Both the position numbers and the translations under genes were made by a program. This document shows positions 1 through 64,000 of a DNA stretch of 64,000 nucleotides, piece by piece (position 1 is the first letter of the stretch; every line of letters begins with the position of its first letter). This stretch comes from Streptomyces sp. NBC_01314 (GTDB lineage: Bacteria > Actinomycetota > Actinomycetes > Streptomycetales > Streptomycetaceae): contig NZ_CP108394.1 in assembly GCF_041435215.1 (NCBI RefSeq), positions 4,898,001-4,962,000 of the forward strand. The letters are read 5' to 3'. The notes under the pieces are model-generated. The model was not told the origin of the DNA. It saw nothing but the letters and a program-made list of their open reading frames with translations, and ran no database searches.

Positions 1-1
1 G

Positions 2-64
2 GTCCGCGCCACTGCCGACGCGGTCCGCGTGGCCCGCGCCATCGAAGGGGCCCGCGAGCGGTGA
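2..64 (+). CDS. folP: Dihydropteroate synthase, C-terminal end (partial)
   Basis: Only the last 20 codons are in the window, ending in the peptide VARAIEGARER before TGA. This matches my memory of the C-terminal helix of actinobacterial dihydropteroate synthase, which joins pterin pyrophosphate to p-aminobenzoate. Its place immediately before folB and folK fits folP. The stop overlaps the GTG start of the next gene (GTGA), so the two are probably translationally coupled. The identification rests on a short tail plus context. Confidence 0.7.
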   Translation, partial: VRATADAVRVARAIEGARER

Positions 65-564
65 ACGCTCCCCACACCGACGTCGAACAGGTCGAACTCG
101 CCAACCGGGCCTTCTACGAGGCCATGGAACAGGGCGACTTCGAGACGCTCTCCGCACTCTGGCTGACGCCGGCCGACGTGGGCGCGGACGAGGAGTTCCA
201 CGACCCGGCCGAGACCGGCGTGATCTCCTGCGTGCACCCCGGCTGGCCGGTCCTCACCGGCCGCGGCGAGGTGCTGCGGTCGTACGCGCTGATCATGGCG
301 AACACGGAGTACATCCAGTTCTTCCTCACCGACGTACATGTGTCGGTCACCGGTGACACCGCGTTGGTCACCTGCACCGAGAACATCCTCAGCGGTGGCC
401 CGGCGCCGGACGGCAGCGACGAGCTGGGGCCGCTCGTGGGGCAGCTGGTGGTCGCCACCAATGTGTTCCGTCGCACATCCGACGGCTGGAAGCTCTGGTC
501 GCACCACGGCTCCCCGGTGCTGACCGAATCCGACGACGACGAGGCCGAGGCCTCACCCTCCTGA
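61..564 (+). CDS. NTF2-like (SnoaL-type) protein in the folate operon
   Basis: A 167-residue cytoplasmic protein with the pattern of the nuclear transport factor 2 / SnoaL fold: an N-terminal helix (LANRAFYEAMEQGDFETL), a central WLTPADV segment, and a C-terminal half of beta strands ending in WKLWSHHGSPV. This cone-shaped fold binds small ligands or acts as an enzyme. The GTG start overlaps the folP stop. The position between folP and folB suggests a folate- or pterin-related job, but no catalytic residues can be assigned. The tail is acidic (ESDDDEAEA). Confidence 0.85.
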   Translation: MNAPHTDVEQVELANRAFYEAMEQGDFETLSALWLTPADVGADEEFHDPAETGVISCVHPGWPVLTGRGEVLRSYALIMANTEYIQFFLTDVHVSVTGDTALVTCTENILSGGPAPDGSDELGPLVGQLVVATNVFRRTSDGWKLWSHHGSPVLTESDDDEAEASPS

Positions 565-812
565 GTGGGTAGGCGGTCCTCGAAGAGCCAACGGGTGACG
601 GGGAACACGGGCCCGCGGATGCGGGTTGCCTCCGAGGTGTGTGCCACCGTGTTCCCCTTCGGGAAGCGCTCCGTGAACCCTGCCTGCACAGGGGTGGACC
701 CGAGCCTCAGCGGGTGAGCTGTCAGTGCCCGCGGGTAGATTCGAAGATGGCCGGTGTGCCGAGCGCACACGGACGAGATCAGCCGTTTCCGACGATTGCA
801 GGAGTGATTCGC

Positions 813-1172
813 GTGGATCGTGTCGCGCTGCGCGGCCTCAAGGCCCGTGGACACCACGGGGTGTTCCCGCATGAGCGCGAGGAGGGCCAGACCTTCGTCG
901 TGGACCTCACGCTCGGCCTGGACACCCGGCCGGCGGCGGCCGATGACGACCTGGCGAAGACCGTGCACTACGGCGTCGTGGCGGAGGAGGTCGTCGCCAT
1001 CGTCGAGGGCGAGCCGGTGAACCTCATCGAGACGCTCGCCGAGCGCATCGCCCAGGCGTGCCTGAAGCACGAGGCAGTCCAGGAGGTCGAGGTCGGCGTC
1101 CACAAACCGAACGCGCCGATCACGGTCCCCTTCGACGACGTGACCGTCACCATCACCCGGAGCCGAGTATGA
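813..1172 (+). CDS. folB: Dihydroneopterin aldolase
   Basis: A 119-residue protein that cleaves 7,8-dihydroneopterin to 6-hydroxymethyl-dihydropterin and glycolaldehyde in folate synthesis. Visible family features are the RGHHGVFPHEREEGQ substrate-binding segment near residue 10, LIETLAERIA in the middle, and the HKPNAPI segment carrying the conserved lysine near the C-terminus. GTG at 813 was chosen because GGAG at 801-804 lies 8 bases upstream. GTG at 804 would sit on that site. The stop overlaps the folK start as ATGA. Confidence 0.93.
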   Translation: MDRVALRGLKARGHHGVFPHEREEGQTFVVDLTLGLDTRPAAADDDLAKTVHYGVVAEEVVAIVEGEPVNLIETLAERIAQACLKHEAVQEVEVGVHKPNAPITVPFDDVTVTITRSRV

Positions 1173-1780
1173 CCGCGTCCTTCACCGGGGGTCAGAGCGA
1201 CCCGACCGTACAGCCGGTCCCCGCCTCCGTCGTGCGGAAGGTGGACGAGGCCGACACGACCCTGCACAACCCCCGCCGGGCCGTGCTCTCCCTGGGCTCG
1301 AACCTGGGCAACCGGCTGGAGAACATCCAGGGCGCCATCGACGCGCTGGAGGACACCCCGGGCGTCCGCATCAAGGCCGTTTCGCCGGTGTACGAGACGG
1401 AGCCGTGGGGTGTGGCACCGGGCAGCCAGCCCTCGTACTTCAACGCGGTCGTCGTCCTGAAGACCACCCTGCCGCCCTCCTCGCTGCTGGAGCGGGCCCA
1501 GGCCGTCGAAGAGGCCTTCCACCGGGTGCGGGACGAGCGCTGGGGCCCGCGCACGCTCGACGTCGACATCGTGGCGTACGCGGACGTGGTCTGCGACGAC
1601 CCGGAGCTGACCCTGCCGCACCCGCGCGCACACGAACGGGCCTTCGTCCTCGCCCCCTGGCACGACGTCGATCCGGAGGCCCGGCTCGCCGACCGCGGCC
1701 CGGTCGCCCTGCTCCTGGACGGCATCACCCGCGAGGGCGTGTCGCCCCGCGCCGACCTGGAACTCCACCTGCCCGAGTAA
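1169..1780 (+). CDS. folK: 2-amino-4-hydroxy-6-hydroxymethyldihydropteridine pyrophosphokinase
   Basis: A 203-residue HPPK, which transfers pyrophosphate from ATP to 6-hydroxymethyl-dihydropterin to make the substrate for FolP. It shows LSLGSNLGNR at the start of the domain, the HPPK signature WGPRTLDVDIV, and the C-terminal LPHPRAHERAFVLAPW block. About 40 residues precede the usual domain start. The ATG overlaps the folB stop by four bases, so the two are coupled. Confidence 0.95.
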   Translation: MTASFTGGQSDPTVQPVPASVVRKVDEADTTLHNPRRAVLSLGSNLGNRLENIQGAIDALEDTPGVRIKAVSPVYETEPWGVAPGSQPSYFNAVVVLKTTLPPSSLLERAQAVEEAFHRVRDERWGPRTLDVDIVAYADVVCDDPELTLPHPRAHERAFVLAPWHDVDPEARLADRGPVALLLDGITREGVSPRADLELHLPE

Positions 1781-1899
1781 TCGTTAAGGTCTACCGGGTC
1801 GGGACCATCCCCGACACCGTCGGGATCACCGGCCGGGCCGACGACCCGGTGCCGTGGATCCCGGCTTCCGTGGACCATCGGGCTCGTCGAAGGGGCATC

Positions 1900-2385
1900 G
1901 TGAAAGAGCTGCGCATCAGGACGCTGGCCGCGGTGTTCGTCGTGGCGGGGGTGCTGTCCTGGGCAGGGGCCCGGCTGTGGAACTCGGTGGACACGCTGCC
2001 GAGCGTCCCGCTGGCCGCCCCCATCGTGCTCGCCCTGATCGCCGCCGTCCTGACGGCCACCGCACTGTCCCTCCGCAACCGGCTGAAGGCCCAGCGGGAG
2101 CGCCGGCCCGACGCCAAGGGCGTGGAGCCCCTGATGGCCGCCCGCGCGGTCGTCTTCGGCCAGGCCAGCGCCCTCGTCGCCGCCCTCGTCGCCGGGATGT
2201 ACGGCGGCGTCGGCGTCTTCCTCCTGGAATCCCTGGACGTCCCGGCCCGCCGCGACCAGGCCATCTACGCCGGGTTCTCCGTCCTCGCGGGCATCGCCGT
2301 CATAGTGGCCGCCTTCTTCCTGGAACGCGTCTGCAAGCTCCCGGAGGACGACGACACGAGCGGCGGGGCGGCACGCGCGACGTAG
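1900..2385 (+). CDS. DUF3180 family membrane protein
   Basis: A 161-residue integral membrane protein with four predicted helices, two near residues 8-60 and two near 85-145, joined by a basic loop (RNRLKAQRERRPDAKG). It belongs by pattern and by position after folK to the actinobacterial DUF3180 family, whose function is unknown. GTG at 1900 follows an AAGGGG ribosome site. The last residues are acidic (PEDDDTSG). It ends the folate operon and is convergent with folE. Confidence 0.85.
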   Translation: MKELRIRTLAAVFVVAGVLSWAGARLWNSVDTLPSVPLAAPIVLALIAAVLTATALSLRNRLKAQRERRPDAKGVEPLMAARAVVFGQASALVAALVAGMYGGVGVFLLESLDVPARRDQAIYAGFSVLAGIAVIVAAFFLERVCKLPEDDDTSGGAARAT

Positions 2386-2418
2386 GGGTCGCTCCGGCAG
2401 CCGGGCTCCTTCGACGGG

Positions 2419-3024
2419 TCAGCGGGCCAGTATCAGGCTCATCGCCTCGGCACGGGTCGTGGCGTCCCGGAGCTGGCCACGCACCGCGGACGTCGTGGTC
2501 TTGGCGCCCGGCTTGCGGATACCGCGCACCGACATGCACATGTGCTCCGCCTCGATGACGACGATGGCGCCCCGCGCCTCAAGGATCCTCACCAGGGAAT
2601 CGGCGATCTGCGTGGTGAGTCGTTCCTGTACCTGCGGCCGGCGAGCGAACACCTCGACAAGCCGGGCCAGCTTCGACAGACCGGTGATCTTCCCGGTCTC
2701 GGCCGGGATGTAGCCGACGTGCGCCACACCGTGGAACGGCAGCAGGTGGTGTTCACACAGACTCACGATCGAGATGTCCTTCACCAGGATCATCTCGTCG
2801 TGCCCCAGATCGAACGTGGTCGTCAGCACGTCCTCGGGCTGCTGCCTGAGACCGGCCAGCAGCTCCTGGTACGCCCGCGCCACCCGCGCCGGAGTCTCCC
2901 TGAGCCCCTCACGGTCGGGATCTTCCCCGACCGCGATCAGCAGCTCGCGTACGGCGTTCTGAGCACGCTTCTCGTCGAATTCGCCGATGGTGCCCTCGCC
3001 GGCCAGCGTCACGGGGTCGGTCAT
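2419..3024 (-). CDS. folE: GTP cyclohydrolase I
   Basis: A 201-residue enzyme that converts GTP to 7,8-dihydroneopterin triphosphate, the first step of folate synthesis. It shows the type I features [10 protein letters not shown] (a zinc cysteine and active-site histidines) and HMCMSVRG with the second zinc cysteine. ATG at 3024 is chosen because AGGAGCG lies about 10 bases upstream. Further upstream codons lack a site. It lies downstream of ftsH, but a strong hairpin (3101-3140) separates the two, so it may have its own promoter. Confidence 0.96.
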
Positions 3025-3100
3025 GTGGTGCCTCGCTCCTGAGCCTGCGACGCGCACGAACTGCGCGTCTCATCTTTCGGCCATGTTCCGGTCATACAAA

Positions 3101-3140
3101 ATGCCGTGCCCCCCAGGCTAGAACCTGGGGGGCACGGCAT
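3101..3140 (-). terminator. Strong hairpin after ftsH
   Basis: A perfect 17-base-pair inverted repeat (3101-3117 and 3124-3140) with a 6-base loop follows the ftsH stop and precedes the folE start on the - strand. There is no long T run, as is common in Streptomyces. It should end or attenuate ftsH transcription before folE. Confidence 0.8.
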
Positions 3141-3214
3141 CCATTCCGGGCCTGGTGAGGCGGCCGGGTCCGGGAGCCGCGGCTCCCGGTGGCCGGTTCT
3201 CACCGGGTTCGGTG

Positions 3215-5230
3215 TCAGCTCTCCGCGCTCTCCTCCGGCGTCGCGTCGACGGGCGCCTTGACGGTGATCGCCGGCGTCGCGCCGTTGGTGCCGTTCGTCA
3301 GTGCCAGCTCCCGGGGGGAGAGCACCGGCGGACGGGTGGAGGGGGTGCGGCGGGAGGAGCCGGTCCAGGCGGGCCGGGCCGGGCGCTTGACGATGGAGGC
3401 GAAGACCTCGGCGATCTGCTCCTTGCCCAGCGTCTCCTTCTCCAGCAGCTGAAGCACCAGGTTGTCGAGGACGTCGCGGTTCTCGACCAGGATCTCCCAG
3501 GCCTCGTTGTGCGCGTTCTCGATGAGCTTCTTGACCTCCTCGTCCACCAGAGCGGCGACCTCTTCCGAGTAGTCGCGCTGGTGACCCATCTCACGTCCGA
3601 GGAACGGCTCCGAGTTGTCGCCGCCGAACTTGATGGCGCCGAGACGCTCGGTCATGCCGTACTGGGTGACCATCGCACGGGCCAGGCTGGTGGCCTTCTC
3701 GATGTCGTTCGAGGCGCCCGTGGTCGGGTCGTGGAAGACCAGTTCCTCGGCGGCGCGGCCACCCATCATGTAGCCGAGCTGGTCGAGCATCTCGTTACGG
3801 GTGGTCGAGTACCTGTCCTCGTCCGGCAGGACCATCGTGTAACCGAGGGCGCGGCCCCGGGACAGGATGGTGATCTTGTGGACCGGGTCGGAGTTCGGCG
3901 AAGCCGCCGCGACCAGGGCGTGACCGCCCTCGTGGTACGCGGTGATCTTCTTCTCCTTGTCCGACATGATCCGGGTCCGCTTCTGCGGGCCCGCGATCAC
4001 GCGGTCGATCGCCTCGTCCAGCATGTGGTTGTCGATCAGCTTCTTGTCGCTGCGGGCCGTCAGGAGCGCGGCCTCGTTCAGGACGTTGGAGAGATCGGCA
4101 CCCGTCATGCCGGGGGTGCGGCGGGCGACAGCCCCGAGGTCGACGTCGGGCGCGACCGGCTTGCCCTTCTGATGGACCTTGAGGATCTCCAGACGGCCCT
4201 GCATGTCAGGGCGGTCGACGGCGATCTGACGGTCGAAGCGGCCCGGACGCAGCAGCGCCGGGTCGAGGATGTCCGGCCGGTTCGTCGCGGCGATGAGAAT
4301 CACGCCGCCCTTGACGTCGAAGCCGTCCATCTCGACGAGCAGCTGGTTCAGCGTCTGCTCGCGCTCGTCGTGACCACCGCCGAGGCCGGCGCCGCGATGG
4401 CGGCCGACCGCGTCGATCTCGTCGACGAAGACGATCGCCGGGGCGTTCGCCTTGGCCTGCTCGAAGAGGTCACGGACCCGGGAGGCACCGACACCGACGA
4501 ACATCTCGACGAAGTCGGAACCGGAGATCGAGTAGAAGGGGACGCCCGCCTCGCCGGCGACGGCGCGCGCCAGCAGCGTCTTGCCCGTACCGGGCGGGCC
4601 GTAGAGCAGCACACCCTTGGGGATCTTGGCGCCGACGGCCTGGAACTTGGCGGGCTCCTGCAGGAACTCCTTGATCTCGTGGAGTTCCTCGACGGCCTCG
4701 TCCGCGCCGGCGACGTCCGAGAACGTCGTCTTCGGGGTGTCCTTGGTGATGAGCTTGGCCTTGGACTTCCCGAAGTTCATGACCCGGGAGCCGCCGCCCT
4801 GCATCTGGTTCATCAGGAACAGGAAGACGACCACGATGAGGACGAAGGGGAGCAGGGACAGCAGGATGCCGACGAAAGCGTTCTGCTTGGTCGGGGAGAC
4901 CGTGTAGCCGTCGGGGATCTGCTTGTTCTGGAATTTGTCCTGCAGGGTGTTGGCGAGGGTGACGCCCTGGTCGCCGATGTAGCTCGCCTGGATCTTCGAG
5001 CTTCCCTCGATCTTCTGGCCGTCCTTGAGCTGCACCTTGAGGAGCTGCTCTTCGCCGGTGGTCAGTTTGGCTTCTTTGACCTTGTTGTCATTGATCGCCT
5101 GGACCACCTGGCCGGTGTCCACCGTCTTGTAGCCGCCGGACGAGCCGACAACCTGCATCAACACGACCACGGCAAGGACGGCCAGTACGATCCACATGAC
5201 TGGCCCACGGAAGTATCGCTTCACGTCCAT
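3215..5230 (-). CDS. ftsH: ATP-dependent zinc metalloprotease FtsH
   Basis: Membrane-anchored AAA protease that degrades misfolded membrane proteins and selected regulators. From ATG 5230 it is 671 residues: a first membrane helix at about 10-28, an extracytoplasmic domain, a second helix at about 118-138, Walker A GPPGTGKT, Walker [10 protein letters not shown], the arginine-containing region of homology ending DRQIAVDRP, and the zinc protease motif HEGGH. The C-terminal tail is low complexity. An in-frame ATG at 5266 is possible. [10 protein letters not shown] was preferred because it gives the usual FtsH N-terminus. Neither start has a good ribosome site. Confidence 0.95.
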
Positions 5231-5408
5231 CCATACGGAGCGGTGCCGCCCCGTCCCTCCTGCCATAGTGAGTTTGATAAAAGACTGTTCTTCGGACGGT
5301 ACCCCAGCATTGTCACCCGAAGTCGCAGGGGACTGTCGGCGATCCCGTCCTCGCATGCTCCAACGGCGCGAAACCCTCTGGGGTTCCCGAGCGTCTTACG
5401 GGGGTTGT

Positions 5409-5969
5409 TCAACCGCCGTAGACGTGGGGCGCGAGCGTACCGACGAACGGGAGGTTTCGGTACTTCTCGGCGAAGTCGAGGCCGTAGCCCACGACGAACT
5501 CGTTGGGGATGTCGAAGCCGACCCACTCCACGTCGATGGCGACCTTGGCGGCATCGGGCTTGCGCAGCAGGGTGCAGATCTTCAGGGACTCCGGCTCACG
5601 GGAGCCGAGGTTGGAGATCAGCCAGGACAGGGTCAGCCCCGAGTCGATGATGTCCTCGACGATCAGGACGTGCTTGCCCTTGATGTCGGTGTCGAGATCC
5701 TTGAGGATCCGCACCACGCCCGAGGACTGGGTGCCCGCGCCGTAGGAGGACACGGCCATCCAGTCCATGGTGACCGGGGTGGACAGCGCCCGGGCGAGGT
5801 CCGCCATGACCATCACCGCGCCCTTGAGGACTCCGACGATCAGCAGGTCCTTGCCCGCGTACTCCGCGTCGATCTTCGCGGCCAGCTCGACGAGCTTCGC
5901 GTCGATCTCTTGCTTGGTGATGAGCACCTCTTTGAGATCGGCGCCCATGTCTTTCGCGTCCACCCGCAT
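5409..5969 (-). CDS. hpt: Hypoxanthine phosphoribosyltransferase
   Basis: A 186-residue purine salvage enzyme that makes IMP or GMP from hypoxanthine or guanine and PRPP. It has the PRPP-binding motif VLIVEDIIDSG, the flexible-loop MAVSSYGAG segment, and the VGFDIPNEFVVGYGLDFAEKYRNLP block typical of the family. ATG 5969 directly follows an in-frame GTG at 5972, so the exact start is uncertain by one residue. It lies between tilS and ftsH, a conserved actinobacterial arrangement. Confidence 0.95.
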   Translation of the reverse strand: MRVDAKDMGADLKEVLITKQEIDAKLVELAAKIDAEYAGKDLLIVGVLKGAVMVMADLARALSTPVTMDWMAVSSYGAGTQSSGVVRILKDLDTDIKGKHVLIVEDIIDSGLTLSWLISNLGSREPESLKICTLLRKPDAAKVAIDVEWVGFDIPNEFVVGYGLDFAEKYRNLPFVGTLAPHVYGG

Positions 5970-6062
5970 CACTTTCGGTCGGTCGTCCCGGGGCCGCTCC
6001 CGGACACCCGTCCCGTACGAGGGGCCGGGGGCCCCGTGTGGGGGCCCGTCGGCGTCCGGTTT

Positions 6063-7229
6063 TCAGCCTTGCCGAATCACCAGTCTGCCACCCTGGCGCT
6101 GGGCGACGACCCGGCCGGGGAGATTGATGGCCCCCTGACCGCGCCAGCCGGTGATGAGACGGTCGACCTCCTCGATGTGCCGGGCGAAGAGGGAACCCGC
6201 CGGAGCACCGGCCTCGATGGCGGCCCGGCGCAGGATCCGGCGGCGTACGGCGGGCGGCAGGGCGTAGAGCTTCGCGCACTCCAGCAGGCCCGCGGCGTCC
6301 CGGACGGCGGGCTCGGCCTGGCGGGCCCAGGTGTCGAGGGCGTCGGCATCGTCCCGGGAGAGCCGGGCCGTACGGGCGAGGGCCTCGACGACGCCCTTGC
6401 CGAGCGCCTTCTCCAGGGCGGGCAGCCCCTCGTGGCGGAGCCTGGACCGCGTGTAGGCGGGATCGGCGTTGTGTGGGTCGTCCCACACCGGCAGCGACTG
6501 GACCATGCAGGCCTTGCGGGCGGTCTGCCGGTCGAGCTGGAGGAAGGGGCGGCGGTAGCGGCCGTCGGCCCCCGAGACCGCGGCCATACCGGACAGGGAG
6601 CGGATGCCGGAGCCGCGGGCGAGGCCGAGCAGGACGGTTTCGGCCTGGTCGTCGCGGGTGTGGCCGAGCAGGACGGCGGTGCCGCCGTGGCGTTCCAGCG
6701 CGGCGTCGATGGCACCGTAGCGGGCGTCCCGGGCGGCGGCCTCGGGGCCGCCCTCGCGGCCGACGGTCACGGCCACGGACTCGACGGGGTCCAGGCCGAG
6801 TTCCCGCAGGCGCAGGGCGACTTCCTCGGCGCGCAGGTCGGAGCCGGGCTGCAGACCGTGGTCGACGGTGATGCCGCCGGCCCGGACGCCGAGCTTGGGC
6901 GCCTCGAAGGCGAGGGCGGAGGCGAGCGCCATGGAGTCGGCGCCGCCGGAGCACGCCACGAGCACGAGCGGCCGCTCGTGTGCGCCGGTCCCGAGGTGCG
7001 GGGCACCCGCGCGCGCGGACGCGCTGCGCCTGACGCCGATGGGCACGGCCGCGGGGGGTACGGCCGTGGAGGGCGCGGGCAGGGGTTGTGCGCCCGTGCC
7101 TGACGGCGCGCCGGGGGTCGCGCGGGCGGGCGCGTGCGGGGTGGTGTTCGTGTCGTGTTCGGTGAGGAGGTCGTGGAGTACGCGGCGGACCGCCAGGCGT
7201 ATCGCCGCGACCGCGGGGTGGGGACCCAT
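6063..7229 (-). CDS. tilS: tRNA(Ile)-lysidine synthetase
   Basis: A 388-residue ATP-dependent enzyme that modifies C34 of the CAU-anticodon isoleucine tRNA to lysidine, so that it reads AUA. The P-loop pyrophosphatase motif SGGADS lies near residue 95, followed by [20 protein letters not shown] and the substrate-binding WDDPHN segment. A Pro/Ala-rich stretch of about 60 residues sits before the P-loop. ATG 7229 follows AAGGGAA by 7 bases. It is the first gene of the tilS-hpt-ftsH run. Confidence 0.95.
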
Positions 7230-7421
7230 GTCCGGTTCCCTTCATGAAATTGTCCGGGGGGTGAGCCCGGTTCCGGTCACTCAGAGTGTGTAGATGGTGA
7301 CAGAACCGGGCCGTTCCCCGAGCATTGCACGCCTACCCCTCGCTCACGGTCCCTCGGACGGGTGATTGGAGGAGCGTTTGCCTGCCGTAGGCCGAATTCG
7401 TTCACCACGCTCACGCGCGGC

Positions 7422-8546
7422 TCACGACTCCGCCTTGCGATGCATCCGCGTGACCCAGTCCGCCGGTTTGGCGATCTCCGCCTTGGTCGGCAGGGTGTTC
7501 GGGGAGGTCCACACGCGGTTGAAACCGTCCATGCCGACCTGTTCGACGACCGCCCGTACGAACCGCTCGCCGTCCCTGTACTGCCTGAGCTTGGCGTCCA
7601 GGCCCAGCAGTTTGCGCAGGGCCTGGTCCAGGCGGGAGGCCCCCTTCGCGCGTCGCTGCTGGAACTTCTCGCGGATCTCGGCGACCGAGGGCACGACGGC
7701 CGGACCGACCCCGTCCATCACGTAGTCGGCGTGGCCCTCCAGGAGGGACATGACGGCGGTCAGGCGGCCGAGGATCTCGCGCTGGGCGGGGGTCTGTACC
7801 AACTCCACGATCGAGTGACCGTCGTCGCCCACCTCTCCCTCGGGCCGACCACCCGCGAGTGACTGCGCGGCCTCCCTGATGCGCTCCAGGAAAGTCGTGG
7901 GGTCGACCTCGGTCTCCCCCAGGAACGACTGGATTTCACCCTCCAGGTGGTCCCGCAGCCAGGGGACCGCCGTGAACTGCGTCCGGTGCGTCTCCTCGTG
8001 CAGACACACCCAGAGGCGGAAGTCATGGGGGTGGACGTCGAGTTCGCGCTCCACGTGCACGATGTTCGGCGCGACGAGGAGCAGTCGGCCGCCGCCGTTC
8101 TCCCCCGCCGGGAGTTCGCGGGTCGCCGGGGCGAACGTCTCGTACTGGCCGAGGACCCGGGAGGACAGGAACGACAGGAGCATGCCCAGCTCCACGCCGG
8201 TGACCTTGCCGCCGACGGCGCCGAGGACGGCCCCGCCCGGGGTGTTGCCGCGACGTTCCTGCATCTTGTCCAGCAGCGGCTTCAGCAGTTCCCGGAAGCC
8301 GGCGACGTTGGCCCGGACCCAGCCGGGCCGGTCGACGACGAGGACAGGGGTGTCGTCGCCCGTGTCGGGCAGCATCCGCGTGAAGGCGCGCACGTGTCCC
8401 TCCGACGCCTTCGCGTGCCTGCGGAGCTCGGCGACGATGGCCCTGGCATCGTCGCGGCTCACCTCGGGGCCCGGCCGCACGAGCCGGGTCGCGGTCGCCA
8501 CCGCGAGATTCCAGTCGACCATCTCGGCACCACCGATACGAGTCAT
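7422..8546 (-). CDS. Zinc-dependent metalloprotease (DUF2342 / COG5282 type)
   Basis: A 374-residue protein with the HExxH zinc motif in CLHEETHRTQF near residue 182, in an otherwise uncharacterised actinobacterial family. A hydrophobic segment near 115-135 (VTGVELGMLLSFLSSRVLG) follows a glycine-rich stretch. There is no signal peptide. ATG 8546 has no ribosome site and may be leaderless. It is transcribed on the same strand as dacB, about 160 bases downstream of it. Substrate unknown. Confidence 0.9.
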   Translation of the reverse strand: MTRIGGAEMVDWNLAVATATRLVRPGPEVSRDDARAIVAELRRHAKASEGHVRAFTRMLPDTGDDTPVLVVDRPGWVRANVAGFRELLKPLLDKMQERRGNTPGGAVLGAVGGKVTGVELGMLLSFLSSRVLGQYETFAPATRELPAGENGGGRLLLVAPNIVHVERELDVHPHDFRLWVCLHEETHRTQFTAVPWLRDHLEGEIQSFLGETEVDPTTFLERIREAAQSLAGGRPEGEVGDDGHSIVELVQTPAQREILGRLTAVMSLLEGHADYVMDGVGPAVVPSVAEIREKFQQRRAKGASRLDQALRKLLGLDAKLRQYRDGERFVRAVVEQVGMDGFNRVWTSPNTLPTKAEIAKPADWVTRMHRKAES

Positions 8547-8589
8547 GTTGTCAACCGTACGTGAGCGCTGCCGCTGGGGGCAGGCCGTG

Positions 8590-8690
8590 GGGTGGGGGGT
8601 GGGTGCGGTTGTGACTTGGGCGCGGGTGGGTCGTGGTCGCTCGCGCGGTTCCCCACGCCCCTGAAAAGCAGGGGCCGCGCCCCTTGCTCT
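8590..8690 (+). repeat. Copy of a dispersed Streptomyces intergenic repeat
   Basis: The gap holds a G-rich lead followed by GGTTCCCCACGCCCCT and a small hairpin, GCCCCT (8657-8662) with AGGGGC (8670-8675). The same arrangement recurs near 14920-15000, and inside genes at 22740-22850 and 42150-42260. It may also act as a terminator for dacB or the metalloprotease region. Confidence 0.65.
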
Positions 8691-8709
8691 TCCCCGGGCT
8701 GTTCCCCCC

Positions 8710-10356
8710 TCAGCGGCAGCCGCACATCGCCAAGGCCGAGGTTGCGTCTGTCAGGGCCTTCTTGGCGAGGTCCGTGTTCCCCAGCTCTGTCTCCGTGGCC
8801 AGGAAGGCGAAGGCCAGGAGGCGGCCGTCCGCGTCGACGACCGTGCCGGCGAGGGTGTTCACGTTGCTCAGGGTGCCGGTCTTGGCGCGGACGACGCCGG
8901 TGCCGGTGGCGTCGGTGGAGTAGCGGGTGCGGAGAGTGCCGGTGAAGCCGGCCACGGGGAGGCCGGTGAGGACGGGGCGGAGTTCGGGGCGGGAGGGGGC
9001 CGCGGACTCGGCCAGGAGAGCGGTGAGGAGGGCAGGGGTCAGCCGGTTGCCCCGGCTGAGGCCGCTGCCGTCCGCGAACTCGACGCCTTCCAGGGGCACT
9101 TCGAGCGTCTTGAGTTCCTTCTTGATGGCCGCCGCGCCGCCTTCGAAGCTCGGCCGCTCGCCCGTCGCGAGCGCCACCTGCCGGGCGAGGGCCTCGGCGA
9201 TGTCGTTGTCGCTGTTGGTGAGCATGCGCTCGACCAGCGTCGAGAGGGGCGGGGAGGAGACCGCGGCGAGTTCCTCGGCGTCCTTGGGGGCCCGGCCGGA
9301 GTCGTCGGTCTTCGTCTTGATGCCCCGCTGCTCCAGAAGGTCGGCGAACTTCGCGGTCGCGTGCGCCGCCGGGTCCCTGTCGCGGTCCGCGCTGCCGCTG
9401 GACGAGTCGTTGAGACGGGCCTCGTCGGCCATGAGGGGGACGACGAGGGCGAGATTGCCGTTCTCTCCGATGGTGTGCTGCTCGGGGCCCTCGTAGAGGG
9501 AGGTGTCGTAGGTGAGGGTGATCTCGTTCAGGTGACGCTTGCCGAGGGCGGCGGCCGTCTCGTCGGCGAGGGTGCGCAGGCTCGCGTAGCCCCCAGTGTC
9601 CTTGTGGGCGGTGAGGGTGGGGTCGCCGCCGCCGACGAGGACGACCTCGGCGGAGTCGGGCGCCAGGACCGTACGGGTCTCGATGCGGTGGTCGGGGCCG
9701 ACCGCCGAGAGGGTCGCGACGGCCGTGGCGATCTTGGTGGTGGAGGCGGGGGTCAGGGCCTCGTTCGCGTTCTGGGCGTACAACTGCTCGCCGGTCTCGA
9801 CGTCGACGACGGCGGCCGCGCGGCGGGGGCCCAGGACGGAGGAGTTCAGGAACGGGTCGAGGGCGGCCGCCAGGGCGGCGGACTCGGGCGCGGAACCCGC
9901 TCCGGAGGCGCCGCCGAGGCCTGCCAGTACGGAGGGGGCGCTCGGCGCCGGTTTGGGCGCCCCCGCCGCCGTACCGGACGACATGCCCGAACCACTTCCG
10001 TGATCTGCGCCACCCTGGCCGGCCCGCGATGCCGCCCAGTCGCGCTCGGCCGTACGCTGACCGGAGGAGTCCCAGGGTCCGGCGGCGGTCACCGCCCCGG
10101 CCGAGAGCACCAGCCCCAGGGTGGCCGCGCCGGCGGTGAACTGGAGGTTCGTGAGCTTCTTCGTGTTCCCCGTGAGCTGCGAAGAGCGTGCCGTGACGGC
10201 GCTCGTGACGCGTACGACGCCGGGTTTCACCACCTGTGCGACGCGCGCGGCACCGGGCTTCACGGCGCGCGTGACGCGCGCGAGCCCCGGTTTCACGCCA
10301 CGTGCGACCCTCACCACCTGCGTTCTCGCGGCCCGCCAGACCTTTGGCTCCGGCAC
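8710..10356 (-). CDS. dacB: D-alanyl-D-alanine carboxypeptidase/endopeptidase (PBP4, S13 family)
   Basis: A 548-residue peptidoglycan-trimming enzyme. The three serine-hydrolase motifs are present: SxxK as STTK, SxN as SDN, and KTG as AKTGTL, with the long inserted domain between the first two that marks the S13 family. One membrane segment (AATLGLVLSAGAVTAA) anchors it. Before that is a basic cytoplasmic tail of three VKPG-type repeats. GTG 10356 is preferred because AAAGGGG lies 9 bases upstream. GTG 10362 would be too close. It is divergent from ppa. Confidence 0.93.
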   Translation of the reverse strand: MPEPKVWRAARTQVVRVARGVKPGLARVTRAVKPGAARVAQVVKPGVVRVTSAVTARSSQLTGNTKKLTNLQFTAGAATLGLVLSAGAVTAAGPWDSSGQRTAERDWAASRAGQGGADHGSGSGMSSGTAAGAPKPAPSAPSVLAGLGGASGAGSAPESAALAAALDPFLNSSVLGPRRAAAVVDVETGEQLYAQNANEALTPASTTKIATAVATLSAVGPDHRIETRTVLAPDSAEVVLVGGGDPTLTAHKDTGGYASLRTLADETAAALGKRHLNEITLTYDTSLYEGPEQHTIGENGNLALVVPLMADEARLNDSSSGSADRDRDPAAHATAKFADLLEQRGIKTKTDDSGRAPKDAEELAAVSSPPLSTLVERMLTNSDNDIAEALARQVALATGERPSFEGGAAAIKKELKTLEVPLEGVEFADGSGLSRGNRLTPALLTALLAESAAPSRPELRPVLTGLPVAGFTGTLRTRYSTDATGTGVVRAKTGTLSNVNTLAGTVVDADGRLLAFAFLATETELGNTDLAKKALTDATSALAMCGCR

Positions 10357-10441
10357 GACCACCAGCCCCTTTCGCGATCACCCACCTGCGTGAGGGACAC
10401 TTAACCACCAGAACTATGTGTTGATCATGGAGGAGCCACCG

Positions 10442-10933
10442 GTGGAGTTCGACGTCACGATCGAGATTCCGAAGGGTTCGCGGAACAAGTACGAGGTGGA
10501 CCACGAGACCGGTCGGATCCGCCTGGACCGTCGACTCTTCACCTCGACCGCCTACCCGACCGACTACGGATTCGTCGAGAACACCCTCGGCGAGGACGGC
10601 GACCCGCTGGACGCGCTGGTCATTCTTGACGAGCCGACGTTCCCGGGCTGCCTCATCAAGTGCCGCGCGATCGGCATGTTCCGGATGACGGACGAGGCCG
10701 GCGGCGACGACAAGCTGCTGTGCGTGCCGGCGACGGATCCGCGCCAGGAGCACCTGCGTGACATCCACCACGTCTCGGAGTTCGACCGCCTGGAGATCCA
10801 GCACTTCTTCGAGGTCTACAAGGACCTGGAGCCCGGCAAGTCCGTCGAGGGCGCCGACTGGGTCGGCCGCACCGAGGCCGAGGCAGAGGTCGAGAAGTCG
10901 TACCTGCGCTTCAAGGAGCAGGGCGGTCACTGA
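10442..10933 (+). CDS. ppa: Inorganic pyrophosphatase (family I)
   Basis: A 163-residue soluble enzyme that hydrolyses pyrophosphate and so drives biosynthetic reactions. It carries the family signature DGDPLDALV, which supplies metal-binding aspartates, and the active-site [11 protein letters not shown] segment. GTG 10442 is chosen because GGAGG lies about 7 bases upstream and the usual bacterial protein starts [12 protein letters not shown]. The gap to dacB is short (10357-10441) and must hold divergent promoters. Confidence 0.97.
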
Positions 10934-10958
10934 GCCCGGCTCTCTTGACGGCTGTTCT

Positions 10959-11005
10959 CGCGAACGGGCCGCGTGCCCCCTTGAGGGGTGCGCGGCCCGT
11001 TCGCG
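10959..11005 (+). terminator. Long hairpin after ppa
   Basis: Perfect 15-base arms (10959-10973 and 10991-11005) flank a loop that contains a further CCCC/GGGG pair. The hairpin lies 25 bases after the ppa stop and before the ThrE-type gene, and fits a factor-independent terminator. Confidence 0.85.
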
Positions 11006-11069
11006 TACCAGTGCGTGTCGGTGCGCATACTGAGGCGTATCGACAGCGTCGTACAGGGAGCGCGGCTGA

Positions 11070-12797
11070 GTGGGAGTGACGGAACCGGGGAAGCTCGGGC
11101 CGGAGGAGGACCGCAAGCCGGTGTCGGACGCGGCGGGGGGCGCGTTCGTGCCGGTGGGCGTCGTTCTGGGGATCGACGGCGATGGGTCGGTGACCTCGGA
11201 GTTCGCGATCCCGGCCGGGCTGGACGTGCCGGTCGGCGGGCCGGAGTCGGAGGCGCAGACGACCTCCGAGTTCGCCCTGCCGGAGGGGCTGGCGCCGCCC
11301 GAGCCGGTGGCGACGGAGCAGGAGGGGTCCGCGTTCAGCGTGCCGCGGACCTACAGCGCGCGGCACGCGCCGGTCGCGTTCACGCCGCCGGGCGGGGTTC
11401 CGATCGTCAGTCTGACCAAGGACGTGCCCTGGCAGGACCGGATGCGCACGATGCTGCGGATGCCGGTGGCGGAGCGGCCCGCGCCGGAGCCGCCGGCGCG
11501 CGCGGAAGGCGATTCCGGGCCCGCCGTGCCGCGGGTGCTCGACCTCACCCTGCGGATCGGCGAGCTGCTGCTCGCGGGCGGCGAGGGCGCGGAGGACGTG
11601 GAGGCGGCGATGTTCGCCGTGTGCCGGTCCTACGGCCTCGACCGCTGCGAGCCGACCGTCACCTTCACCCAGCTGTCGGTCACCTACCAGCCGTCGCTGG
11701 TGGACGACCCGGTCTCGGCGTCCCGGATCGTCCGGCGCCGGGCCACCGACTACACCCGGCTCGCGGCCGTCTTCCATCTGGTGGACGATCTCAGCGACCC
11801 GGAGAGCGCGATCTCGCTGGAGGAGGCCTACCGGCGGCTCGCGGAGATACGGCGCAACCGGCACCCGTATCCCGGCTGGGCGCTGACCGTGGCGAGCGGG
11901 CTGCTCGCGGGCGCCGCGTCGGTGTTGGTCGGCGGTGGGGTCGTGGTCTTCGTCGCCGCGGCGCTGGGTGCGATGCTCGGCGACCGGCTGGCCTGGCTGT
12001 GCTCGGGGCGGGGGCTGCCGGAGTTCTACCAGTTCCTGGTGGCGGCGATGCCCCCGGCGGCGATCGGGGTGGCGCTGACGGTGACGCACGTGGACGTGGA
12101 GGCGTCCGCCGTCATCACCGGTGGGCTCTTCGCGCTGCTGCCCGGACGGGCGCTGGTCGCGGGCGCCCAGGACGGTCTGACGGGCTACTACATCACCGCC
12201 TCCGCCCGGCTCCTGGAGGTCCTGTACCTCTTCGTGGGCATCGTGGTGGGGGTGCTGCTCGTCCTGTACTTCGGCGTGAAGCTGGGCGCCGAACTGAACC
12301 CCGACGCGGCGCTCGGCAGCGCCGAGCGGCCGCTGTGGCAGCTCGGCGCGTCGATGCTGTTGTCGCTGACCTTCGCGGTGCTGCTGCAGCAGGAACGATC
12401 CACCGTGCTGGCGGTGACCCTCAACGGGGGTGTCGCCTGGGCCGTGTACGGGGCCATGCACGACGCGGGCCGGATCTCGCCGGTCGCGTCCACCGCGGTG
12501 GCCGCGGGGGTGGTGGGGCTGTTCGGACAGCTGTTGTCGCGGTACCGGTTCGCTTCCGCGTTGCCCTACACGACCGCGGCGATCGGGCCGTTGCTGCCGG
12601 GGTCGGCGACGTATTTCGGGCTGCTGGCGTTCGCGCAGAACGATGTGGACGCGGGGCTGGTGTCGCTGACCAAGGCGGGGGCCCTGGCGATGGCGATCGC
12701 GATCGGGGTGAATCTCGGGTCCGAGGTGTTCCGGTTGTTCCTGCCCGGTGCCGCGCGGGTGGGGCGGAAGGCCGCGAAGCGGACCAGGGGGTTCTGA
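11070..12797 (+). CDS. Threonine/serine exporter family (ThrE-like) membrane protein
   Basis: A 575-residue protein. About 150 residues of soluble, low-complexity N-terminus precede the ThrE domain (LDLTLRIGELLLAGGEGAED and later TVTFTQLSVTYQ), which is followed by about ten hydrophobic helices in two halves. The family includes the Corynebacterium ThrE exporter of threonine and serine. The substrate here is not known. GTG 11070 follows GGGAG by about 9 bases. Confidence 0.88.
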   Translation: MGVTEPGKLGPEEDRKPVSDAAGGAFVPVGVVLGIDGDGSVTSEFAIPAGLDVPVGGPESEAQTTSEFALPEGLAPPEPVATEQEGSAFSVPRTYSARHAPVAFTPPGGVPIVSLTKDVPWQDRMRTMLRMPVAERPAPEPPARAEGDSGPAVPRVLDLTLRIGELLLAGGEGAEDVEAAMFAVCRSYGLDRCEPTVTFTQLSVTYQPSLVDDPVSASRIVRRRATDYTRLAAVFHLVDDLSDPESAISLEEAYRRLAEIRRNRHPYPGWALTVASGLLAGAASVLVGGGVVVFVAAALGAMLGDRLAWLCSGRGLPEFYQFLVAAMPPAAIGVALTVTHVDVEASAVITGGLFALLPGRALVAGAQDGLTGYYITASARLLEVLYLFVGIVVGVLLVLYFGVKLGAELNPDAALGSAERPLWQLGASMLLSLTFAVLLQQERSTVLAVTLNGGVAWAVYGAMHDAGRISPVASTAVAAGVVGLFGQLLSRYRFASALPYTTAAIGPLLPGSATYFGLLAFAQNDVDAGLVSLTKAGALAMAIAIGVNLGSEVFRLFLPGAARVGRKAAKRTRGF

Positions 12798-12839
12798 GCG
12801 CCGGACAGCTCGGGGGTACGGGTGCGTCGGCGGGTGCGG

Positions 12840-12900
12840 GTGCGCGGGTTGCTCGCGCCCACGCGGCGGAGCCGCACATCGATACAGCCCCGCACCCCTA
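12840..12900 (+). repeat. GC-rich intergenic element (second repeat type)
   Basis: The stretch CTCGCGCCCACGCGGCGGAG followed by a CAGCCCCGCACCCCT-like end resembles another short element that I recall from Streptomyces intergenic regions. It lies between convergent genes. Assignment is from memory of the motif only. Confidence 0.4.
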
Positions 12901-12911
12901 AAAACAAAAGC

Positions 12912-12942
12912 ACCCGCGCCCCCGAGTGACGGGAGCGCGGGT
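12912..12942 (-). terminator. Terminator of the DedA gene
   Basis: Arms ACCCGCGCCCCC (12912-12923) and GGGAGCGCGGGT (12931-12942) pair almost perfectly around a 7-base loop. On the - strand the hairpin is followed by a T-rich run (complement of 12899-12910), so it is a classical intrinsic terminator for the leftward gene. Confidence 0.85.
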
Positions 12943-12956
12943 AGGTGGCCCGTTGG

Positions 12957-13898
12957 TCAGTACTGCGGGTAGTCCTGGCCCTGGTAGCCCTGCTGGTTCT
13001 GGTTCGGGGGGTACTGGTTGCCCTGGGGGTACTGCTGGGCGTACGGCTGTTGTTGGGGCTGCTGGTAGCCGTGGTCCTGGTGGCCCTGCTGCTGGTAGCC
13101 CTGGTTGTCGTAACCCTGGTTGCCGTAGCCCTGGTTGCCGTAGCCCTGGTTGCCGTAGCCCTGGTTGGGGTCGTACGGCTGCTGCTGGGGCTCGGTCGGG
13201 GGAATGCGGCGGAGTTGGGTCGTCGCGTCGTCCATGGCCGGGGCGGCGGGGGGCTGCTGGGACTGCTGGGGCTGGTTCTTCTTCGCCTTCCTCGCCTTGA
13301 GGAGTTCGAAGATGATCGGGAGCACCGAGATGAGGACGATGAGGATGAGCATCGCCTCGATGTTGGTCCTGACGAACTCGATCTTGCCGAGCCAGGAGCC
13401 GAGGAGGGTGACGCCCGCGCCCCAGAGGATGCCGCCGACGATGTTGTAGATGAGGAACGTGCGGTACCGCATGCCGCTGACGCCCGCGATGATCGGCGTG
13501 AACGTACGCACGATGGGCACGAAGCGGGCCAGGACCAGGGACTTCGGACCGTGCTTCTCGAAGAACTCGTGGGCCTTGGTGACGTTCTCCTGCTTGAACA
13601 GGCGGGAGTCGGGCCGTTTGAAGAGCGAGGGGCCGACCTTCTTGCCGAACATGTAGCCCACCTGGTCGCCCAGGATCGCGGAGACGCAGATCAGGACGAC
13701 GGCCGCCCAGAGCGGGAAGTCCAGCACATCGGTGGCGATCAGCATGCCCGCCGTGAAGAGCAGTGAGTCACCCGGCAGGAAGAAGCCGATGAGGAGGCCG
13801 GACTCGGCGAACACGATCAGGAGCAGGCCCCAGATACCGAACGAGTCGAGCAGATAGTCCGGATCCAACCAGCTCGGTCCGAGGGCGATCGTCGTCAC
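12957..13898 (-). CDS. DedA family membrane protein with Gln/Tyr/Gly-rich tail
   Basis: A 313-residue protein. The first 200 residues are a typical DedA/SNARE-associated domain: ESGLLIGFFLPGDSLLF, GDQVGYMFGKK, FVPIVRTFTPIIAGVSGM, and several membrane helices. DedA proteins are linked to lipid scrambling or transport and envelope homeostasis. The last 100 residues are a cytoplasmic low-complexity tail with four tandem NQGY(G/D) units and many QQ pairs. GTG 13898 is used because AGGAG lies 9 bases upstream, whereas the upstream extension has no site. Confidence 0.92.
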   Translation of the reverse strand: MTTIALGPSWLDPDYLLDSFGIWGLLLIVFAESGLLIGFFLPGDSLLFTAGMLIATDVLDFPLWAAVVLICVSAILGDQVGYMFGKKVGPSLFKRPDSRLFKQENVTKAHEFFEKHGPKSLVLARFVPIVRTFTPIIAGVSGMRYRTFLIYNIVGGILWGAGVTLLGSWLGKIEFVRTNIEAMLILIVLISVLPIIFELLKARKAKKNQPQQSQQPPAAPAMDDATTQLRRIPPTEPQQQPYDPNQGYGNQGYGNQGYGNQGYDNQGYQQQGHQDHGYQQPQQQPYAQQYPQGNQYPPNQNQQGYQGQDYPQY

Positions 13899-14074
13899 GG
13901 TTCCGGGCTCCTGGGGGGTGAGAGAAAGGAGGGCCTGTGGGTGCGGACCCACCACGGTGGGACCCATAGGGGTGACCAAAGCTATCAACGCACGGTCACC
14001 CCACTAGGTTCCACCGGCTCCTCCAGAGTGCCCTGTGGCAGCACTGAGACCAAGCTGTGTGGTCAGCCGTGGGG

Positions 14075-14836
14075 TCAGGGGCGCCGACGGGCCGCGTTCG
14101 CGTTGATCGCGTCCCGCAGATGCTCGGCGAGACCGGGGCGCGTGGAGTCGTAGAACGCCTTGAAGCGCTCGTCGGAGACGTACATCTCACCGAGGCCCTG
14201 GTGCATCTCGTACGGGCAGTCGTAGAACCACGCGCCGATGTGCTGTCGGTGTTCCTCGGCCATGTTCATGGCCGCCTCGCCGGTCGGCTGCTCGCCGGCG
14301 GCCATCAGGGCGTCGTAGCGCGCGCCCCAGTCGGCCACCTCGTCCTGCATGCGCTTCCAGTCCTCCTTGGTGTACGTGGCGGCGCGGCGCTGCGACTCGG
14401 CGTACGCCTCCGTGCCGCCCCAGCGCTGTTCCGCCTCCTCGGCGTACTGCTCGGGGTCCTTGTCGCCGAAGACCTCGAACCGTTCCTCGGGGGTGAGGTT
14501 GATGCCCATCTTTTGCGCCTCCATGGCGTGCTCCACGGCCGCGGCCATCTTCTGCAGCTTCTCGATCCGGGCGGTCAGCAGCTCGTGCTGGCGGCGCAGG
14601 TGCGTCCGCGGGTCCGCTTCCGGGTCGTCGAGCAGGGTCGCGACCTCGTCGAGGGGGAAGCCGAGTTCCCGGTAGAACAGGATCCGCTGGAGCCGGTCGA
14701 GGTCGCCGTCGCCGTAGCGGCGGTGGCCCGCGCCGGTGCGCTCGCTCGGTACGAGGAGGCCGATCTCGTCGTAGTGGTGCAGCGTGCGCACCGTGATCCC
14801 GGCGAAGCCGGCGACCTGTCCCACGGTGTGGCTCAT
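14075..14836 (-). CDS. tipA: MerR-type regulator TipA (thiopeptide-responsive)
   Basis: A 253-residue protein: a MerR winged helix (VGQVAGFAGITVRTLHHYDEIG), a dimerisation coiled coil at about 75-108, and the TipAS drug-binding domain from about residue 110, including the MGINLTPEERFEVFGD start known for the short form TipAS. In S. lividans TipAL binds thiostrepton-class peptides covalently through a cysteine and activates its own promoter. Here the segment WFYDCPYEMHQGLGEMYVSDERF keeps that cysteine. ATG 14836 follows AAGGGAG. Its operator lies at 14866-14896. Confidence 0.93.
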   Translation of the reverse strand: MSHTVGQVAGFAGITVRTLHHYDEIGLLVPSERTGAGHRRYGDGDLDRLQRILFYRELGFPLDEVATLLDDPEADPRTHLRRQHELLTARIEKLQKMAAAVEHAMEAQKMGINLTPEERFEVFGDKDPEQYAEEAEQRWGGTEAYAESQRRAATYTKEDWKRMQDEVADWGARYDALMAAGEQPTGEAAMNMAEEHRQHIGAWFYDCPYEMHQGLGEMYVSDERFKAFYDSTRPGLAEHLRDAINANAARRRP

Positions 14837-14865
14837 GCTTCCGCTCCCTTCTCGGTACGGGTTCC

Positions 14866-14896
14866 AGGCTGGGGCCTCACGTCACGTGAGGTGCAA
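14866..14896 (-). promoter_or_regulatory. tipA promoter with MerR-type palindrome
   Basis: Reading leftward, a -35-like TTGCAC (14891-14896) and a -10-like CAGCCT (14866-14871) are 19 bases apart, the overlong spacer of MerR-activated promoters. The spacer contains the palindrome CCTCACGTCACGTGAGG (14875-14891), which matches my memory of the S. lividans tipA promoter used in expression vectors. Confidence 0.85.
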
Positions 14897-14909
14897 GTCT
14901 TTGAACGCC

Positions 14910-15010
14910 TGAGGGGGTGGGGGGTTCGGTTCGTCGGCGGGTGCGGGTCCGGTGGGGGCTGGTCGCGCAGTTCCCCGCGCCCCTGAAAGGCAGGGGCGCC
15001 CGGCCCGCAG
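14910..15010 (+). repeat. Copy of the dispersed intergenic repeat
   Basis: The segment has the lead TTCGTCGGCGGGTGCGGGT, the core TGGTCGCGCAGTTCCCCGCG, then CCCCT and a short hairpin (CGCCCCTG...CAGGGGCG). It sits between tipA and the decarboxylase gene. It is the most complete copy in the window and serves as the reference for the others. Confidence 0.75.
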
Positions 15011-15029
15011 GCTACAAACGCACCCGGTA

Positions 15030-15046
15030 CACGTGAGGTGCGAGTC
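15030..15046 (+). promoter_or_regulatory. Second TipA-like half-site upstream of glutamate decarboxylase
   Basis: CACGTGAGGTGCGAGTC here repeats 16 of 17 bases of the tipA operator flank at 14883-14899, in the same orientation. It lies 28 bases before the decarboxylase ATG. It may be a second TipA-binding site. The matching left half of the palindrome is missing. Confidence 0.45.
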
Positions 15047-15073
15047 CCCCGTGGCGGACCTACCGTCGAATAC

Positions 15074-16495
15074 ATGCCACTGCACCGATGGGACAGCGAC
15101 GCCCAGCAGGACGGCGGGCACCGGCTCGCAGTGAACCCCTTCTACGGCCAGGCCAACCCGGTCGGCGGTATGACCGAGGCCCCGCCCAAGCACCGGCTCC
15201 CGGACGCCCCACTGGCCCCCTCGACGGCGTATCAGCTCGTCCACGACGAACTCATGCTGGACGGCAACTCACGGCTCAACCTCGCCACTTTTGTCACCAC
15301 GTGGATGGAGCCGGAGGCCGCGGTCCTGATGGGTGAGTGCCGGGACAAGAACATGATCGACAAGGACGAGTACCCGCGCACGGCCGAGCTGGAGCGGCGC
15401 TGTGTGTCGATGCTCGCCGACCTGTGGAACGCGCCGGATCCGAACGCCGCCGTCGGCTGCTCCACCACCGGGTCCAGCGAGGCCTGCATGCTCGCCGGAA
15501 TGGCCCTCAAGCGGCGGTGGATGCAGCGGAACGCCGACCGGTATCCCTCGGCGGGCGCCCGGCCCAACCTCGTCATGGGCGTCAACGTCCAGGTCTGCTG
15601 GGACAAGTTCTGCAACTTCTGGGAGGTCGAGGCCCGGCAGGTGCCCATGGAGGGCGACCGGTTCCATCTCGACCCGGCGGCGGCCGCGGCGCTGTGCGAC
15701 GAGAACACCGTCGGGGTCGTGGGCGTGCTCGGCTCCACCTTCGACGGGTCCTACGAGCCGATCGCCGAGCTGTGCGCGGCACTCGACGACCTTCAGGAAC
15801 GTACGGGTCTGGATGTGCCCGTCCATGTCGACGGCGCGTCCGGCGCGATGGTCGCGCCCTTCCTCGACGAGGAGCTGGTGTGGGACTTCCGGCTGCCCCG
15901 GGTGGCGTCCATCAACACCTCCGGGCACAAGTACGGGCTGGTGTATCCGGGGGTCGGCTGGGCGCTCTGGCGGTCCGCCGCGGAGCTGCCGGAGGAGCTT
16001 GTCTTCCGGGTGAACTACCTGGGCGGGGACATGCCCACGTTCGCGCTCAACTTCTCACGGCCCGGGGCGCAGGTCGTCGCGCAGTACTACAGCTTTCTGC
16101 GGCTCGGGCGTGAGGGGTACCGGGCGGTGCAGCAGTCGACGCGGGACGTGGCGACACAGCTCGCCGAGCAGGTCGGGAAGTTCGGGGACTTCCGGCTGCT
16201 CACACGGGGGGACGAGTTGCCGGTCTTCGCCTTCACGACGGAGGAGGGCGTCGCCGCGTACGACGTCTTCGACGTGGCCCGGCGGATGCGGGAGAAGGGG
16301 TGGCTGGTGCCCGCGTACACGTTCCCGGAGAACCGTGAGGATCTGTCCGTGCTCCGGGTGGTGTGCCGCAACGGGTTCACGTCCGATCTCGCGGGGCTGT
16401 TCCTGGAGGATCTCGGGAGTCTGCTGCCCGAACTCCGGCGGCAGTCCGGGCCGTTGGTCCAGGAGAAGGGGGCTGCTACAGGGTTCCACCACTAG
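15074..16495 (+). CDS. Glutamate decarboxylase (PLP-dependent, group II)
   Basis: A 473-residue enzyme that converts glutamate to GABA and CO2, consuming a proton, so it serves acid resistance or GABA metabolism. It shows the N-terminal NLATFVTTWMEP and the CSTTGSSEACMLAG cofactor loop, the HVDGASG aspartate, and the PLP lysine in NTSGHKYGLVYPG. Length is typical of bacterial GadB-like proteins. ATG 15074 has no clear ribosome site. It is divergent from tipA. No glutamate/GABA antiporter gene is nearby. Confidence 0.94.
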   Translation: MPLHRWDSDAQQDGGHRLAVNPFYGQANPVGGMTEAPPKHRLPDAPLAPSTAYQLVHDELMLDGNSRLNLATFVTTWMEPEAAVLMGECRDKNMIDKDEYPRTAELERRCVSMLADLWNAPDPNAAVGCSTTGSSEACMLAGMALKRRWMQRNADRYPSAGARPNLVMGVNVQVCWDKFCNFWEVEARQVPMEGDRFHLDPAAAAALCDENTVGVVGVLGSTFDGSYEPIAELCAALDDLQERTGLDVPVHVDGASGAMVAPFLDEELVWDFRLPRVASINTSGHKYGLVYPGVGWALWRSAAELPEELVFRVNYLGGDMPTFALNFSRPGAQVVAQYYSFLRLGREGYRAVQQSTRDVATQLAEQVGKFGDFRLLTRGDELPVFAFTTEEGVAAYDVFDVARRMREKGWLVPAYTFPENREDLSVLRVVCRNGFTSDLAGLFLEDLGSLLPELRRQSGPLVQEKGAATGFHH

Positions 16496-16532
16496 GGAAT
16501 GGGGCCGGCTCCTTCGCCCCTGAAAAGCGAAG

Positions 16533-17174
16533 TCAGCGGTCGTCGCCCGGATGCCGCTCCCCTGTCGTGTACGGGTTCTGCCGGCCCTCCGCCAGGACGC
16601 CGACGAACGGTTCGCCCTCGCCCGCGAAGGTGTAGGCGCCGTCGCGGATGCGGCCGATGAGGTCACGGGTCCACTCGGCGCCCGTGTCGGCGGAGTGGAT
16701 CCAGAAGTTCATGATCTCGCCGATGTGGCCGAGCTGACCTGGTCCGTCCTCGGGGGTGTAGTACTCGGTGACGGACCTGCGCCACTTCTCGATGGAACGC
16801 ACGCGCTCCTCCAGGAGTCCGAGCACCTCCTCCCGGCCGAGATCGACCATGGTGCCGAGCCCGGCGGAGAGGATGTCCGGCTTCTGGTCGTAGGCGGTGA
16901 GGGATTCGCGCACCAGCCTCAGGTACTCCTCGGTGCCCTTGTCCGTGATCTCGTACTCGGTGCGGGGCGGTCCGCCGGCGGTGGAGGGGGCGATCTCGTG
17001 CGCGAGCAGCAGTCCCTGTTTCGCCATCTGCTTCAGGGCGTGGTAGATCGAGCCGGGCTTGGCGTTGGACCACTCGTGCGCGCCCCAGTACTCCAGGTCG
17101 TTGCGCACCTGGTAGCCGTGGGCCCGCCCGTGCTGGCGCACGGCGCCGAGCACGAGAAGACGGATCGCTGACAT
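16533..17174 (-). CDS. PadR family transcriptional regulator
   Basis: A 213-residue repressor-type protein with an N-terminal winged helix (VLGAVRQHGRAHGYQVRNDL, then PGSIYHALKQMAKQGLL and the wing TEYEITDKGTEEYLRL) and a helical C-terminal half. PadR proteins usually respond to small phenolics, drugs or stress. The start at ATG 17174 lies 25 bases after the DinB gene, so the two are probably cotranscribed. No operator was recognised. Confidence 0.9.
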   Translation of the reverse strand: MSAIRLLVLGAVRQHGRAHGYQVRNDLEYWGAHEWSNAKPGSIYHALKQMAKQGLLLAHEIAPSTAGGPPRTEYEITDKGTEEYLRLVRESLTAYDQKPDILSAGLGTMVDLGREEVLGLLEERVRSIEKWRRSVTEYYTPEDGPGQLGHIGEIMNFWIHSADTGAEWTRDLIGRIRDGAYTFAGEGEPFVGVLAEGRQNPYTTGERHPGDDR

Positions 17175-17199
17175 GGGCCCAGCGTAGAACCACGAGAGG

Positions 17200-17748
17200 T
17201 CACCCCCAGCTCGTCCCCTGCTCCTTCGCCACCAGCTCGAAGGCGGTGGCTCCGTCCAGCGACTCACGGATGATGTCGGCGTGGCCCGCGTGCCGGGCGG
17301 TCTCGCGGATCAGGTGCAGACACAGCCAGCGCATCGAGAGCCACTCGTCCTTCGGGTTCCAGGACGTCTTCGGCAGTTCGAAGGTGTCGTCGAGGCTGGG
17401 CACCGCACGGATGAACGTCTCCGTAGCGGCGGCCACCTTCTCGTAGTACGCCAGCTGCGACTCCACGGTCTCGTCGCCCGTGAGGACGAAGCACTCGTGC
17501 CAGTTCGACTCGTCCCGGTGCGTCGTCGGGGGCTCGCCCTTGGCCCGGGCGATCCACCCCTGCTCGACCTCGGCGACGTGCTTGAGCAGCCCGGCCAGGG
17601 AGAGTTCACTGGCGCTCGGCCGGCTGGAGGCCTGCTCGTCGGTCAGTCCGAGCAGCGCGCGGCGGACGCCACCGCGCTGTTCCGCCACGAAGGCGAGCAA
17701 CGCCCCTCGCTCGTCGCCCTTCGCCTCCGCGCTCACGTGCGTGACCAT
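17200..17748 (-). CDS. DinB / DUF664 family protein
   Basis: A 182-residue four-helix-bundle protein of the DinB/YfiT superfamily. Candidate metal-binding histidines are spaced as expected: LLKHVAEVEQGW near residue 58 and the pair in HLIRETARHAGHADIIRE near the C-terminus. Many members act as thiol- or mycothiol-dependent transferases, but the substrate here is unknown. ATG 17748 follows GAAAGG by 9 bases. It precedes padR on the same strand. Confidence 0.9.
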   Translation of the reverse strand: MVTHVSAEAKGDERGALLAFVAEQRGGVRRALLGLTDEQASSRPSASELSLAGLLKHVAEVEQGWIARAKGEPPTTHRDESNWHECFVLTGDETVESQLAYYEKVAAATETFIRAVPSLDDTFELPKTSWNPKDEWLSMRWLCLHLIRETARHAGHADIIRESLDGATAFELVAKEQGTSWG

Positions 17749-17810
17749 GGCCGTCTGCCTTTCGCCGGACCGGGGGCTCCGGGAGAGCCCCTCTGACACC
17801 GACGAAGCTA

Positions 17811-17847
17811 CGGGCCCTTGCGGTCAGGTTCTGTCCGCAAGGGCCCG
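17811..17847 (-). terminator. Terminator of the aldehyde dehydrogenase gene
   Basis: Perfect 13-base arms CGGGCCCTTGCGG (17811-17823) and its complement (17835-17847), with an 11-base loop, follow the leftward dehydrogenase stop by about 30 bases. Confidence 0.85.
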
Positions 17848-17879
17848 TCGGAGCGGGAGATGTACCGCGCGAGGCAGGG

Positions 17880-19340
17880 CTAGAACGGGAAGAAGCTCCG
17901 CTTGTGCTGGACCGAGATCCACTTCTGGGTGGTGAACGCGTCCACCGTCGTCTCGCCGTTGAGGCGGCCGATGCCGGAGTGCTTCTCGCCGCCGAAGGGG
18001 ACGAGGGGCTCGTCGTGGACGGTGCCGTCGTTGACGTGGAACATGCCGGTGTCGATCTGCTTGGCGAAGTTCACGCCCCGCTCGATGTCACCGGTGTGGA
18101 CGGCGCCGCTGAGGCCGTACGGGGTGTCGTTGACGATCCGGACGGCCTCCTCCTCGCCCTCGAAGGGGATGAGGAAGACGACGGGTCCGAAGACCTCCTG
18201 CTGGAGGAGGGCGGAGCCGGCGGGGACGTCTGTGAGGACGGACGGCTCGACCAGGTTGTCGGTCGTGGAGCCGTGGACGAGCGCCGTGGCGCCCTCGGCG
18301 AGGGCCTGCTCGACGACGGACTTGAGGGAGTCCGCCTGGGAGGAGTTGATGACCGGGCCGATGACCGTCTGCGGGTCGCTCGGGTCGCCGACCTTCAGGG
18401 ACTTCACCTTGGTCACGAACTTCTCGGTGAACTCGGCCCGGATCGAGCGGTCGACCAGTACGCGGTTGGCGGCCATGCAGACCTGGCCCTGGTGGACGTA
18501 GCGCGAGAAGACGGCCGCGTCGACGGCGTAGTCGATGTCCGCGTCGTCCAGGACCACCAGGGCGCTGTTGCCGCCCAGTTCGAGGATCGTGCGCTTGAAG
18601 TTCGCGGCGGCGACGGTGGCGACGTGGCGGCCGACCTTGTCGGAGCCGGTGAAGGAGATGACCTTGGGGATGGGGTGCTCGATGAAGGCGTCGCCTATCT
18701 CGGCGATGTCGGTGACGACGACATTGAGCAGCCCGCCGGGCAGGCCGGCCTCCTCGAAGATCTTCGCGACCAGGGTGCCACCGGCGATGGGGGTGTTCTG
18801 GTGCGGCTTCAGCACGACGCCGTTGCCGAGGGCGAGGGCCGGGGCGACCGACTTGATGGAGAGCAGGAAGGGGAAGTTGAAGGGGCTGATGACGCCCACG
18901 ACACCGACCGGCACACGGTAGAGGCGGTTCTCCTTGCCGTCGACCGGTGACGGAAGGATTCTGCCCTCGGGGCGCAGCGCCAGCTGAATCGATTCGCGCA
19001 GGAACTCCTTGGCGAGGTGCAGTTCGAACCCGGCCTTCAGGTGCGTACCGCCGAGCTCGGCGATGATCACCTCGGTGATCTCCTGCTCGCGTTCCTCGAT
19101 GACCTTGAGGGTCTTCTCGAAGACCGCGCGACGCCCGTAGGCGTTGACCTCGGCCCATTCCTTCTGGGCCGCCTGGGCGGCCCGGTAGGCCTCGTCCACC
19201 TCATCGACCGTGGCGATCGTGATCGACGCGAGCTTCGCGTCGTCGTACGGGTTGAAGTCGATGATGTCCCAGGACCCTGAGCCCGGGCGCCACTCGCCAC
19301 CGATGTACTGCTGGGCCAGGTCGGTGAAGTAGGACGACAT
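17880..19340 (-). CDS. NAD(P)-dependent aldehyde dehydrogenase (benzaldehyde/vanillin type)
   Basis: A 486-residue aldehyde dehydrogenase. Catalytic residues are present: glutamate in TILELGGNSALVV and cysteine in HQGQVCMAANR, with the cofactor-binding FTGSDKVGRHV segment. The C-terminal KWISVQHKRSFFPF ending and overall pattern resemble the aromatic aldehyde (benzaldehyde, vanillin, salicylaldehyde) branch, but substrate choice is inference. ATG 19340 follows GAGG by about 6 bases. It is transcribed on the same strand as the XRE gene, with a 140-base gap. Confidence 0.93.
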   Translation of the reverse strand: MSSYFTDLAQQYIGGEWRPGSGSWDIIDFNPYDDAKLASITIATVDEVDEAYRAAQAAQKEWAEVNAYGRRAVFEKTLKVIEEREQEITEVIIAELGGTHLKAGFELHLAKEFLRESIQLALRPEGRILPSPVDGKENRLYRVPVGVVGVISPFNFPFLLSIKSVAPALALGNGVVLKPHQNTPIAGGTLVAKIFEEAGLPGGLLNVVVTDIAEIGDAFIEHPIPKVISFTGSDKVGRHVATVAAANFKRTILELGGNSALVVLDDADIDYAVDAAVFSRYVHQGQVCMAANRVLVDRSIRAEFTEKFVTKVKSLKVGDPSDPQTVIGPVINSSQADSLKSVVEQALAEGATALVHGSTTDNLVEPSVLTDVPAGSALLQQEVFGPVVFLIPFEGEEEAVRIVNDTPYGLSGAVHTGDIERGVNFAKQIDTGMFHVNDGTVHDEPLVPFGGEKHSGIGRLNGETTVDAFTTQKWISVQHKRSFFPF

Positions 19341-19483
19341 GTGATCCTCAATCAGTCGGCATCGATCAAGATTGATCACTCGTCATCGTACTTGTGGGTA
19401 AAGGGAGTTGGAGAGCTACTCGGGAGACTCTGTGAAGACTCTCAGGGAGGCCGACAGAGAAGGCGCAGCGAAGGCGGGGAGGG

Positions 19484-20347
19484 TCAGGAGAGCTGCAGCA
19501 GCCCTCGCAGCAGGTCCCGGCTCTCGGCCGTGGACGGGCTGTCGTCCTGGAGCTGCCTGATCGCCCGCTCGTACTGGGCGATGTCCTCGCGCTTGTCCAG
19601 GTAGAGCGCGCTGCTGAGCTGTTCGAGGTAGACGACGTCGGTGAGGTCGGACTCGGGGAAGCTCAGCACGGTGAAGGCGCCGCTCTCACCGGCGTGGCCG
19701 CCGAAGCTGAACGGCATGACCTGGAGCCGTACGTTCGGGCGCTCCGAGATCTCGATCAGATGCTGGAGCTGACCCCGCATCACTTCCCGGTCGCCGTACG
19801 GCCGGCGCAGCGCGGCCTCGTCGAGGACGCAGTGGAACTCGGGGGCGCTCTCGGCCACCAGGTACTTCTGGCGCTCCATGCGCAGGGCCACCCGCTTGTC
19901 GATCTCGGCCTCGCTCGCGCCCTTCATGCCCCGGGAGACGACCGCGTGGGCGTACGCCTCTGTCTGCAACAGGCCGTGCACGAACTGCACTTCGTAGCTG
20001 CGGATGAGGTGGGCCGCCGCTTCCAGGCCGACGTAGGTGGGGAACCAGCTGGGCAGGACGTCCGAGTAGCTGTGCCACCAGCCGGCGACATTGGCTTCCT
20101 TCGCCAGGGAGAGCAGCGAGGTGCGCTCGGTCTCGTCGGTGACGCCGTAGAGGGTCAACAGGTCCTCCACGTCACGGGTCTTGAAGCTGACCCGGCCGAG
20201 TTCCATCCGGCTGATCTTCGACTCGGAGGAGCGGATCGAGTACCCGGCCTTCTCCCGGGTGATCCCCTGCGACTCGCGCAGCCGCCTGAGATGCGAGCCC
20301 AGCAGCATCCGCCTCACCACCGACCCGCTCGATTCACCGGCGCCCAC
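19484..20347 (-). CDS. XRE-type regulator with DUF5753 domain
   Basis: A 287-residue protein: a helix-turn-helix of about 60 residues (LRRLRESQGITREKAGYSIR, SESKISRMELGR), then the DUF5753 domain (VGLEAAAHLIRSYEVQFVHGLLQTEAYA through LTDVVYLEQLSSALYLDK). This architecture belongs to the Streptomyces WhiJ/AbaA-type regulators that work with small DUF397 proteins. GTG 20347 is chosen for the upstream GGGGAGG. The longer TTG start at 20374 has no site. It is divergent from the ATPase gene. Confidence 0.92.
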   Translation of the reverse strand: MGAGESSGSVVRRMLLGSHLRRLRESQGITREKAGYSIRSSESKISRMELGRVSFKTRDVEDLLTLYGVTDETERTSLLSLAKEANVAGWWHSYSDVLPSWFPTYVGLEAAAHLIRSYEVQFVHGLLQTEAYAHAVVSRGMKGASEAEIDKRVALRMERQKYLVAESAPEFHCVLDEAALRRPYGDREVMRGQLQHLIEISERPNVRLQVMPFSFGGHAGESGAFTVLSFPESDLTDVVYLEQLSSALYLDKREDIAQYERAIRQLQDDSPSTAESRDLLRGLLQLS

Positions 20348-20633
20348 GTTCGTCAGCCTCCCCAACTTCTTCAAGTGCCGCAGTCTGCCACTAAACCACT
20401 CCGATCCGCACTCGCCCGGTTACAGAAATGGAAAGTGTTCAACATCTGAGGCGGACGAGACGGAGGGGGAACGGGGGCAGGGTGACAGAAGAAATGTTGA
20501 GCAAGCGGTATGGGGAGGTCCATTTCGGGCGCGTGCACGTGCATCTGCCCTTGCATCTGCTGTACGCATCAGAAACCATGGTCCCGCGCCACCGCTGCTT
20601 CGCAACGACCGCAGACACCCGGGAGTGCCTCGC

Positions 20634-21149
20634 ATGGGGACGAATGGATCGACCATGCTCGAACCCTTACGGCAGGGACTTCCGCCACTTGATCCCGCGA
20701 CCGTGTCCGACGCCGCGTCCTGCGCGCTGCCGCCCCGCTACGAAGCGGTGCGCGACGCGCGGCAGTTCACTCGGGGCACGCTCGGCCAGTGGCAACTGGA
20801 CGACCGCTTCGACGACGTCTGTCTCGTGGTCTCGGAACTCGTCACCAACGCCCTGCGGCACGGCCTGCCCTCCGGCAACGGATCGCGCCCGGCCCAGGAC
20901 CCGCCCGTACGACTGCATCTGATGCGCTGGACCGAGCGGCTGGTGTGCGCGGTGCGCGACCCCAGTCACGACAGCCCGGTCGCCGGGGACTCCGAGGACT
21001 TCTCGGCGGAGTCGGGGCGCGGCCTTTTCCTGGTCGACTCGTTCGCGGACAGCTGGGGCTGGCATCCACTCGGTGGGGCACTCAGCGGCAAAGTGGTGTG
21101 GGCACTGTTCCAGGTGCCGCCCGTGCCGGGCCCGTACGCCGCCCGCTGA
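20634..21149 (+). CDS. ATP-binding anti-sigma-factor-like protein (HATPase)
   Basis: A 171-residue protein with the GHKL ATPase fold of RsbW-type serine kinases: DDVCLVVSELVTNALRHG (N box), VRDPSHDSP (D box) and GRGLFLVDSFADSWGW (G box). Such proteins can phosphorylate or sequester regulatory partners. Here it sits between the XRE(DUF5753) gene and the DUF397 gene, an arrangement repeated in Streptomyces developmental loci. ATG 20634 follows GGGAG by 8-9 bases. Confidence 0.92.
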   Translation: MGTNGSTMLEPLRQGLPPLDPATVSDAASCALPPRYEAVRDARQFTRGTLGQWQLDDRFDDVCLVVSELVTNALRHGLPSGNGSRPAQDPPVRLHLMRWTERLVCAVRDPSHDSPVAGDSEDFSAESGRGLFLVDSFADSWGWHPLGGALSGKVVWALFQVPPVPGPYAAR

Positions 21150-21150
21150 A

Positions 21151-21180
21151 GAACCGCGGCGCTTTTCGGCGCCGCGGTTC
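21151..21180 (+). terminator. Terminator between the ATPase and DUF397 genes
   Basis: Perfect 12-base arms GAACCGCGGCGC (21151-21162) and its complement (21169-21180) with a 6-base loop, directly after the ATPase stop. It may serve both convergent genes. Confidence 0.88.
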
Positions 21181-21216
21181 TACGCGTGTCACATCGTTTC
21201 TACGCGTGTCACATCG
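21178..21216. repeat. Two direct repeats of a 19-base sequence
   Basis: TTCTACGCGTGTCACATCG occurs at 21178-21196 and again at 21198-21216, separated by one base. The first copy overlaps the terminator arm. The repeat lies in the gap between convergent genes. Its role is unknown. Confidence 0.8.
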
Positions 21217-21254
21217 GCGGGCTCGCCGACAACCACCCCGCCGCCGGGCGGGGG

Positions 21255-21521
21255 TTATCCGACCAGGTGGTCGAACTCGCCGTCCTTGATGCCCAGGAGC
21301 ATCGCCTCGATCTCGGCACGGGTGTAGACGAGCGCCGGGCCGTCGGGGAAGCGGGAGTTGCGCACCGCCACCTCACCGCCGGGCAGTCGCGCGAACTCCA
21401 CGCAGTTGCCCTGCGAGTTGCTGTGCCGGCTCTTCTGCCAGGCCACCGCGTGGAGCTCGGTCAGCTCCGTCGCGGCCATGCCGTTGTACACGTCATCCAC
21501 GCCGTACACGTCGTGGTCCAC
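21255..21521 (-). CDS. DUF397 domain protein
   Basis: An 88-residue protein of the DUF397 family: AWQKSRHSNSQGNCVEFARL then GGEVAVRNSRFPDGPALVYTRAE. These small proteins pair genetically with XRE(DUF5753) regulators and modulate them. The matching regulator is at 19484-20347. GTG 21521 follows GGGGAGCG by about 6 bases. The first 20 residues before the conserved block are specific to this protein. Confidence 0.9.
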   Translation of the reverse strand: MDHDVYGVDDVYNGMAATELTELHAVAWQKSRHSNSQGNCVEFARLPGGEVAVRNSRFPDGPALVYTRAEIEAMLLGIKDGEFDHLVG

Positions 21522-21968
21522 AGGTCGCTCCCCGGGGTGGTGCAGTGGTGCGCTTTGATGCGCATTGGCACTGGTGTGGCCAGTGATGCCCGTGCTGCCA
21601 GTGATGCAGCGGTCAACTGCCCCGGATCATAGCTTTGTTCACGTGCTGACGCGCGAGCGAATGCACCTGCGTATGCACGAGCAGATGCACGTGCACGGGG
21701 GGTGGTCTCGCGGTTACAGCACTGGAGAGACGTATGTCGGGGCGATCCTGTTCCATCGGCGGCCATGGAGATTCCTGACGTCCTGGTTCATGTCCCCATG
21801 TCCCTTCCTACGAGGGGCGGGTCCGTGCGGTTCAGGAGGCGGGCCCGGGGTGCGCAGGATGGCGGGAAACGACTGCCCCCGGGGAGGTCGGGAGCCTCCC
21901 CGGGGGCCGGGTGGGGGTGGTGGTTCGACGGTGTTCGGCGCGGTTCGGAGGACGTGCCGGGGCCACTG
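21522..21968. other. Gene-poor region upstream of DUF397 and after rpsR
   Basis: No convincing gene here. Near 21560-21600 there are short repeats: CACTGG...CCAGTG arms, and GCCAGTGATGC twice. At 21660-21700 there are several TGCACGTGC-like units. The promoter for the leftward DUF397 gene must lie at 21522 upward. The end of the rpsR operon with its terminator is at 21875-21907. Confidence 0.6.
21875..21907 (-). terminator. Terminator of the zinc-free ribosomal protein operon
   Basis: Perfect 13-base arms GCCCCCGGGGAGG (21875-21887) and complement (21895-21907) with a 7-base loop, about 60 bases past the rpsR stop on the - strand. Confidence 0.88.
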
Positions 21969-22202
21969 TCAGCGGGTGGAGTACGGCAGGAGGGCCATTT
22001 CGCGGGCGTTCTTGATGGCGCGGGCGAGCCGTCGTTGCTGCTGGGCGGTGACGCGGGTGACGCGGCGGCTGCGGATCTTGCCGCGGTCGGAGATGAAGCG
22101 GCGCAGCAGGTCGGTGTCCTTGTAGTCGATGTACGTGATCTTCGCCTGGTCCAGCGGGTTGGGACGGGACTTGACGGGCTTGCGCTCCGGCTTGCGGGGC
22201 AT
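21969..22202 (-). CDS. rpsR: 30S ribosomal protein S18, cysteine-free paralogue
   Basis: A 77-residue S18 ([23 protein letters not shown], then [31 protein letters not shown]). It has no cysteines, so it is the zinc-independent form induced under zinc shortage to replace the zinc-binding copy. ATG 22202 lies seven bases after the cobW-like stop, with GGAGG inside the end of that gene. It is the last gene of the rpmG-rpmE2-cobW-like-rpsR operon. Confidence 0.95.
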
Positions 22203-22208
22203 GGCGGG

Positions 22209-23447
22209 TCAGACCTCCAGGAAGGTGTCGAAGGGGCGCGGCAGTTGTTCCCAGGCGGTGCGTCCGGCGGCGTACTCGGCGTCGGTGAGCAGGCAGGACT
22301 CCAGAAGGTGTTCGAGTCCGTCGCGGTCCAGGCCGGGGGAGGTGAAGACGAGGTGCTGGCAGCGGTCGCCGTGCTCCGGATGCCAGTCGAGGGCGGCGGC
22401 GGCCCGGCGGACCGGGGGGACCAGGTCCCAGGCGGCGTCCGGGAGCGAGGCGAGCCAGGGGCCGACCGACTCCACGCACAGGGCGCCGCCGGCCGCGTCC
22501 CAGTGCAGCAGGGTGTCGGGGCGCTCCGCCAGCCAGAACCTGCCGCGACTGCGGGCGGCCGCGCAGCAGAGGTCCTCCAGCGCCGCGTACAGCCGCTCGG
22601 GGTGGAAGGGGCGATGGCGGTGCCAGACGAGGGTGGTGACACCGCATTCGTCGGCGTCGGTGGGGAGGAGGGCACAGGCGGGGTGCTGGGCGGCGGCGGC
22701 CGCGTCCACGTCGAAGCCGGAGAAGGCCGCGGCGAGGAGGGAGCCGGGGGGTGCCGTGGGGGTGGTGGTGCGTTGCGGGGTGCGGGTGCGTCGTGGCTGG
22801 TCGCGCAGTTCCCCGCGCACCTCGGAACCGGGGGTCGGCCCCTGGCTGCCGATGGGCACCCTCTGTGCCGTCGGGTGGAGTTGGGCCAGTAGGGCCCTGT
22901 CCTCGTCGTCCGCCTCCTCCGAGTCCAGGACGGCCAGGATCGGGGCGTACTCCAGTTGGCGGGCGAAGGTGTCGGCGACGGTGCGTCGGTCGGTGGAGGC
23001 GGCGGCCAGACCCCGGTCGGCGAGGTCGTCGCCGTCGCCGAGGTAGGGGAGGAGGAGGGCGGGGTCCACGGCCGTGATCACGGAGGTGAGGCGGAGGCCG
23101 CCGGCGGCGACCACCTCCGCCATCGCCTTCGGTTCGACCGAGTCCCAGAGTTCGACCACGGCCAGGCGGGTCAGGCCCGCGTCGGCCAGGCGCTCCAGTT
23201 CGGGGACGAGGTCCTCGCGCAGGGCGCAGCAGGCGCAGTCGTTGACGAGCCGGGTCTCACCGCTGGAGATGATGCCCGCGGCGTCCCGTACGGTCCGGAC
23301 GACCCTGGCGTCCGGACCGTCGACGGCGGTGGAGAGGTCGTGGTGCAGCGCGACGCTGCCCGGGACCCCGGCGAGCAGCGCCTCGACGGCGGCCCGCCGG
23401 GCGTCGGCGTGCAGGCCGCCGACGATCGCGACAGACAGCTGGGTCAC
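22209..23447 (-). CDS. CobW/G3E-like protein with degenerate P-loop
   Basis: A 412-residue protein of the COG0523 metal-chaperone family. It keeps the metal-binding motif CACC (residues 71-74, normally CxCC), followed by LREDLVPELERL, and the C-terminal CobW domain (RFWLAERPDTLLHWDAAGG). The Walker A GxxxxGKT normally near residue 10 is replaced by GGLHADARRA, so GTP binding is doubtful. Residues about 200-237 are an insert encoded by a dispersed repeat (22737-22850). Context points to zinc supply under limitation. GTG 23447 follows the rpmE2 stop by five bases. Confidence 0.88.
   Translation of the reverse strand: MTQLSVAIVGGLHADARRAAVEALLAGVPGSVALHHDLSTAVDGPDARVVRTVRDAAGIISSGETRLVNDCACCALREDLVPELERLADAGLTRLAVVELWDSVEPKAMAEVVAAGGLRLTSVITAVDPALLLPYLGDGDDLADRGLAAASTDRRTVADTFARQLEYAPILAVLDSEEADDEDRALLAQLHPTAQRVPIGSQGPTPGSEVRGELRDQPRRTRTPQRTTTPTAPPGSLLAAAFSGFDVDAAAAAQHPACALLPTDADECGVTTLVWHRHRPFHPERLYAALEDLCCAAARSRGRFWLAERPDTLLHWDAAGGALCVESVGPWLASLPDAAWDLVPPVRRAAAALDWHPEHGDRCQHLVFTSPGLDRDGLEHLLESCLLTDAEYAAGRTAWEQLPRPFDTFLEV
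22737..22850 (+). repeat. Dispersed repeat copy inside the cobW-like gene
   Basis: The core TGGTCGCGCAGTTCCCCGCG at 22798-22817, with the G-rich lead before it and a GGAACCGGGGG-type end after it, matches the intergenic copy at 14910-15010. It runs antisense to the gene, keeps its reading frame open, and encodes a Pro/Thr/Arg-rich linker. Confidence 0.75.
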
Positions 23448-23452
23448 GTCGG

Positions 23453-23716
23453 TCAGCCCCGATTCTTTCCGGCGCCGGCGCCGTACCGCTTCTCGAACTT
23501 CTCCACACGGCCCGCCGTGTCCAGCACTCGCGCGGTGCCCGTGTAGAAGGGGTGGCTGACGTTCGAGATCTCGACGTCGACCACGGGGTACGTGTTGCCG
23601 TCCTCCCACTCGATCGTCTTCCCGCTCGTCATCGTCGAGCGGGTGAGGAAGGTGTGGTTCGCGGCGCGGTCCCGGAAGACGACGAGCCCGTACGAGGGAT
23701 GGATGTCCTTCTTCAT
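23453..23716 (-). CDS. rpmE2: 50S ribosomal protein L31 type B (zinc-free)
   Basis: An 87-residue L31 of the B type: [49 protein letters not shown]. The CxxC zinc ligands of type A are absent. Replacement of zinc-binding L31 releases zinc during starvation. ATG 23716 is preceded by GAGGAGCG inside the end of rpmG. Confidence 0.96.
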
Positions 23717-23722
23717 CGTCGG

Positions 23723-23887
23723 TCAGCGCTCCTCTCGGAAGTCGACGTGGCGGCCGACCCTCGGGTCGAACTTGCGCAGCGTCAGCCGGTCCGGATCGTT
23801 CCGGCGGTTCTTGCGGGTGACATAGGTGTGGCCGGTGCCGGCCGTGGACCGGAGTTTGATGACCGGGCGGAGTTCGTTGCGTGCCAT
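23723..23887 (-). CDS. rpmG: 50S ribosomal protein L33 (zinc-free)
   Basis: A 54-residue protein beginning [19 protein letters not shown] and ending in [17 protein letters not shown], the typical L33 sequence without the four zinc cysteines. ATG 23887 follows AAGG by 7 bases. It is the first gene of the leftward operon and lies 14 bases from the Zur-like box. Confidence 0.95.
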
Positions 23888-23900
23888 GCTGATACCTTAC

Positions 23901-23921
23901 TGAAAATGAATTCCATTTGCA
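23901..23921. promoter_or_regulatory. Zur-type operator between divergent ribosomal paralogue operons
   Basis: The core AAATGAATTCCATTT is an imperfect palindrome of the pattern recognised by actinobacterial Zur (TGAAAATG arms). It lies between rpmG and rpmB, where one box can repress both operons when zinc is sufficient. In S. coelicolor the equivalent genes are known Zur targets. The match here is by eye. Confidence 0.8.
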
Positions 23922-23949
23922 TCACTGGATCGAGAGAGGTGCATCACCC

Positions 23950-24186
23950 TTGTCCGCCCACTGCATGCTGACCGGCGCCCAGCCCGGCTTCGGCAACCGC
24001 ATCTCGCACTCCCACCGGCGTACGTCCCGTCGCTTCGACCCGAACATCCAGTCCAAGCGGTACTGGCTGCCGAGCGAGAACCGCCATGTGCGGCTCCGGC
24101 TGAGCACCAAGGGGATCAAGACCGTGGACGTCATCGGCGTCGAGGCCGCCGTCGCGCGGATCCGTGCCCGGGGGGTGCGGGTCTGA
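23950..24186 (+). CDS. rpmB: 50S ribosomal protein L28 (zinc-free paralogue)
   Basis: A 78-residue L28, the usual length: [28 protein letters not shown] then [20 protein letters not shown]. Only one cysteine remains, so it cannot form the four-cysteine zinc site. TTG 23950 is chosen because GAGGT lies 9 bases upstream and the length is right. The ORF could be extended to ATG 23917, but that would overlap the Zur box. The stop overlaps the rpsN ATG by one base. Confidence 0.94.
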
Positions 24187-24491
24187 TGGCGAAGAAGAGC
24201 AAGATCGCGAAGAACGGGAAGCGGCAGGTGACCGTCGCCCGGTACGCCGCACGCCGGGCCGAGCTGAAGGAGGTCATCCGGCGGCCGTCCGCCACGGAGG
24301 CCGAACGCGACGCCGCCCAGCGGGAGCTGCGCGCACAGCCGCGCGACGCGAGCGCGACCCGCGTCCGCAACCGGGACCAGGTGGACGGGCGGCCCCGTGG
24401 GTACTTCCGGACCTTCGGGCTGTCGCGGGTGAGCCTGCGGGAACAGGCGCACGCGGGGTTCCTGCCGGGGGTGCGCAAGTCGTCCTGGTAG
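24186..24491 (+). CDS. rpsN: 30S ribosomal protein S14 (long, zinc-free form)
   Basis: A 101-residue S14 ([61 protein letters not shown]) without the CxxC pairs of the short zinc form. It is coupled to rpmB through a one-base overlap and completes the rightward zinc-starvation pair. Confidence 0.96.
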
Positions 24492-24553
24492 GGGTGGAGC
24501 GGCCGGGTGCGGTGGTGCCGGGCGTCGGGGCTTCCGCCGGGTGCCGTGCTGAC

Positions 24554-24587
24554 GCCGGGCACCGTGGGCTTCCGTCAGGTGCCCGGC
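24554..24587 (+). terminator. Hairpin after rpsN
   Basis: Arms GCCGGGCACC (24554-24563) and GGTGCCCGGC (24578-24587) are perfect complements around a 14-base loop, in the gap after rpsN. A competing GGTGCC/GGCACC pairing exists just upstream. Confidence 0.65.
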
Positions 24588-24711
24588 TGTCGTGGCTCGA
24601 GTCGTCCTCGGAGTCCTCACAGTTCCCGGCCATCTGCCGCAGAGCCACTCCTGGTAGCTTGCCGCTGTCGCCGCGGCGACCGGATCCGGCCACAGCTTTG
24701 GGAGACCTCCA

Positions 24712-25296
24712 GTGACTACGGCGAGTACGGCGACTACGGCGACTACGGCGATGACGGCGATGACGGCAAAGCCCGTGACCAGGGCTGCCTCCGCCCGTCG
24801 GCGCATGCGCGTCGCGGCCGCGGCGGCCGGGCTCACGGCCGCGCTCGTGCTGACCGGGTGCAGCGGTGACGGGGGCGACTCCGAGGCCAAGGAGTCGTCG
24901 TCGGCCGCCCCGAAGGCGACGGACAGCGCGGACAGCGCGGACAGCGGCGGCTCCGGGGACTCCTCCGGCGCCAAGACGGAGCTGCAGGGCAACTGGCTGG
25001 CCACGACCGGCGGCAAAGCGGTCGCCCTGTTCGTCAACGGTGACGAGGTCGCCGTCTTCGTGGGCACCTCGGTGTGCAGCGGCAAGGTCTCCGACTCGGC
25101 GAACATGCAGATGATCAACCTCAAGTGCCAGGACGGCAGCGACGATCGCACCGAGGGCATGGTGGACAAGGTCAGCTCCAAGGCCCTCACGATCACGTGG
25201 GAGGGCAGCGTCGGCGAGGAGACGTTCCAGAAGGCCGCGGGGTCCCTGCCGTCCGGACTGCCCACGGACCTGCCCACGGCGAGCGCCGGGTCGTAG
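24712..25296 (+). CDS. Secreted lipoprotein of unknown function
   Basis: A 194-residue protein with a signal peptide ending in the lipobox LTGC (cysteine at about residue 46). The mature part starts with an acidic Ser/Asp/Gly linker and continues with a beta-rich domain of about 110 residues (LQGNWLATTGGKAVALFVNG through LTITWEGSVGEETFQKAAG) resembling small Streptomyces lipoproteins. The first 20 codons are six copies of a 9-base repeat. GTG 24712 follows GGAG by about 7 bases. An in-frame ATG at 24751 or 24760 would remove the repeats. Confidence 0.82.
   Translation: MTTASTATTATTAMTAMTAKPVTRAASARRRMRVAAAAAGLTAALVLTGCSGDGGDSEAKESSSAAPKATDSADSADSGGSGDSSGAKTELQGNWLATTGGKAVALFVNGDEVAVFVGTSVCSGKVSDSANMQMINLKCQDGSDDRTEGMVDKVSSKALTITWEGSVGEETFQKAAGSLPSGLPTDLPTASAGS
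24714..24767 (+). repeat. Six-copy 9-base repeat in the lipoprotein N-terminus
   Basis: Units of GA(C/G)TACGGC and GATGACGGC run six times in a row and encode alternating Thr/Ala/Ser/Met residues ahead of the signal peptide. Slippage at such a repeat could change the leader length without a frameshift. Confidence 0.8.
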
Positions 25297-25299
25297 AGC

Positions 25300-25410
25300 A
25301 GGGCTTGGGTCCGGTCCCGGATCAGGCCGTGGCGCGGGGCTTGGCTCAGGCCGTGGCGCAGGGCTTGGCTTGGGCCGTGGCGTAGGACTTGGGTCTGGTC
25401 GTGGCTCAGG
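25300..25410 (+). repeat. Tandem 24-base repeats between two lipoprotein genes
   Basis: Units such as AGGCCGTGGCGCAGGGCTTG start at 25324, 25348, 25372 and 25396 with rising divergence, and a partial unit precedes them. The period is 24 bases. No ORF of interest uses them. Confidence 0.75.
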
Positions 25411-25460
25411 TCGTCGATCGGGCCTTCGGCGGGCCGTGGATCGTAGATCATGTGTCGGAC

Positions 25461-25490
25461 GGGCCGCGGAACCTCCGGGTTTCGCGGCCC
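25461..25490 (+). terminator. Hairpin between the lipoprotein genes
   Basis: GGGCCGCG (25461-25468) pairs with CGCGGCCC (25483-25490) across a 14-base loop whose ends can partly pair. It lies about 165 bases past the first lipoprotein stop, so the second gene probably has its own promoter. Confidence 0.6.
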
Positions 25491-25551
25491 GTTCGCACGT
25501 TCACACCGCCCCGGCTGTGCTGTGACAGCCACGAACTCCACCGGGAACTCC

Positions 25552-26121
25552 ATGCGCACCGCTCCGACCGCCATCGCTGCCGCTCTCCTCGCTGCCCTCA
25601 CACTGACCGCCTGTGGCGGGGGTGACGGAGGTGATGGGGGTGGCGGGAGCGGTGACGGCAAGACCGGCGCCGCCACCCCCGAGAGCGGGAAGGGCGGCGC
25701 GTGTACGGCCGCGCGGGCCGGCTTCGAGGTCGGGCCCAGCAGCGCCGCCCCGACCGCCGGTGACGAGGGTGCCGTACCGGTCACCGTCACCAACAAGAGC
25801 GACGCCGCCTGCACACTGACGGGTCTCGCCGGGGTCGACCTGTTCGCCGGCGACAAGTCCTGGGCGCTGCAGCCGCAGGAGGGCGCGTCCCAGGACACCG
25901 TGGCGACGCTGGAGGCCGGTCAGTCGATGACCTTCACCATCGCGTACGTGCGCGGAGTCGCCGGTGACACGGAGAAGAGCGCCGCGGTGGACGAGCTGAA
26001 GCTCACCCTGCCCGGGGACACCAAGGTCAGCAGCTTCAAGTGGCCGGACCCCGAGGTCGCGGTCAAGTCCGAGAGCACGCTGGAGGCGACGGTGGGGCCG
26101 TTCCTCCCGGCGGGCGACTGA
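25552..26121 (+). CDS. DUF4232-like lipoprotein
   Basis: A 189-residue protein with a signal peptide (MRTAPTAIAAALLAALTL) and lipobox LTAC at about residue 21, a Gly/Asp-rich linker, and a beta-sandwich domain with a cysteine pair (GGACTAARAGFEV and ACTLTGLAGVDL), the pattern of DUF4232 proteins. It should be anchored on the outer face of the membrane. Function unknown. ATG 25552 has only a weak site (GGGAA). Confidence 0.85.
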   Translation: MRTAPTAIAAALLAALTLTACGGGDGGDGGGGSGDGKTGAATPESGKGGACTAARAGFEVGPSSAAPTAGDEGAVPVTVTNKSDAACTLTGLAGVDLFAGDKSWALQPQEGASQDTVATLEAGQSMTFTIAYVRGVAGDTEKSAAVDELKLTLPGDTKVSSFKWPDPEVAVKSESTLEATVGPFLPAGD

Positions 26122-26137
26122 GCCGTCGGCGTCCGGG

Positions 26138-27364
<1,227 letters not shown>

Positions 27365-27523
27365 GTGTTCGATCGTGTCATGGCGCGGGAGGGGCGGTAG
27401 CCAGGGGCTACGGCACGGGGCTGCGGCACGGGGTCGGTGGCCTTGCGCGGTAGGGCAGGCCATACCCCCGGGACGCCCTCCAGTGGGCGTGTGCGGGCGG
27501 GGCGCGGGCGGTTCGCTTGGGGC

Positions 27524-28336
27524 ATGACCACGACAGGGGTAGCAGAGGCGGGAAAGACAGGGGTCGCGGCCGTACGTGTACGGGGCCTGCGGCGGTCGTA
27601 CGGGGAGGTCGTCGCCCTCGACGGGGTGGACCTCGACTTCGGGGCCGGGACCTTCACTGCGGTGATGGGGCCGTCGGGATCGGGGAAGTCGACGCTGTTG
27701 CAGTGCGCGGCGGGGCTGGACCGGCCGTCGGGCGGGACGGTGCGGGTCGACGGGGTGGAGCTGGCCGGGCTGAGCGAGCGGCGGCTGACGCTGCTGCGCC
27801 GGGAGCGGATCGGTTTCGTGTTCCAGGCCTTCAACCTCCTCCCCTCCCTCACCGCCGCGCAGAACGTCGCCCTGCCGCTGCGGCTCGCCGGGCGGCGGCC
27901 CTCGCGCGGGGCGGTGCGCGAGGCCCTGGCCCGGGTGGGGCTGGGCGAGCGGGCCGGACACCGGCCGACCCAGCTGTCCGGCGGACAGCAGCAACGGGTA
28001 GCCCTGGCCCGAGCGCTGATCACCCGCCCGGCGGTCCTCTTCGGCGACGAGCCCACCGGGGCGCTCGACACCACGACCAGCCGTGAAGTGCTCTGTCTGC
28101 TGCGGGAGTTGGTGGACCGGGAGGGCCAGACCACGGTCGTGGTCACGCACGATCCGGTGGCCGCGTCGTACGCGGACCGGGTGGTGTTCCTGGTCGACGG
28201 GCGGGTGAGCGGGGAGTTGGGCCGGCCGTCGGTGGAGGGCGTGGCGGCACGTATGGCGGGGTTGGAGCGGGGAGCCGGCGCGGCCGGTACTCCCGGCACT
28301 CCCGGCGGCGGGGTCGTCGGGGGTGTGACGTGCTGA
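27524..28336 (+). CDS. ABC transporter ATP-binding protein (MacB/LolD type)
   Basis: A 270-residue ATPase with Walker A GPSGSGKST, signature LSGGQQQR, Walker B VLFGDEPTGALD and the H-loop VTHDPVAA. The type pairs with FtsX-like permeases that move lipids, peptides or drugs by mechanotransmission. The next gene is such a permease, and their ends overlap (GTG start at 28330, stop at 28336). The C-terminal tail is Gly/Pro/Thr-rich. Confidence 0.94.
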   Translation: MTTTGVAEAGKTGVAAVRVRGLRRSYGEVVALDGVDLDFGAGTFTAVMGPSGSGKSTLLQCAAGLDRPSGGTVRVDGVELAGLSERRLTLLRRERIGFVFQAFNLLPSLTAAQNVALPLRLAGRRPSRGAVREALARVGLGERAGHRPTQLSGGQQQRVALARALITRPAVLFGDEPTGALDTTTSREVLCLLRELVDREGQTTVVVTHDPVAASYADRVVFLVDGRVSGELGRPSVEGVAARMAGLERGAGAAGTPGTPGGGVVGGVTC

Positions 28337-30468
28337 CGCTGTCGTCGTTGCGTACGCGGTGGGCGGCGCTGATCGGGTCGTTCGTCGCGGTGGCGTTGGG
28401 GGTCGGGGTGATGACCGCCATGGGGCTAGGGCTCGCGGCGACGCTCGACCCGCCCGCGCGTGCGCCGGAGCGTTTCGGCTCCTCCCCCGTCGTGGTGGCG
28501 GGTCTGGACAGGCTGACGGTCGAGGTGCGGCGGGGGCCGGGGCCGGCCCGGGTGTCGCAGAGGCTGACCCATCCACACCCTGTGGACGAACGGCTGCTCG
28601 CGGAGCTGCGCGCGCTGGGGCCGGTGACGACGGACGGGGCGGGCCGGGGTTCGGCGGGGCCGGACGCCGTCGGGGTGGACGCGGCCGTCGCCGACGTACG
28701 GGCGGTGGTCGGGGATCGGGCGCGGGTGCTGACGGGTGACGCGCGGCGGCGGGTGGATCCGTCGTACGAGCGGGACGCGGAGGCGTTGGTCGCCGTGAAC
28801 TCGCTGCTGGGGACGGCGGGTGGGGTCACCACGTTCGTGTCCGTGTTCGTGACGGCGTCGACGTTCGCCTTCGTGGTGGCCCTGCGCAGGCGGGAGTTCG
28901 GACTGTTGCGGATGGCGGGTGCGACACCCGGTCAGGTACGGCGGCTGCTGCTCGGGGAGGCCCTGGCGGTCGGGGTCGCGGCGTCCGGTGCCGGGTGTGC
29001 GCTGGGGGCATGGGGGGCGCCTCTGCTGGTACGGGAGTTGGTGGACGGCGGGGTCGCGCCGACGTGGTTCGCGGTGCCGGGTGCGGTGGTGTGGCCGTAC
29101 CACGTGGCCTTCTGGACGGGGGTGTCGGTGGCGCTCGCGGGGGCCTGGGTCGCCGCGCGGCGGGCCGGGCGGATCGGGCCCGTGGAGGCGTTGCGGGAGG
29201 CGTCCGTGGACACCGGGGTGCTGCCGCTGTCGCGCCGGGTGATCGGTTCCGCTCTGCTGGCGGGTGGACTGGGGTTGCTGGCCTGGAAGTTGGGGACCTC
29301 GCCGGCCGACCTGCTGAAGCGGAAGACGTACACCACCCAGCCGATGTTGCTGATCACGGCGGCGGCCGCGCTCGCACCGCTGCTCGTCCGGCCGGTCGTC
29401 CGGCTGGTGGGGGCGGGGCTGCCCGGTGCCGCCGGGCTGCTGATCCGGGAGAACGCGGCCACGTCGGTGCGCCGTACCGCCGCTGTCGCCGCGCCGGTGC
29501 TGGTGACCGTCGCGCTGGCCGGTTCGCTGCTGGGGGCTGCGGGGACGGTGGCGGAGGCCAAGGGGGCGGAGGCGGAGGTTCGGACTCGGGCGGACTTCGT
29601 GGTCACGGGCAAGGGGCTGTCGGCCGATGGCGGGCGGGTCGCCGGGGCGACCGTGGCCGGGTCGGCCTCCACCGCTGTGTATGTGGTGGAGGAGGGGAGC
29701 GCGTTGGTGCGGTCCGAGGCGCGGGCGGTGACGGATGTGTCGGCCTTCGCGGCGGTGTCGCGGCTGCCGGTGGTCGCCGGTGATGTGCGTGATCTCGACG
29801 ACCGGTCGATCGTCGTGAACGAGGAGTGGGAGCGGCACGAGGTGGGGCGGACCGTGCGGGTGTGGCTCGGGGACGGACGTCCCGTACGGCTGCGGATCGT
29901 GGCGGTGCTCGCGCAGGGGAGCGGGGACAACGGGGCGTACGTGACGGCCGCGAACGCCGGTGGGGCGGTCGTGGACCGGGTCGAGGTGCGGGTGGGGAGC
30001 GGGGTGGACCGGGCGGGGGTCGCGGCGGCGCTGGAGGGGACCGGCGGGACGGTGCGGTCGGCCGAGGAGTGGCTCGCGGCGAACCGTCCCGGCACCAGCA
30101 CGCACACCCGGCTCGGCTTCCTCGTGGTGCTGGGGATCGCGCTCGTGTACGCGGGGATCTCGCTGGCCGGGACGTTGCTGATGGCCACGTCGGCACGGGG
30201 CGCGGAGCTGCGGTCGCTGCGGCTGGCCGGGGCCACTCGGGGGCAGGTGCGGGTGGTCGTGGTGGGTGAGGCGCTGGTCGCGGTCGTGGTGGGAGTGGTG
30301 TTGGGAGCGGCGGTCACCGCGGTGAACCTGGCGGGGGTGGTGGGCGCGTTGGGGGTGTTGTCGGCGCCGGTGGGGGTGGCTGTGCCGTGGGAGGTCGTTG
30401 GGGCGTGTGTCGGGGTGTGCGGGGTTGTGGCTGTGGTCGCCGTGGGCGGGGCGTTGGGGCGGCGGTGA
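28330..30468 (+). CDS. FtsX-like ABC transporter permease
   Basis: A 712-residue membrane protein with the duplicated FtsX layout: an N-terminal helix, an extracytoplasmic domain, three helices from about residue 160 (TTFVSVFVTASTFAFVVALRRREFGLLRMAGATPGQVRRLLL), a second extracytoplasmic domain, and a last set of three helices (about 590-710, with GAELRSLRLAGATRGQVRVV). It forms the exporter with the preceding ATPase. No histidine kinase is adjacent, so regulation is not visible. Substrate unknown. Confidence 0.92.
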   Translation: MLTLSSLRTRWAALIGSFVAVALGVGVMTAMGLGLAATLDPPARAPERFGSSPVVVAGLDRLTVEVRRGPGPARVSQRLTHPHPVDERLLAELRALGPVTTDGAGRGSAGPDAVGVDAAVADVRAVVGDRARVLTGDARRRVDPSYERDAEALVAVNSLLGTAGGVTTFVSVFVTASTFAFVVALRRREFGLLRMAGATPGQVRRLLLGEALAVGVAASGAGCALGAWGAPLLVRELVDGGVAPTWFAVPGAVVWPYHVAFWTGVSVALAGAWVAARRAGRIGPVEALREASVDTGVLPLSRRVIGSALLAGGLGLLAWKLGTSPADLLKRKTYTTQPMLLITAAAALAPLLVRPVVRLVGAGLPGAAGLLIRENAATSVRRTAAVAAPVLVTVALAGSLLGAAGTVAEAKGAEAEVRTRADFVVTGKGLSADGGRVAGATVAGSASTAVYVVEEGSALVRSEARAVTDVSAFAAVSRLPVVAGDVRDLDDRSIVVNEEWERHEVGRTVRVWLGDGRPVRLRIVAVLAQGSGDNGAYVTAANAGGAVVDRVEVRVGSGVDRAGVAAALEGTGGTVRSAEEWLAANRPGTSTHTRLGFLVVLGIALVYAGISLAGTLLMATSARGAELRSLRLAGATRGQVRVVVVGEALVAVVVGVVLGAAVTAVNLAGVVGALGVLSAPVGVAVPWEVVGACVGVCGVVAVVAVGGALGRR

Positions 30469-30479
30469 GGTGAGATGAG

Positions 30480-30560
30480 GTGAGGTGAGTGCCTTCGGGG
30501 CGCGCGGGCGGAGCGCGGATGCGCGGGCGGAGCGCGGATGCGCGGGCGTGGGGAGCGGGT
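30480..30560 (+). repeat. Short GC-rich tandem repeats beside the TnpB-like gene
   Basis: Two copies of GCGCGGGCGGAGCGCGGAT-like units (about 19-20 bases) followed by two GGGGAGCGGGTGC-like units fill the gap between the permease stop and the end of the TnpB-like gene. The copy number is low and no spacers are present, so it is not a CRISPR array. Confidence 0.6.
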
Positions 30561-30593
30561 GCGGGGAGCGGGTGCGTTCCGGCCGGAGCGTCT

Positions 30594-32594
30594 CTAATCG
30601 GCTTGGGTTTCCTGGGTGATCCCGGGTGTTCGGGACCGTCCTGGAGGGTGACTCGGCCGTGGCCACCCTGGGATGGGGGTGGTGTGGGCGTGGCGGTGGA
30701 AGCCTGCCCCGAGTCTGGCCCCGTCCGGCTGATGCCGTGCGGGGGTGCCGATCGTTGTCGGTCCCTGCTGCCGTGACCACCGCCGGCTGCGGTGGGTCGG
30801 GTGCGTGGGGGTCCGCCCCGCCGGACGCTTGCCACCCGGCGCTGGGCCGGGTGGGGCGGGGACCCTGCGCCGCTTCCCGGGCACAGGGCGTCTGTTCGTG
30901 GGACGGCTTTTGGTGCGGTCCCTGGTCTGGTGCTGGACCCGGCTTGCCCGGTCCAGGGCCTCAACCACCGTGCGGATCACGAAGGTTCCGCCGGCGCGGT
31001 CGAGGCACGTTTTGTGCTGGTGGGTGAGGCCGCGGGCGCCGATGCGCTGCCAGGCGGCGCTGTCCCGGCCGGTGCTGTACCCGCACGCTTCGTTGGGGCA
31101 GGTCGCCCATGCCCAGCCCGCCGCCCGGTTGTTGGGTGCCTTGTGGTGGCGGATGGCGGTCAGGCAGTGCGGGCAGTACTTCGACGTCCCGCGTGGCGGC
31201 ACGATCACCACGGCGATGCCGTGGGCGGCGGCGGTGTGGCGGACGTGGGTGACGATCGCGCCGCGCACCGTCTGCGACAGACGCGTGTTCAGCGTGCGGC
31301 CCTTGCCGCGGGCTTCCATGTCGCGGAGGTCTTCGAGGTAGACGACACTCGCCCCGGCCGCAATGGCCTGATCCACCATGAAACGGGCGGCCGCCCTGGC
31401 GAGGGCCGCGTTCAGCCGGGTCCGCCGCCGGGCCACCCGCTCCCGCTCCGCCTGAAGGACGGCGAGCTTGGCCACCTGCCAGGGGCTGGGGCGCATCCCG
31501 CGCTCCTGCCGGGAGGTGATCAGGATCCGCAGTCGGTCGATGCGGGCGCCGATGTGCTCGCCCAGGAGGCGCAGCCGGTCGGCCTTGGCCAGGACTCCGG
31601 CGGCGCGGAAGAACACCGGGCGCCCGTCGGTGAGCACCCGGGGCTGGGTCTCACCGGTGAGGTGGAGGGGGCCGCCGGTGAGCAGGGTGTTCAAACCCCA
31701 GTCGAAGGCCACCGCTCGGGAGTGTCCGGCCCGTTCCGGTTTGCGGACCGCGAGCGCGTAGGGCACGTCGAGCAGCAGCCGTCCTTCGCGTACGCGCAGG
31801 GTGGGCGCGCACAGCACGGCGTGGGCGGGGACGTGGGGTGGCAGGCGGAAACGGATCCGCACCGGATGCCAGTCCGTCCGCGATGCGGGATCGGGACGCA
31901 CCGGAAGCCGCACGGTCAGCACCCCGTACTGGAAGGGATCTTCCGCACAGCGGTCGAGAGTGGCGAGCTGTTTGTCGACGGCCGCGAGGACGACCTGCGA
32001 CCCCCCGCCGGGCGGCGGTTCACACTCGGTGAGACTGGCGGGCAGGCGACGCTGCGTGGTGTGGAAGCCGGCGATCTGCCGGGTGCGGGCCAGCAGCACG
32101 CTCGACGCCACCATCCCGCCGTCGGGCAGGGCGGCCCGCAGTGCCTGCCACTCCGCCTCACTGCGCCGGGCCGGGTCGGCGGGCCAGGTCGCCAGCAACG
32201 CGGCGGTGACCTCGGCGCGCCACCAGGCCGACCGCAGCACCCGGCCCGCCTGCTCCTGCGCGATCCGCACCACCCGGTCCGGCACATACACACCCACAGG
32301 GACGGCCACCGTCCAGCCGAGCCGCCGCAACGCCATCCACCCCTGCGACGGCAACACCCCACCCGACCGGTCGGTACCCGAGGCGAGTCGGGCCAGATCG
32401 GCCTGGTTCCAGTGCTCCCGGACCACGCCGGAGGCCAGCGACTCCACGAGCCCAGACAGCCAGCCCGCCCGCTCCACCAGCTCAGCCTCGGTCAGCCCCT
32501 CACCGGTTACCGCATCCACACCCCGCAACGCACGGGCGCAGGCCGCAGCAACCTGCTGCACCTCCCCCGCGCCCAACTCCACCCTCCGCCGCAC
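30594..32594 (-). CDS. Large TnpB-like RuvC nuclease (putative RNA-guided)
   Basis: A 666-residue protein with a complete OrfB/TnpB catalytic core. RuvC-I is VAFDWG (D298), RuvC-II is VVYLEDL (E421), the zinc ribbon is CPHC plus CPNEAC (C474, C477, C499, C504), and RuvC-III is GRDSAAW (D511). TnpB proteins are RNA-guided DNA nucleases of IS200/IS605 elements and ancestors of Cas12. The N-terminal 290 residues are much longer than the usual wedge/REC part, and 105 Pro/Arg-rich residues follow the core. No TnpA gene or terminal repeats were found. GTG 32594 follows AGGGGG. GTG 32624 is also possible. Confidence 0.85.
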   Translation of the reverse strand: MRRRVELGAGEVQQVAAACARALRGVDAVTGEGLTEAELVERAGWLSGLVESLASGVVREHWNQADLARLASGTDRSGGVLPSQGWMALRRLGWTVAVPVGVYVPDRVVRIAQEQAGRVLRSAWWRAEVTAALLATWPADPARRSEAEWQALRAALPDGGMVASSVLLARTRQIAGFHTTQRRLPASLTECEPPPGGGSQVVLAAVDKQLATLDRCAEDPFQYGVLTVRLPVRPDPASRTDWHPVRIRFRLPPHVPAHAVLCAPTLRVREGRLLLDVPYALAVRKPERAGHSRAVAFDWGLNTLLTGGPLHLTGETQPRVLTDGRPVFFRAAGVLAKADRLRLLGEHIGARIDRLRILITSRQERGMRPSPWQVAKLAVLQAERERVARRRTRLNAALARAAARFMVDQAIAAGASVVYLEDLRDMEARGKGRTLNTRLSQTVRGAIVTHVRHTAAAHGIAVVIVPPRGTSKYCPHCLTAIRHHKAPNNRAAGWAWATCPNEACGYSTGRDSAAWQRIGARGLTHQHKTCLDRAGGTFVIRTVVEALDRASRVQHQTRDRTKSRPTNRRPVPGKRRRVPAPPGPAPGGKRPAGRTPTHPTHRSRRWSRQQGPTTIGTPARHQPDGARLGAGFHRHAHTTPIPGWPRPSHPPGRSRTPGITQETQAD

Positions 32595-32829
32595 CTGCCA
32601 CCCCCTCACACACCCCGAAGCCACGACCCGACCATCACATCAACGATCAAACCCCCATACGGGTTACGCACTCCCGTACGCCCCACCAACCCCGCACCCA
32701 AGACCCAGGAGAACCCAGGACCCCCAGGCCAATCGGTCAACTGTTGAACACCCTGACTCCCCGCCCGTACTCGTGGGATGCTCGCCACGCCGACGGCGGT
32801 TCTCTCACCAGGCCAGAAAGGGCGGTCGC

Positions 32830-33555
32830 ATGCCGATCCGGGGTGTGCTCTTCGATGTTGACGACACACTGTTCGACTACTCGACCTCGGAGGAGGTCGG
32901 CGTGCTCGCCCACCTGCGGGCGCAAGGGCTGCTCGACCAATTCCCCGGCCCCGCCGCGGCACTCTCGTTCTGGCGGACGATCATGGAGGTGCAGTACGGG
33001 CGCTTCCTCAGCGGCGAACTCACCTTCGCCGAGCAGCGGCTCGAACGCACCCGCCGCTTCCTTTCCGACGCAGGACGGGACACCTCCGCCATGTCGGACG
33101 CCGAGGCCTCCGCCTGGTTCGCCGCATACGAGGCCCACCGCAACGCGGCCTGGGCGGCGTTCCCCGACGCCGAGCCCGTTCTCGAACGGCTCGCGGCCGA
33201 CTACCGCCTCGGCATCGTCTCCAACTCGTCCGCCGACCACCAGCGCCACAAGCTTCACACCATCGGGCTGCTGCCCTACTTCGATATCGACAAGGTCCTC
33301 GTCTGCTCCGACCAACACGGCGCGGCGAAGCCCGCGGCGAGCATCTTCCTAGCGGGCTGCGCGTCCCTCGGCCTTCCCCCGCACGAAGTGGCGTACGTCG
33401 GGGACAAGTACACGCTCGACGCCCTCGGGTCCCGCGACGCGGGACTGCACGCGTACTGGCTCGACCGGACGAAGACCGGCAACGGCGCCGCCACCGACGA
33501 CGGCATACGCGTCATCGCCTCGCTCGACGAACTCCCGGACGCCCTGGTCCGTTGA
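32830..33555 (+). CDS. HAD family hydrolase
   Basis: A 241-residue phosphatase-like protein. Motif I is FDVDDTLFD (nucleophile D9), motif II VSNSSADH, the lysine of motif III in HGAAKPAASIF, and motif IV VGDKYTLDA. A helical cap (residues about 15-95) marks subfamily I. Such enzymes dephosphorylate small metabolites such as sugar phosphates or nucleotides. The substrate is unknown. ATG 32830 follows AAAGGG by 8 bases. The gene is divergent from the TnpB-like gene. Confidence 0.92.
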   Translation: MPIRGVLFDVDDTLFDYSTSEEVGVLAHLRAQGLLDQFPGPAAALSFWRTIMEVQYGRFLSGELTFAEQRLERTRRFLSDAGRDTSAMSDAEASAWFAAYEAHRNAAWAAFPDAEPVLERLAADYRLGIVSNSSADHQRHKLHTIGLLPYFDIDKVLVCSDQHGAAKPAASIFLAGCASLGLPPHEVAYVGDKYTLDALGSRDAGLHAYWLDRTKTGNGAATDDGIRVIASLDELPDALVR

Positions 33556-33570
33556 CAGGGTGTCCGGGCC

Positions 33571-33598
33571 GATCTCGGGATCCCGGGATCCCGAGATC
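33571..33598 (+). terminator. 28-base perfect palindrome after the HAD gene
   Basis: GATCTCGGGATCCC is followed directly by its complement with no loop. It lies 15 bases past the HAD stop and may act as a terminator or a protein-binding site. Confidence 0.6.
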
Positions 33599-33684
33599 TC
33601 GGGGAGCCTGCCAGGGGCACCGCCGTACGTCCGATCCGTGAAACTCGGTCACTCGGGGCCGTCCGAACTGCCGAGCATGACCCC

Positions 33685-34334
33685 ATGGTTGACGCATCTC
33701 TCTACGCAGCGTTTCTGGTCGCGGCCTTCGCTCTCTGTGTCACTCCGGGGCCCGACATGATGTTCATCGTGGCCGTCGGGGGCGGGGTGGGCCGGTGGTC
33801 GGGGTGATGGCGGCGGCGGGGGTGGCGAGCGCGATGCTGGTGCACACCGTGGCGGCGGCGTTGGGGCTCTCGGCGTTGTTCGAGGCGTTGCCGGTGCTCT
33901 ACTACGTGCTGCGGTGGCTGGGGGCCGCGTATCTGCTGTACCTGGCGGTGAAGGCGTTCCGGGACCGGTCGGTGCCGGGGGACGAGGGCGCCGCATCCGG
34001 GACCGTGACGGACGACCGTGGGCGCACCGGGCTGCGGCGGGCGTTCTGGCAGGGCGCGGTCACCAATCTGCTCAATCCCAAGGTGATCCTCTTCAACGTC
34101 GCGTTCCTGCCGCAGTTCGTCACCCCCTCCCTCGGACACGTACCCGGCCAACTCCTGCTGCTCGGCTGCACCATCGTCGTCATGGGCTGCGTGTGGGACG
34201 GCTCGGTCGCGCTCGTCGCCGGTCGTCTCACCCAGGTGCTGCGCCGCAGTCGGCGGGTGGCGCGGGGGCTCAACGTCTTCACCGGCACGGTGTTCGCGGG
34301 GCTGGCGGTGCGGTTGGTGACCTCGCCGAAGTGA
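33685..34334 (+). pseudogene. LysE family exporter, frameshifted
   Basis: The reading frame from ATG 33685 gives a good LysE N-terminus (MVDASLYAAFLVAAFALCVT, PGPDMMFIVAVGGGVG) but stops at about 33807. The rest of the protein (GVMAAAGVASAMLVHTVAAA to RLVTSPK) continues in the next frame to 34334. One extra base, or two lost, in the G-rich stretch 33780-33805 explains this. LysE/RhtB proteins export amino acids. The break may be real or a sequencing error. An internal GTG at 33795 could make a truncated product. Confidence 0.75.
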
Positions 34335-34359
34335 GCGGAGCGGCAGACGAACAGCGGGC

Positions 34360-34404
34360 GTCAACCCAAGGTTGACACCCGGGTGGTGTCAACCTACGGT
34401 TGAC
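34360..34404 (+). promoter_or_regulatory. Two identical palindromic operators before the HTH-ClpN gene
   Basis: GTCAACCCAAGGTTGAC (34360-34376) and GTCAACCTACGGTTGAC (34388-34404) share the form GTCAACC-N3-GGTTGAC. The centres are 28 bases apart, and the second ends two bases before the ATG. The intervening bases make a third inverted pairing (GGTTGACACC/GGTGTCAACC). This looks like an autoregulatory operator. Confidence 0.82.
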
Positions 34405-34406
34405 GC

Positions 34407-35132
34407 ATGACGACGAACCCGCGAGTCACCGCGTCCATCCGTCTCGACGAACTCATCGATGCCATCAAGAAGGTCCACCCGGAACCGCTCGACCAGCTCC
34501 AGGACGCGGTGATCGCCGCGGACCACCTCGGCGAGGTGGCCGACCACCTGATCGGCCACTTCGTGGACCAGGCCCGGCGTTCGGGCGCATCCTGGACGGA
34601 GATCGGCAAGAGCATGGGGGTGACCCGGCAGGCAGCGCAGAAGCGGTTCGTGCCGAAGGGCGAGAACGATCTCGACGCCAGCCAGGGGTTCAGCCGCTTC
34701 ACCCCGCGCGCCCGGAACGTGGTCTCGGCCGCGCACGACGAGGGCAAGGCCGCCGGTGCCGTCGAGGGGGTACCCGCCCACCTCGTCCTCGGCCTGCTCG
34801 CCGAACCGGAGGGACTCGGCGCCAAGGCGCTCGTCGCCCAGGGCGTCTCCCCCGAGTCCGTACGGCAAGCCGCCACAGCCGCCCTGCCGCCGGCCTCCGC
34901 CGAGGTGCCCGAACTCATCCCCTACGGCTCCGAAGCCAAGAAGGTCCTCGAACTCACCTTCCGCGAGGCCCTCCGCCTCGGCCACAACTACATCGGCACG
35001 GAACACATCCTGCTCGCGCTGCTGGAGTTCGAGAACGGGGAGGGAGTACTGAGCGGACTGGGTGTGACCAAGGAGGCCACGGAGACGGACGTGGCAGAGG
35101 CGCTACGGACGCTGGCAGAAGAGCGGGCGTAG
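34407..35132 (+). CDS. HTH-ClpN fusion protein, probable autoregulator
   Basis: A 241-residue protein. An N-terminal helical region holds a helix-turn-helix (GASWTEIGKSMGVTRQAAQKRF, about residues 60-81, of which GASWTEIGKSMGVTRQ is the core). From about residue 92 there are two Clp-N repeats (FTPRARNVVSAAHDEGKA and LELTFREALRLGHNYIGTEH), the adaptor- and substrate-binding domain of ClpC/ClpA, with no ATPase part. It may sense Clp substrates or adaptors and repress genes. The tandem palindromes directly upstream suggest autoregulation. The ATG has no ribosome site. Confidence 0.85.
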   Translation: MTTNPRVTASIRLDELIDAIKKVHPEPLDQLQDAVIAADHLGEVADHLIGHFVDQARRSGASWTEIGKSMGVTRQAAQKRFVPKGENDLDASQGFSRFTPRARNVVSAAHDEGKAAGAVEGVPAHLVLGLLAEPEGLGAKALVAQGVSPESVRQAATAALPPASAEVPELIPYGSEAKKVLELTFREALRLGHNYIGTEHILLALLEFENGEGVLSGLGVTKEATETDVAEALRTLAEERA

Positions 35133-35190
35133 AACGCCTCCGGCTTCGACGTACGACGGGCACCCGCAAGCAGACCAATCACCCCGTTCG

Positions 35191-35227
35191 CCTGACGGAC
35201 CCTGGCGTCGCCGCAGGCTCCGTCAGG
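35191..35227 (+). terminator. Hairpin after the HTH-ClpN gene
   Basis: CCTGACGGA (35191-35199) pairs perfectly with TCCGTCAGG (35219-35227), with a 19-base loop that can fold further. It lies about 60 bases after the stop. Confidence 0.65.
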
Positions 35228-35408
35228 TCCAAGTTTCACCCGCCGAAGCCCGGGCGACGGCTACCCGCCGAAGCGCATGGGCGCGCCGAGCACCCCGGCG
35301 CCCTTGATCAACACTGCATCGTGGGGGGTGCCTCTATGTTCTTCGTCAAGCGTGCGCGCAGCTTCTGCCCGGTTCGATCTTCTCTCTAGGGCATGAGACT
35401 GTCTGGTC

Positions 35409-35825
35409 GTGGCAGAGATGGCGAGTGGGTTGGACGAGGCCTTGGCTGAGGCGTCATCTCCTTCGTGGACGCAACGTGTTCGTGCCGGGTGTGACCTTGC
35501 TTCCTTCGCTGATGTTCCTCAGGCTGCGGAAACGCTGGTGGGACTGCTGCTGGACGTCGAGGACACGGCGGTGACCCGGCAGACGGCAGAGGCCCTGGCC
35601 CGGGTGGGGACGGTGTCCGCCATAAGGCTTATCGCTCTCGCGGTTGCCGAGGCTGACGACAACCGGGCCGACTGGCTGCAGACCGGGGTGCATGACGCGC
35701 TCGTGGGACTGGGCGGTGTGCCGGACGTCGCAGCGGCCTGCGGGAAGCTCGCCCGGGATCCGGAAGAAGCTGTCCGTCGGGGGGCCGCAGAAATCTCGGC
35801 ATGGGCAGACGACAGAAGGTGTTGA
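35409..35825 (+). CDS. HEAT-repeat-like small protein
   Basis: A 138-residue all-helical protein with repeated helix pairs (RVRAGCDLASFADVPQAAETLVGLL, then VTRQTAEALARVGTVSAIRLIALA, then DALVGLGGVPDVAAACGKLA; each is shown only in part), the pattern of HEAT or PBS-lyase repeats that bind other proteins. Codon use is less GC-biased than in its neighbours, which suggests recent acquisition. GTG 35409 has no clear ribosome site. Function unknown. Confidence 0.7.
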   Translation: MAEMASGLDEALAEASSPSWTQRVRAGCDLASFADVPQAAETLVGLLLDVEDTAVTRQTAEALARVGTVSAIRLIALAVAEADDNRADWLQTGVHDALVGLGGVPDVAAACGKLARDPEEAVRRGAAEISAWADDRRC

Positions 35826-35852
35826 TCTGCGTCGACCTGTCTGCGGGCTGGT

Positions 35853-36445
35853 TCATGCAGCCGTTGCCCGGGGCATGCGGGGTTCGTAGAAGGTGCCGTC
35901 GCGGAGCATCGCGAAGAGCACGTTGATCCGTTGTCGGGCGAGGCGGAGGAGGGCTTGGGTGTGGGTCTTTCCGCGTGTCCGGCATTTGTCGTAGGTAGGT
36001 GCAGGAGGTCGGGTCGTGGAAGGCGGTGAACGCGGAGAGGAACATGGCGCGTTTGAGTTGCCGGTTGCCGCCTCTGGGGACGTGTCCGCCGTGGATCGAT
36101 GTCCCTGAGGACTTCGTGGCCGGGGCGAGGCCGGCGTAGGAGGCGAGGTGGGCGGCTGTGGGGAAGCTGGTGCCGTCGCCGACAGTGACCAGTAAGGTGG
36201 CGGCGGTCCTCCAGCAGGGTGCTGATCTGGGCTTCTATCGCCCGGCGTTGTTCGTGGACGGCGCCGAGCGAGCGGGCCAGGGAGGGGATCACGATGTCGA
36301 GCGTGCCGGTTCCCGGGACGACGACGGTCTGTTCGTCGAGCGCGTCGAACACATCGTCGACCAGCCGTTTCGCCATGCGCAGGGCCTTCGGGCGGATCAC
36401 CTCGACCAGCCTGCGGCGTCCGGCCTTTCGCAGCGCGGCCGGAGA
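35853..36445 (-). pseudogene. IS110 family transposase remnant
   Basis: Three frames together give the C-terminal part of an IS110/IS116/IS902 transposase. The first is RPKALRMAKRLVDDVFDALD with VVPGTGTLDIVIPSLARSL (frame ending near 36190). The second is GDGTSFPTAAHLASYAGLAP and HVPRGGNRQLKRAMFLSAF. The third is RLARQRINVLFAMLRDGTFY. At least two frame changes and loss of the MPGVG-type segment are needed, and the N-terminal DEDD catalytic domain is missing. It cannot be active. Confidence 0.85.
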
Positions 36446-36852
36446 TCATGAGATCGGTTGCAGTCTGCTGCCCCGCCGTAGATCCCGTGACTGCCCTCGC
36501 AAGATCCGTTCCTGCATCACCGGCTACGCCAGCAAAGTCCCTGGCGAACCCTCCAGCAGCCGACGTCCACCGATCACCGTGGTTTTGAACAACCGGTGGC
36601 ACGACCACTGAAGCAACGGCATTGCCATGCCTTCGACAGAGGGGGAACAACCATGCCGGGCCCGGAGGCCAGCAGTCCCATTGCGGGACCGCGAAAAGGA
36701 TAACGGGGGCGACAACGCAGGAGGTCAGCTGGTGGTGGGGTGCGTTGGCCGCTCGCCAGAGGCTCGGGCGGACTCAACAATCGTTCGCCCTGATGCACAG
36801 CAAGTGAGTCTGAGGGCCGCCCGCCTCATTCTTTGAGCCCCAGCAAGAACTC
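36446..36852. other. Gene-poor region next to the IS110 remnant
   Basis: No supported gene. Around 36650-36700 a GGGGGAACAACC-ATG start gives a 16-codon peptide (MPGPEASSPIAGPRKG), and further right a broken frame reads LAARQRLGRTQQSFAL, which faintly resembles the start of an XRE regulator. This may be a decayed regulator gene. Confidence 0.45.
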
Positions 36853-37536
36853 CTAACGGAAAGCCCTCGTGCCGCCTTCCGTTTCGTGGTGGCTCGGTCC
36901 GGCCGCGTAGGCCAGCGGAGGTGCGATCGCCTGGGCATCCGCTCCCTCGCCGACCCACAGCGCGATGAACAACGCGGCGGTCGCTTCCAGAAGTCCCGCA
37001 CGTTCGAGACCGCCCCCAGCCACGGGTTCACAGCCCACGTCCTGCACCAACTCGCGTACGCGCGCGAGGGCCGCCTCGTCGTCTCCGCAGACGGGCACGG
37101 CCAGCGGCCTTCCATGGAAGACGGGCGGCCGCATGCGCCACACGTCCTCGTGACAGAGATTGAAAGCCTTGATCACGTGGGCTCCCGGTGCTGCCGCAAC
37201 CAGTTGCTGTGCGGCCGAGGGGCCTCCTTCCGTCAGCAGTCGGAAGCCTGGTCCAACAGGGTTGGAGCAGTCGAGCAGCACCTTGCCGTCAAGGGCCGCG
37301 TGCAGGTCCCGTGCCACGTCTGCTCCCGCCCCGAAGGGCAGTGCTGCCAACACCACTTGGCCCGACTCGGCCGCCGCACGTAGGCTGGCCGACTTCGCAC
37401 TGCCTCCGATGCGCATCGCGAGCCGCTCCGCCTTGTGCGCGTCTCGTCCCCCGATGGTCACCTCGTGACCGGACCGTACCCAGTGGGTGGCGAGCGCGTC
37501 GGCCATGTTGCCGGTTCCCAGTACGCCGATTCTCAT
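36853..37536 (-). CDS. NAD(P)-binding oxidoreductase (F420-reductase/NpdG-like)
   Basis: A 227-residue protein starting with a Rossmann dinucleotide motif (MRIGVLGTGNMADALA) followed by HEVTIGGRDAHKAERLA, which suggests an NADPH-type ribose-phosphate site. The later segments VLLDCSNPVGPGF and VIKAFNLCHEDVWRM match the NADP oxidoreductase coenzyme-F420-dependent family. ATG 37536 follows GAGAGGG by 8 bases. It is divergent from the HxlR regulator 74 bases away, which probably controls it. Confidence 0.88.
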   Translation of the reverse strand: MRIGVLGTGNMADALATHWVRSGHEVTIGGRDAHKAERLAMRIGGSAKSASLRAAAESGQVVLAALPFGAGADVARDLHAALDGKVLLDCSNPVGPGFRLLTEGGPSAAQQLVAAAPGAHVIKAFNLCHEDVWRMRPPVFHGRPLAVPVCGDDEAALARVRELVQDVGCEPVAGGGLERAGLLEATAALFIALWVGEGADAQAIAPPLAYAAGPSHHETEGGTRAFR

Positions 37537-37610
37537 CACGCGTTCCCTCTCCGTGCCTGCTTCGACCGTTCGCACCGACGCTAGAGGGCCTATCGGGCAC
37601 CATTTGGTTC

Positions 37611-37988
37611 GTGACGACCGACGCCTTCCTCGCCGACTGCCGCGCCCGCCTCGCCTTCGACCTGCTTTCCAACACCTGGAACTCCGTGGTGCTCTGGGCG
37701 CTGCGCGACGGCCCCAGGCGCCCGGTCGAGCTGCGGGAGCGGATCGGGGGCATCAGTTCCAAGGTCCTCACCGAGACTCTCCGCCGACTGCAGTTCAACG
37801 GACTGGTCGACCGACAGACGCACTCGGACGCATCACGGGTCGAGTATCAACTCACCGCTTTGGGCCGCACCTTGCTGGCTCCCATCGACGCCGTTGGCGC
37901 ATGGGCCTTCGAGCACGGCGATGAGGTTTTGGCAGCCCAGGAAGCAGCATGCGCTTCCGACCCGCAGTCCCCTCCTCCTACTCGCTAG
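37611..37988 (+). CDS. HxlR family transcriptional regulator
   Basis: A 125-residue winged-helix regulator: LLSNTWNSVVLWALRDGP, RPVELRERIGGISSKVLTETLRRL and the wing RVEYQLTALGRTLL. HxlR proteins sense aldehydes, quinones or redox stress, and many act on a divergent oxidoreductase, as here. The GTG start at 37611 lacks a ribosome site. The family cysteine often found near residue 10 is present in FLADCRARLAF. The gene runs into the IS5 fragment. Confidence 0.88.
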   Translation: MTTDAFLADCRARLAFDLLSNTWNSVVLWALRDGPRRPVELRERIGGISSKVLTETLRRLQFNGLVDRQTHSDASRVEYQLTALGRTLLAPIDAVGAWAFEHGDEVLAAQEAACASDPQSPPPTR

Positions 37989-38120
37989 ACCGGTCAGCAG
38001 CGCGAGCGCAGACGTCGCCACAGATGAGAGCACAGCCCAGGGTGAGGAAGGCTTCGTGGTTGTCGTCGCGTCTCTCCCAGCGGATCCGCAGGCGGCGGAA
38101 CCAGTGCGTAGCCCGAGCCC
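37978..38120 (-). pseudogene. IS5-type transposase C-terminal fragment
   Basis: The frame reads WFRRLRIRWERRDDNHEAFL then TLGCALIC, the conserved C-terminal end of IS5-family (IS4/IS5 DDE) transposases. The rest of the gene is absent. The fragment overlaps the last codons of the HxlR gene, so the insertion or deletion reached its 3' end. Confidence 0.8.
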
Positions 38121-38135
38121 CGTCCGGGACTCGAC

Positions 38136-38163
38136 AGCACCCCCAGCAGGTGTCGGGGGTGCT
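38136..38163. terminator. Hairpin before the DNA polymerase gene
   Basis: AGCACCCCC (38136-38144) pairs with GGGGGTGCT (38155-38163) around a 10-base loop, between the IS5 fragment and the polymerase gene. Confidence 0.5.
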
Positions 38164-38259
38164 CGATCGCGTAGACGAAGACCGGCTCCCGGGCCCCGCC
38201 CGCCGCACCGGCCCCGCGTATCAGCATCAATGTCAGACCCCCCTGCCACACTCGCACCC

Positions 38260-39972
38260 ATGACCGACCGCTGGGCGCTCGCGACGACCGAGGACGGGGG
38301 CGTGGAGGTGGCCCCCCTCGGGGTGGACGGCGTGCTCGCGGGGCCGGTGGTGCGGGAGGCGGACCTCGGGGAGGCGGTGCGGCGGCGGGGGCCGGACGTC
38401 GGTCGGTGGGTGTGGCGGGCCACCACCGAGATCTACCCCCGCCTGCTCGCCGGGGGCGTCCGCGTGGAGCGGTGTTATGACATCGAGGACGCCGAGAGTC
38501 TGCTCCTGGGGCATGAGGGGCGGCTCGGGGAGCCGCGTTCCGCGGCCGCCGCGCTCGCCCGGCTCCGTCACGGTCCCGTGCCGCCGGATCCGCCCCAGCG
38601 GTCGGCCGACCCCGGCGCACAGCCGTCCCTCTTCGAGCCCCGCCCCGTCCACGTCCCCCTCACCGACCTCGTCGAGGTGTACGCGGACCAGCAGCGGCGG
38701 CACGACGCCACCGCGCACCCGGACCGGATGCGGCTGCTGACCGCCGCCGAGTCGGCCGGGATGCTCGTCGCCGCCGAGATGAACCGGGCGGGGCTGCCGT
38801 GGCGGGCCGATGTGCACCGGGGGGTGCTGCACGAGTTGCTCGGCGAGCGGTATGTCGGCGGTGGTGAGCCCCGCCGGCTGGCCGAGCTCGCCGTCGAGGT
38901 GTCGAACGCCTTCGGGCGGCGGGTGCGGCCCGATCTGCCCGCCGATGTCGTCAAAGCCTTCGGGCAGGCCGGGATCCGGATCCGCTCCACCCGCCGCTGG
39001 GAGATCGAGAGTCTCGATCACCCTGCCGTGAAGCCGCTCCTCGAATACAAGAAGCTGTACCGGATCTGGGTCGCCCACGGGTGGTCCTGGGTGCAGGACT
39101 GGGTCCGGGACGGGCGGTTCCGGCCCGAGTTCCTCGCGCACGGCACCGTCACCGGACGGTGGGTCACCAACGGCGGGGGCGCCCTCCAGATCCCCAAGGT
39201 GATCCGCCGCGCCTGCGTCGCCGACCCCGGCTGGCGGCTCGTCGTCGCCGACGCCGACCAGATGGAACCCCGGGTGCTGGCCGCGATCTCCCGCGACCCC
39301 GGGCTCATGGAGGTCGCGGGCCGCCCCTCCGACCTCTACCAGTCCGTCTCCGACCGCGCCTTCTCCGGCGACCGGGCGCAGGCCAAGCTCGCCGTGTTGG
39401 GTGCCGTGTACGGACAGACGTCCGGGGACGGGCTCAAGAATCTCGCCGCACTGCGCCGACGGTTCCCGCGCGCCGTGCGGTACGTCGACGACGCGGCCCG
39501 CGCGGGCGAGGAGGGCCGGCTCGTACGGACCTGGCTCGGGCGTACGTGCCCGCCGGCGGCCGGGGCATCCGACGCGGCGGGCGAGGAGGCGGGTATCCCC
39601 CAGGCCGACCCCGACCTCGAATCCCCGGAACAGGGGCACGGGCAGGGGAACGAGTGGGTGCCCGGGTACGCCTCCACCAACTCCCGTGCCCGTGGGCGGT
39701 TCGCCCGCAACTTCGTCGTTCAGGGCAGCGCCGCCGACTGGACCCTGCTCCTCCTCGCCGCCCTCCGGCGCGCCCTCGACGGTATGGCCGCCGAGCTGGT
39801 CTTCTTCCAGCACGACGAGGTGATCGTGCACTGTCCGCAGGAGGAGGCGGAGGCCGTCGTGGCGGCGATCCGGGAGGCGTCCGAGCTGTCGGGGCGGCTG
39901 ACGTTCGGGCAGACGCCGGTGCGGTTTCCGTTCACCACGGCGGTGGTGGAGTGCTATGCCGATGCGAAATGA
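38260..39972 (+). CDS. Bifunctional 3'-5' exonuclease/DNA polymerase (family A-like)
   Basis: A 570-residue protein. The C-terminal two-thirds carry family A polymerase motifs: motif A VVADADQMEPRVLA, motif B AKLAVLGAVYGQTSG, and motif C FFQHDEVIVH, plus LAHGTVTGRWVTN. The N-terminal 150 residues are in the place of a 3'-5' exonuclease but are poorly conserved. A stretch of about 40 low-complexity residues (PPAAGASDAAGEEAGIPQAD and on) interrupts the fingers. It resembles the actinomycete SCO3434-type protein. ATG 38260 and 38230 are both possible and neither has a ribosome site. Confidence 0.92.
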   Translation: MTDRWALATTEDGGVEVAPLGVDGVLAGPVVREADLGEAVRRRGPDVGRWVWRATTEIYPRLLAGGVRVERCYDIEDAESLLLGHEGRLGEPRSAAAALARLRHGPVPPDPPQRSADPGAQPSLFEPRPVHVPLTDLVEVYADQQRRHDATAHPDRMRLLTAAESAGMLVAAEMNRAGLPWRADVHRGVLHELLGERYVGGGEPRRLAELAVEVSNAFGRRVRPDLPADVVKAFGQAGIRIRSTRRWEIESLDHPAVKPLLEYKKLYRIWVAHGWSWVQDWVRDGRFRPEFLAHGTVTGRWVTNGGGALQIPKVIRRACVADPGWRLVVADADQMEPRVLAAISRDPGLMEVAGRPSDLYQSVSDRAFSGDRAQAKLAVLGAVYGQTSGDGLKNLAALRRRFPRAVRYVDDAARAGEEGRLVRTWLGRTCPPAAGASDAAGEEAGIPQADPDLESPEQGHGQGNEWVPGYASTNSRARGRFARNFVVQGSAADWTLLLLAALRRALDGMAAELVFFQHDEVIVHCPQEEAEAVVAAIREASELSGRLTFGQTPVRFPFTTAVVECYADAK

Positions 39973-39981
39973 GCGCCGTCC

Positions 39982-40018
39982 GTCGAAGAGCTTCGTCGAA
40001 AAGCTTCGTCGAAGAGCG
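39982..40018. repeat. 12-base tandem repeat with hairpin potential
   Basis: AGCTTCGTCGAA-like units occur three times just after the polymerase stop. TTCG and CGAA in each unit let it fold back, so it may act as a terminator for the two convergent genes. A diverged copy of the dispersed repeat (CTGGTCGCGCGGTTCTCCGC) follows at about 40039-40058. Confidence 0.6.
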
Positions 40019-40079
40019 TGGGTTGTCGGGGTCTGTCTGGTCGCGCGGTTCTCCGCCTCCCTCTGACGGGTCGCGGCCC

Positions 40080-43000
40080 CTACCGGTCGCGGTCCTTCAG
40101 CAGTTCCCTCAGTTCCACCGCCACCGTCGAGTCCGTGTCGTCCAGGACCGCCTGGGCGCGCTCCCACTCGCGGTGCGCCTCCTCGACGCGGCCCTGGGCC
40201 CGGAGGAGCAACCCGCGCTGGTGCCGGGCGAGGCCGACGGCGTACTGGTCGGCGCGGCGTTCGGCGAGGTCGAGGAGGAGGGCGCACTCGTGGGACGCGC
40301 GGTCCGGCCGGCCCAGCTCGCGCAGGGCCCGTACCAGGCCGAGCCGGGACTTGGACTCGCCCTGCCAGTCCTCGTCGTCGCCGAGGATGCGCAGGCTCTG
40401 CTCGAAGTTGCGTACGGCGGCGGCCGGTTCGCCGAGTCTGAGGTGGGCGTAGCCGATGTTGCAGTGCGCTGTGTGCCGTACGACGAGGCTGTCGGCCAGC
40501 TCGCCCAGCGCCAGGCTCCGTTCGTGGTGGGCGATGGCGGCCCGCGCGTCGGTGTGCTTGTACAGGTTGCCGAGGTGGCTGAAGGTGACCGCCTCGCCGT
40601 ACGGGTCGCCGAGCTGCCGGGACAGTTCCAGGCTCTGCCGGAGCGTCTCCTCGCTCTCCTCGTACCGGCCGAGGCTCTCCAGTACGAGCCCCCGGTTGTT
40701 CAGGCACCGCCGTACGCACGAGGCGACCCCGAGGCGCCGCCACAGTTTCAGGCCCTCGTCGTTGAGGGCGAGCGCCTCCGAGGCCCGGCCGGACATGAAG
40801 TGCAGCCCGGCCCGGTCGGTCAACGCGAACGCTTCGGCCGCGTCGTCGCCGAGCGACCTCGCCACGTCCAGGGCGAGCCGCCCGAGAACGTCCAGCTCGG
40901 CGAGCCGGCCGCCCCGGTGCAGGTAGGGGAAGAGGTGGCGGACGAGGGCGGGGACGAGGGCCGCGGTGGCGCTGGGCTCGCGGGAGCAGCGGTCCACCAG
41001 GGCGACGATATTGGGGAGTTCACGGTCGCCCCAGGCGAAGGCCTCCTCGGCGGAGGCGAAAGGAGGTTCCGTGGGCTGCCGTTCGGCCGGGGGCGCCTCC
41101 GTCGTGACCTCCGTCTTGGGCGCCGTCGCACGGAGGCGTTCGTCGCGCTCGTAACCCGGTGGGAGCATCACCAGCAGGCTCTGGCGGGCGCGTCCGGCGT
41201 ACCAGCGGAGGGCCTGCTCGACGGCCTCGCCGGTGTCGGCCGTGTCGGCGAGTTCGCGGGCGAAGTGGCGTACGAGGTCGTGGGGGACGTACCGGCCGTA
41301 CGCCGTCTCGTCGAGGAGGGCCACATCGACGAGGCGGTCGAGGGCGGTCTCGGCGCGGAACTCGTCGATGCCGGTGAGGCGGGCGAGGAGAGGTGCGCCG
41401 TACGCGGGCAGGTCGAGGGCGCCGATGCGGCGGAGGGCGTGGGCGGCGTCGCGGTCGGCCTCGCGGTCGGAGGCGCGTAGGGCCTCGTGGGCGACGGCGA
41501 GGGAGCGGCGGACGCTCAGGTCGTCGTATTCGAGGTGGCGCAACCGCCCCTCGGTGGCGGCCAGTTGACCGGCCAGCGCGTCCGGGGTGAGCGCCCGGCG
41601 GGCGGCGAGGCGGGCCGCGACGACGCGGAGGGCGAGCGGGAGGCGGCCGGTGAGTTCGACGAGGGGGTGCGCGGCGTCCAGGCCCGCCGCACGGCCGGAC
41701 GCGGCGCGCAGCAGGGCCGCGCTCTCGTCGTCCGACAGCGGGGCGAGCGGGAAGCGGTGGGCGCCGTCCAGCGCGGTGAGCGGCGAACGGCTCGTCACGA
41801 TGACCGCGCAGCCGGCGCCGGCCGGGAGCAGGGGGCGCACCTGGGCGGCGTGCGCGGCGTCGTCCAGCACCATCAGGGTGCGGGTCGGTGCGAGCGTCGA
41901 GCGGAGCAGCGCGGCCGCCGCGTCCGGGTGTTCGGGGATACGGCGCGGGGCGGTGCCGAGGTCGCGGAGCAGGGCGGCGAGGGCCTGGGCGGGGGTGAGG
42001 GGGGTCATGCCCGGGGTGGCGCCGTGGAGGTTGATGTACAGCTGGCCGTCGGGGAAGTGTTCGGCGAGTTCGTGGGCGAGATGGAGGGCGAGGGCGCTCT
42101 TGCCCACGCCGGCCATGCCGCTGATGACCGCGACGGCGGTCCCCTTTGGCGGCCAGGGGCGCCCATGAGCTCGGGAGGAACTGTTCGTCGGCGAGTGCGG
42201 GTTCGTCGTGGCTTGTCGCGCAGTTCCCCGCGCCCCTAGGGGGGTGGGGGCGCGAGTTGCTTCGTAAGCGTCCGTACTCAATGTCCTACGCAGCTCTGCC
42301 AACGCCTCCCCTCTGCCCGTGAAATGAGCGGGTGGCGGCGGGAGTTGGGCCGGGCGGGGTGGGGGGTCGGTGGGGGCGGCCTCGGTCGACGGACCCTGGG
42401 GCTCTTCGTCGTGCTCGCGCAGGATCTCCACGTGGGCGTCGCGTACCGCGGGGCCCGGTTCCACGCCGAGTTCGTCGAGGAGGCGGGCGCGCAGGTCCCG
42501 GTGGACGGCCAGGGCCTCGGCCTGGCGGCCCGTGCGGTGGAGGACGAGCATGAGGAGCCGGTGGAAGGCCTCGCGGAGGGGGTGCTCGGCAACGAGGGCG
42601 GTGAGTTCGGGGGCGAGGGCGCCGAGCGCGTGCGCTCCGGTGGCCTCCTCGTCCGCGGTGTCGGCCGCGAGGTGGAGTTCGGCTTCGTACCGTCGCTCCA
42701 GGAGCAACAGCCGGGCCTCCTCAAGGCGTTGGACGAAGGCCTGGGCGCGGAGCTCCTCGACCGGCAGGCCGCCGAGCGGTGTCCCTCGCCAGAGGGCGAG
42801 CGCCGCGGCGGACTCGCGCACCGTCCGGGTCCAGTCCCGCCGGGCGTGCGCGGTGCGGGCGGCGCGGGCGTGGGCCTCGAAGACGCGCACGTCCAGCTCG
42901 CCGTCGTCGACCCGCAGCAGATAGCCCGGCGGGATCGCGCGCAGCCGCTCGGGGTCGTCCAACAGCCTGCGCAGGCGGGTCACATGGTTGTGCAGGGACG

Positions 43001-43355
43001 CCTGTGCGGACGGTGGTGGTGTGGCGTCCCAGAGCACGTCCTTCAGGGTGTCGACGGAGACGACCCGCCCGGGTTCGAGCAGCAGCGCGACGAACAGGGC
43101 CCGCATCTTGCCGCTGCCGACGGACCGTACGCCGCCGGCGACATCACGGGACGTACTGCCGGAGACAGCACGGTAAGCACCGGCGGAGACATCGCCGGAG
43201 CCGCCGCCCGATCGGCCACCGTCGCCGTCACCGTCGCCATCGTCGTCGGCGGCACCACGTGCGCGGCCGTCACCGGAATCCACCGCGGCCCCCACGGCCC
43301 CGGCCCCGTACAGAACCGGCGGACCGAGCAGTCCGAACCGCAGCTCGTCCCGCAT
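40080..43355 (-). CDS. AfsR/SARP family regulator with NB-ARC and TPR domains
   Basis: A 1091-residue transcriptional activator. Order: OmpR-type winged helix (RFGLLGPPVL ... MRALFVALLLEPGRVVSVDTL) split by about 65 Asp/Gly/Ser-rich residues; the BTAD domain (FEAHARAARTAHARRDW to DELGVEPGPAVRDAHVEIL); a low-complexity linker encoded by a dispersed repeat; the NB-ARC ATPase (Walker A GMAGVGKSA, Walker B TLMVLDDAAHA, GRLPLALRV); and about six C-terminal TPR motifs. SARP regulators activate secondary metabolism or development, but no pathway genes are adjacent. ATG 43355 is preferred over GTG 43379. Confidence 0.93.
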   Translation of the reverse strand: MRDELRFGLLGPPVLYGAGAVGAAVDSGDGRARGAADDDGDGDGDGGRSGGGSGDVSAGAYRAVSGSTSRDVAGGVRSVGSGKMRALFVALLLEPGRVVSVDTLKDVLWDATPPPSAQASLHNHVTRLRRLLDDPERLRAIPPGYLLRVDDGELDVRVFEAHARAARTAHARRDWTRTVRESAAALALWRGTPLGGLPVEELRAQAFVQRLEEARLLLLERRYEAELHLAADTADEEATGAHALGALAPELTALVAEHPLREAFHRLLMLVLHRTGRQAEALAVHRDLRARLLDELGVEPGPAVRDAHVEILREHDEEPQGPSTEAAPTDPPPRPAQLPPPPAHFTGRGEALAELRRTLSTDAYEATRAPTPLGARGTARQATTNPHSPTNSSSRAHGRPWPPKGTAVAVISGMAGVGKSALALHLAHELAEHFPDGQLYINLHGATPGMTPLTPAQALAALLRDLGTAPRRIPEHPDAAAALLRSTLAPTRTLMVLDDAAHAAQVRPLLPAGAGCAVIVTSRSPLTALDGAHRFPLAPLSDDESAALLRAASGRAAGLDAAHPLVELTGRLPLALRVVAARLAARRALTPDALAGQLAATEGRLRHLEYDDLSVRRSLAVAHEALRASDREADRDAAHALRRIGALDLPAYGAPLLARLTGIDEFRAETALDRLVDVALLDETAYGRYVPHDLVRHFARELADTADTGEAVEQALRWYAGRARQSLLVMLPPGYERDERLRATAPKTEVTTEAPPAERQPTEPPFASAEEAFAWGDRELPNIVALVDRCSREPSATAALVPALVRHLFPYLHRGGRLAELDVLGRLALDVARSLGDDAAEAFALTDRAGLHFMSGRASEALALNDEGLKLWRRLGVASCVRRCLNNRGLVLESLGRYEESEETLRQSLELSRQLGDPYGEAVTFSHLGNLYKHTDARAAIAHHERSLALGELADSLVVRHTAHCNIGYAHLRLGEPAAAVRNFEQSLRILGDDEDWQGESKSRLGLVRALRELGRPDRASHECALLLDLAERRADQYAVGLARHQRGLLLRAQGRVEEAHREWERAQAVLDDTDSTVAVELRELLKDRDR
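42150..42260 (+). repeat. Dispersed repeat copy inside the SARP regulator gene
   Basis: The lead TTCGTCGGCGAGTGCGGGTT and the core TTGTCGCGCAGTTCCCCGCG followed by CCCCTAGGGG match the intergenic copy at 14910-15010. It lies antisense to the gene in the linker just before the NB-ARC Walker A, and leaves the frame open. Confidence 0.75.
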
Positions 43356-43580
43356 AGAACCGCCGCTGCCTTCCCGCACCGTCGTTCCGGGCCCACCTCG
43401 CGGCGACCTGCCGCCGCCTCCCGTACGGCTCCCCGTGGAACCGTTGGGCTCATGTTAGCGATCCGTTGGCGGGACCTGATGTGATCACTTCATCGGATCC
43501 GGCGACGACGGCGCACGCGTGGTACGCGTAGCTCGGGGGAGTGCCGCCGCCGCTGCCGGATCCGAAGTCGTACAAGCGCT

Positions 43581-43615
43581 GTGCCCCGGTCGTCGGAGGT
43601 GAACGACCGGGGCAC
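43581..43615 (-). terminator. Terminator of the glycosyltransferase gene
   Basis: Perfect 13-base arms GTGCCCCGGTCGT (43581-43593) and complement (43603-43615) with a 9-base loop, downstream of the leftward glycosyltransferase. Confidence 0.82.
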
Positions 43616-43638
43616 TCGTGTGTCGCGAAGCAGTCCGA

Positions 43639-43748
43639 ATCGGCGGTCGGGCAGGCCGGTTCGGTCGCGGGAGCGGCCGAGTCGGTTGCCGGGCAGGCCG
43701 GTTCGGTCACCGGAGAGGCCGAGTCGGTTGCCGGGCAGGCCGGTTGGG
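43639..43748 (+). repeat. 42-base tandem repeat, about 2.6 copies
   Basis: GTCGGTTGCCGGGCAGGCCG recurs at 43681 and 43723, with a diverged copy at 43639. The period of 42 bases is a multiple of three, and one + frame reads a 14-residue unit (SVAGQAGSVTGEAE), but no start or ribosome site supports translation. Confidence 0.75.
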
Positions 43749-43749
43749 C

Positions 43750-44718
43750 CTACAGGATCGGTGGCCGTCCCAGCCGCGTCAGGCGCCACACCGTCCGCCA
43801 GCTCATGGGCCGACGCTCGCCGCCCGACTCGCGCCAGCCCTCCACGAAGCCGCTGAACCACGCCTTCAGCCCGCCCACCGAGCGCATCCGCAGCAGGGTG
43901 ATGAGGACCCACACCCCCAGGTGCACGGGGATGAGCGGGAGCGGGAGGCGGCGGCGGGCGAGCCAGACGCGGTTGCGGGCGTTGACTCGGTAGTAGATGG
44001 CGTGCCGGGCGGGTGAGGTCTTCGGGTGCTGGAGGAGCAGTTCGGGGGCGTAGAGCACGGTCCAGCCGGCGTCGAGCGCCCGCCAGGCCAGGTCGGTCTC
44101 CTCGTGCGCGAAGAAGAACTCGGCGGCCCAGTCGCCGGTCTCGCCGAGCATGGCCATGGAGAGGGCGTGTCCGCCGCCGAGGAACCCGGTGACCGGCCCG
44201 CCGCGCATCGGGTCCTTGGCGCCGACCCTCGGCACGTGCCGCCGCTGGGTCTCGCCGTGCTCGTCGGCGATGCGGAAGCCGACGATGCCGAGGCGGGGGT
44301 CGGCGGCGTACAAGTCCCTTACCCGGCGCAGCACATCGGCGTCGACGAGCAGCCCGTCGTCGTCCAGTTCGACGACGACGTCGACGTCCCCGAACTGCCG
44401 CAGCCGTTCGAGGGCGACGTTCCGGCCGCCGGGGCAGCCGAGGTTCTCGTCCACCTCGATGAGCGTGACCTCGCCGGGCAGGCCGAGCCGTTCGGCGAAC
44501 TCGGGGAGAGGGCAGCCGTTCCCGACGACGACGATCCGCTCGGGCGCGATGTCCTGCTTGGCCACGGAGGCGAGCAACGCGTCCACCTCGGCGGGCCGAT
44601 TGCCCATCGTCACCACGGCGACAGCGACCCGAGGCCCAGCCTCCACCACGACACCAACCCCATCCCGTCCACGGACCGCCGACGACGACCAGCAGTACCG
44701 ACGACCGCCGGCCCGCAT
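43750..44718 (-). CDS. Family 2 glycosyltransferase
   Basis: A 322-residue GT2 (GT-A fold) enzyme: VAVAVVTMGNRPAEVDALLA, the GNGCPLPEF loop, ENLGCPGGRNVALE (nucleotide-sugar binding), the DxD-type ELDDDGLL, and FFAHEETDLAWRALDAG (the catalytic-base region). A C-terminal amphipathic or membrane segment (LPLPLIPVHLGVWVLITLL) follows. It probably adds sugars to envelope glycans or lipids; donor and acceptor are unknown. The start is uncertain: ATG 44718 with GGAAAACGGG before it, ATG 44730, or GTG 44763. Confidence 0.9.
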   Translation of the reverse strand: MRAGGRRYCWSSSAVRGRDGVGVVVEAGPRVAVAVVTMGNRPAEVDALLASVAKQDIAPERIVVVGNGCPLPEFAERLGLPGEVTLIEVDENLGCPGGRNVALERLRQFGDVDVVVELDDDGLLVDADVLRRVRDLYAADPRLGIVGFRIADEHGETQRRHVPRVGAKDPMRGGPVTGFLGGGHALSMAMLGETGDWAAEFFFAHEETDLAWRALDAGWTVLYAPELLLQHPKTSPARHAIYYRVNARNRVWLARRRLPLPLIPVHLGVWVLITLLRMRSVGGLKAWFSGFVEGWRESGGERRPMSWRTVWRLTRLGRPPIL

Positions 44719-44838
44719 CCCGTTTTCCATCGACTGTTTACGGCCGGGATGGTAGTCGTTCACGCCGGAGACTTCGCACCGACTCCTCGACTACGCCGCT
44801 CCGCCCCCCTTCCGCACCACCGTCCACGCCCGCACCTG

Positions 44839-46296
44839 TCAGGCCCGCAGCGGGTTCGCGCGCACCGCTGCCATCAGGTACCAGGCCGTGGCGCCCGTGT
44901 GCCGGTACGGGTAGTAGCCGAAGCCGAAGCCCGTGTCGAGGGGGCTGCTGGCGGAGACGATGCCGGAGCGGGCGGGCAGGGCTCGGCCGCCGACGGTCTG
45001 GGCGGTGCCGAGCTGGTCCTGGGCGCGTTCGAGGGAGTCGAGAAGGCGCCGGGCGCGGGTCTCGTCGCCGCGCGCGCCCCGGTCGCGCAGGGCGAGCGCG
45101 AGGTGGGCGGTGCCCTCGAACCAGACGCCTTCGCGGTTCGGCCTGGGCTGGAACTCGGCGATGGGCGCGTCCTCGTTCGCGAGGAGACTCGCGGAGCTGA
45201 AGGTGACACCCTCGTACGACTGCCCGGCGGGGACCGTGCTGTTGCGCCGCTCGGCGTGGTCGAGGACGGCCAGTTCCCGGGCCGCCCAGTCGAGGGAGCG
45301 CGTGTACCGGCCGGAGTCGAGCGCGAGGTGGGTCCAGGTCTGGGTGTCCTCGGGGATCGGCGACCTGTTGACGGTCACTCCGTCGTTCGTGCCGGTGTAG
45401 AAGAAGCCGCCCGACGCACCCTGCGCCGGCTCCCACATCCGCTTCACGAAGGCCTCGGCCCGCGCGCGCCGCGTCACCCACACCCGGTCGCCGGTGAGCC
45501 GGGCGAGCCGTCCGAACAGGCAGACCAGGTCGGTGTTGTGCTCGGTCGAGGTGAACGGCAGCTTCTCGTTCGCCCCGTTCACACCGAACTTGTAGCCGCC
45601 CAGGGGCTCGTCGGTACGGCCGGTCCGCTCGATCCACTCCCCGATCCGCACCGCGGCGGCGAGGAACCGCCGGGCCCCGGTCCGCCGGGCCAGCGCGCTC
45701 AACGCGATCCCCGCCCAGGCCATGTCCCCCACGGCCGTCCCCGTGAAGCCGAACTGGGTGCCGACGTTGGCCGTCCCGTCCGCCCGCACGAACCCGTCCG
45801 GCTGCGGTACGCCGTCGTAGTAGACGTACGGACCGACGTTGTACGCCTGGCGCAGCCGGCCGTCGTCGTACGCCGGGTCGTGCTCCTGGGCGTGGATCAG
45901 CGCGTCCCCGAGCGCCACCGCCCTGGCCCGCCCGTCCGCCGTGCGCACGGCGAGGTGGGCGAGGATCGCGAGCGCGTTGTCGTACGTGAACGCCGTGCTG
46001 AACAGTCCCGCCTGGTCGGTGTAGCTCTGGGTCAGCCGGATGGCGCCGTGGTCGGGGTAGGCGTCCATGGCGGCGGCGAGGAAGGCCTGTCCGCGCCGCC
46101 GGGCCGAGGCCCCGGCCGCCCGGGGCGCCGCGTGGGCCGGGCCGGAGCCGACGACGGTGAGCGCCGCCGCGGCCCCGAGGCCGGCGCCGAGGAGCGCCCG
46201 GCGGCCGAACGCCGGGGAAGTCGGGCCTTCCGGACCTGCCGGGCCGTGTCTGCGGGTCGCGCCGGTCATGCCGGTGCTGTCGTTGCTGCCGGTCAT
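44839..46296 (-). CDS. Tat-exported (alpha/alpha)6-barrel-like protein
   Basis: A 485-residue secreted protein. The Tat signal FGRRALLGAGLGAAAALTVV with cleavage near AHAA spans residues 30-58. The mature part has repeated helical Trp/Tyr motifs (YTDQAGLFSTAFTYDNALAI, NVGPYVYYDGVPQPDGFV, TSTEHNTDLVCLFGRLARL, FEGTAHLALALR), which look like the six-hairpin toroid of glycoside hydrolases and epimerases. No catalytic acids can be named. A LacI-type operator lies 53 bases upstream. ATG 46296 follows GGGAG. Confidence 0.82.
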   Translation of the reverse strand: MTGSNDSTGMTGATRRHGPAGPEGPTSPAFGRRALLGAGLGAAAALTVVGSGPAHAAPRAAGASARRRGQAFLAAAMDAYPDHGAIRLTQSYTDQAGLFSTAFTYDNALAILAHLAVRTADGRARAVALGDALIHAQEHDPAYDDGRLRQAYNVGPYVYYDGVPQPDGFVRADGTANVGTQFGFTGTAVGDMAWAGIALSALARRTGARRFLAAAVRIGEWIERTGRTDEPLGGYKFGVNGANEKLPFTSTEHNTDLVCLFGRLARLTGDRVWVTRRARAEAFVKRMWEPAQGASGGFFYTGTNDGVTVNRSPIPEDTQTWTHLALDSGRYTRSLDWAARELAVLDHAERRNSTVPAGQSYEGVTFSSASLLANEDAPIAEFQPRPNREGVWFEGTAHLALALRDRGARGDETRARRLLDSLERAQDQLGTAQTVGGRALPARSGIVSASSPLDTGFGFGYYPYRHTGATAWYLMAAVRANPLRA

Positions 46297-46348
46297 GGGT
46301 CTCCCTTGGAAGTGCGGGCCTGAGGGCGCGCCCGGAGCCGAGCAGTTC

Positions 46349-46362
46349 TGAGAGCGCTCTCA
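46349..46362 (-). promoter_or_regulatory. LacI/GalR-type operator upstream of the Tat protein gene
   Basis: TGAGAGCGCTCTCA is a perfect 14-base palindrome with the GCGC centre of Streptomyces LacI-family sites (compare the CebR box TGGGAGCGCTCCCA). It sits 53 bases before the start codon, so sugar-dependent control is likely. Confidence 0.82.
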
Positions 46363-46561
46363 AGGGTGTGCGGGCTCATTCTGCTGGCGCTCCCTGGGCG
46401 GGTCAACGCCCCTGCCGGTCACGCCGGTTGAAGGGGACGAGGGAGAGTGACCTTCCCCGCATCTCGGGGAACCTCAGGCAGTAAAGGCTTGGGCAACGGG
46501 GCCTCACACCTGGGTCGGCCGGAAAAGGGCCGGCTCGCGACGAGAGAGCCATGATCACGTC

Positions 46562-46858
46562 ATGCGGACGGTGAAACGGCCGGCGAACTGCGCCTCCACC
46601 CATTACTGCAACGGCACTCGGCCGAATCCGATCGGCGACGACTCAACCGGGGCCAAGCCCACCGCCTGCGACGGCGCCGCATCCGACTCCTACTGGGACG
46701 GAGAGCATCTCCTCGGCGGCTCCGAGTCCCAGGACATCAACGGCCGACGCGTCAGCTACCGCTCGGACCGGAGTTGCCCGCCCAAGCGCGGCTACCAGTT
46801 CATCACTGCCGCGGGCGACGGTGAGCCGGCCTTCGGCGCTCTCGGGCGTCGTAAATGA
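46562..46858 (+). CDS. Hypothetical protein, small and Cys-containing
   Basis: A 98-residue ORF with four cysteines (NCASTH, HYCNG, TACDG, RSCPP) and typical Streptomyces third-position GC. It has no signal peptide and no recognisable domain. The ATG at 46562 lacks a convincing ribosome site. It may be a fragment of a larger secreted protein or not a gene at all. Nothing else occupies this gap. Confidence 0.35.
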   Translation: MRTVKRPANCASTHYCNGTRPNPIGDDSTGAKPTACDGAASDSYWDGEHLLGGSESQDINGRRVSYRSDRSCPPKRGYQFITAAGDGEPAFGALGRRK

Positions 46859-46999
46859 TCGTGATGATCCTGACATCAGGAAAGATTTCAGACTTTGCTG
46901 ACTCCTGCCCAGAGGTCGCTTAGCATCCTCAGCACTGTCGCGAAGCGGAATTTCTGAATCCGCTTGTCGCGCTCGTCCCCCTGCACCAAAGGACGCCCG

Positions 47000-49387
47000 A
47001 TGCCCTCACGGACTCCTGCCCTGCAGCGTCTCCGGTCCATACGGGCCTCGCTGCTGCTACTCGCCCTGGTTCCGAGCCTGACCCTCGGCGGCCTCTGGGC
47101 CACGACCAGCGCCCGCGTGCTGTCAGAGGGCTTCGGCCTACGCGCCGAATTCGCCATCAATATGGCCGTCGCCAAGCCGTTCGGCGACATGATCGACGCC
47201 GCAGCGCGGGAACGGACGCTCAGCACGGTCTGGCTGGCCGACCCGAACGCCTCACACGACGCCATGAAGGCGCAGCGCCGCAAGACGGACGTCGCCGTGG
47301 CCGAGATGGCAGGGCTTCCCGCCGCGCTGAAGGACGCCCCGGAGACGTCCAAGGAGGCATTCCAGCCGGTCCTGGACGCCATGCGGAAACTGGATCTGAC
47401 CGACCTGCGGGCCCGGATCGACAACCGATCCACCGACGCCCGGACGGCCTCCGCGGCGTTCACCCGCGTCATCAACGCCGAGATCGTCGGTACTGCCCAC
47501 GCCTTCCGGGTGACCGAGGCGTCCCTGATGATCGCGGGCATTCCGGTCGCGAACCTGATCGATGCCCGTGAACAGCTCCAGCTTGGGGACGCCACGCTGG
47601 CACCCGCCGTCGCGAGCGGGCAAATGAGCTCCCAGGACCGGGCCACCTTCGCCTACGCGGTGGGGGCCCGGCGCCACCTTTTGGCGAACCTGCCCCGCGA
47701 CCTGGACGCCCGGCACCTGGCGGAGGTGAAGAAGCTCACCAGCGGCAAGGCGTGGAAGACGATGGAGAAGATCGAGGATGCCGTCATCTCCCATCGGAAC
47801 GGCGACAGCACCGGCCTGCCCGCGGTGGCCCGACAGTGGCCCGGCACCCTGGCCGAGATCCTCCCGCAGATGCAGAAGGTCACGGTCGACCCCATCCTCG
47901 CCCTCGTCGCCCGAAGCCAGGAGCGAGCCGATTCCCTGCTGTGGCAGGGTCTCCTCACCAGTGGGGCGGGGCTCGTCGCCGTGATCGTCGTGACCCTGCT
48001 GTCCTGGCGGGTCACCCGCTCCCTGATGCGGCGTCTGGCCGGCCTGCGCAGAGCCACCCTGGAACTGGCCGACACCCGGCTGCCCAGCCTGATCGACCGG
48101 CTCAACCGAGGAGAGAACGTCGACGTCGAGTCGGAGGCGGCGGACCTCGCCTACGGCGACGACGAGCTCGGCAAGGTCGCCCAAGCCTTCAACTCCGCCC
48201 AGCGCACCGCACTGCGCAGCGCCGTGAGTCTCGCCGACGCCCGCCGCGGCTTCCAGAAGGCCATCCTGGGCGTGGCACGGCACACCCAGAACCTGGTGAA
48301 CCGCCAGCTGAGCCTGCTGGACACCATGGAGCGCGAGCACCAGGATCCCGACGTGTTGAAGGGGCTCTACGAGCTGGACTCCCAGGCAAGTCAGATGCGC
48401 CGCTACGAGGAGAACCTCGTGATCATCAGCGGGGGGCAGCCCGGCCGCCGCTGGACTGAGCCGGTCACCGTCATCGACGTCATACGCAGCGCCGTCGGCG
48501 AGGTGGCCGACTACCAGCGCATCACGGTGCACGCCGACGAGCGGCTGAAGCTGTCCGCGCACGCCGTGGCCGACGTGATCCACCTGCTGGCGGAACTCAT
48601 GGAGAACGCCACCAGCTACTCGCATCCCGTCTGCCCGGTGTGGGTCCGGACGGAGTACGTCAGCAAGGGGCTCGCCGTAGAGATCGAGGACCGCGGGCTC
48701 GGCATGAGTGAGGAGGAGTACGCCGAGGCCAACCAGAGACTCGCCCAGCCCCCGCCGTTCGACGTCCTGGCCCTCGCCGACGACACCCGCCTCGGCCTCT
48801 TCGTGATCGCCCGGCTGGCCACCCAGCACGGTATCCGGGTCACGCTGCGCTCCTCACCGTTCGGTGGCGCCTCGGCGGTGATCCTGATCCCCTCGGAACT
48901 TCTGATCGAGGACTCCCCGGAGGCCCCGGACCCCGCGGCGACGCCCGTGGCGAACACCCAGCCCGTGGCGGCCATCGTCGGCACGACCGCGCAAGCGGGC
49001 GCCCACACCGCTCTCCACCACGACGAGCAGTCGGCGTCGGAGCGGCCCTCCGTGTTCACCCCCATGCGCCGCCCTGCCACCACACCGGCTTCGAGCACCT
49101 TCCTGGCGGACGGGCCTACGGCGACCACGCCCCCAGGGACCTCCGTCCCCTTCCACGGTGCTCCGCTCCTGCCGCAGCGCGTCCCGCAGGCGAGCCTGGC
49201 CGAAGAGCTGCGCCGTGACCCGCCCCCCGCCAACGCTCTCCCGTCAGGCCCCGATCCGCTGCCGCAGGCGGAGCAGGTCGCCAGGACGATGTCCGCCTTC
49301 CAGCGCGGCACCGTGCACGCCCGTGACTTCGGGGCACACGCCCTCACCGACCACAATTCCTCCGCACCGACGAAGGCCCCCCGATGA
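47000..49387 (+). CDS. cvnA: Conservon sensor kinase-like protein (CvnA)
   Basis: A 795-residue membrane protein: one helix at about 15-33, an extracytoplasmic helical domain (residues about 40-310, nitrate-sensor-like pattern with ARERTLSTVWLAD), a second helix at about 318-340, a HAMP-like segment, then a HATPase with LLAELMENATSYSHP (N box), VEIEDRGLGMSEEE and RLGLFVIARLA. The DHp region has no obvious phospho-histidine of the usual kind. The last 170 residues are a Pro/Ala-rich tail. Conservons form membrane complexes resembling eukaryotic G-protein sensing. ATG 47000 follows AAAGGA. Confidence 0.93.
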   Translation: MPSRTPALQRLRSIRASLLLLALVPSLTLGGLWATTSARVLSEGFGLRAEFAINMAVAKPFGDMIDAAARERTLSTVWLADPNASHDAMKAQRRKTDVAVAEMAGLPAALKDAPETSKEAFQPVLDAMRKLDLTDLRARIDNRSTDARTASAAFTRVINAEIVGTAHAFRVTEASLMIAGIPVANLIDAREQLQLGDATLAPAVASGQMSSQDRATFAYAVGARRHLLANLPRDLDARHLAEVKKLTSGKAWKTMEKIEDAVISHRNGDSTGLPAVARQWPGTLAEILPQMQKVTVDPILALVARSQERADSLLWQGLLTSGAGLVAVIVVTLLSWRVTRSLMRRLAGLRRATLELADTRLPSLIDRLNRGENVDVESEAADLAYGDDELGKVAQAFNSAQRTALRSAVSLADARRGFQKAILGVARHTQNLVNRQLSLLDTMEREHQDPDVLKGLYELDSQASQMRRYEENLVIISGGQPGRRWTEPVTVIDVIRSAVGEVADYQRITVHADERLKLSAHAVADVIHLLAELMENATSYSHPVCPVWVRTEYVSKGLAVEIEDRGLGMSEEEYAEANQRLAQPPPFDVLALADDTRLGLFVIARLATQHGIRVTLRSSPFGGASAVILIPSELLIEDSPEAPDPAATPVANTQPVAAIVGTTAQAGAHTALHHDEQSASERPSVFTPMRRPATTPASSTFLADGPTATTPPGTSVPFHGAPLLPQRVPQASLAEELRRDPPPANALPSGPDPLPQAEQVARTMSAFQRGTVHARDFGAHALTDHNSSAPTKAPR

Positions 49388-49833
49388 CCGTTTACCCCCA
49401 CCGCGCCCCCGCCACCTCCAACAACCTCGACTTCCTACTGACCGGCCTCGTACAGCAGGTACCCGGTGTGAGATTCGCCGTCGTGGTGTCCGAGGACGGG
49501 CTGGTGGTCAGCAAGTCCGCGAGCTTCCCCAGGCCCGAGGCCGAGCGACTGGCCGCGACCGTGTCGGGGCTGATGAGCTTGGGCCGGGGCGTCTGCGCCG
49601 ACTTCGACGGCGGGTCGGTCGTCCAGTCGCTGCTCGAGATGCGGAAGGGCTTCCTCGTCCTCACATCGGCCGGCGCGGGCGCGCACCTCGCCGTGTTGAC
49701 CGAGGCACAGGCAGATGTCGGCGTGGTGGCGTTCGAGATGAACATGCTGGTGAAGAAGGTCGGGGAACACCTCGGTGCGGCCCCCCGCGCCAGCTTCGCG
49801 GCCCCGCCCGGTGTGCTCGGTTTCGAGCGGTGA
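49384..49833 (+). CDS. cvnB: Roadblock/LC7 protein (CvnB)
   Basis: A 149-residue protein of the roadblock/LC7 fold: LDFLLTGLVQQVPGVRFAVV, SEDGLVVSKSASF, and FEMNMLVKKVGEHLG. In conservons CvnB binds the CvnD GTPase as a regulator, like MglB with MglA. Its ATG overlaps the cvnA stop (ATGA), and its stop overlaps the cvnC GTG. Confidence 0.95.
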   Translation: MTVYPHRAPATSNNLDFLLTGLVQQVPGVRFAVVVSEDGLVVSKSASFPRPEAERLAATVSGLMSLGRGVCADFDGGSVVQSLLEMRKGFLVLTSAGAGAHLAVLTEAQADVGVVAFEMNMLVKKVGEHLGAAPRASFAAPPGVLGFER

Positions 49834-50219
49834 ACGGCGGCCCCCAGGAGTCCTGGGCACAGCCCGAGGGGGGCACTTCCTGGAGGATGGTACGGACGTT
49901 CACGCTGACCGGCGGCCGTACCCGGCCCAGCCGGAACGACTTCACACTCATCACGTTGGTGACGACGGTCGAACAGCCCCTGCCGTCCGTCGTCCACGGC
50001 TTGCAGCCGGAGCACCTGCACATCCTGCGCATGTGTGCGCAGCCACTGGCTGTCGCCGAGATCTCCGCCTATCTGAACCTGCCGGTCTCCGTGACGGCCA
50101 TCCTGCTCTCGGACCTGCTGGAACAAGGCAGGATCCTCGCCCGCCCGCCCATCCACGCGGTCGAAAGCCCGCAGATCGCCCTGCTGCAGAAAGTGAGGAA
50201 CGGCCTTGCCCGGCTCTGA
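49830..50219 (+). CDS. cvnC: DUF742 protein (CvnC)
   Basis: A 129-residue protein of the DUF742 family: VRTFTLTGGRTRPSRNDFTL, ITLVTTVEQPLP, and the winged-helix-like EHLHILRMCAQPLAVAEISA with LPVSVTAILLSDLLEQGRI. It is a component of the conservon complex of unclear function. Start GTG 49830 overlaps the cvnB stop. Its end overlaps the cvnD start by 14 bases. Confidence 0.93.
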   Translation: MNGGPQESWAQPEGGTSWRMVRTFTLTGGRTRPSRNDFTLITLVTTVEQPLPSVVHGLQPEHLHILRMCAQPLAVAEISAYLNLPVSVTAILLSDLLEQGRILARPPIHAVESPQIALLQKVRNGLARL

Positions 50220-50787
50220 CAACGCCCCCGAGGCTGTGAAGATCCTGATCTCCGGCGGGTTCGGCGTCGGCAAGACGACCATGGTCGCCGCCATCAGTGA
50301 GATCGCTCCGCTGCGTACGGAAGAACGACTGACCGCAGCGGGAGTCGGGGTGGACGACGTGATCGGCGTGGAAGCCAAGACGACCACGACGGTCGCCCTG
50401 GACTTCGGCCGCATCACGCTCACCTCCGACCTGGTGCTCTACCTGTTCGGTACACCCGGCCAGCAGCGCTTCTGGTTCATGTGGAACGACCTGGCGGTCG
50501 GGTCCATCGGCGGGGTGGTGCTGGTGGACACCTGGCGCCTGGAGTCGAGCTTCGCCGCCATCGACTTCTTCGAGAAACGCGGCATCCCCTTTGTCGTGGC
50601 CGTCAACCGCTTCGAGGGCCGGCCACACTACAGCGTCGAACAGATCCGCGGTGCTCTAGCTCTTCCCCCGACATCGCCGGTGTGCGTGTTCGACGCCCGG
50701 GAGCGCGACGCCTGTCGGGACATACTGCTGAGCCTGGTCGACCATGTGCTCGCCCAGGTGTCCGATCCCCTGCCGACGGCCCGCTGA
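50206..50787 (+). CDS. cvnD: Small Ras-like GTPase (CvnD)
   Basis: A 193-residue GTPase. G1 is GGFGVGKTTM, the G3-like segment is YLFGTPGQQRFWFMW (DxxG replaced by GTPGQ, as in MglA/SelP types), and the G4 NKxD becomes AVNRFEG, the usual conservon form. The TTG start at 50206 lies within cvnC and should depend on coupling. No cytochrome P450 gene (cvnE) follows, so this is a four-gene conservon. Confidence 0.94.
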   Translation: MPGSDNAPEAVKILISGGFGVGKTTMVAAISEIAPLRTEERLTAAGVGVDDVIGVEAKTTTTVALDFGRITLTSDLVLYLFGTPGQQRFWFMWNDLAVGSIGGVVLVDTWRLESSFAAIDFFEKRGIPFVVAVNRFEGRPHYSVEQIRGALALPPTSPVCVFDARERDACRDILLSLVDHVLAQVSDPLPTAR

Positions 50788-50862
50788 CCGACTGCCCGAT
50801 CTCGGCGGGATGCCACCGGGGTCGGTCACCTGCGGGTACCGGGCGGTCGAGACCCTCCGGGC

Positions 50863-50899
50863 GGACCGCCCGTGAACCCGGTGAGTTCACGGGCGGTCC
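50863..50899 (+). terminator. Terminator of the conservon operon
   Basis: Perfect 15-base arms GGACCGCCCGTGAAC (50863-50877) and complement (50885-50899) with a 7-base loop, about 75 bases after cvnD. Confidence 0.9.
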
Positions 50900-50930
50900 C
50901 CTGTCCCCTGTCCCCTGTCCCCTGTCCCCA
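50896..50930 (+). repeat. Heptamer repeat after the conservon terminator
   Basis: About four and a half copies of TGTCCCC run directly on from the terminator stem. The C-rich tract may add to pausing or be a slippage product. Confidence 0.85.
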
Positions 50931-51165
50931 CGATGCTGTGGAGACGGCGGGCGGTGACGCGCCCGGCCCGCGACCGGGCGAAGACGTATGTCCCGGCGCC
51001 GACAGCCGTCTCGACCAGTGCGAGGACAAGCGAGGGACAGGAGAGAGCCGGCCAGGGGTAAGAGCTCACCCCCTCACACCCCGAGGCGAGTCCGACTTGT
51101 CCGTTTTTGGCGCAGCGCGCAGGCTGAGATCTATGAGTGACACGTCCGGCGTGAACTGAGCGGGA

Positions 51166-53583
51166 ATGGATACAGCCAGGCCGGTCTCCGATCAGGCGTC
51201 CGGTCACCACGCGTACGCGGCCGAACCCGCCACGGCCACCATCAGCCCCCAGGGCCTCGTCACGGGCTGGAGCGAGGGGGCTCGACGGCTGCTGGGCCAC
51301 CGCGCCACGGACGTGGTGGGGCGGGCGGCGGACGAGCTGTTCGATTCGCGCGACGCGCAAGGCGGCCACCCGCAGCGGGGCGGGAGTGGCACGGCGGTGC
51401 TCCGGCACCGGGACGGTCACCGTGTCCCGCTGGTCCTGCGCTGCTCGCCCTCCCTGGGCGCAGACGGAGAGACGCGGGGCTATGTCGTCACCGCCACCGC
51501 CGACACCACCTCCGACGGCACCTCTGCCACCGCCGCCACCGCCACCGCCACCGCCACGGATGTCGCCCGGCGGACGGTCGAGTGGTCGCACACCCAGTCG
51601 CCGCTGGGCATGTCGACGTTCACCCGGGGGGCGGAGGGATGGCGGCTGAACACCGAGCTGTCGGGCGAATCGCCGGGCGAGACGGCCGAGAAGGAGTTTC
51701 TGGAGCTCGTCCGGCAGGTGGCGGAGGAGAGCCGGCCCATGCGCTACGAGCGCACCACGCCCGGCCCGTTCTCCTCGCGTCAGCAGGCCTGGGTCACCGA
51801 GATGTGGCCGGTCAGGGACCCCGCCACGGACGAGGTGTGTGCCGTCGGCACGGCGACGTTCGACAGCAGTGAGGAGCACTGGGCCCGGCAGCGGCTGGCG
51901 CTGCTGAACGAGGCCGGCACCCGTATCGGCAGCACCCTCGACGTGTCCCGCACGGCCCAGGAGCTGGCCGATCTGGCGGTCCCCCGGCTCGCCGACTTCG
52001 TCAGCGTGGACCTGCTCGACTCCGTGCTGCGCGGCCAGGAACCGGCCCCGGGGCCGGTCGACACCGCCGTCGCGCTGCGCCGGACCGCGCACCGGTCCAC
52101 GTACGAGGGCGTGCCTGAGGCCGCCGTGCCGCTCGGTGAGATCGACGCCTATCCCCCGTTCTCCCCGCCCGCCCGTGCGCTCACCAGTGGGAAACCACTG
52201 ATCAGCGGGGTCGACGATCCCGACTACCTGCGGTGGGTCACCGAGGACGGGCCGCGGAAGGACCGGGTCCGGCGATTCGGGTTCCACTCGGTCATGTCCA
52301 CGCCGCTGCGGGCCAGGGGGATCACGCTCGGGGTGGCGTTCTTCGCCCGTCGGCGCGGTTCGAAATCCTTCGAGCCGGACGACCTGGTCCTCGCCGAGGA
52401 ACTCGCCGGCCGGGCGGCGGTGGGCGTGGACAACGCGCGCCGGTACACCCGTGAACGCACCAACGCGCTCACCTTCCAGCGCAGCCTGCTCCCCCGCGAG
52501 CTGCCCAGGCAGGCGGCGGTCGAGGTGGCGTACCGGTATCTGCCGGCCGGTTCGGGGGCGGGGGTCGGCGGCGACTGGTTCGACGTGGTGCCGCTCTCCG
52601 GTACCCGGGTCGCCCTTGTCGTCGGCGATGTCGTCGGGCACGGTCTGCACGCCTCCGCGACCATGGGCCGGCTGCGCACGGCGGTCCGTACGCTCGCCGA
52701 CGTCGACCTCCCGCCGGACGAGCTGCTCACCCACCTCGACGACCTCGTCACCCACCTCACCTACGACGACGAGAGTGCCCCCGAGGACCTGGAGATGCCG
52801 TCCGCCGCCGAGATCGGCGCGACCTGCCTTTACGCCGTCTACGACCCGGTCTCACGGGTCTGCACCCTCGCCAGCGCGGGCCATCCGCCGCCCGCGGTGC
52901 TGTATCCCGACGGCACGGTCGAGGTGGTGAGGCTGTCGCCGGGCCCGTTGCTGGGGGTCGGCGGTCTGCCCTTCGAGTCGACCGAGGTGGAACTGCCCGA
53001 GGGCAGCCTCCTCGCGTTCTACACCGACGGGCTGGTCGAGGCCCGCGACCACGACATCGGACTGGGCCAGGACCGGCTGTGCGAGGCCCTCTCCTCCCCC
53101 GTCCCCTCCCTGGAGGTCATCTGCGACACCGTGCTGAAGGCGCTGCTGCCCGACACCCCGGACGACGACGTGGCGCTCCTCCTCGCCCGCACGCGCGCAC
53201 TGCACACGGACCAGGTCGCCGCGTGGTCCCTGCCGTCCGACCCGGCGATCGTGGCGGACGCCCGCGCGCAGGCGTCCCGCCAACTGGCCGTGTGGGGCCT
53301 GCAGGAGGCGGCGTTCGTCACGGAACTCGTGGTCAGCGAACTGGTCACCAACGCCATCCGCTACGGCGCCGTCCCCATCGGCCTCCGGCTCATCCGCGAC
53401 CGCACCCTCATCTGCGAGGTCTCCGACGCCAGCAGCACCGCCCCCCACCTCCGCCGCGCCCGCGCCTACGACGAGGGGGGCCGCGGCCTCCACATGGTCG
53501 CCCAGCTCACCCAGGGCTGGGGCACCCGCCAGACCTCCACCGGCAAGACCATCTGGGCCGAACAGCCCCTGCCGGCCACCTGA
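51166..53583 (+). CDS. SpoIIE-type protein phosphatase with PAS, GAF and HATPase domains
   Basis: An 805-residue cytoplasmic regulator. Order: PAS (about 24-110, GLVTGWSEGARRLLGHRATDV), a Thr/Ala repeat linker (SATAATATATATD), a second PAS-like part, GAF (about 255-425), the PP2C/SpoIIE domain (about 435-660, GVGGDWFDVVPL and VGDVVGHGLHASA with metal-binding aspartates, and SAGHPPPAVLYPDG), and a C-terminal anti-sigma HATPase (about 680-805, VTELVVSELVTNAIRYG, GRGLHMVAQL). Such proteins switch anti-sigma/anti-anti-sigma partners. ATG 51166 has only GGGA close by. Confidence 0.94.
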   Translation: MDTARPVSDQASGHHAYAAEPATATISPQGLVTGWSEGARRLLGHRATDVVGRAADELFDSRDAQGGHPQRGGSGTAVLRHRDGHRVPLVLRCSPSLGADGETRGYVVTATADTTSDGTSATAATATATATDVARRTVEWSHTQSPLGMSTFTRGAEGWRLNTELSGESPGETAEKEFLELVRQVAEESRPMRYERTTPGPFSSRQQAWVTEMWPVRDPATDEVCAVGTATFDSSEEHWARQRLALLNEAGTRIGSTLDVSRTAQELADLAVPRLADFVSVDLLDSVLRGQEPAPGPVDTAVALRRTAHRSTYEGVPEAAVPLGEIDAYPPFSPPARALTSGKPLISGVDDPDYLRWVTEDGPRKDRVRRFGFHSVMSTPLRARGITLGVAFFARRRGSKSFEPDDLVLAEELAGRAAVGVDNARRYTRERTNALTFQRSLLPRELPRQAAVEVAYRYLPAGSGAGVGGDWFDVVPLSGTRVALVVGDVVGHGLHASATMGRLRTAVRTLADVDLPPDELLTHLDDLVTHLTYDDESAPEDLEMPSAAEIGATCLYAVYDPVSRVCTLASAGHPPPAVLYPDGTVEVVRLSPGPLLGVGGLPFESTEVELPEGSLLAFYTDGLVEARDHDIGLGQDRLCEALSSPVPSLEVICDTVLKALLPDTPDDDVALLLARTRALHTDQVAAWSLPSDPAIVADARAQASRQLAVWGLQEAAFVTELVVSELVTNAIRYGAVPIGLRLIRDRTLICEVSDASSTAPHLRRARAYDEGGRGLHMVAQLTQGWGTRQTSTGKTIWAEQPLPAT

Positions 53584-53585
53584 CG

Positions 53586-55013
53586 ATGACCGGCCACCCC
53601 GCGCCCGCCGCCGCCCCGCGCCGCCCCGGAAACGAGCCGGGGGCGCGGCCGGTCGGGTGTGGGCCGGGGACGGGGCCGGGGATCGGCGCGGGTCCGGCGG
53701 CGGGCGCGGGGACGGGGATCGGCGCGGGTCCGGCGGCGGGCGCGGGGACGGGGATCGGCGCGGGTCCGGCGGCGGGCGCGGGCGCCCGGGCGAGGAGGGG
53801 GCCCCGAACGGGTGGCGGCCCGCCGGCGGGTGCGGCTGCCTCGCCGGGCCGGCCCACCCTGCCCGGACGCGGCGGGCCGGAAGCCTGCGACGGGCCTGCC
53901 GCCGCGCCGGCCAGGACCGCGACCGGCGCCAAACCCGCCGCTGACCCTGCTTCGCCCTCCACCACCGGCGCACCTGCTTCGTCACCCACGGCCGCTGACC
54001 CTGCGCCGCCCTCCACCACCGCTGACCCCGCTTGGTCCTCCACTGCCGCGGCCCCTGCTTCGTCCTCCACGGCAACCGCTGACCCCGCGCCCTCCGCCCG
54101 CGCCCTCGGCCTCGTCTATCCCCCCGCCGGCCGGAACCGTGACTACACCGGCATGCAGCTGGCGTTCATCGGTGGCGTGGTGGAGGCGGCGACGGCGCAC
54201 GACTACGACGTGTGGGTGTCGCCCGCCGACCGCGCGGGCGACAGCTCGTTCCGGCGGATGGTGGACGGGGGCCGGGTCGCCGGGGTGATCGTGATGGAGA
54301 TCAAGCTGGAGGACGACCGGGTGGAGCACCTGGCGAGGGCCGGGTTCCCGTACGTGACGATCGGCCGCAACAGCAGGGCGGAGGAGACCAGCTGGGTCGA
54401 CCTGGACTTCGCGGGGCTGGCGCGCGGCTGCGTCTACCACCTGGCCGATCTGGGCCATCGCAGGATCGCCTTCGTGAACAGGTCCGAACAGCTCTTCGAG
54501 AGCGGCTACGGCTTCGCCCACCTCGGCCTGGAGGGCTACACCAAGGCCATGGCGGAGCAGGTGCTCACCCCGAACGCGTACCTCTGCGACGACGAGGTCA
54601 CCGCCGGCGAGTCGGTCCTGGAGCGGATCCTGCTGGACGACCCGTCGACCACCTCCCTCGTCACCATGAACGAGGCGGCACTGGAGGGCCTCTACCGCGG
54701 TCTCCTCCGGCGCGGCCGCAACGTCCCGCGCGACTTCTCGGTCGTCGGTGTGGCCGCCGGCCACTGGGCGGAGCAGGTGAACCCGCAGCTCACCGCCGCC
54801 GAGATCCCCGCCAAGGAGATGAGCCGGGTGGCCGTCGACCTGATCGTCCGCCGCCTCACCGCGCCGGACTCGACGCCTCGGCACGTCCTCCTCAAACCCC
54901 TGATCTCCCTCCGGGCCAGCACCGGCCCCTGCCGCCCGGTGCCCGGCTCGGAACCCGAACGGGAGTTCCCCGACCTCGACCAGTTCCCGGACCTGCCGGA
55001 TTCCGAAGCCTGA
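53586..55013 (+). CDS. LacI-like sugar-binding regulator lacking the HTH domain
   Basis: A 475-residue protein. Residues from about 173 to the end form a LacI/GalR effector domain (ALGLVYPPAGRN, VAGVIVMEIKLEDDRVEHLA, LADLGHRRIAFVN, TAAEIPAKEMSRVAVDLIVRRL). The normal N-terminal LacI helix-turn-helix is absent. Its place is taken by about 170 Gly/Ala/Pro/Ser residues with three 12-residue repeats (GAGTGIGAGPAA). It starts two bases after the phosphatase stop and precedes a sugar importer, which it may sense for. No signal peptide is visible. Confidence 0.85.
   Translation: MTGHPAPAAAPRRPGNEPGARPVGCGPGTGPGIGAGPAAGAGTGIGAGPAAGAGTGIGAGPAAGAGARARRGPRTGGGPPAGAAASPGRPTLPGRGGPEACDGPAAAPARTATGAKPAADPASPSTTGAPASSPTAADPAPPSTTADPAWSSTAAAPASSSTATADPAPSARALGLVYPPAGRNRDYTGMQLAFIGGVVEAATAHDYDVWVSPADRAGDSSFRRMVDGGRVAGVIVMEIKLEDDRVEHLARAGFPYVTIGRNSRAEETSWVDLDFAGLARGCVYHLADLGHRRIAFVNRSEQLFESGYGFAHLGLEGYTKAMAEQVLTPNAYLCDDEVTAGESVLERILLDDPSTTSLVTMNEAALEGLYRGLLRRGRNVPRDFSVVGVAAGHWAEQVNPQLTAAEIPAKEMSRVAVDLIVRRLTAPDSTPRHVLLKPLISLRASTGPCRPVPGSEPEREFPDLDQFPDLPDSEA
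53681..53790 (+). repeat. Three 36-base tandem repeats in the LacI-like gene
   Basis: Units beginning GATCGGCGCGGGTCCGGCGG start at 53681, 53717 and 53753 with almost no divergence, and keep the frame. Confidence 0.9.
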
Positions 55014-55098
55014 GCCCTTCCCCTCTCCCCCTCCGCATTCCCGACCCCGACCCCGACCCCGATCCCGTTCCTCGTCCCCGACCTTCAGGGAGCAGCAC

Positions 55099-56340
55099 AT
55101 GTCTCACCCCGTCGACCGTCGCGCTCTCCTGCGCGCCGCCGGTGCGGGCGCCGCCGCACTCGGTCTCGGTTCCGCACTGGCCGGCTGCGGCTCGGACAAG
55201 GAGAGCGGCACGGTCACCCTCACCTGGTGGGACTACTTCACCCTGGACAACTTCCTGCCCGCCTTCACCCGGCTGATCAAGGACATCGAGGCCGCGGTCC
55301 CCGGCGTACGCATCGAACGCCGTACGTTCCCCTTCGCCGACCTCGAACGGCAGATCACCCTGGGTGCGGTCTCCGGCGACCTCCCCGACATCGCCATCGT
55401 CGACAACGTGTCCATGAACTCGCTCGCCGGCAGCGGTCTGCTCGCGGACCTCACCGAGCAGGTCGACGAGTGGGGGCAGGCCGACCAGTACTACAAGGGG
55501 CCCTGGGACGGCTGCCAGGTCGACGGCAAGAGCCTCGGCATCCCCAACAACAGCAACTGCCTCGCCCTCTACTACAACACCCGGATGCTCGACTCGGCGG
55601 GCGTGGAGCCGCCGGCCACCTGGGACCAGCTCGCCGACACCGCCCAGCGGCTGACCAGCGGCGAGCGGTTCGGGCTCGCGATGAGCGCGATCAGGACGGA
55701 GGAGGGCGTGTTCCAGTTCCTGCCGTTCCTGTGGCAGGCCGGCGGCGACCTGGACACCTTCGCCACGTACGGCGCGACCGCGCTCGCCTTCCTCGACGAC
55801 CTCGTCGCCAAGGGCTCGCTGTCCGAGCAGTGCGTGGGCTGGACGCAGCAGGACGTCAACACCCGGTTCGTCAACGGGCGGGCCGCGATGCAGATCAACG
55901 GTCCATGGCAGCTGCCCACCATCAAGAAGACGGACATGGAGTACGGCGTCGTCGCGCTGCCCCGCGACCGGGAGGCGGCGACCTGTCTGGGCGGCGAGAA
56001 CTGGGTGGTGATGGCGAGCAGCGACCACCAGGACAAGGCGTGGCAGGTCCTGGAGTACACCCAGCAGCCGTCGGTCCTGGTGCCGTATCTGGTGGGGCTC
56101 GGCAACCTCCCCGCCCGCAAGGACCTCGCGGACACCGGCACCTGGGCCTCCGACCCGGCCCTGCGGGTCTTCCTCGGCCAGCTGCCCCTCGCCCGCCCGC
56201 GCCAGTACGGTCCGGGCTACGCCGACGCCTCCCAGGCCGTCGCCGAGGCCGAACAGTCCGTCCTCACCGGCACGGCCTCCCCCACGGCCGTCGCCAGGAC
56301 CACCGCGACGAAACTCGACAAGGCCCTGGAGCAACGGTGA
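55099..56340 (+). CDS. Sugar ABC transporter substrate-binding lipoprotein
   Basis: A 413-residue solute-binding protein of the family 1 (maltose-type) group. The signal has twin arginines (DRRALLRAAGAGAAALGLG) and a lipobox LAGC, so it is probably a Tat-exported lipoprotein. The mature part shows VTLTWWDYFTLDNFLPAF, the ligand-binding PDIAIVDNVSMNSLA, and AAMQINGPWQLP with EYGVVALP. It delivers an unidentified oligosaccharide to the permeases that follow. ATG 55099 follows AGGGAG by 7 bases. GACCCC repeats fill the gap before it. Confidence 0.94.
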   Translation: MSHPVDRRALLRAAGAGAAALGLGSALAGCGSDKESGTVTLTWWDYFTLDNFLPAFTRLIKDIEAAVPGVRIERRTFPFADLERQITLGAVSGDLPDIAIVDNVSMNSLAGSGLLADLTEQVDEWGQADQYYKGPWDGCQVDGKSLGIPNNSNCLALYYNTRMLDSAGVEPPATWDQLADTAQRLTSGERFGLAMSAIRTEEGVFQFLPFLWQAGGDLDTFATYGATALAFLDDLVAKGSLSEQCVGWTQQDVNTRFVNGRAAMQINGPWQLPTIKKTDMEYGVVALPRDREAATCLGGENWVVMASSDHQDKAWQVLEYTQQPSVLVPYLVGLGNLPARKDLADTGTWASDPALRVFLGQLPLARPRQYGPGYADASQAVAEAEQSVLTGTASPTAVARTTATKLDKALEQR

Positions 56341-57353
56341 CAGGAGGAGGGTCGAAGGAGGGAAGGGCGAGAGGGAGAGGCCTGAGAGGGGGCAGGGCGA
56401 AAGGCGGAGGTGTAAGGGGCGGAGGCGTGCGAGGCGGCCGACCCGGTCCCCGGCCCACGGCCTCGCTCTCCGCCCGCCGCCGACGTGCCGGTTACCTGTT
56501 CTCCCTCCCCGGCCTGGTCTTCCTGGCCCTCGTCCTGGCGTATCCGCTGCTCTACAACGTCTGGATGTCCGTGCACGACGTACGCCTGTCCGAACTGCTC
56601 GGTGGTTCGGCGCCGTTCGTGGGCCTCGACAACTACCGGACCACCGTCGCCGACCCGGACTTCTGGCACGCCGTACGGCTGTCGCTGGTCTTCACGGCGG
56701 GTTCGCTGCTGCTGCAGTTCACGATCGGCTTCGCCCTGGCGCTGCTCTTCGCCCGGCCGTTCCCCCTCAACGGCCTGCTCCGGTCCCTCCTGCTGGTGGC
56801 CTGGCTGCTGCCCCCGGTGGTCAGCGGCACCCTGTTCCGCTGGATGCTCGACCAGGACTCCGGCGCCTACAACGCGCTGCTCCGCGCGATCGGCCCGGAC
56901 GCCCTCGCCCACGACTGGCTCACCGACCCCGGCACCGCCCTGGCCGGCGTGATCCTCGCCAACGTGTGGGTGGGCGTGCCGTTCAACATGCTGCTGCTCC
57001 TGGTCGGCCTGCACACCATCGACCCGGAACTCCACGAGGCAGCCGCCCTCGACGGCGCGAACGCCTGGCAGCGGTTCCGCTGGATCACCGTCCCGCTGAT
57101 GCGTTCCGTCTCGGTGACCGTCCTTCTCCTCGGCCTCGTCTACACGTTCAAGGTCTTCGACCTCGTCTTCGTGATGACGGGCGGCGGCCCGGTCGACGCC
57201 ACCAGCGTCCTGTCGGTCTACGTCTACGAGGTCTTCTTCAAGTTCTTCCGCTTCGGCGAGGGCGCGGCGGCAGGGCTGTTGCTGCTGCTCGTACCGCTGG
57301 TGGCGGGTGTGTCGTACGTACGGCGGCTGCGCGGGGAGGGGGAGGCGGCATGA
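56337..57353 (+). CDS. Sugar ABC transporter permease (MalF-like)
   Basis: A 338-residue membrane protein with six helices from about residue 55 and the EAA loop ELHEAAALDGANAWQRFRWITVPLM near residue 245 that contacts the ATPase. It starts GTG 56337 over the stop of the binding protein. The first 50 residues are Gly/Arg-rich low complexity (GGRAKGGGVRGGGVRGGRPG), unlike usual MalF homologues. It forms a heterodimer with the next permease. No ATPase gene is present, as is common in Streptomyces, where MsiK-type ATPases are shared. Confidence 0.93.
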   Translation: MTGGGSKEGRARGRGLRGGRAKGGGVRGGGVRGGRPGPRPTASLSARRRRAGYLFSLPGLVFLALVLAYPLLYNVWMSVHDVRLSELLGGSAPFVGLDNYRTTVADPDFWHAVRLSLVFTAGSLLLQFTIGFALALLFARPFPLNGLLRSLLLVAWLLPPVVSGTLFRWMLDQDSGAYNALLRAIGPDALAHDWLTDPGTALAGVILANVWVGVPFNMLLLLVGLHTIDPELHEAAALDGANAWQRFRWITVPLMRSVSVTVLLLGLVYTFKVFDLVFVMTGGGPVDATSVLSVYVYEVFFKFFRFGEGAAAGLLLLLVPLVAGVSYVRRLRGEGEAA

Positions 57354-58222
57354 CGCACCGAGCGAGAGGCGAGCGGCCGTGGCCGCTCACCGTGGCCGCC
57401 GCGCTGATCACCGCCGTCTTCCTCCTGCCGGTGTACTGGATGGTCAACACCAGCCTCACCAGGGCGGACCGCATCCTCGCCGAGACCCCGAACTGGTTCC
57501 CCGCCCCCGCCACCACACGGAACTACTCGACCGTCCTCTCCGACGACGCCCTGCTCCGCGCCCTGCTCAACAGCCTCGTCATCGCCGGCGGAGTGGTCGC
57601 CCTGACCCTCGTCCTGGGCGTCCCCCTCGCCTACGCCCTCGCCCGCGTCCCCATGCGCGGCTCCGGCACCATGGTGCTGGCGCTGCTGATCGCCCAGCTC
57701 CCGCCCAGCATCGTGCTGGCGGCCCCGCTGTTCATCCTGGAACGCCGGGCCGGTCTCGACAACACGTACGCCGGTCTGATCGCCGCCGACACCACGCTCA
57801 CGCTGCCCTTCGCGGTGATCGTGCTGCGGCCCGTACTGCGGGGTGTGCCGAGGGAGTTGGAGGAAGCGGCGCTCGTCGACGGGTGCGGTCCGGTGGGCGT
57901 ACTGCTGCGGGTGGTCCTGCCGATCATGGCGCCGGGTGTGATCGCCGTCGCCGCCCTCTCCTTCCTCATCGCCTGGGGCGAGTTCGTCTTCGGCCTCACA
58001 CTCGCCTCCACACCCGACGTCCAGCCCGTCACCGTCCTCCTCAACGCCTTCGTCGGCACCTACGGCACCGCCTGGGGCGCCCTCATGGCCACCGCGACCC
58101 TCATCAGCGTCCCGGTGGTCTGCGTCTTCGCCGCCCTCCAGCGCTTCATCGTGGGCGGCCTGACGGTGGGGACGGCAGGGACGGGGAGGAGGGCGGGGAC
58201 GGCGAAGGACAGGGCTGTGTGA
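57350..58222 (+). CDS. Sugar ABC transporter permease (MalG-like)
   Basis: A 290-residue membrane protein with six helices and the EAA loop ELEEAALVDGCGPVGVLLRVVLP near residue 165. The ATG overlaps the previous stop (ATGA). It ends the importer operon. The C-terminus is a short Gly/Arg/Thr-rich tail. The substrate is likely an oligosaccharide, by family only. Confidence 0.93.
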   Translation: MTHRARGERPWPLTVAAALITAVFLLPVYWMVNTSLTRADRILAETPNWFPAPATTRNYSTVLSDDALLRALLNSLVIAGGVVALTLVLGVPLAYALARVPMRGSGTMVLALLIAQLPPSIVLAAPLFILERRAGLDNTYAGLIAADTTLTLPFAVIVLRPVLRGVPRELEEAALVDGCGPVGVLLRVVLPIMAPGVIAVAALSFLIAWGEFVFGLTLASTPDVQPVTVLLNAFVGTYGTAWGALMATATLISVPVVCVFAALQRFIVGGLTVGTAGTGRRAGTAKDRAV

Positions 58223-58276
58223 GCGGTCTGCCGCGGGAGGCCGGAGGGGCGGCCGTGCCCGGCTTCGCTCCGCCCC

Positions 58277-60744
58277 TCACTCCGTCCGCAGCGCCGCGAC
58301 CGTACTCGCCCTCGCCGCCCAGCCCGCCGGCAGCAGCGCCCCCGTCACCGCGATGACCAGTCCCCCCAGCGCGAGGGACGCGAGCACGGCACCGTCGTAC
58401 ACGGCGATGTCCGTGGCCGGCAGGGTCATGCCGATGGCATCGCCCATGAGGGAGGTGACGGCCCGGTGCAGCGCGATCCCGGCAGGAACCGCGACCAGTC
58501 CCGCGAGCAGGCCGACCCAGGCGACGGAGGTGACGACCATGGCGACGGTCTGGCGGGGTGTCATGCCGAGCGCCTTGAGGACGCCGAGGTCGTGGACACG
58601 GTCGCGGGTGTCGAGGACGACCGTGTTGAGGACGCCGAGCCCGGCGACCACGACGAGCATCAGCGTGAGCATCCCGATGAGCGCGTCCATGGCCACGATC
58701 ACGCTGGAGGAGTCGGCGGTGTCGGCGCGGGCTATGGCGGTGACGCCGGCCTCGTCGAGCGCGCGGTTCAGCGAGTCCAGGTACGCCGCCGGGTCGGTGC
58801 CCGACTCGGTCCGTACGTGGAACCGGCCCGGCAACGCCTCCACGCCGAGCCCGAGTTCGGTGAGGGTCGCGGTCGAGGTGAGCAGGACCATGCCCTCGCC
58901 CTGGGTGAAGAAGGCCTCGCCGACGATCCGTACGGTGGCCCGCCGGCCCTTCTCACTGAGGGTCACCGTGTCCCCGACCCCGATCCCGGCGGCCGTCAGG
59001 AATCGCGAGGTGACCACCGCCTGACCGGGCCCGTCGAGCCAGTGCCCCGAGACCAGCTCGGGGGCGCCCCACGCCGAGTCGCCCTCGTACGCCACGACGG
59101 TCGTCGCACCGGTGATCCCGGAGGCGGCGACCTGGGCCTGGGCGGTGCCATAGAACCGTCCGGTGCTCTCGCGCGCCCGCAGCACGGCGGTCACGGCCTT
59201 CGGATCGGCCCTCTCCCCCGCGCCGCTGCCCCCGTCCGCATGCACCACCTCGGCCCCGGGCGGCCCCTGCCCGCCGCCCGCCTCCACCACGACCGATCCG
59301 GCCGGGTCGATCATGCGGCCCTCCTGGACCGCGCCCAGCGTCAGGGCGAGCCCGACGGCGAAGGTGACGGACAGGGCGCCGAAGGCGACCGCCGCGGCCA
59401 CCGTCGCCGACCGCGCCGGCCGGGCGAAGGGGTGCGCCAGCCCGAGGCCGACCGCCCTCGGCAACGGCAGCCGGGCCGCGAACCGCCGCAACCGCCCCGC
59501 CGGCCGCCCGCGTCCAAGCCGTGCGCGCCCCGCGTCCCTGGACCCGCCCCCGACCGCGATCGCCCGCACCGTCCGCAGCCGCCCGGCACGCAGCGCGGGC
59601 ACCACGGCCGCTGCCGCGACCAGGACGAGCGCGGCGCCGGGCACCACGACGTCCAACCACACCGGAATCCCCCCGGCCGACGCGCCGAACGCCTCCCCGG
59701 CCTCGGCCAGCACCGGCACGGCGAGCGCGTTGCCGAGCGCCACCCCGAGGACGCAGCCGACCGCCGCCGGCACCAACGCCTGGGCCGCATACGCCCGTGC
59801 GACCTGCGCGGGCGTGAACCCGAGCGCCTTGAGGACGCCGATCCGCCGGGTGGCCGCCCCCACGGCCCCACCGACCACGATCCCGATCACCAGCACCGAC
59901 AGAGACAGCCCGAGCACCCCGAAGGCCGCCAGAAACGGCACGAACGCCATCGCGTTCGCCGTCTGCTCCTGCCGCACCGTCAGGTAGGACCGGGCCCCGC
60001 TCATCGCCCCGTCCGGCACGGCCGCCACGATCGCGGCACGACCGACGGCGACTTCGGTGTCGGTGGCGGCGTGGCGGAAGCGGTAGAGCATTTCGTACGA
60101 GGCCGTACCGCCTCCACCACCGGCGCTGTCGCCGCTCTGCGCGCCGGTCCCCGTCGGCGTCCCCGCCAGCGCCTCCGCCTGTGCCGGAGTCACCCAGGCG
60201 TCGCCCGTGCCCGTCACCGAGCGGGCGATCCCGACGACGGTCAGGGCCGGGCCGCCCGAGGCGTCGGGGAAGCTCAGGCGGTCGCCCGGCCGTAGGGGGA
60301 CGCTGTCGGCGGCCAGCACGATCTGGCCCGGTCGGGTGGCCCAGGAACCCTCGGTCAGTTCGATCTCGTCGACCGGTCCGCCCGCTTCCTCCCGGCCGAC
60401 GACGGTCAGCGGCGGAAGATCCACCCCGGCCGGCACGAAGTCGGACCCCGTGATGGTGCGGGCCCGTGCCGAGAGGGTGAGGAAGGGCCCGGCCGAGGCC
60501 GTCACACCGGGCGCGTCGGCGGTCTCCGCGAGCCGCGCGGCCGTCACCTTCGTACCGTCGAACTGACCGGCCAGATGCGCACCGCGCTGCTCCGCGAAGG
60601 CCCGCTCGAAGGGTGCCCGCGAGGCGACGAGCAGCCCGGCCGCGAGCACCGACGCGGTGACGGCCATCAGCGTGGTCAGCACCATCACCACCGTCTGCAC
60701 CCGCCGCCGTCCCACCCCGGCCCGCACCACCCGCCCGAGGGCAC

Positions 60745-60748
<4 letters not shown>
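58277..60748 (-). CDS. FtsX-like ABC transporter permease
   Basis: An 823-residue membrane protein with the FtsX layout: a first helix (VQTVVMVLTTLMAVTASVLA), a large extracytoplasmic domain, three helices (about 255-395, with RRIGVLKALGFTPAQVARAY), a linker with a basic cytoplasmic region, a second extracytoplasmic domain, and three last helices (DLGVLKALGMTPRQTVAMV). It pairs with the ATPase that precedes it. The TTG start at 60748 overlaps the ATPase stop (TTGA). Confidence 0.92.
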
Positions 60749-61602
<854 letters not shown>

Positions 61603-61806
61603 GGAGCCTCCCCAGATAGGTGGTTGACGTGTGGCCCCCGACGCTAGGGACGGCCCGGCGCGCGGTCGTCGCCCTCGACGGCGAGGCCTTCTGCCGTACC
61701 GGACGGACACCGCGCGCACGTCATCCCGGAGATGTACGCGGTTGATGTACGGCCCGTCCTCACCACGAGGGATGTGACCGCCGTCGCCGCTTGCCACACT
61801 GATCCC

Positions 61807-63777
61807 ATGGACGGCGGGGAGGCGCGGGCGAAGGCGGCGGGGGCGCGGGCGAGAGGGGTCCGGGCGAGGGCGCGGGCGGTGTTCGTGCGCCCCTGGCGGA
61901 GTGGCCTGTCGACGCTCCTCCACACCACGGGCCCGCTGCCCCGCCCGTCCCTGTGGGCGTGGACGGCCGACGCGTCCCTCGCCCTCCTCCTGGCCGCCTG
62001 CACGGTGGGGGCCGCGCTGTCGCAGGACATGAGCGCGGTCCCGCAGCTGCCGGACAAGGTGGTGACGCCGGTTCCGGGAGGCGAGCCGGTGGTGCCGGTG
62101 CCGCCACCCCCGCCCCTGCCGTCCCCCATGTATCCCGGGCACGAGCTCGGCGGGGTCCATGCCTGGCAGCTGCTCCTGGCCGCCCTGACCGCGCTGCCGC
62201 TGCTCGTACGCCGCCGCTACCCGCTGACCGCGTTCTGGGCGGTGATCGTCACGACGATGCTGTTCAACCAGCGCCTGGGCGCGGGCGACACGACCGTGTA
62301 CACGTTCCTGACGTGCCTGGTCGCCGCGTACAGCGCCGCCGTCCACAGCCCGTACCGGCTGCGCGCGCTCACCAGTCTGGTGGCGGGCGCCGCCCTGATC
62401 GCGGCCTTCGTCGAGGAGAACTTCCCGTACGTCACCCCGGCCGTCATCCCGTTCCTCGTGCTGCTCGGCGTGGGGCTCGCCGCCAACGCGCTCCACACCT
62501 GGAAGCAGCGCGTGCACGCACTCCAGGAGCAGCAGGAAGCGGCGACGCGGCTCGCGGTCGAACACGAACGGTCCCGTATCGCACGGGAGTTGCACGATGT
62601 CGTCACCCACCATGTGAGCGTGATGGTGATCCAGGCGGGCGCGGCCCGCAAGGTGATGGACGCCGCCCCCGACCGGGCGCGCGAGGCCCTTCTCGCCGTC
62701 GAGGCGGGCGGCCGTACGGCGATGACCGAACTGCGCCATGTGATGGGCCTGTTGACCATGACCGAACACGATCAGGCCGCGACCGCCGGGACGGGTCCGA
62801 CTGGTCGGGCGGGGTCGAGCGGCTACCGGGCGGGGTCGAGCGGTTCCTGGGCCGGCCCGGCTGGTCGGGACGGGCCAAGCAGCTATCGGGCCGGGCCGAA
62901 CGGTTCTTGGGCCGGGCCCGGGGCGGCTGATGCGTGGGCGGGGCCGGCCGTCGACACGGAGTTGGCTCCACAACCGGGCCTCGACCGGCTCCCGGCCCTC
63001 ACCTCCCGGGTCCGCGCCTCCGGCGTCCCCGTCGAACTGAGCGTCACCGGCACACCGTCCCCGTTGTCTCCGGGCGCCGACCTGGCCGCGTACCGCGTCG
63101 TCCAGGAGGCCCTGACGAACGCCGTCAAACACGCCGCGGGCGCCCGGGTGCGGGTCACCGTCGACCAGACACCCACCGAGGTCCGCCTGGAGATCACGGA
63201 CACCGGTGGCACCCCCGCCCCCTCGGCCGCGTCCGGCACGGGCCGGGGCCTGCTCGGCCTGCGCGAACGCCTCGCCGTCCACGGCGGCACCCTCCGCACC
63301 GGCCCCCGCCCGACCGGCGGCTACCGCGTACAGGCGGTCATACCGCTCGACGACGCCCCCTCCGGGAACCGGCCCGACGGGAACGCACCGACAGGGCGCC
63401 CACGCCCAGCGGCCCCACCCCCCGCGTACCCGACGGCCGCGTACTCTGCGGCCGCAGACCCGACGGCCGCAGACTCAGCAGACCCGAGGGCCACAGACTC
63501 AGCAGACATGGACCCACCCGACGGGAACCCGTCCCTTGGGGACCCACCCGTCGAAGACCCATCGACCGTAGACCTGTCCGCCGCGGACCTGCCCGCCGCA
63601 GACCGACCGACCGGGCGCACGCCCGCCGCGTACCCGCCCGCGGGGAACCCGCCCACGGCGGCCCCACCCGACGGCCCCCCAGTCACCCGGGACCGAGCCG
63701 CAGGAAATCCGCCCGCTGCGGACCGGCCCGGCGGCCCCACGGACACCGGCAACCCACCCCCCGGGCAACGCTCATGA
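61807..63777 (+). CDS. NarL-type sensor histidine kinase
   Basis: A 656-residue kinase: about five membrane helices in residues 55-240, the HisKA_3 phosphoacceptor ARELHDVVTHHVSVM near residue 265, and a HATPase_c domain ending GRGLLGLRERLAVHGGTL near residue 490. Between DHp and ATPase is an insert of about 45 residues with repeats (YRAGSSGSWAGP, YRAGPNGSWAGP). The last 150 residues form a Pro/Ala/Asp-rich tail (PTAADSADP). It is coupled to the response regulator by ATGA, and lies divergent from the ABC exporter. Confidence 0.93.
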   Translation: MDGGEARAKAAGARARGVRARARAVFVRPWRSGLSTLLHTTGPLPRPSLWAWTADASLALLLAACTVGAALSQDMSAVPQLPDKVVTPVPGGEPVVPVPPPPPLPSPMYPGHELGGVHAWQLLLAALTALPLLVRRRYPLTAFWAVIVTTMLFNQRLGAGDTTVYTFLTCLVAAYSAAVHSPYRLRALTSLVAGAALIAAFVEENFPYVTPAVIPFLVLLGVGLAANALHTWKQRVHALQEQQEAATRLAVEHERSRIARELHDVVTHHVSVMVIQAGAARKVMDAAPDRAREALLAVEAGGRTAMTELRHVMGLLTMTEHDQAATAGTGPTGRAGSSGYRAGSSGSWAGPAGRDGPSSYRAGPNGSWAGPGAADAWAGPAVDTELAPQPGLDRLPALTSRVRASGVPVELSVTGTPSPLSPGADLAAYRVVQEALTNAVKHAAGARVRVTVDQTPTEVRLEITDTGGTPAPSAASGTGRGLLGLRERLAVHGGTLRTGPRPTGGYRVQAVIPLDDAPSGNRPDGNAPTGRPRPAAPPPAYPTAAYSAAADPTAADSADPRATDSADMDPPDGNPSLGDPPVEDPSTVDLSAADLPAADRPTGRTPAAYPPAGNPPTAAPPDGPPVTRDRAAGNPPAADRPGGPTDTGNPPPGQRS

Positions 63778-64000
63778 CGGCGGCCGGCCACCCCCACGCC
63801 ACGAGCCCCGCAGGTGCCGATCGCCCCCGGGTCGTCATCGCCGACGACCAGGCCCTCGTCCGCACCGGCTTCGGCATGATCCTCTCCGCCGACGGCATCG
63901 ACGTGGTCGCCGAGGCGGCCGACGGCGACCAGGCCGTCGAAGCGGTCCACCGCACGCGCCCCGATCTCGTCCTGATGGACATCCGCATGCCGGGCACGGA
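63774..64000 (+). CDS. NarL/LuxR-type response regulator (partial)
   Basis: The first 75 residues of a response regulator receiver domain: VVIADDQALVRTGFGMIL (acidic pair at the phosphorylation pocket) and the phospho-aspartate in LVLMDIRMPG. The DNA-binding LuxR domain lies beyond the window. ATG 63774 overlaps the kinase stop. It completes a two-component system with the preceding kinase. Confidence 0.95.
   Translation, partial: MTAAGHPHATSPAGADRPRVVIADDQALVRTGFGMILSADGIDVVAEAADGDQAVEAVHRTRPDLVLMDIRMPGT

Follow-up and report, generated by a model that had tools for sequence, protein, structure and literature searches.

A large TnpB-type gene on the minus strand

The window, that is, the whole stretch of 64,000 nucleotides of Streptomyces sp. 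NBC_01314 DNA that was analysed, contains an open reading frame at exactly 30594-32624 on the minus strand. Read from the GTG at 32624 it encodes 676 amino acids; the in-frame GTG at 32594 agrees with the family consensus start (MRRK..LGEGE in the alignment) and yields a protein of about 666 residues. This bears out the gene call and size given in a preliminary description of the locus, from which the strand was absent. The features of the gene are as follows, in the numbering of the 676-residue frame.

30597-32594, minus strand: large tnpB coding sequence, likely start GTG 32594 (reading frame opens at 32624)
30594-30596, minus strand: tnpB stop codon TAG, within the right tip
31701-31703, minus strand: codon of RuvC residue D308, kept in 66 of 67 homologues
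31332-31334, minus strand: codon of RuvC residue E431, kept in 67 of 67
31062-31064, minus strand: codon of RuvC residue D521, kept in 67 of 67
31053-31256, minus strand: TNB/zinc-ribbon region (residues 457-524), PF07282 match, with C484, C487, C509 and C514 in 67 of 67
30597-30974, minus strand: tail, codons 551-676, predicted disordered (pLDDT <50), overlapping the putative omega-RNA

A protein database search gave 863 matches at E <=1e-3 among 8000 scored candidates. The alignment used here (67 rows) consists of the window protein and 66 sequences from the best 120 of the 863, with fragments and some near-duplicates omitted. Hence, the three RuvC acids and the CxxC...CxxxxC motif previously read from this protein are not only present but conserved, and tail residues are also conserved across the 67 sequences. 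PF07282 matches the window protein with 33.7 bits (cutoff 26.3), the NCBIfam model guided_TnpB with 42.7 bits (E 4.2e-11), below its cutoff of 100, and the PADLOC profile matches are mostly Cas12 models with modest scores.

The predicted structure has a wedge/REC, RuvC and TNB fold, with fold matches covering residues 22-562. In this model the extra size of the protein is accounted for by an enlarged wedge/REC part and by a tail of about 126 codons that is predicted to be disordered. Structure matches include Cas12f, Cas12m, Cas12k, TnpB and Fanzor2, and such matches do not decide ancestry. Nuclease-dead exapted TnpBs (TldRs) are defined by loss of RuvC residues; the RuvC triad of the window protein is present, which places it outside that group. 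At D308 the protein reads D-W-G and thus lacks the DPG motif found at RuvC I in the Fanzor-related IS607 TnpB clade (PMC10711439). Overall, the gene is real and conserved and, judged from its sequence, encodes a predicted RNA-guided nuclease of a mobile IS607-type family.

The element has ends that recur in different flanks

The preliminary description reported neither ends nor terminal repeats. This does not hold: the ends are plain when relatives are compared, and they recur in different flanks.

30587-32749, minus strand: whole mobile element, read as TnpA-less IS607-type, 2163 bp, left end 32749, right end 30587
32750-32754, minus strand: left-flank motif AGGGT (TAM-like; target motif), AGG(G/C)T at the left ends of relatives

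Thirteen loci from named genomes were compared, four of them from Streptomyces tailanensis and three from Streptomyces sp. NBS 14/10. DNA similarity stops at 30583-30587 in 11 of the 13 and at 32755-32757 in five, with different sequence beyond. Since letters of the tips may be common to the target, the ends are uncertain by one to three bases. Inspection by eye reveals a short imperfect inverted similarity between the two tips.

AGG(G/C)T precedes the left tip in 22 of the 26 ends legible by eye, a descriptive count, as several tips were located via these letters. The exceptions are L002 (GGGGT), L099 (AGACT), L077 and L081; left ends that are truncated or diverged (L005, L006, L008 and others) were left uncounted. 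Empty sites could be aligned for two relatives. At L004, joining the left flank, up to and including AGGGT, to what follows GACGCT gives a sequence that is gapless against three of six homologues (L101, L103, L106); against the remaining three, compensating gaps are required upstream of the junction. At L003, the join is gap-free against two of five homologues (L170, L173); L171 and L172 need compensating gaps downstream and L174 several gaps. Compared with the uninterrupted homologues, neither junction has a target duplication. Alternative joins of equal length, for instance AGG + CT, score equally well or better in several homologues. After AGG, the L003 homologues read C or T (L170-L173) but G in L174, and, from these sequences, the ancestral target may have been AGGCT.

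For the window element itself, an empty site was sought and no clean one was found. In L046-L048 the gene at 34407-35132 comes no more than about 400 bases after the ABC gene, and in L049 the ABC gene is succeeded by the stretch 33683-34931; therefore the difference at this site is larger than the element alone. Beside the element, ORFs named by eye as HAD-like and LysE-like (32756-34390) are variable among relatives at the site.

Several derivatives and details of the family are worth recording. In the leader, from the left tip to the gene start (32595-32749), stretches are kept among subfamily A copies (GCGTAACCCGTA..., CGTTGATGTGAT...). Locus L011 carries, at about 4970-5400, a mini-element that runs from the left tip into roughly the last 120 codons and finishes with the right tip, so consisting of a left end and the putative omega-RNA without the nuclease. 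Right-end pieces only are seen in L094, L080, L098, L082 and L084, and internal deletions in L009, L010 and L091.

An IS607 serine recombinase in two relatives with matching tips

The absence of a TnpA partner, noted previously, was confirmed: searches of the host genome for Y1 and IS607 TnpAs place none between 4898001 and 4962000. In two other genomes of the genus, on the other hand, proteins of 211 (L086) and about 205 residues (L089, start chosen by us) are encoded directly upstream of the large tnpB, with the stop of the upstream ORF overlapping the tnpB start. Both carry a Resolvase domain and match the IS607 transposase model (142.5 bits for L086 and 126.4 for L089, cutoff 110). The left tips of these two loci match those of TnpA-less subfamily C copies, and their right tips match the family tip. 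Because an IS607 serine recombinase accompanies the large TnpB in these elements, whose tips match, the family was filed as IS607-type, and the window copy is, from its sequence, best read as a TnpA-less element of this type. Matches to the two TnpAs were found in three of 45 loci scanned, namely L086, L089 and L155 (on a Mycolicibacterium plasmid), in which a TnpB relative comes after a gene annotated as IS607 transposase. At 2943-3647 in L086, the TnpA-bearing element lies immediately after another TnpB-like ORF, which by eye it interrupts.

The host genome has five IS607 TnpA matches above cutoff, and four of the five places were examined (L166-L169). At L166-L168 the TnpA is 32-35% identical to that of L086 and the loci match ordinary TnpB and have other ends; at L169 neither the L086 TnpA nor the ordinary or the large TnpB found a match. 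The Y1 TnpA of the host is found at three loci with a common element of about 1.8 kb, whose ends are unlike those of the window element and whose TnpB at L146 has 410 residues. The Y1 search covered the host genome; no Y1 TnpA was noticed beside the relatives. Thus, none of the host loci examined holds an IS607 or Y1 TnpA with ends matching the window element.

IS607 elements recombine at matching dinucleotides, and a fixed nucleotide flanking the right end is part of the RNA scaffold (PMC10711439); GG ends are described for most members (PMC6188088). Here, subfamily C tips have GCT on both the left and the right, and in subfamily A, to which the window copy belongs, only T is common (AGGGT left, GACGCT right).

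A putative omega-RNA overlaps the 3' part of the gene

A putative omega-RNA of roughly 240 nt was delineated at about 30587-30829 on the minus strand. It overlaps 30480-30960, the region for which a small RNA had been suggested.

30824-30829, minus strand: helix 1, 5' arm AGCGTC; three of its six bases are paired to the right tip by RNAalifold, the rest extended by eye
30587-30592, minus strand: helix 1, 3' arm and right tip GACGCT, pairing with AGCGTC
30747-30753, minus strand: helix 2, 5' arm GATCGGC, changes on both sides in four of seven pairs
30596-30602, minus strand: helix 2, 3' arm GCCGATT, adjoining the right tip
30567-30586, minus strand: host DNA past the right tip, predicted guide (first 20 bases), differing between insertions

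RNAalifold was run on 34 right-end regions (L095, L012, L079, L082 and L084 are absent from this alignment). In the resulting structure, the right tip forms base pairs with an intragenic segment, and GATCGGC with GCCGATT next to the tip. Covariation was counted over 13 pairs and 33 distinct rows and compared with 500 shuffles, which ignore relatedness. Cells are paired in 97.4% of cases versus 93.1% in shuffles, 20 cells have both-side changes versus 5.8, and the covariation score is 0.180 versus 0.096, with 0 of 500 shuffles as high in each case. The numbers of pairs with both-side changes (4; reached in 22 of 500 shuffles) and of further pair types (9; 126 of 500) are weak against shuffles. 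Slid versions of the helices pair in 22-47% of cells. The covariation support comes from helix 2 (four of its seven pairs), while helix 1 hardly varies; the helix 2 changes are mainly the subfamily types GATCGGC/GCCGATT, GATGAGC/GCTCATC and GATCAGC/GCTGATC, plus L006. Folded as a single sequence, the window stretch has a z of -3.78, and its minimum-energy fold contains helix 2 and leaves the 3' arm of helix 1 unpaired. A search of Rfam at E up to 5 gave a single match, on the opposite strand and below the gathering score, and no RAGATH-18.

Third codon positions were compared with the window copy over codons 576-650 versus codons 16-300. The differences are 0.03-0.15 versus 0.19-0.42 in six subfamily A copies and 0.23-0.31 versus 0.40-0.49 in five subfamily B copies; seven subfamily C copies show no drop (0.47-0.55 versus 0.45-0.53). 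Overall, the alignments show, within the 3' part of the gene, an RNA structure that is conserved and in part covarying and whose end coincides with the right tip.

Most length changes in this region preserve the reading frame. With varying lengths, segment 55-125 of the RNA alignment is 2 modulo 3 in 32 of 34 rows (exceptions L080 and L083) and segment 125-322 in 31 of 34 (exceptions L098, L147 and L148). Segment 322-453 keeps the frame in 12 of 12 subfamily A rows and differs in others. Among the exceptions, L080 and L098 are right-end remnants, and L147 and L148 are recently moved host copies, whose frame breaks are evidence against a need for the tail protein. Within the tail region of L147, L148 and L149 there is an extra GC-rich stretch of 35 nt, which breaks the frame.

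Copies in the host genome and in the genus

In the host, long protein matches to the window TnpB are L147 and L149 (48%), L148 (44%) and L095 (42%). L147 and L149 lie near opposite chromosome ends and have the same flanks, the arrangement that terminal repeats would give. Over 2183 columns, L148 and L149 are 96.7% identical, and their flanks differ, which therefore points to recent movement in subfamily C. The host genome contains no second close DNA copy of the window's own subfamily. The right-tip pattern (<=2 mismatches) has 13 matches there, versus five for a reversed control; four of the 13 are exact, one of them being the window. Across the genus, 46 of 295 genomes match the right-end DNA at E <=0.001, many marginally; a search of phage records and IMG/VR found no relatives. 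For a Mycolicibacterium protein of 593 residues (L154), 255 relatives were found. The best 120 of these are of similar length and come from Mycolicibacterium, Rhodococcus, Nocardia and others, and most of the named ones are called transposase or zinc ribbon protein.

Proposed mechanism and alternatives

We propose, with a probability of about 0.8, that the locus is a TnpA-less IS607-type insertion sequence whose sole gene encodes a large TnpB, a predicted RNA-guided nuclease that would re-cut the empty site. The tnpB mRNA would yield an omega-RNA with the 3' part of the gene as scaffold and the host DNA immediately past the right end as guide, a role taken from the TnpB literature, where the reRNA guide derives from the flank (PMC8612924) and IS607 TnpBs with reRNA are described (PMC11061315, PMC10711439). 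Behind an AGG-type motif, TnpB and omega-RNA would cut chromosome copies that lack the element, which would then be restored by repair from the occupied copy. Movement would need an IS607 TnpA in trans.

The preliminary description had read the gene as a possibly domesticated, or distinct, actinobacterial lineage between TnpB and Cas12-like effectors. The reading as a TnpB-type protein with an intact catalytic core, from an actinobacterial lineage of its own, is supported; domestication is contradicted by recurring ends and empty sites. A TnpB lineage kept by the host en route to Cas12 would suit a window without TnpA, an intact catalytic core and the single close DNA copy in the host genome. 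Yet copies are found with differing flanks, empty sites could be aligned for two relatives, the recent host copies that are 96.7% identical occupy different sites, recombinase-bearing relatives share the tips, the mini-element of L011 exists and no CRISPR array is nearby, so that we regard this origin as most improbable. Mobile copies with recognisable ends are just what the preliminary description had named as speaking against its proposal, though they are IS607-type and not IS605-type. That a formerly active element of this type is now stranded, with no TnpA, a silent or inactive nuclease and slow decay, is in our view very unlikely: many relatives are truncated or reduced to right ends and a TnpA source with matching ends was not found in the host, but the frame of the window copy is open, its residues are intact, third-position-independent change between copies is low and subfamily C copies moved recently in the same genome.

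The 3' conservation could also reflect recombinase-binding DNA or a constraint on the protein instead of a guide-RNA scaffold. The right end would have to be read by TnpA too, and the frame-preserving length changes and conserved tail residues fit such a constraint. Against it, compensatory changes link segments about 150 nt apart, third positions change less in subfamilies A and B, and the tail is predicted to be disordered; we consider it very unlikely. Less improbable, though still unlikely, is dual coding, in which the stretch of roughly 240 nt would be both scaffold and a selected in-frame tail that binds or processes the RNA in cis, tying the nuclease to its own guide, while mini-elements like that of L011 would add trans-acting guides inside a single genome. 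The frame-keeping pattern could also be explained by a few inherited length changes, and the odds of dual coding are lowered because the recently moved L147 and L148 break the frame there. In ISDra2, the omega-RNA overlaps tnpB residues 335-408, and the C-terminal domain is disordered and dispensable (PMC10097598).

With the mobile IS607-type reading, an apparently orphan oversized TnpB becomes a defined and testable mobile system, for which ends, motif, guide and RNA scaffold are predicted. Multi-copy actinobacterial TnpBs of roughly 600-700 residues tied to IS607 recombinases widen the TnpB size range, and the long overlap of coding sequence and likely scaffold is a good case for two constraints within one sequence. 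Among the literature matches listed, titles and abstract openings contain none on an actinobacterial large-TnpB group; coverage of subscription journals is partial, and a published mention is possible.

Comparison with known systems

The host's own IS605- and IS607-type elements with ordinary TnpB (L144-L146, L166-L168) are, like the recombinase-bearing relatives, tnpA plus tnpB elements; they differ in their ends, in the 410 residues of the L146 TnpB and in IS607 TnpAs that are 32-35% identical to that of L086. Unlike type V Cas12f, Cas12m and Cas12k, the window gene sits in a mobile element and has no CRISPR array; as previously stated, none is present nearby, and 28000-36000 contains only one two-copy direct repeat of 27 nt. 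Identities to these effectors are about 10-16%, with rmsd mostly 5-8 angstrom or more in the cited matches, and because of these low identities and high rmsd the Cas12 structure ranking gives no placement.

In comparison with the TnpB of ISDra2, an IS200/IS605 element (PMC8612924, PMC10097598), the wedge/REC part is longer, the tail has about 126 codons versus residues 376-408, and the recombinase partner of the family belongs to another class. A close likeness is seen to IS607 TnpBs with reRNA, as described for ISXfa1 (PMC10711439) and ISFba1 (PMC11061315). These share with the present family a TnpB beside a serine recombinase (here in relatives), absence of target duplication, a right-end guide RNA (here putative) with a fixed right-boundary nucleotide, and an AG-rich left motif, AGGAG/GAGGG or GGG there and AGG(G/C)T here. 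In contrast, the window tips are not GG, RAGATH-18 is absent, the window copy has no TnpA and its protein has about 666 residues versus an average of 390 for IS607 TnpBs (PMC11061315). The earlier figure of about 400 residues for common TnpB agrees with that average and with the 353-550 residues spanned by 59 TnpB orthologues (PMC10278001). The element is a large variant of a known system and not a domesticated step towards CRISPR. What is unusual is the size of the protein together with the long overlap between its tail and the likely guide-RNA scaffold, an enlarged form of the arrangement described for ISDra2 (PMC10097598).
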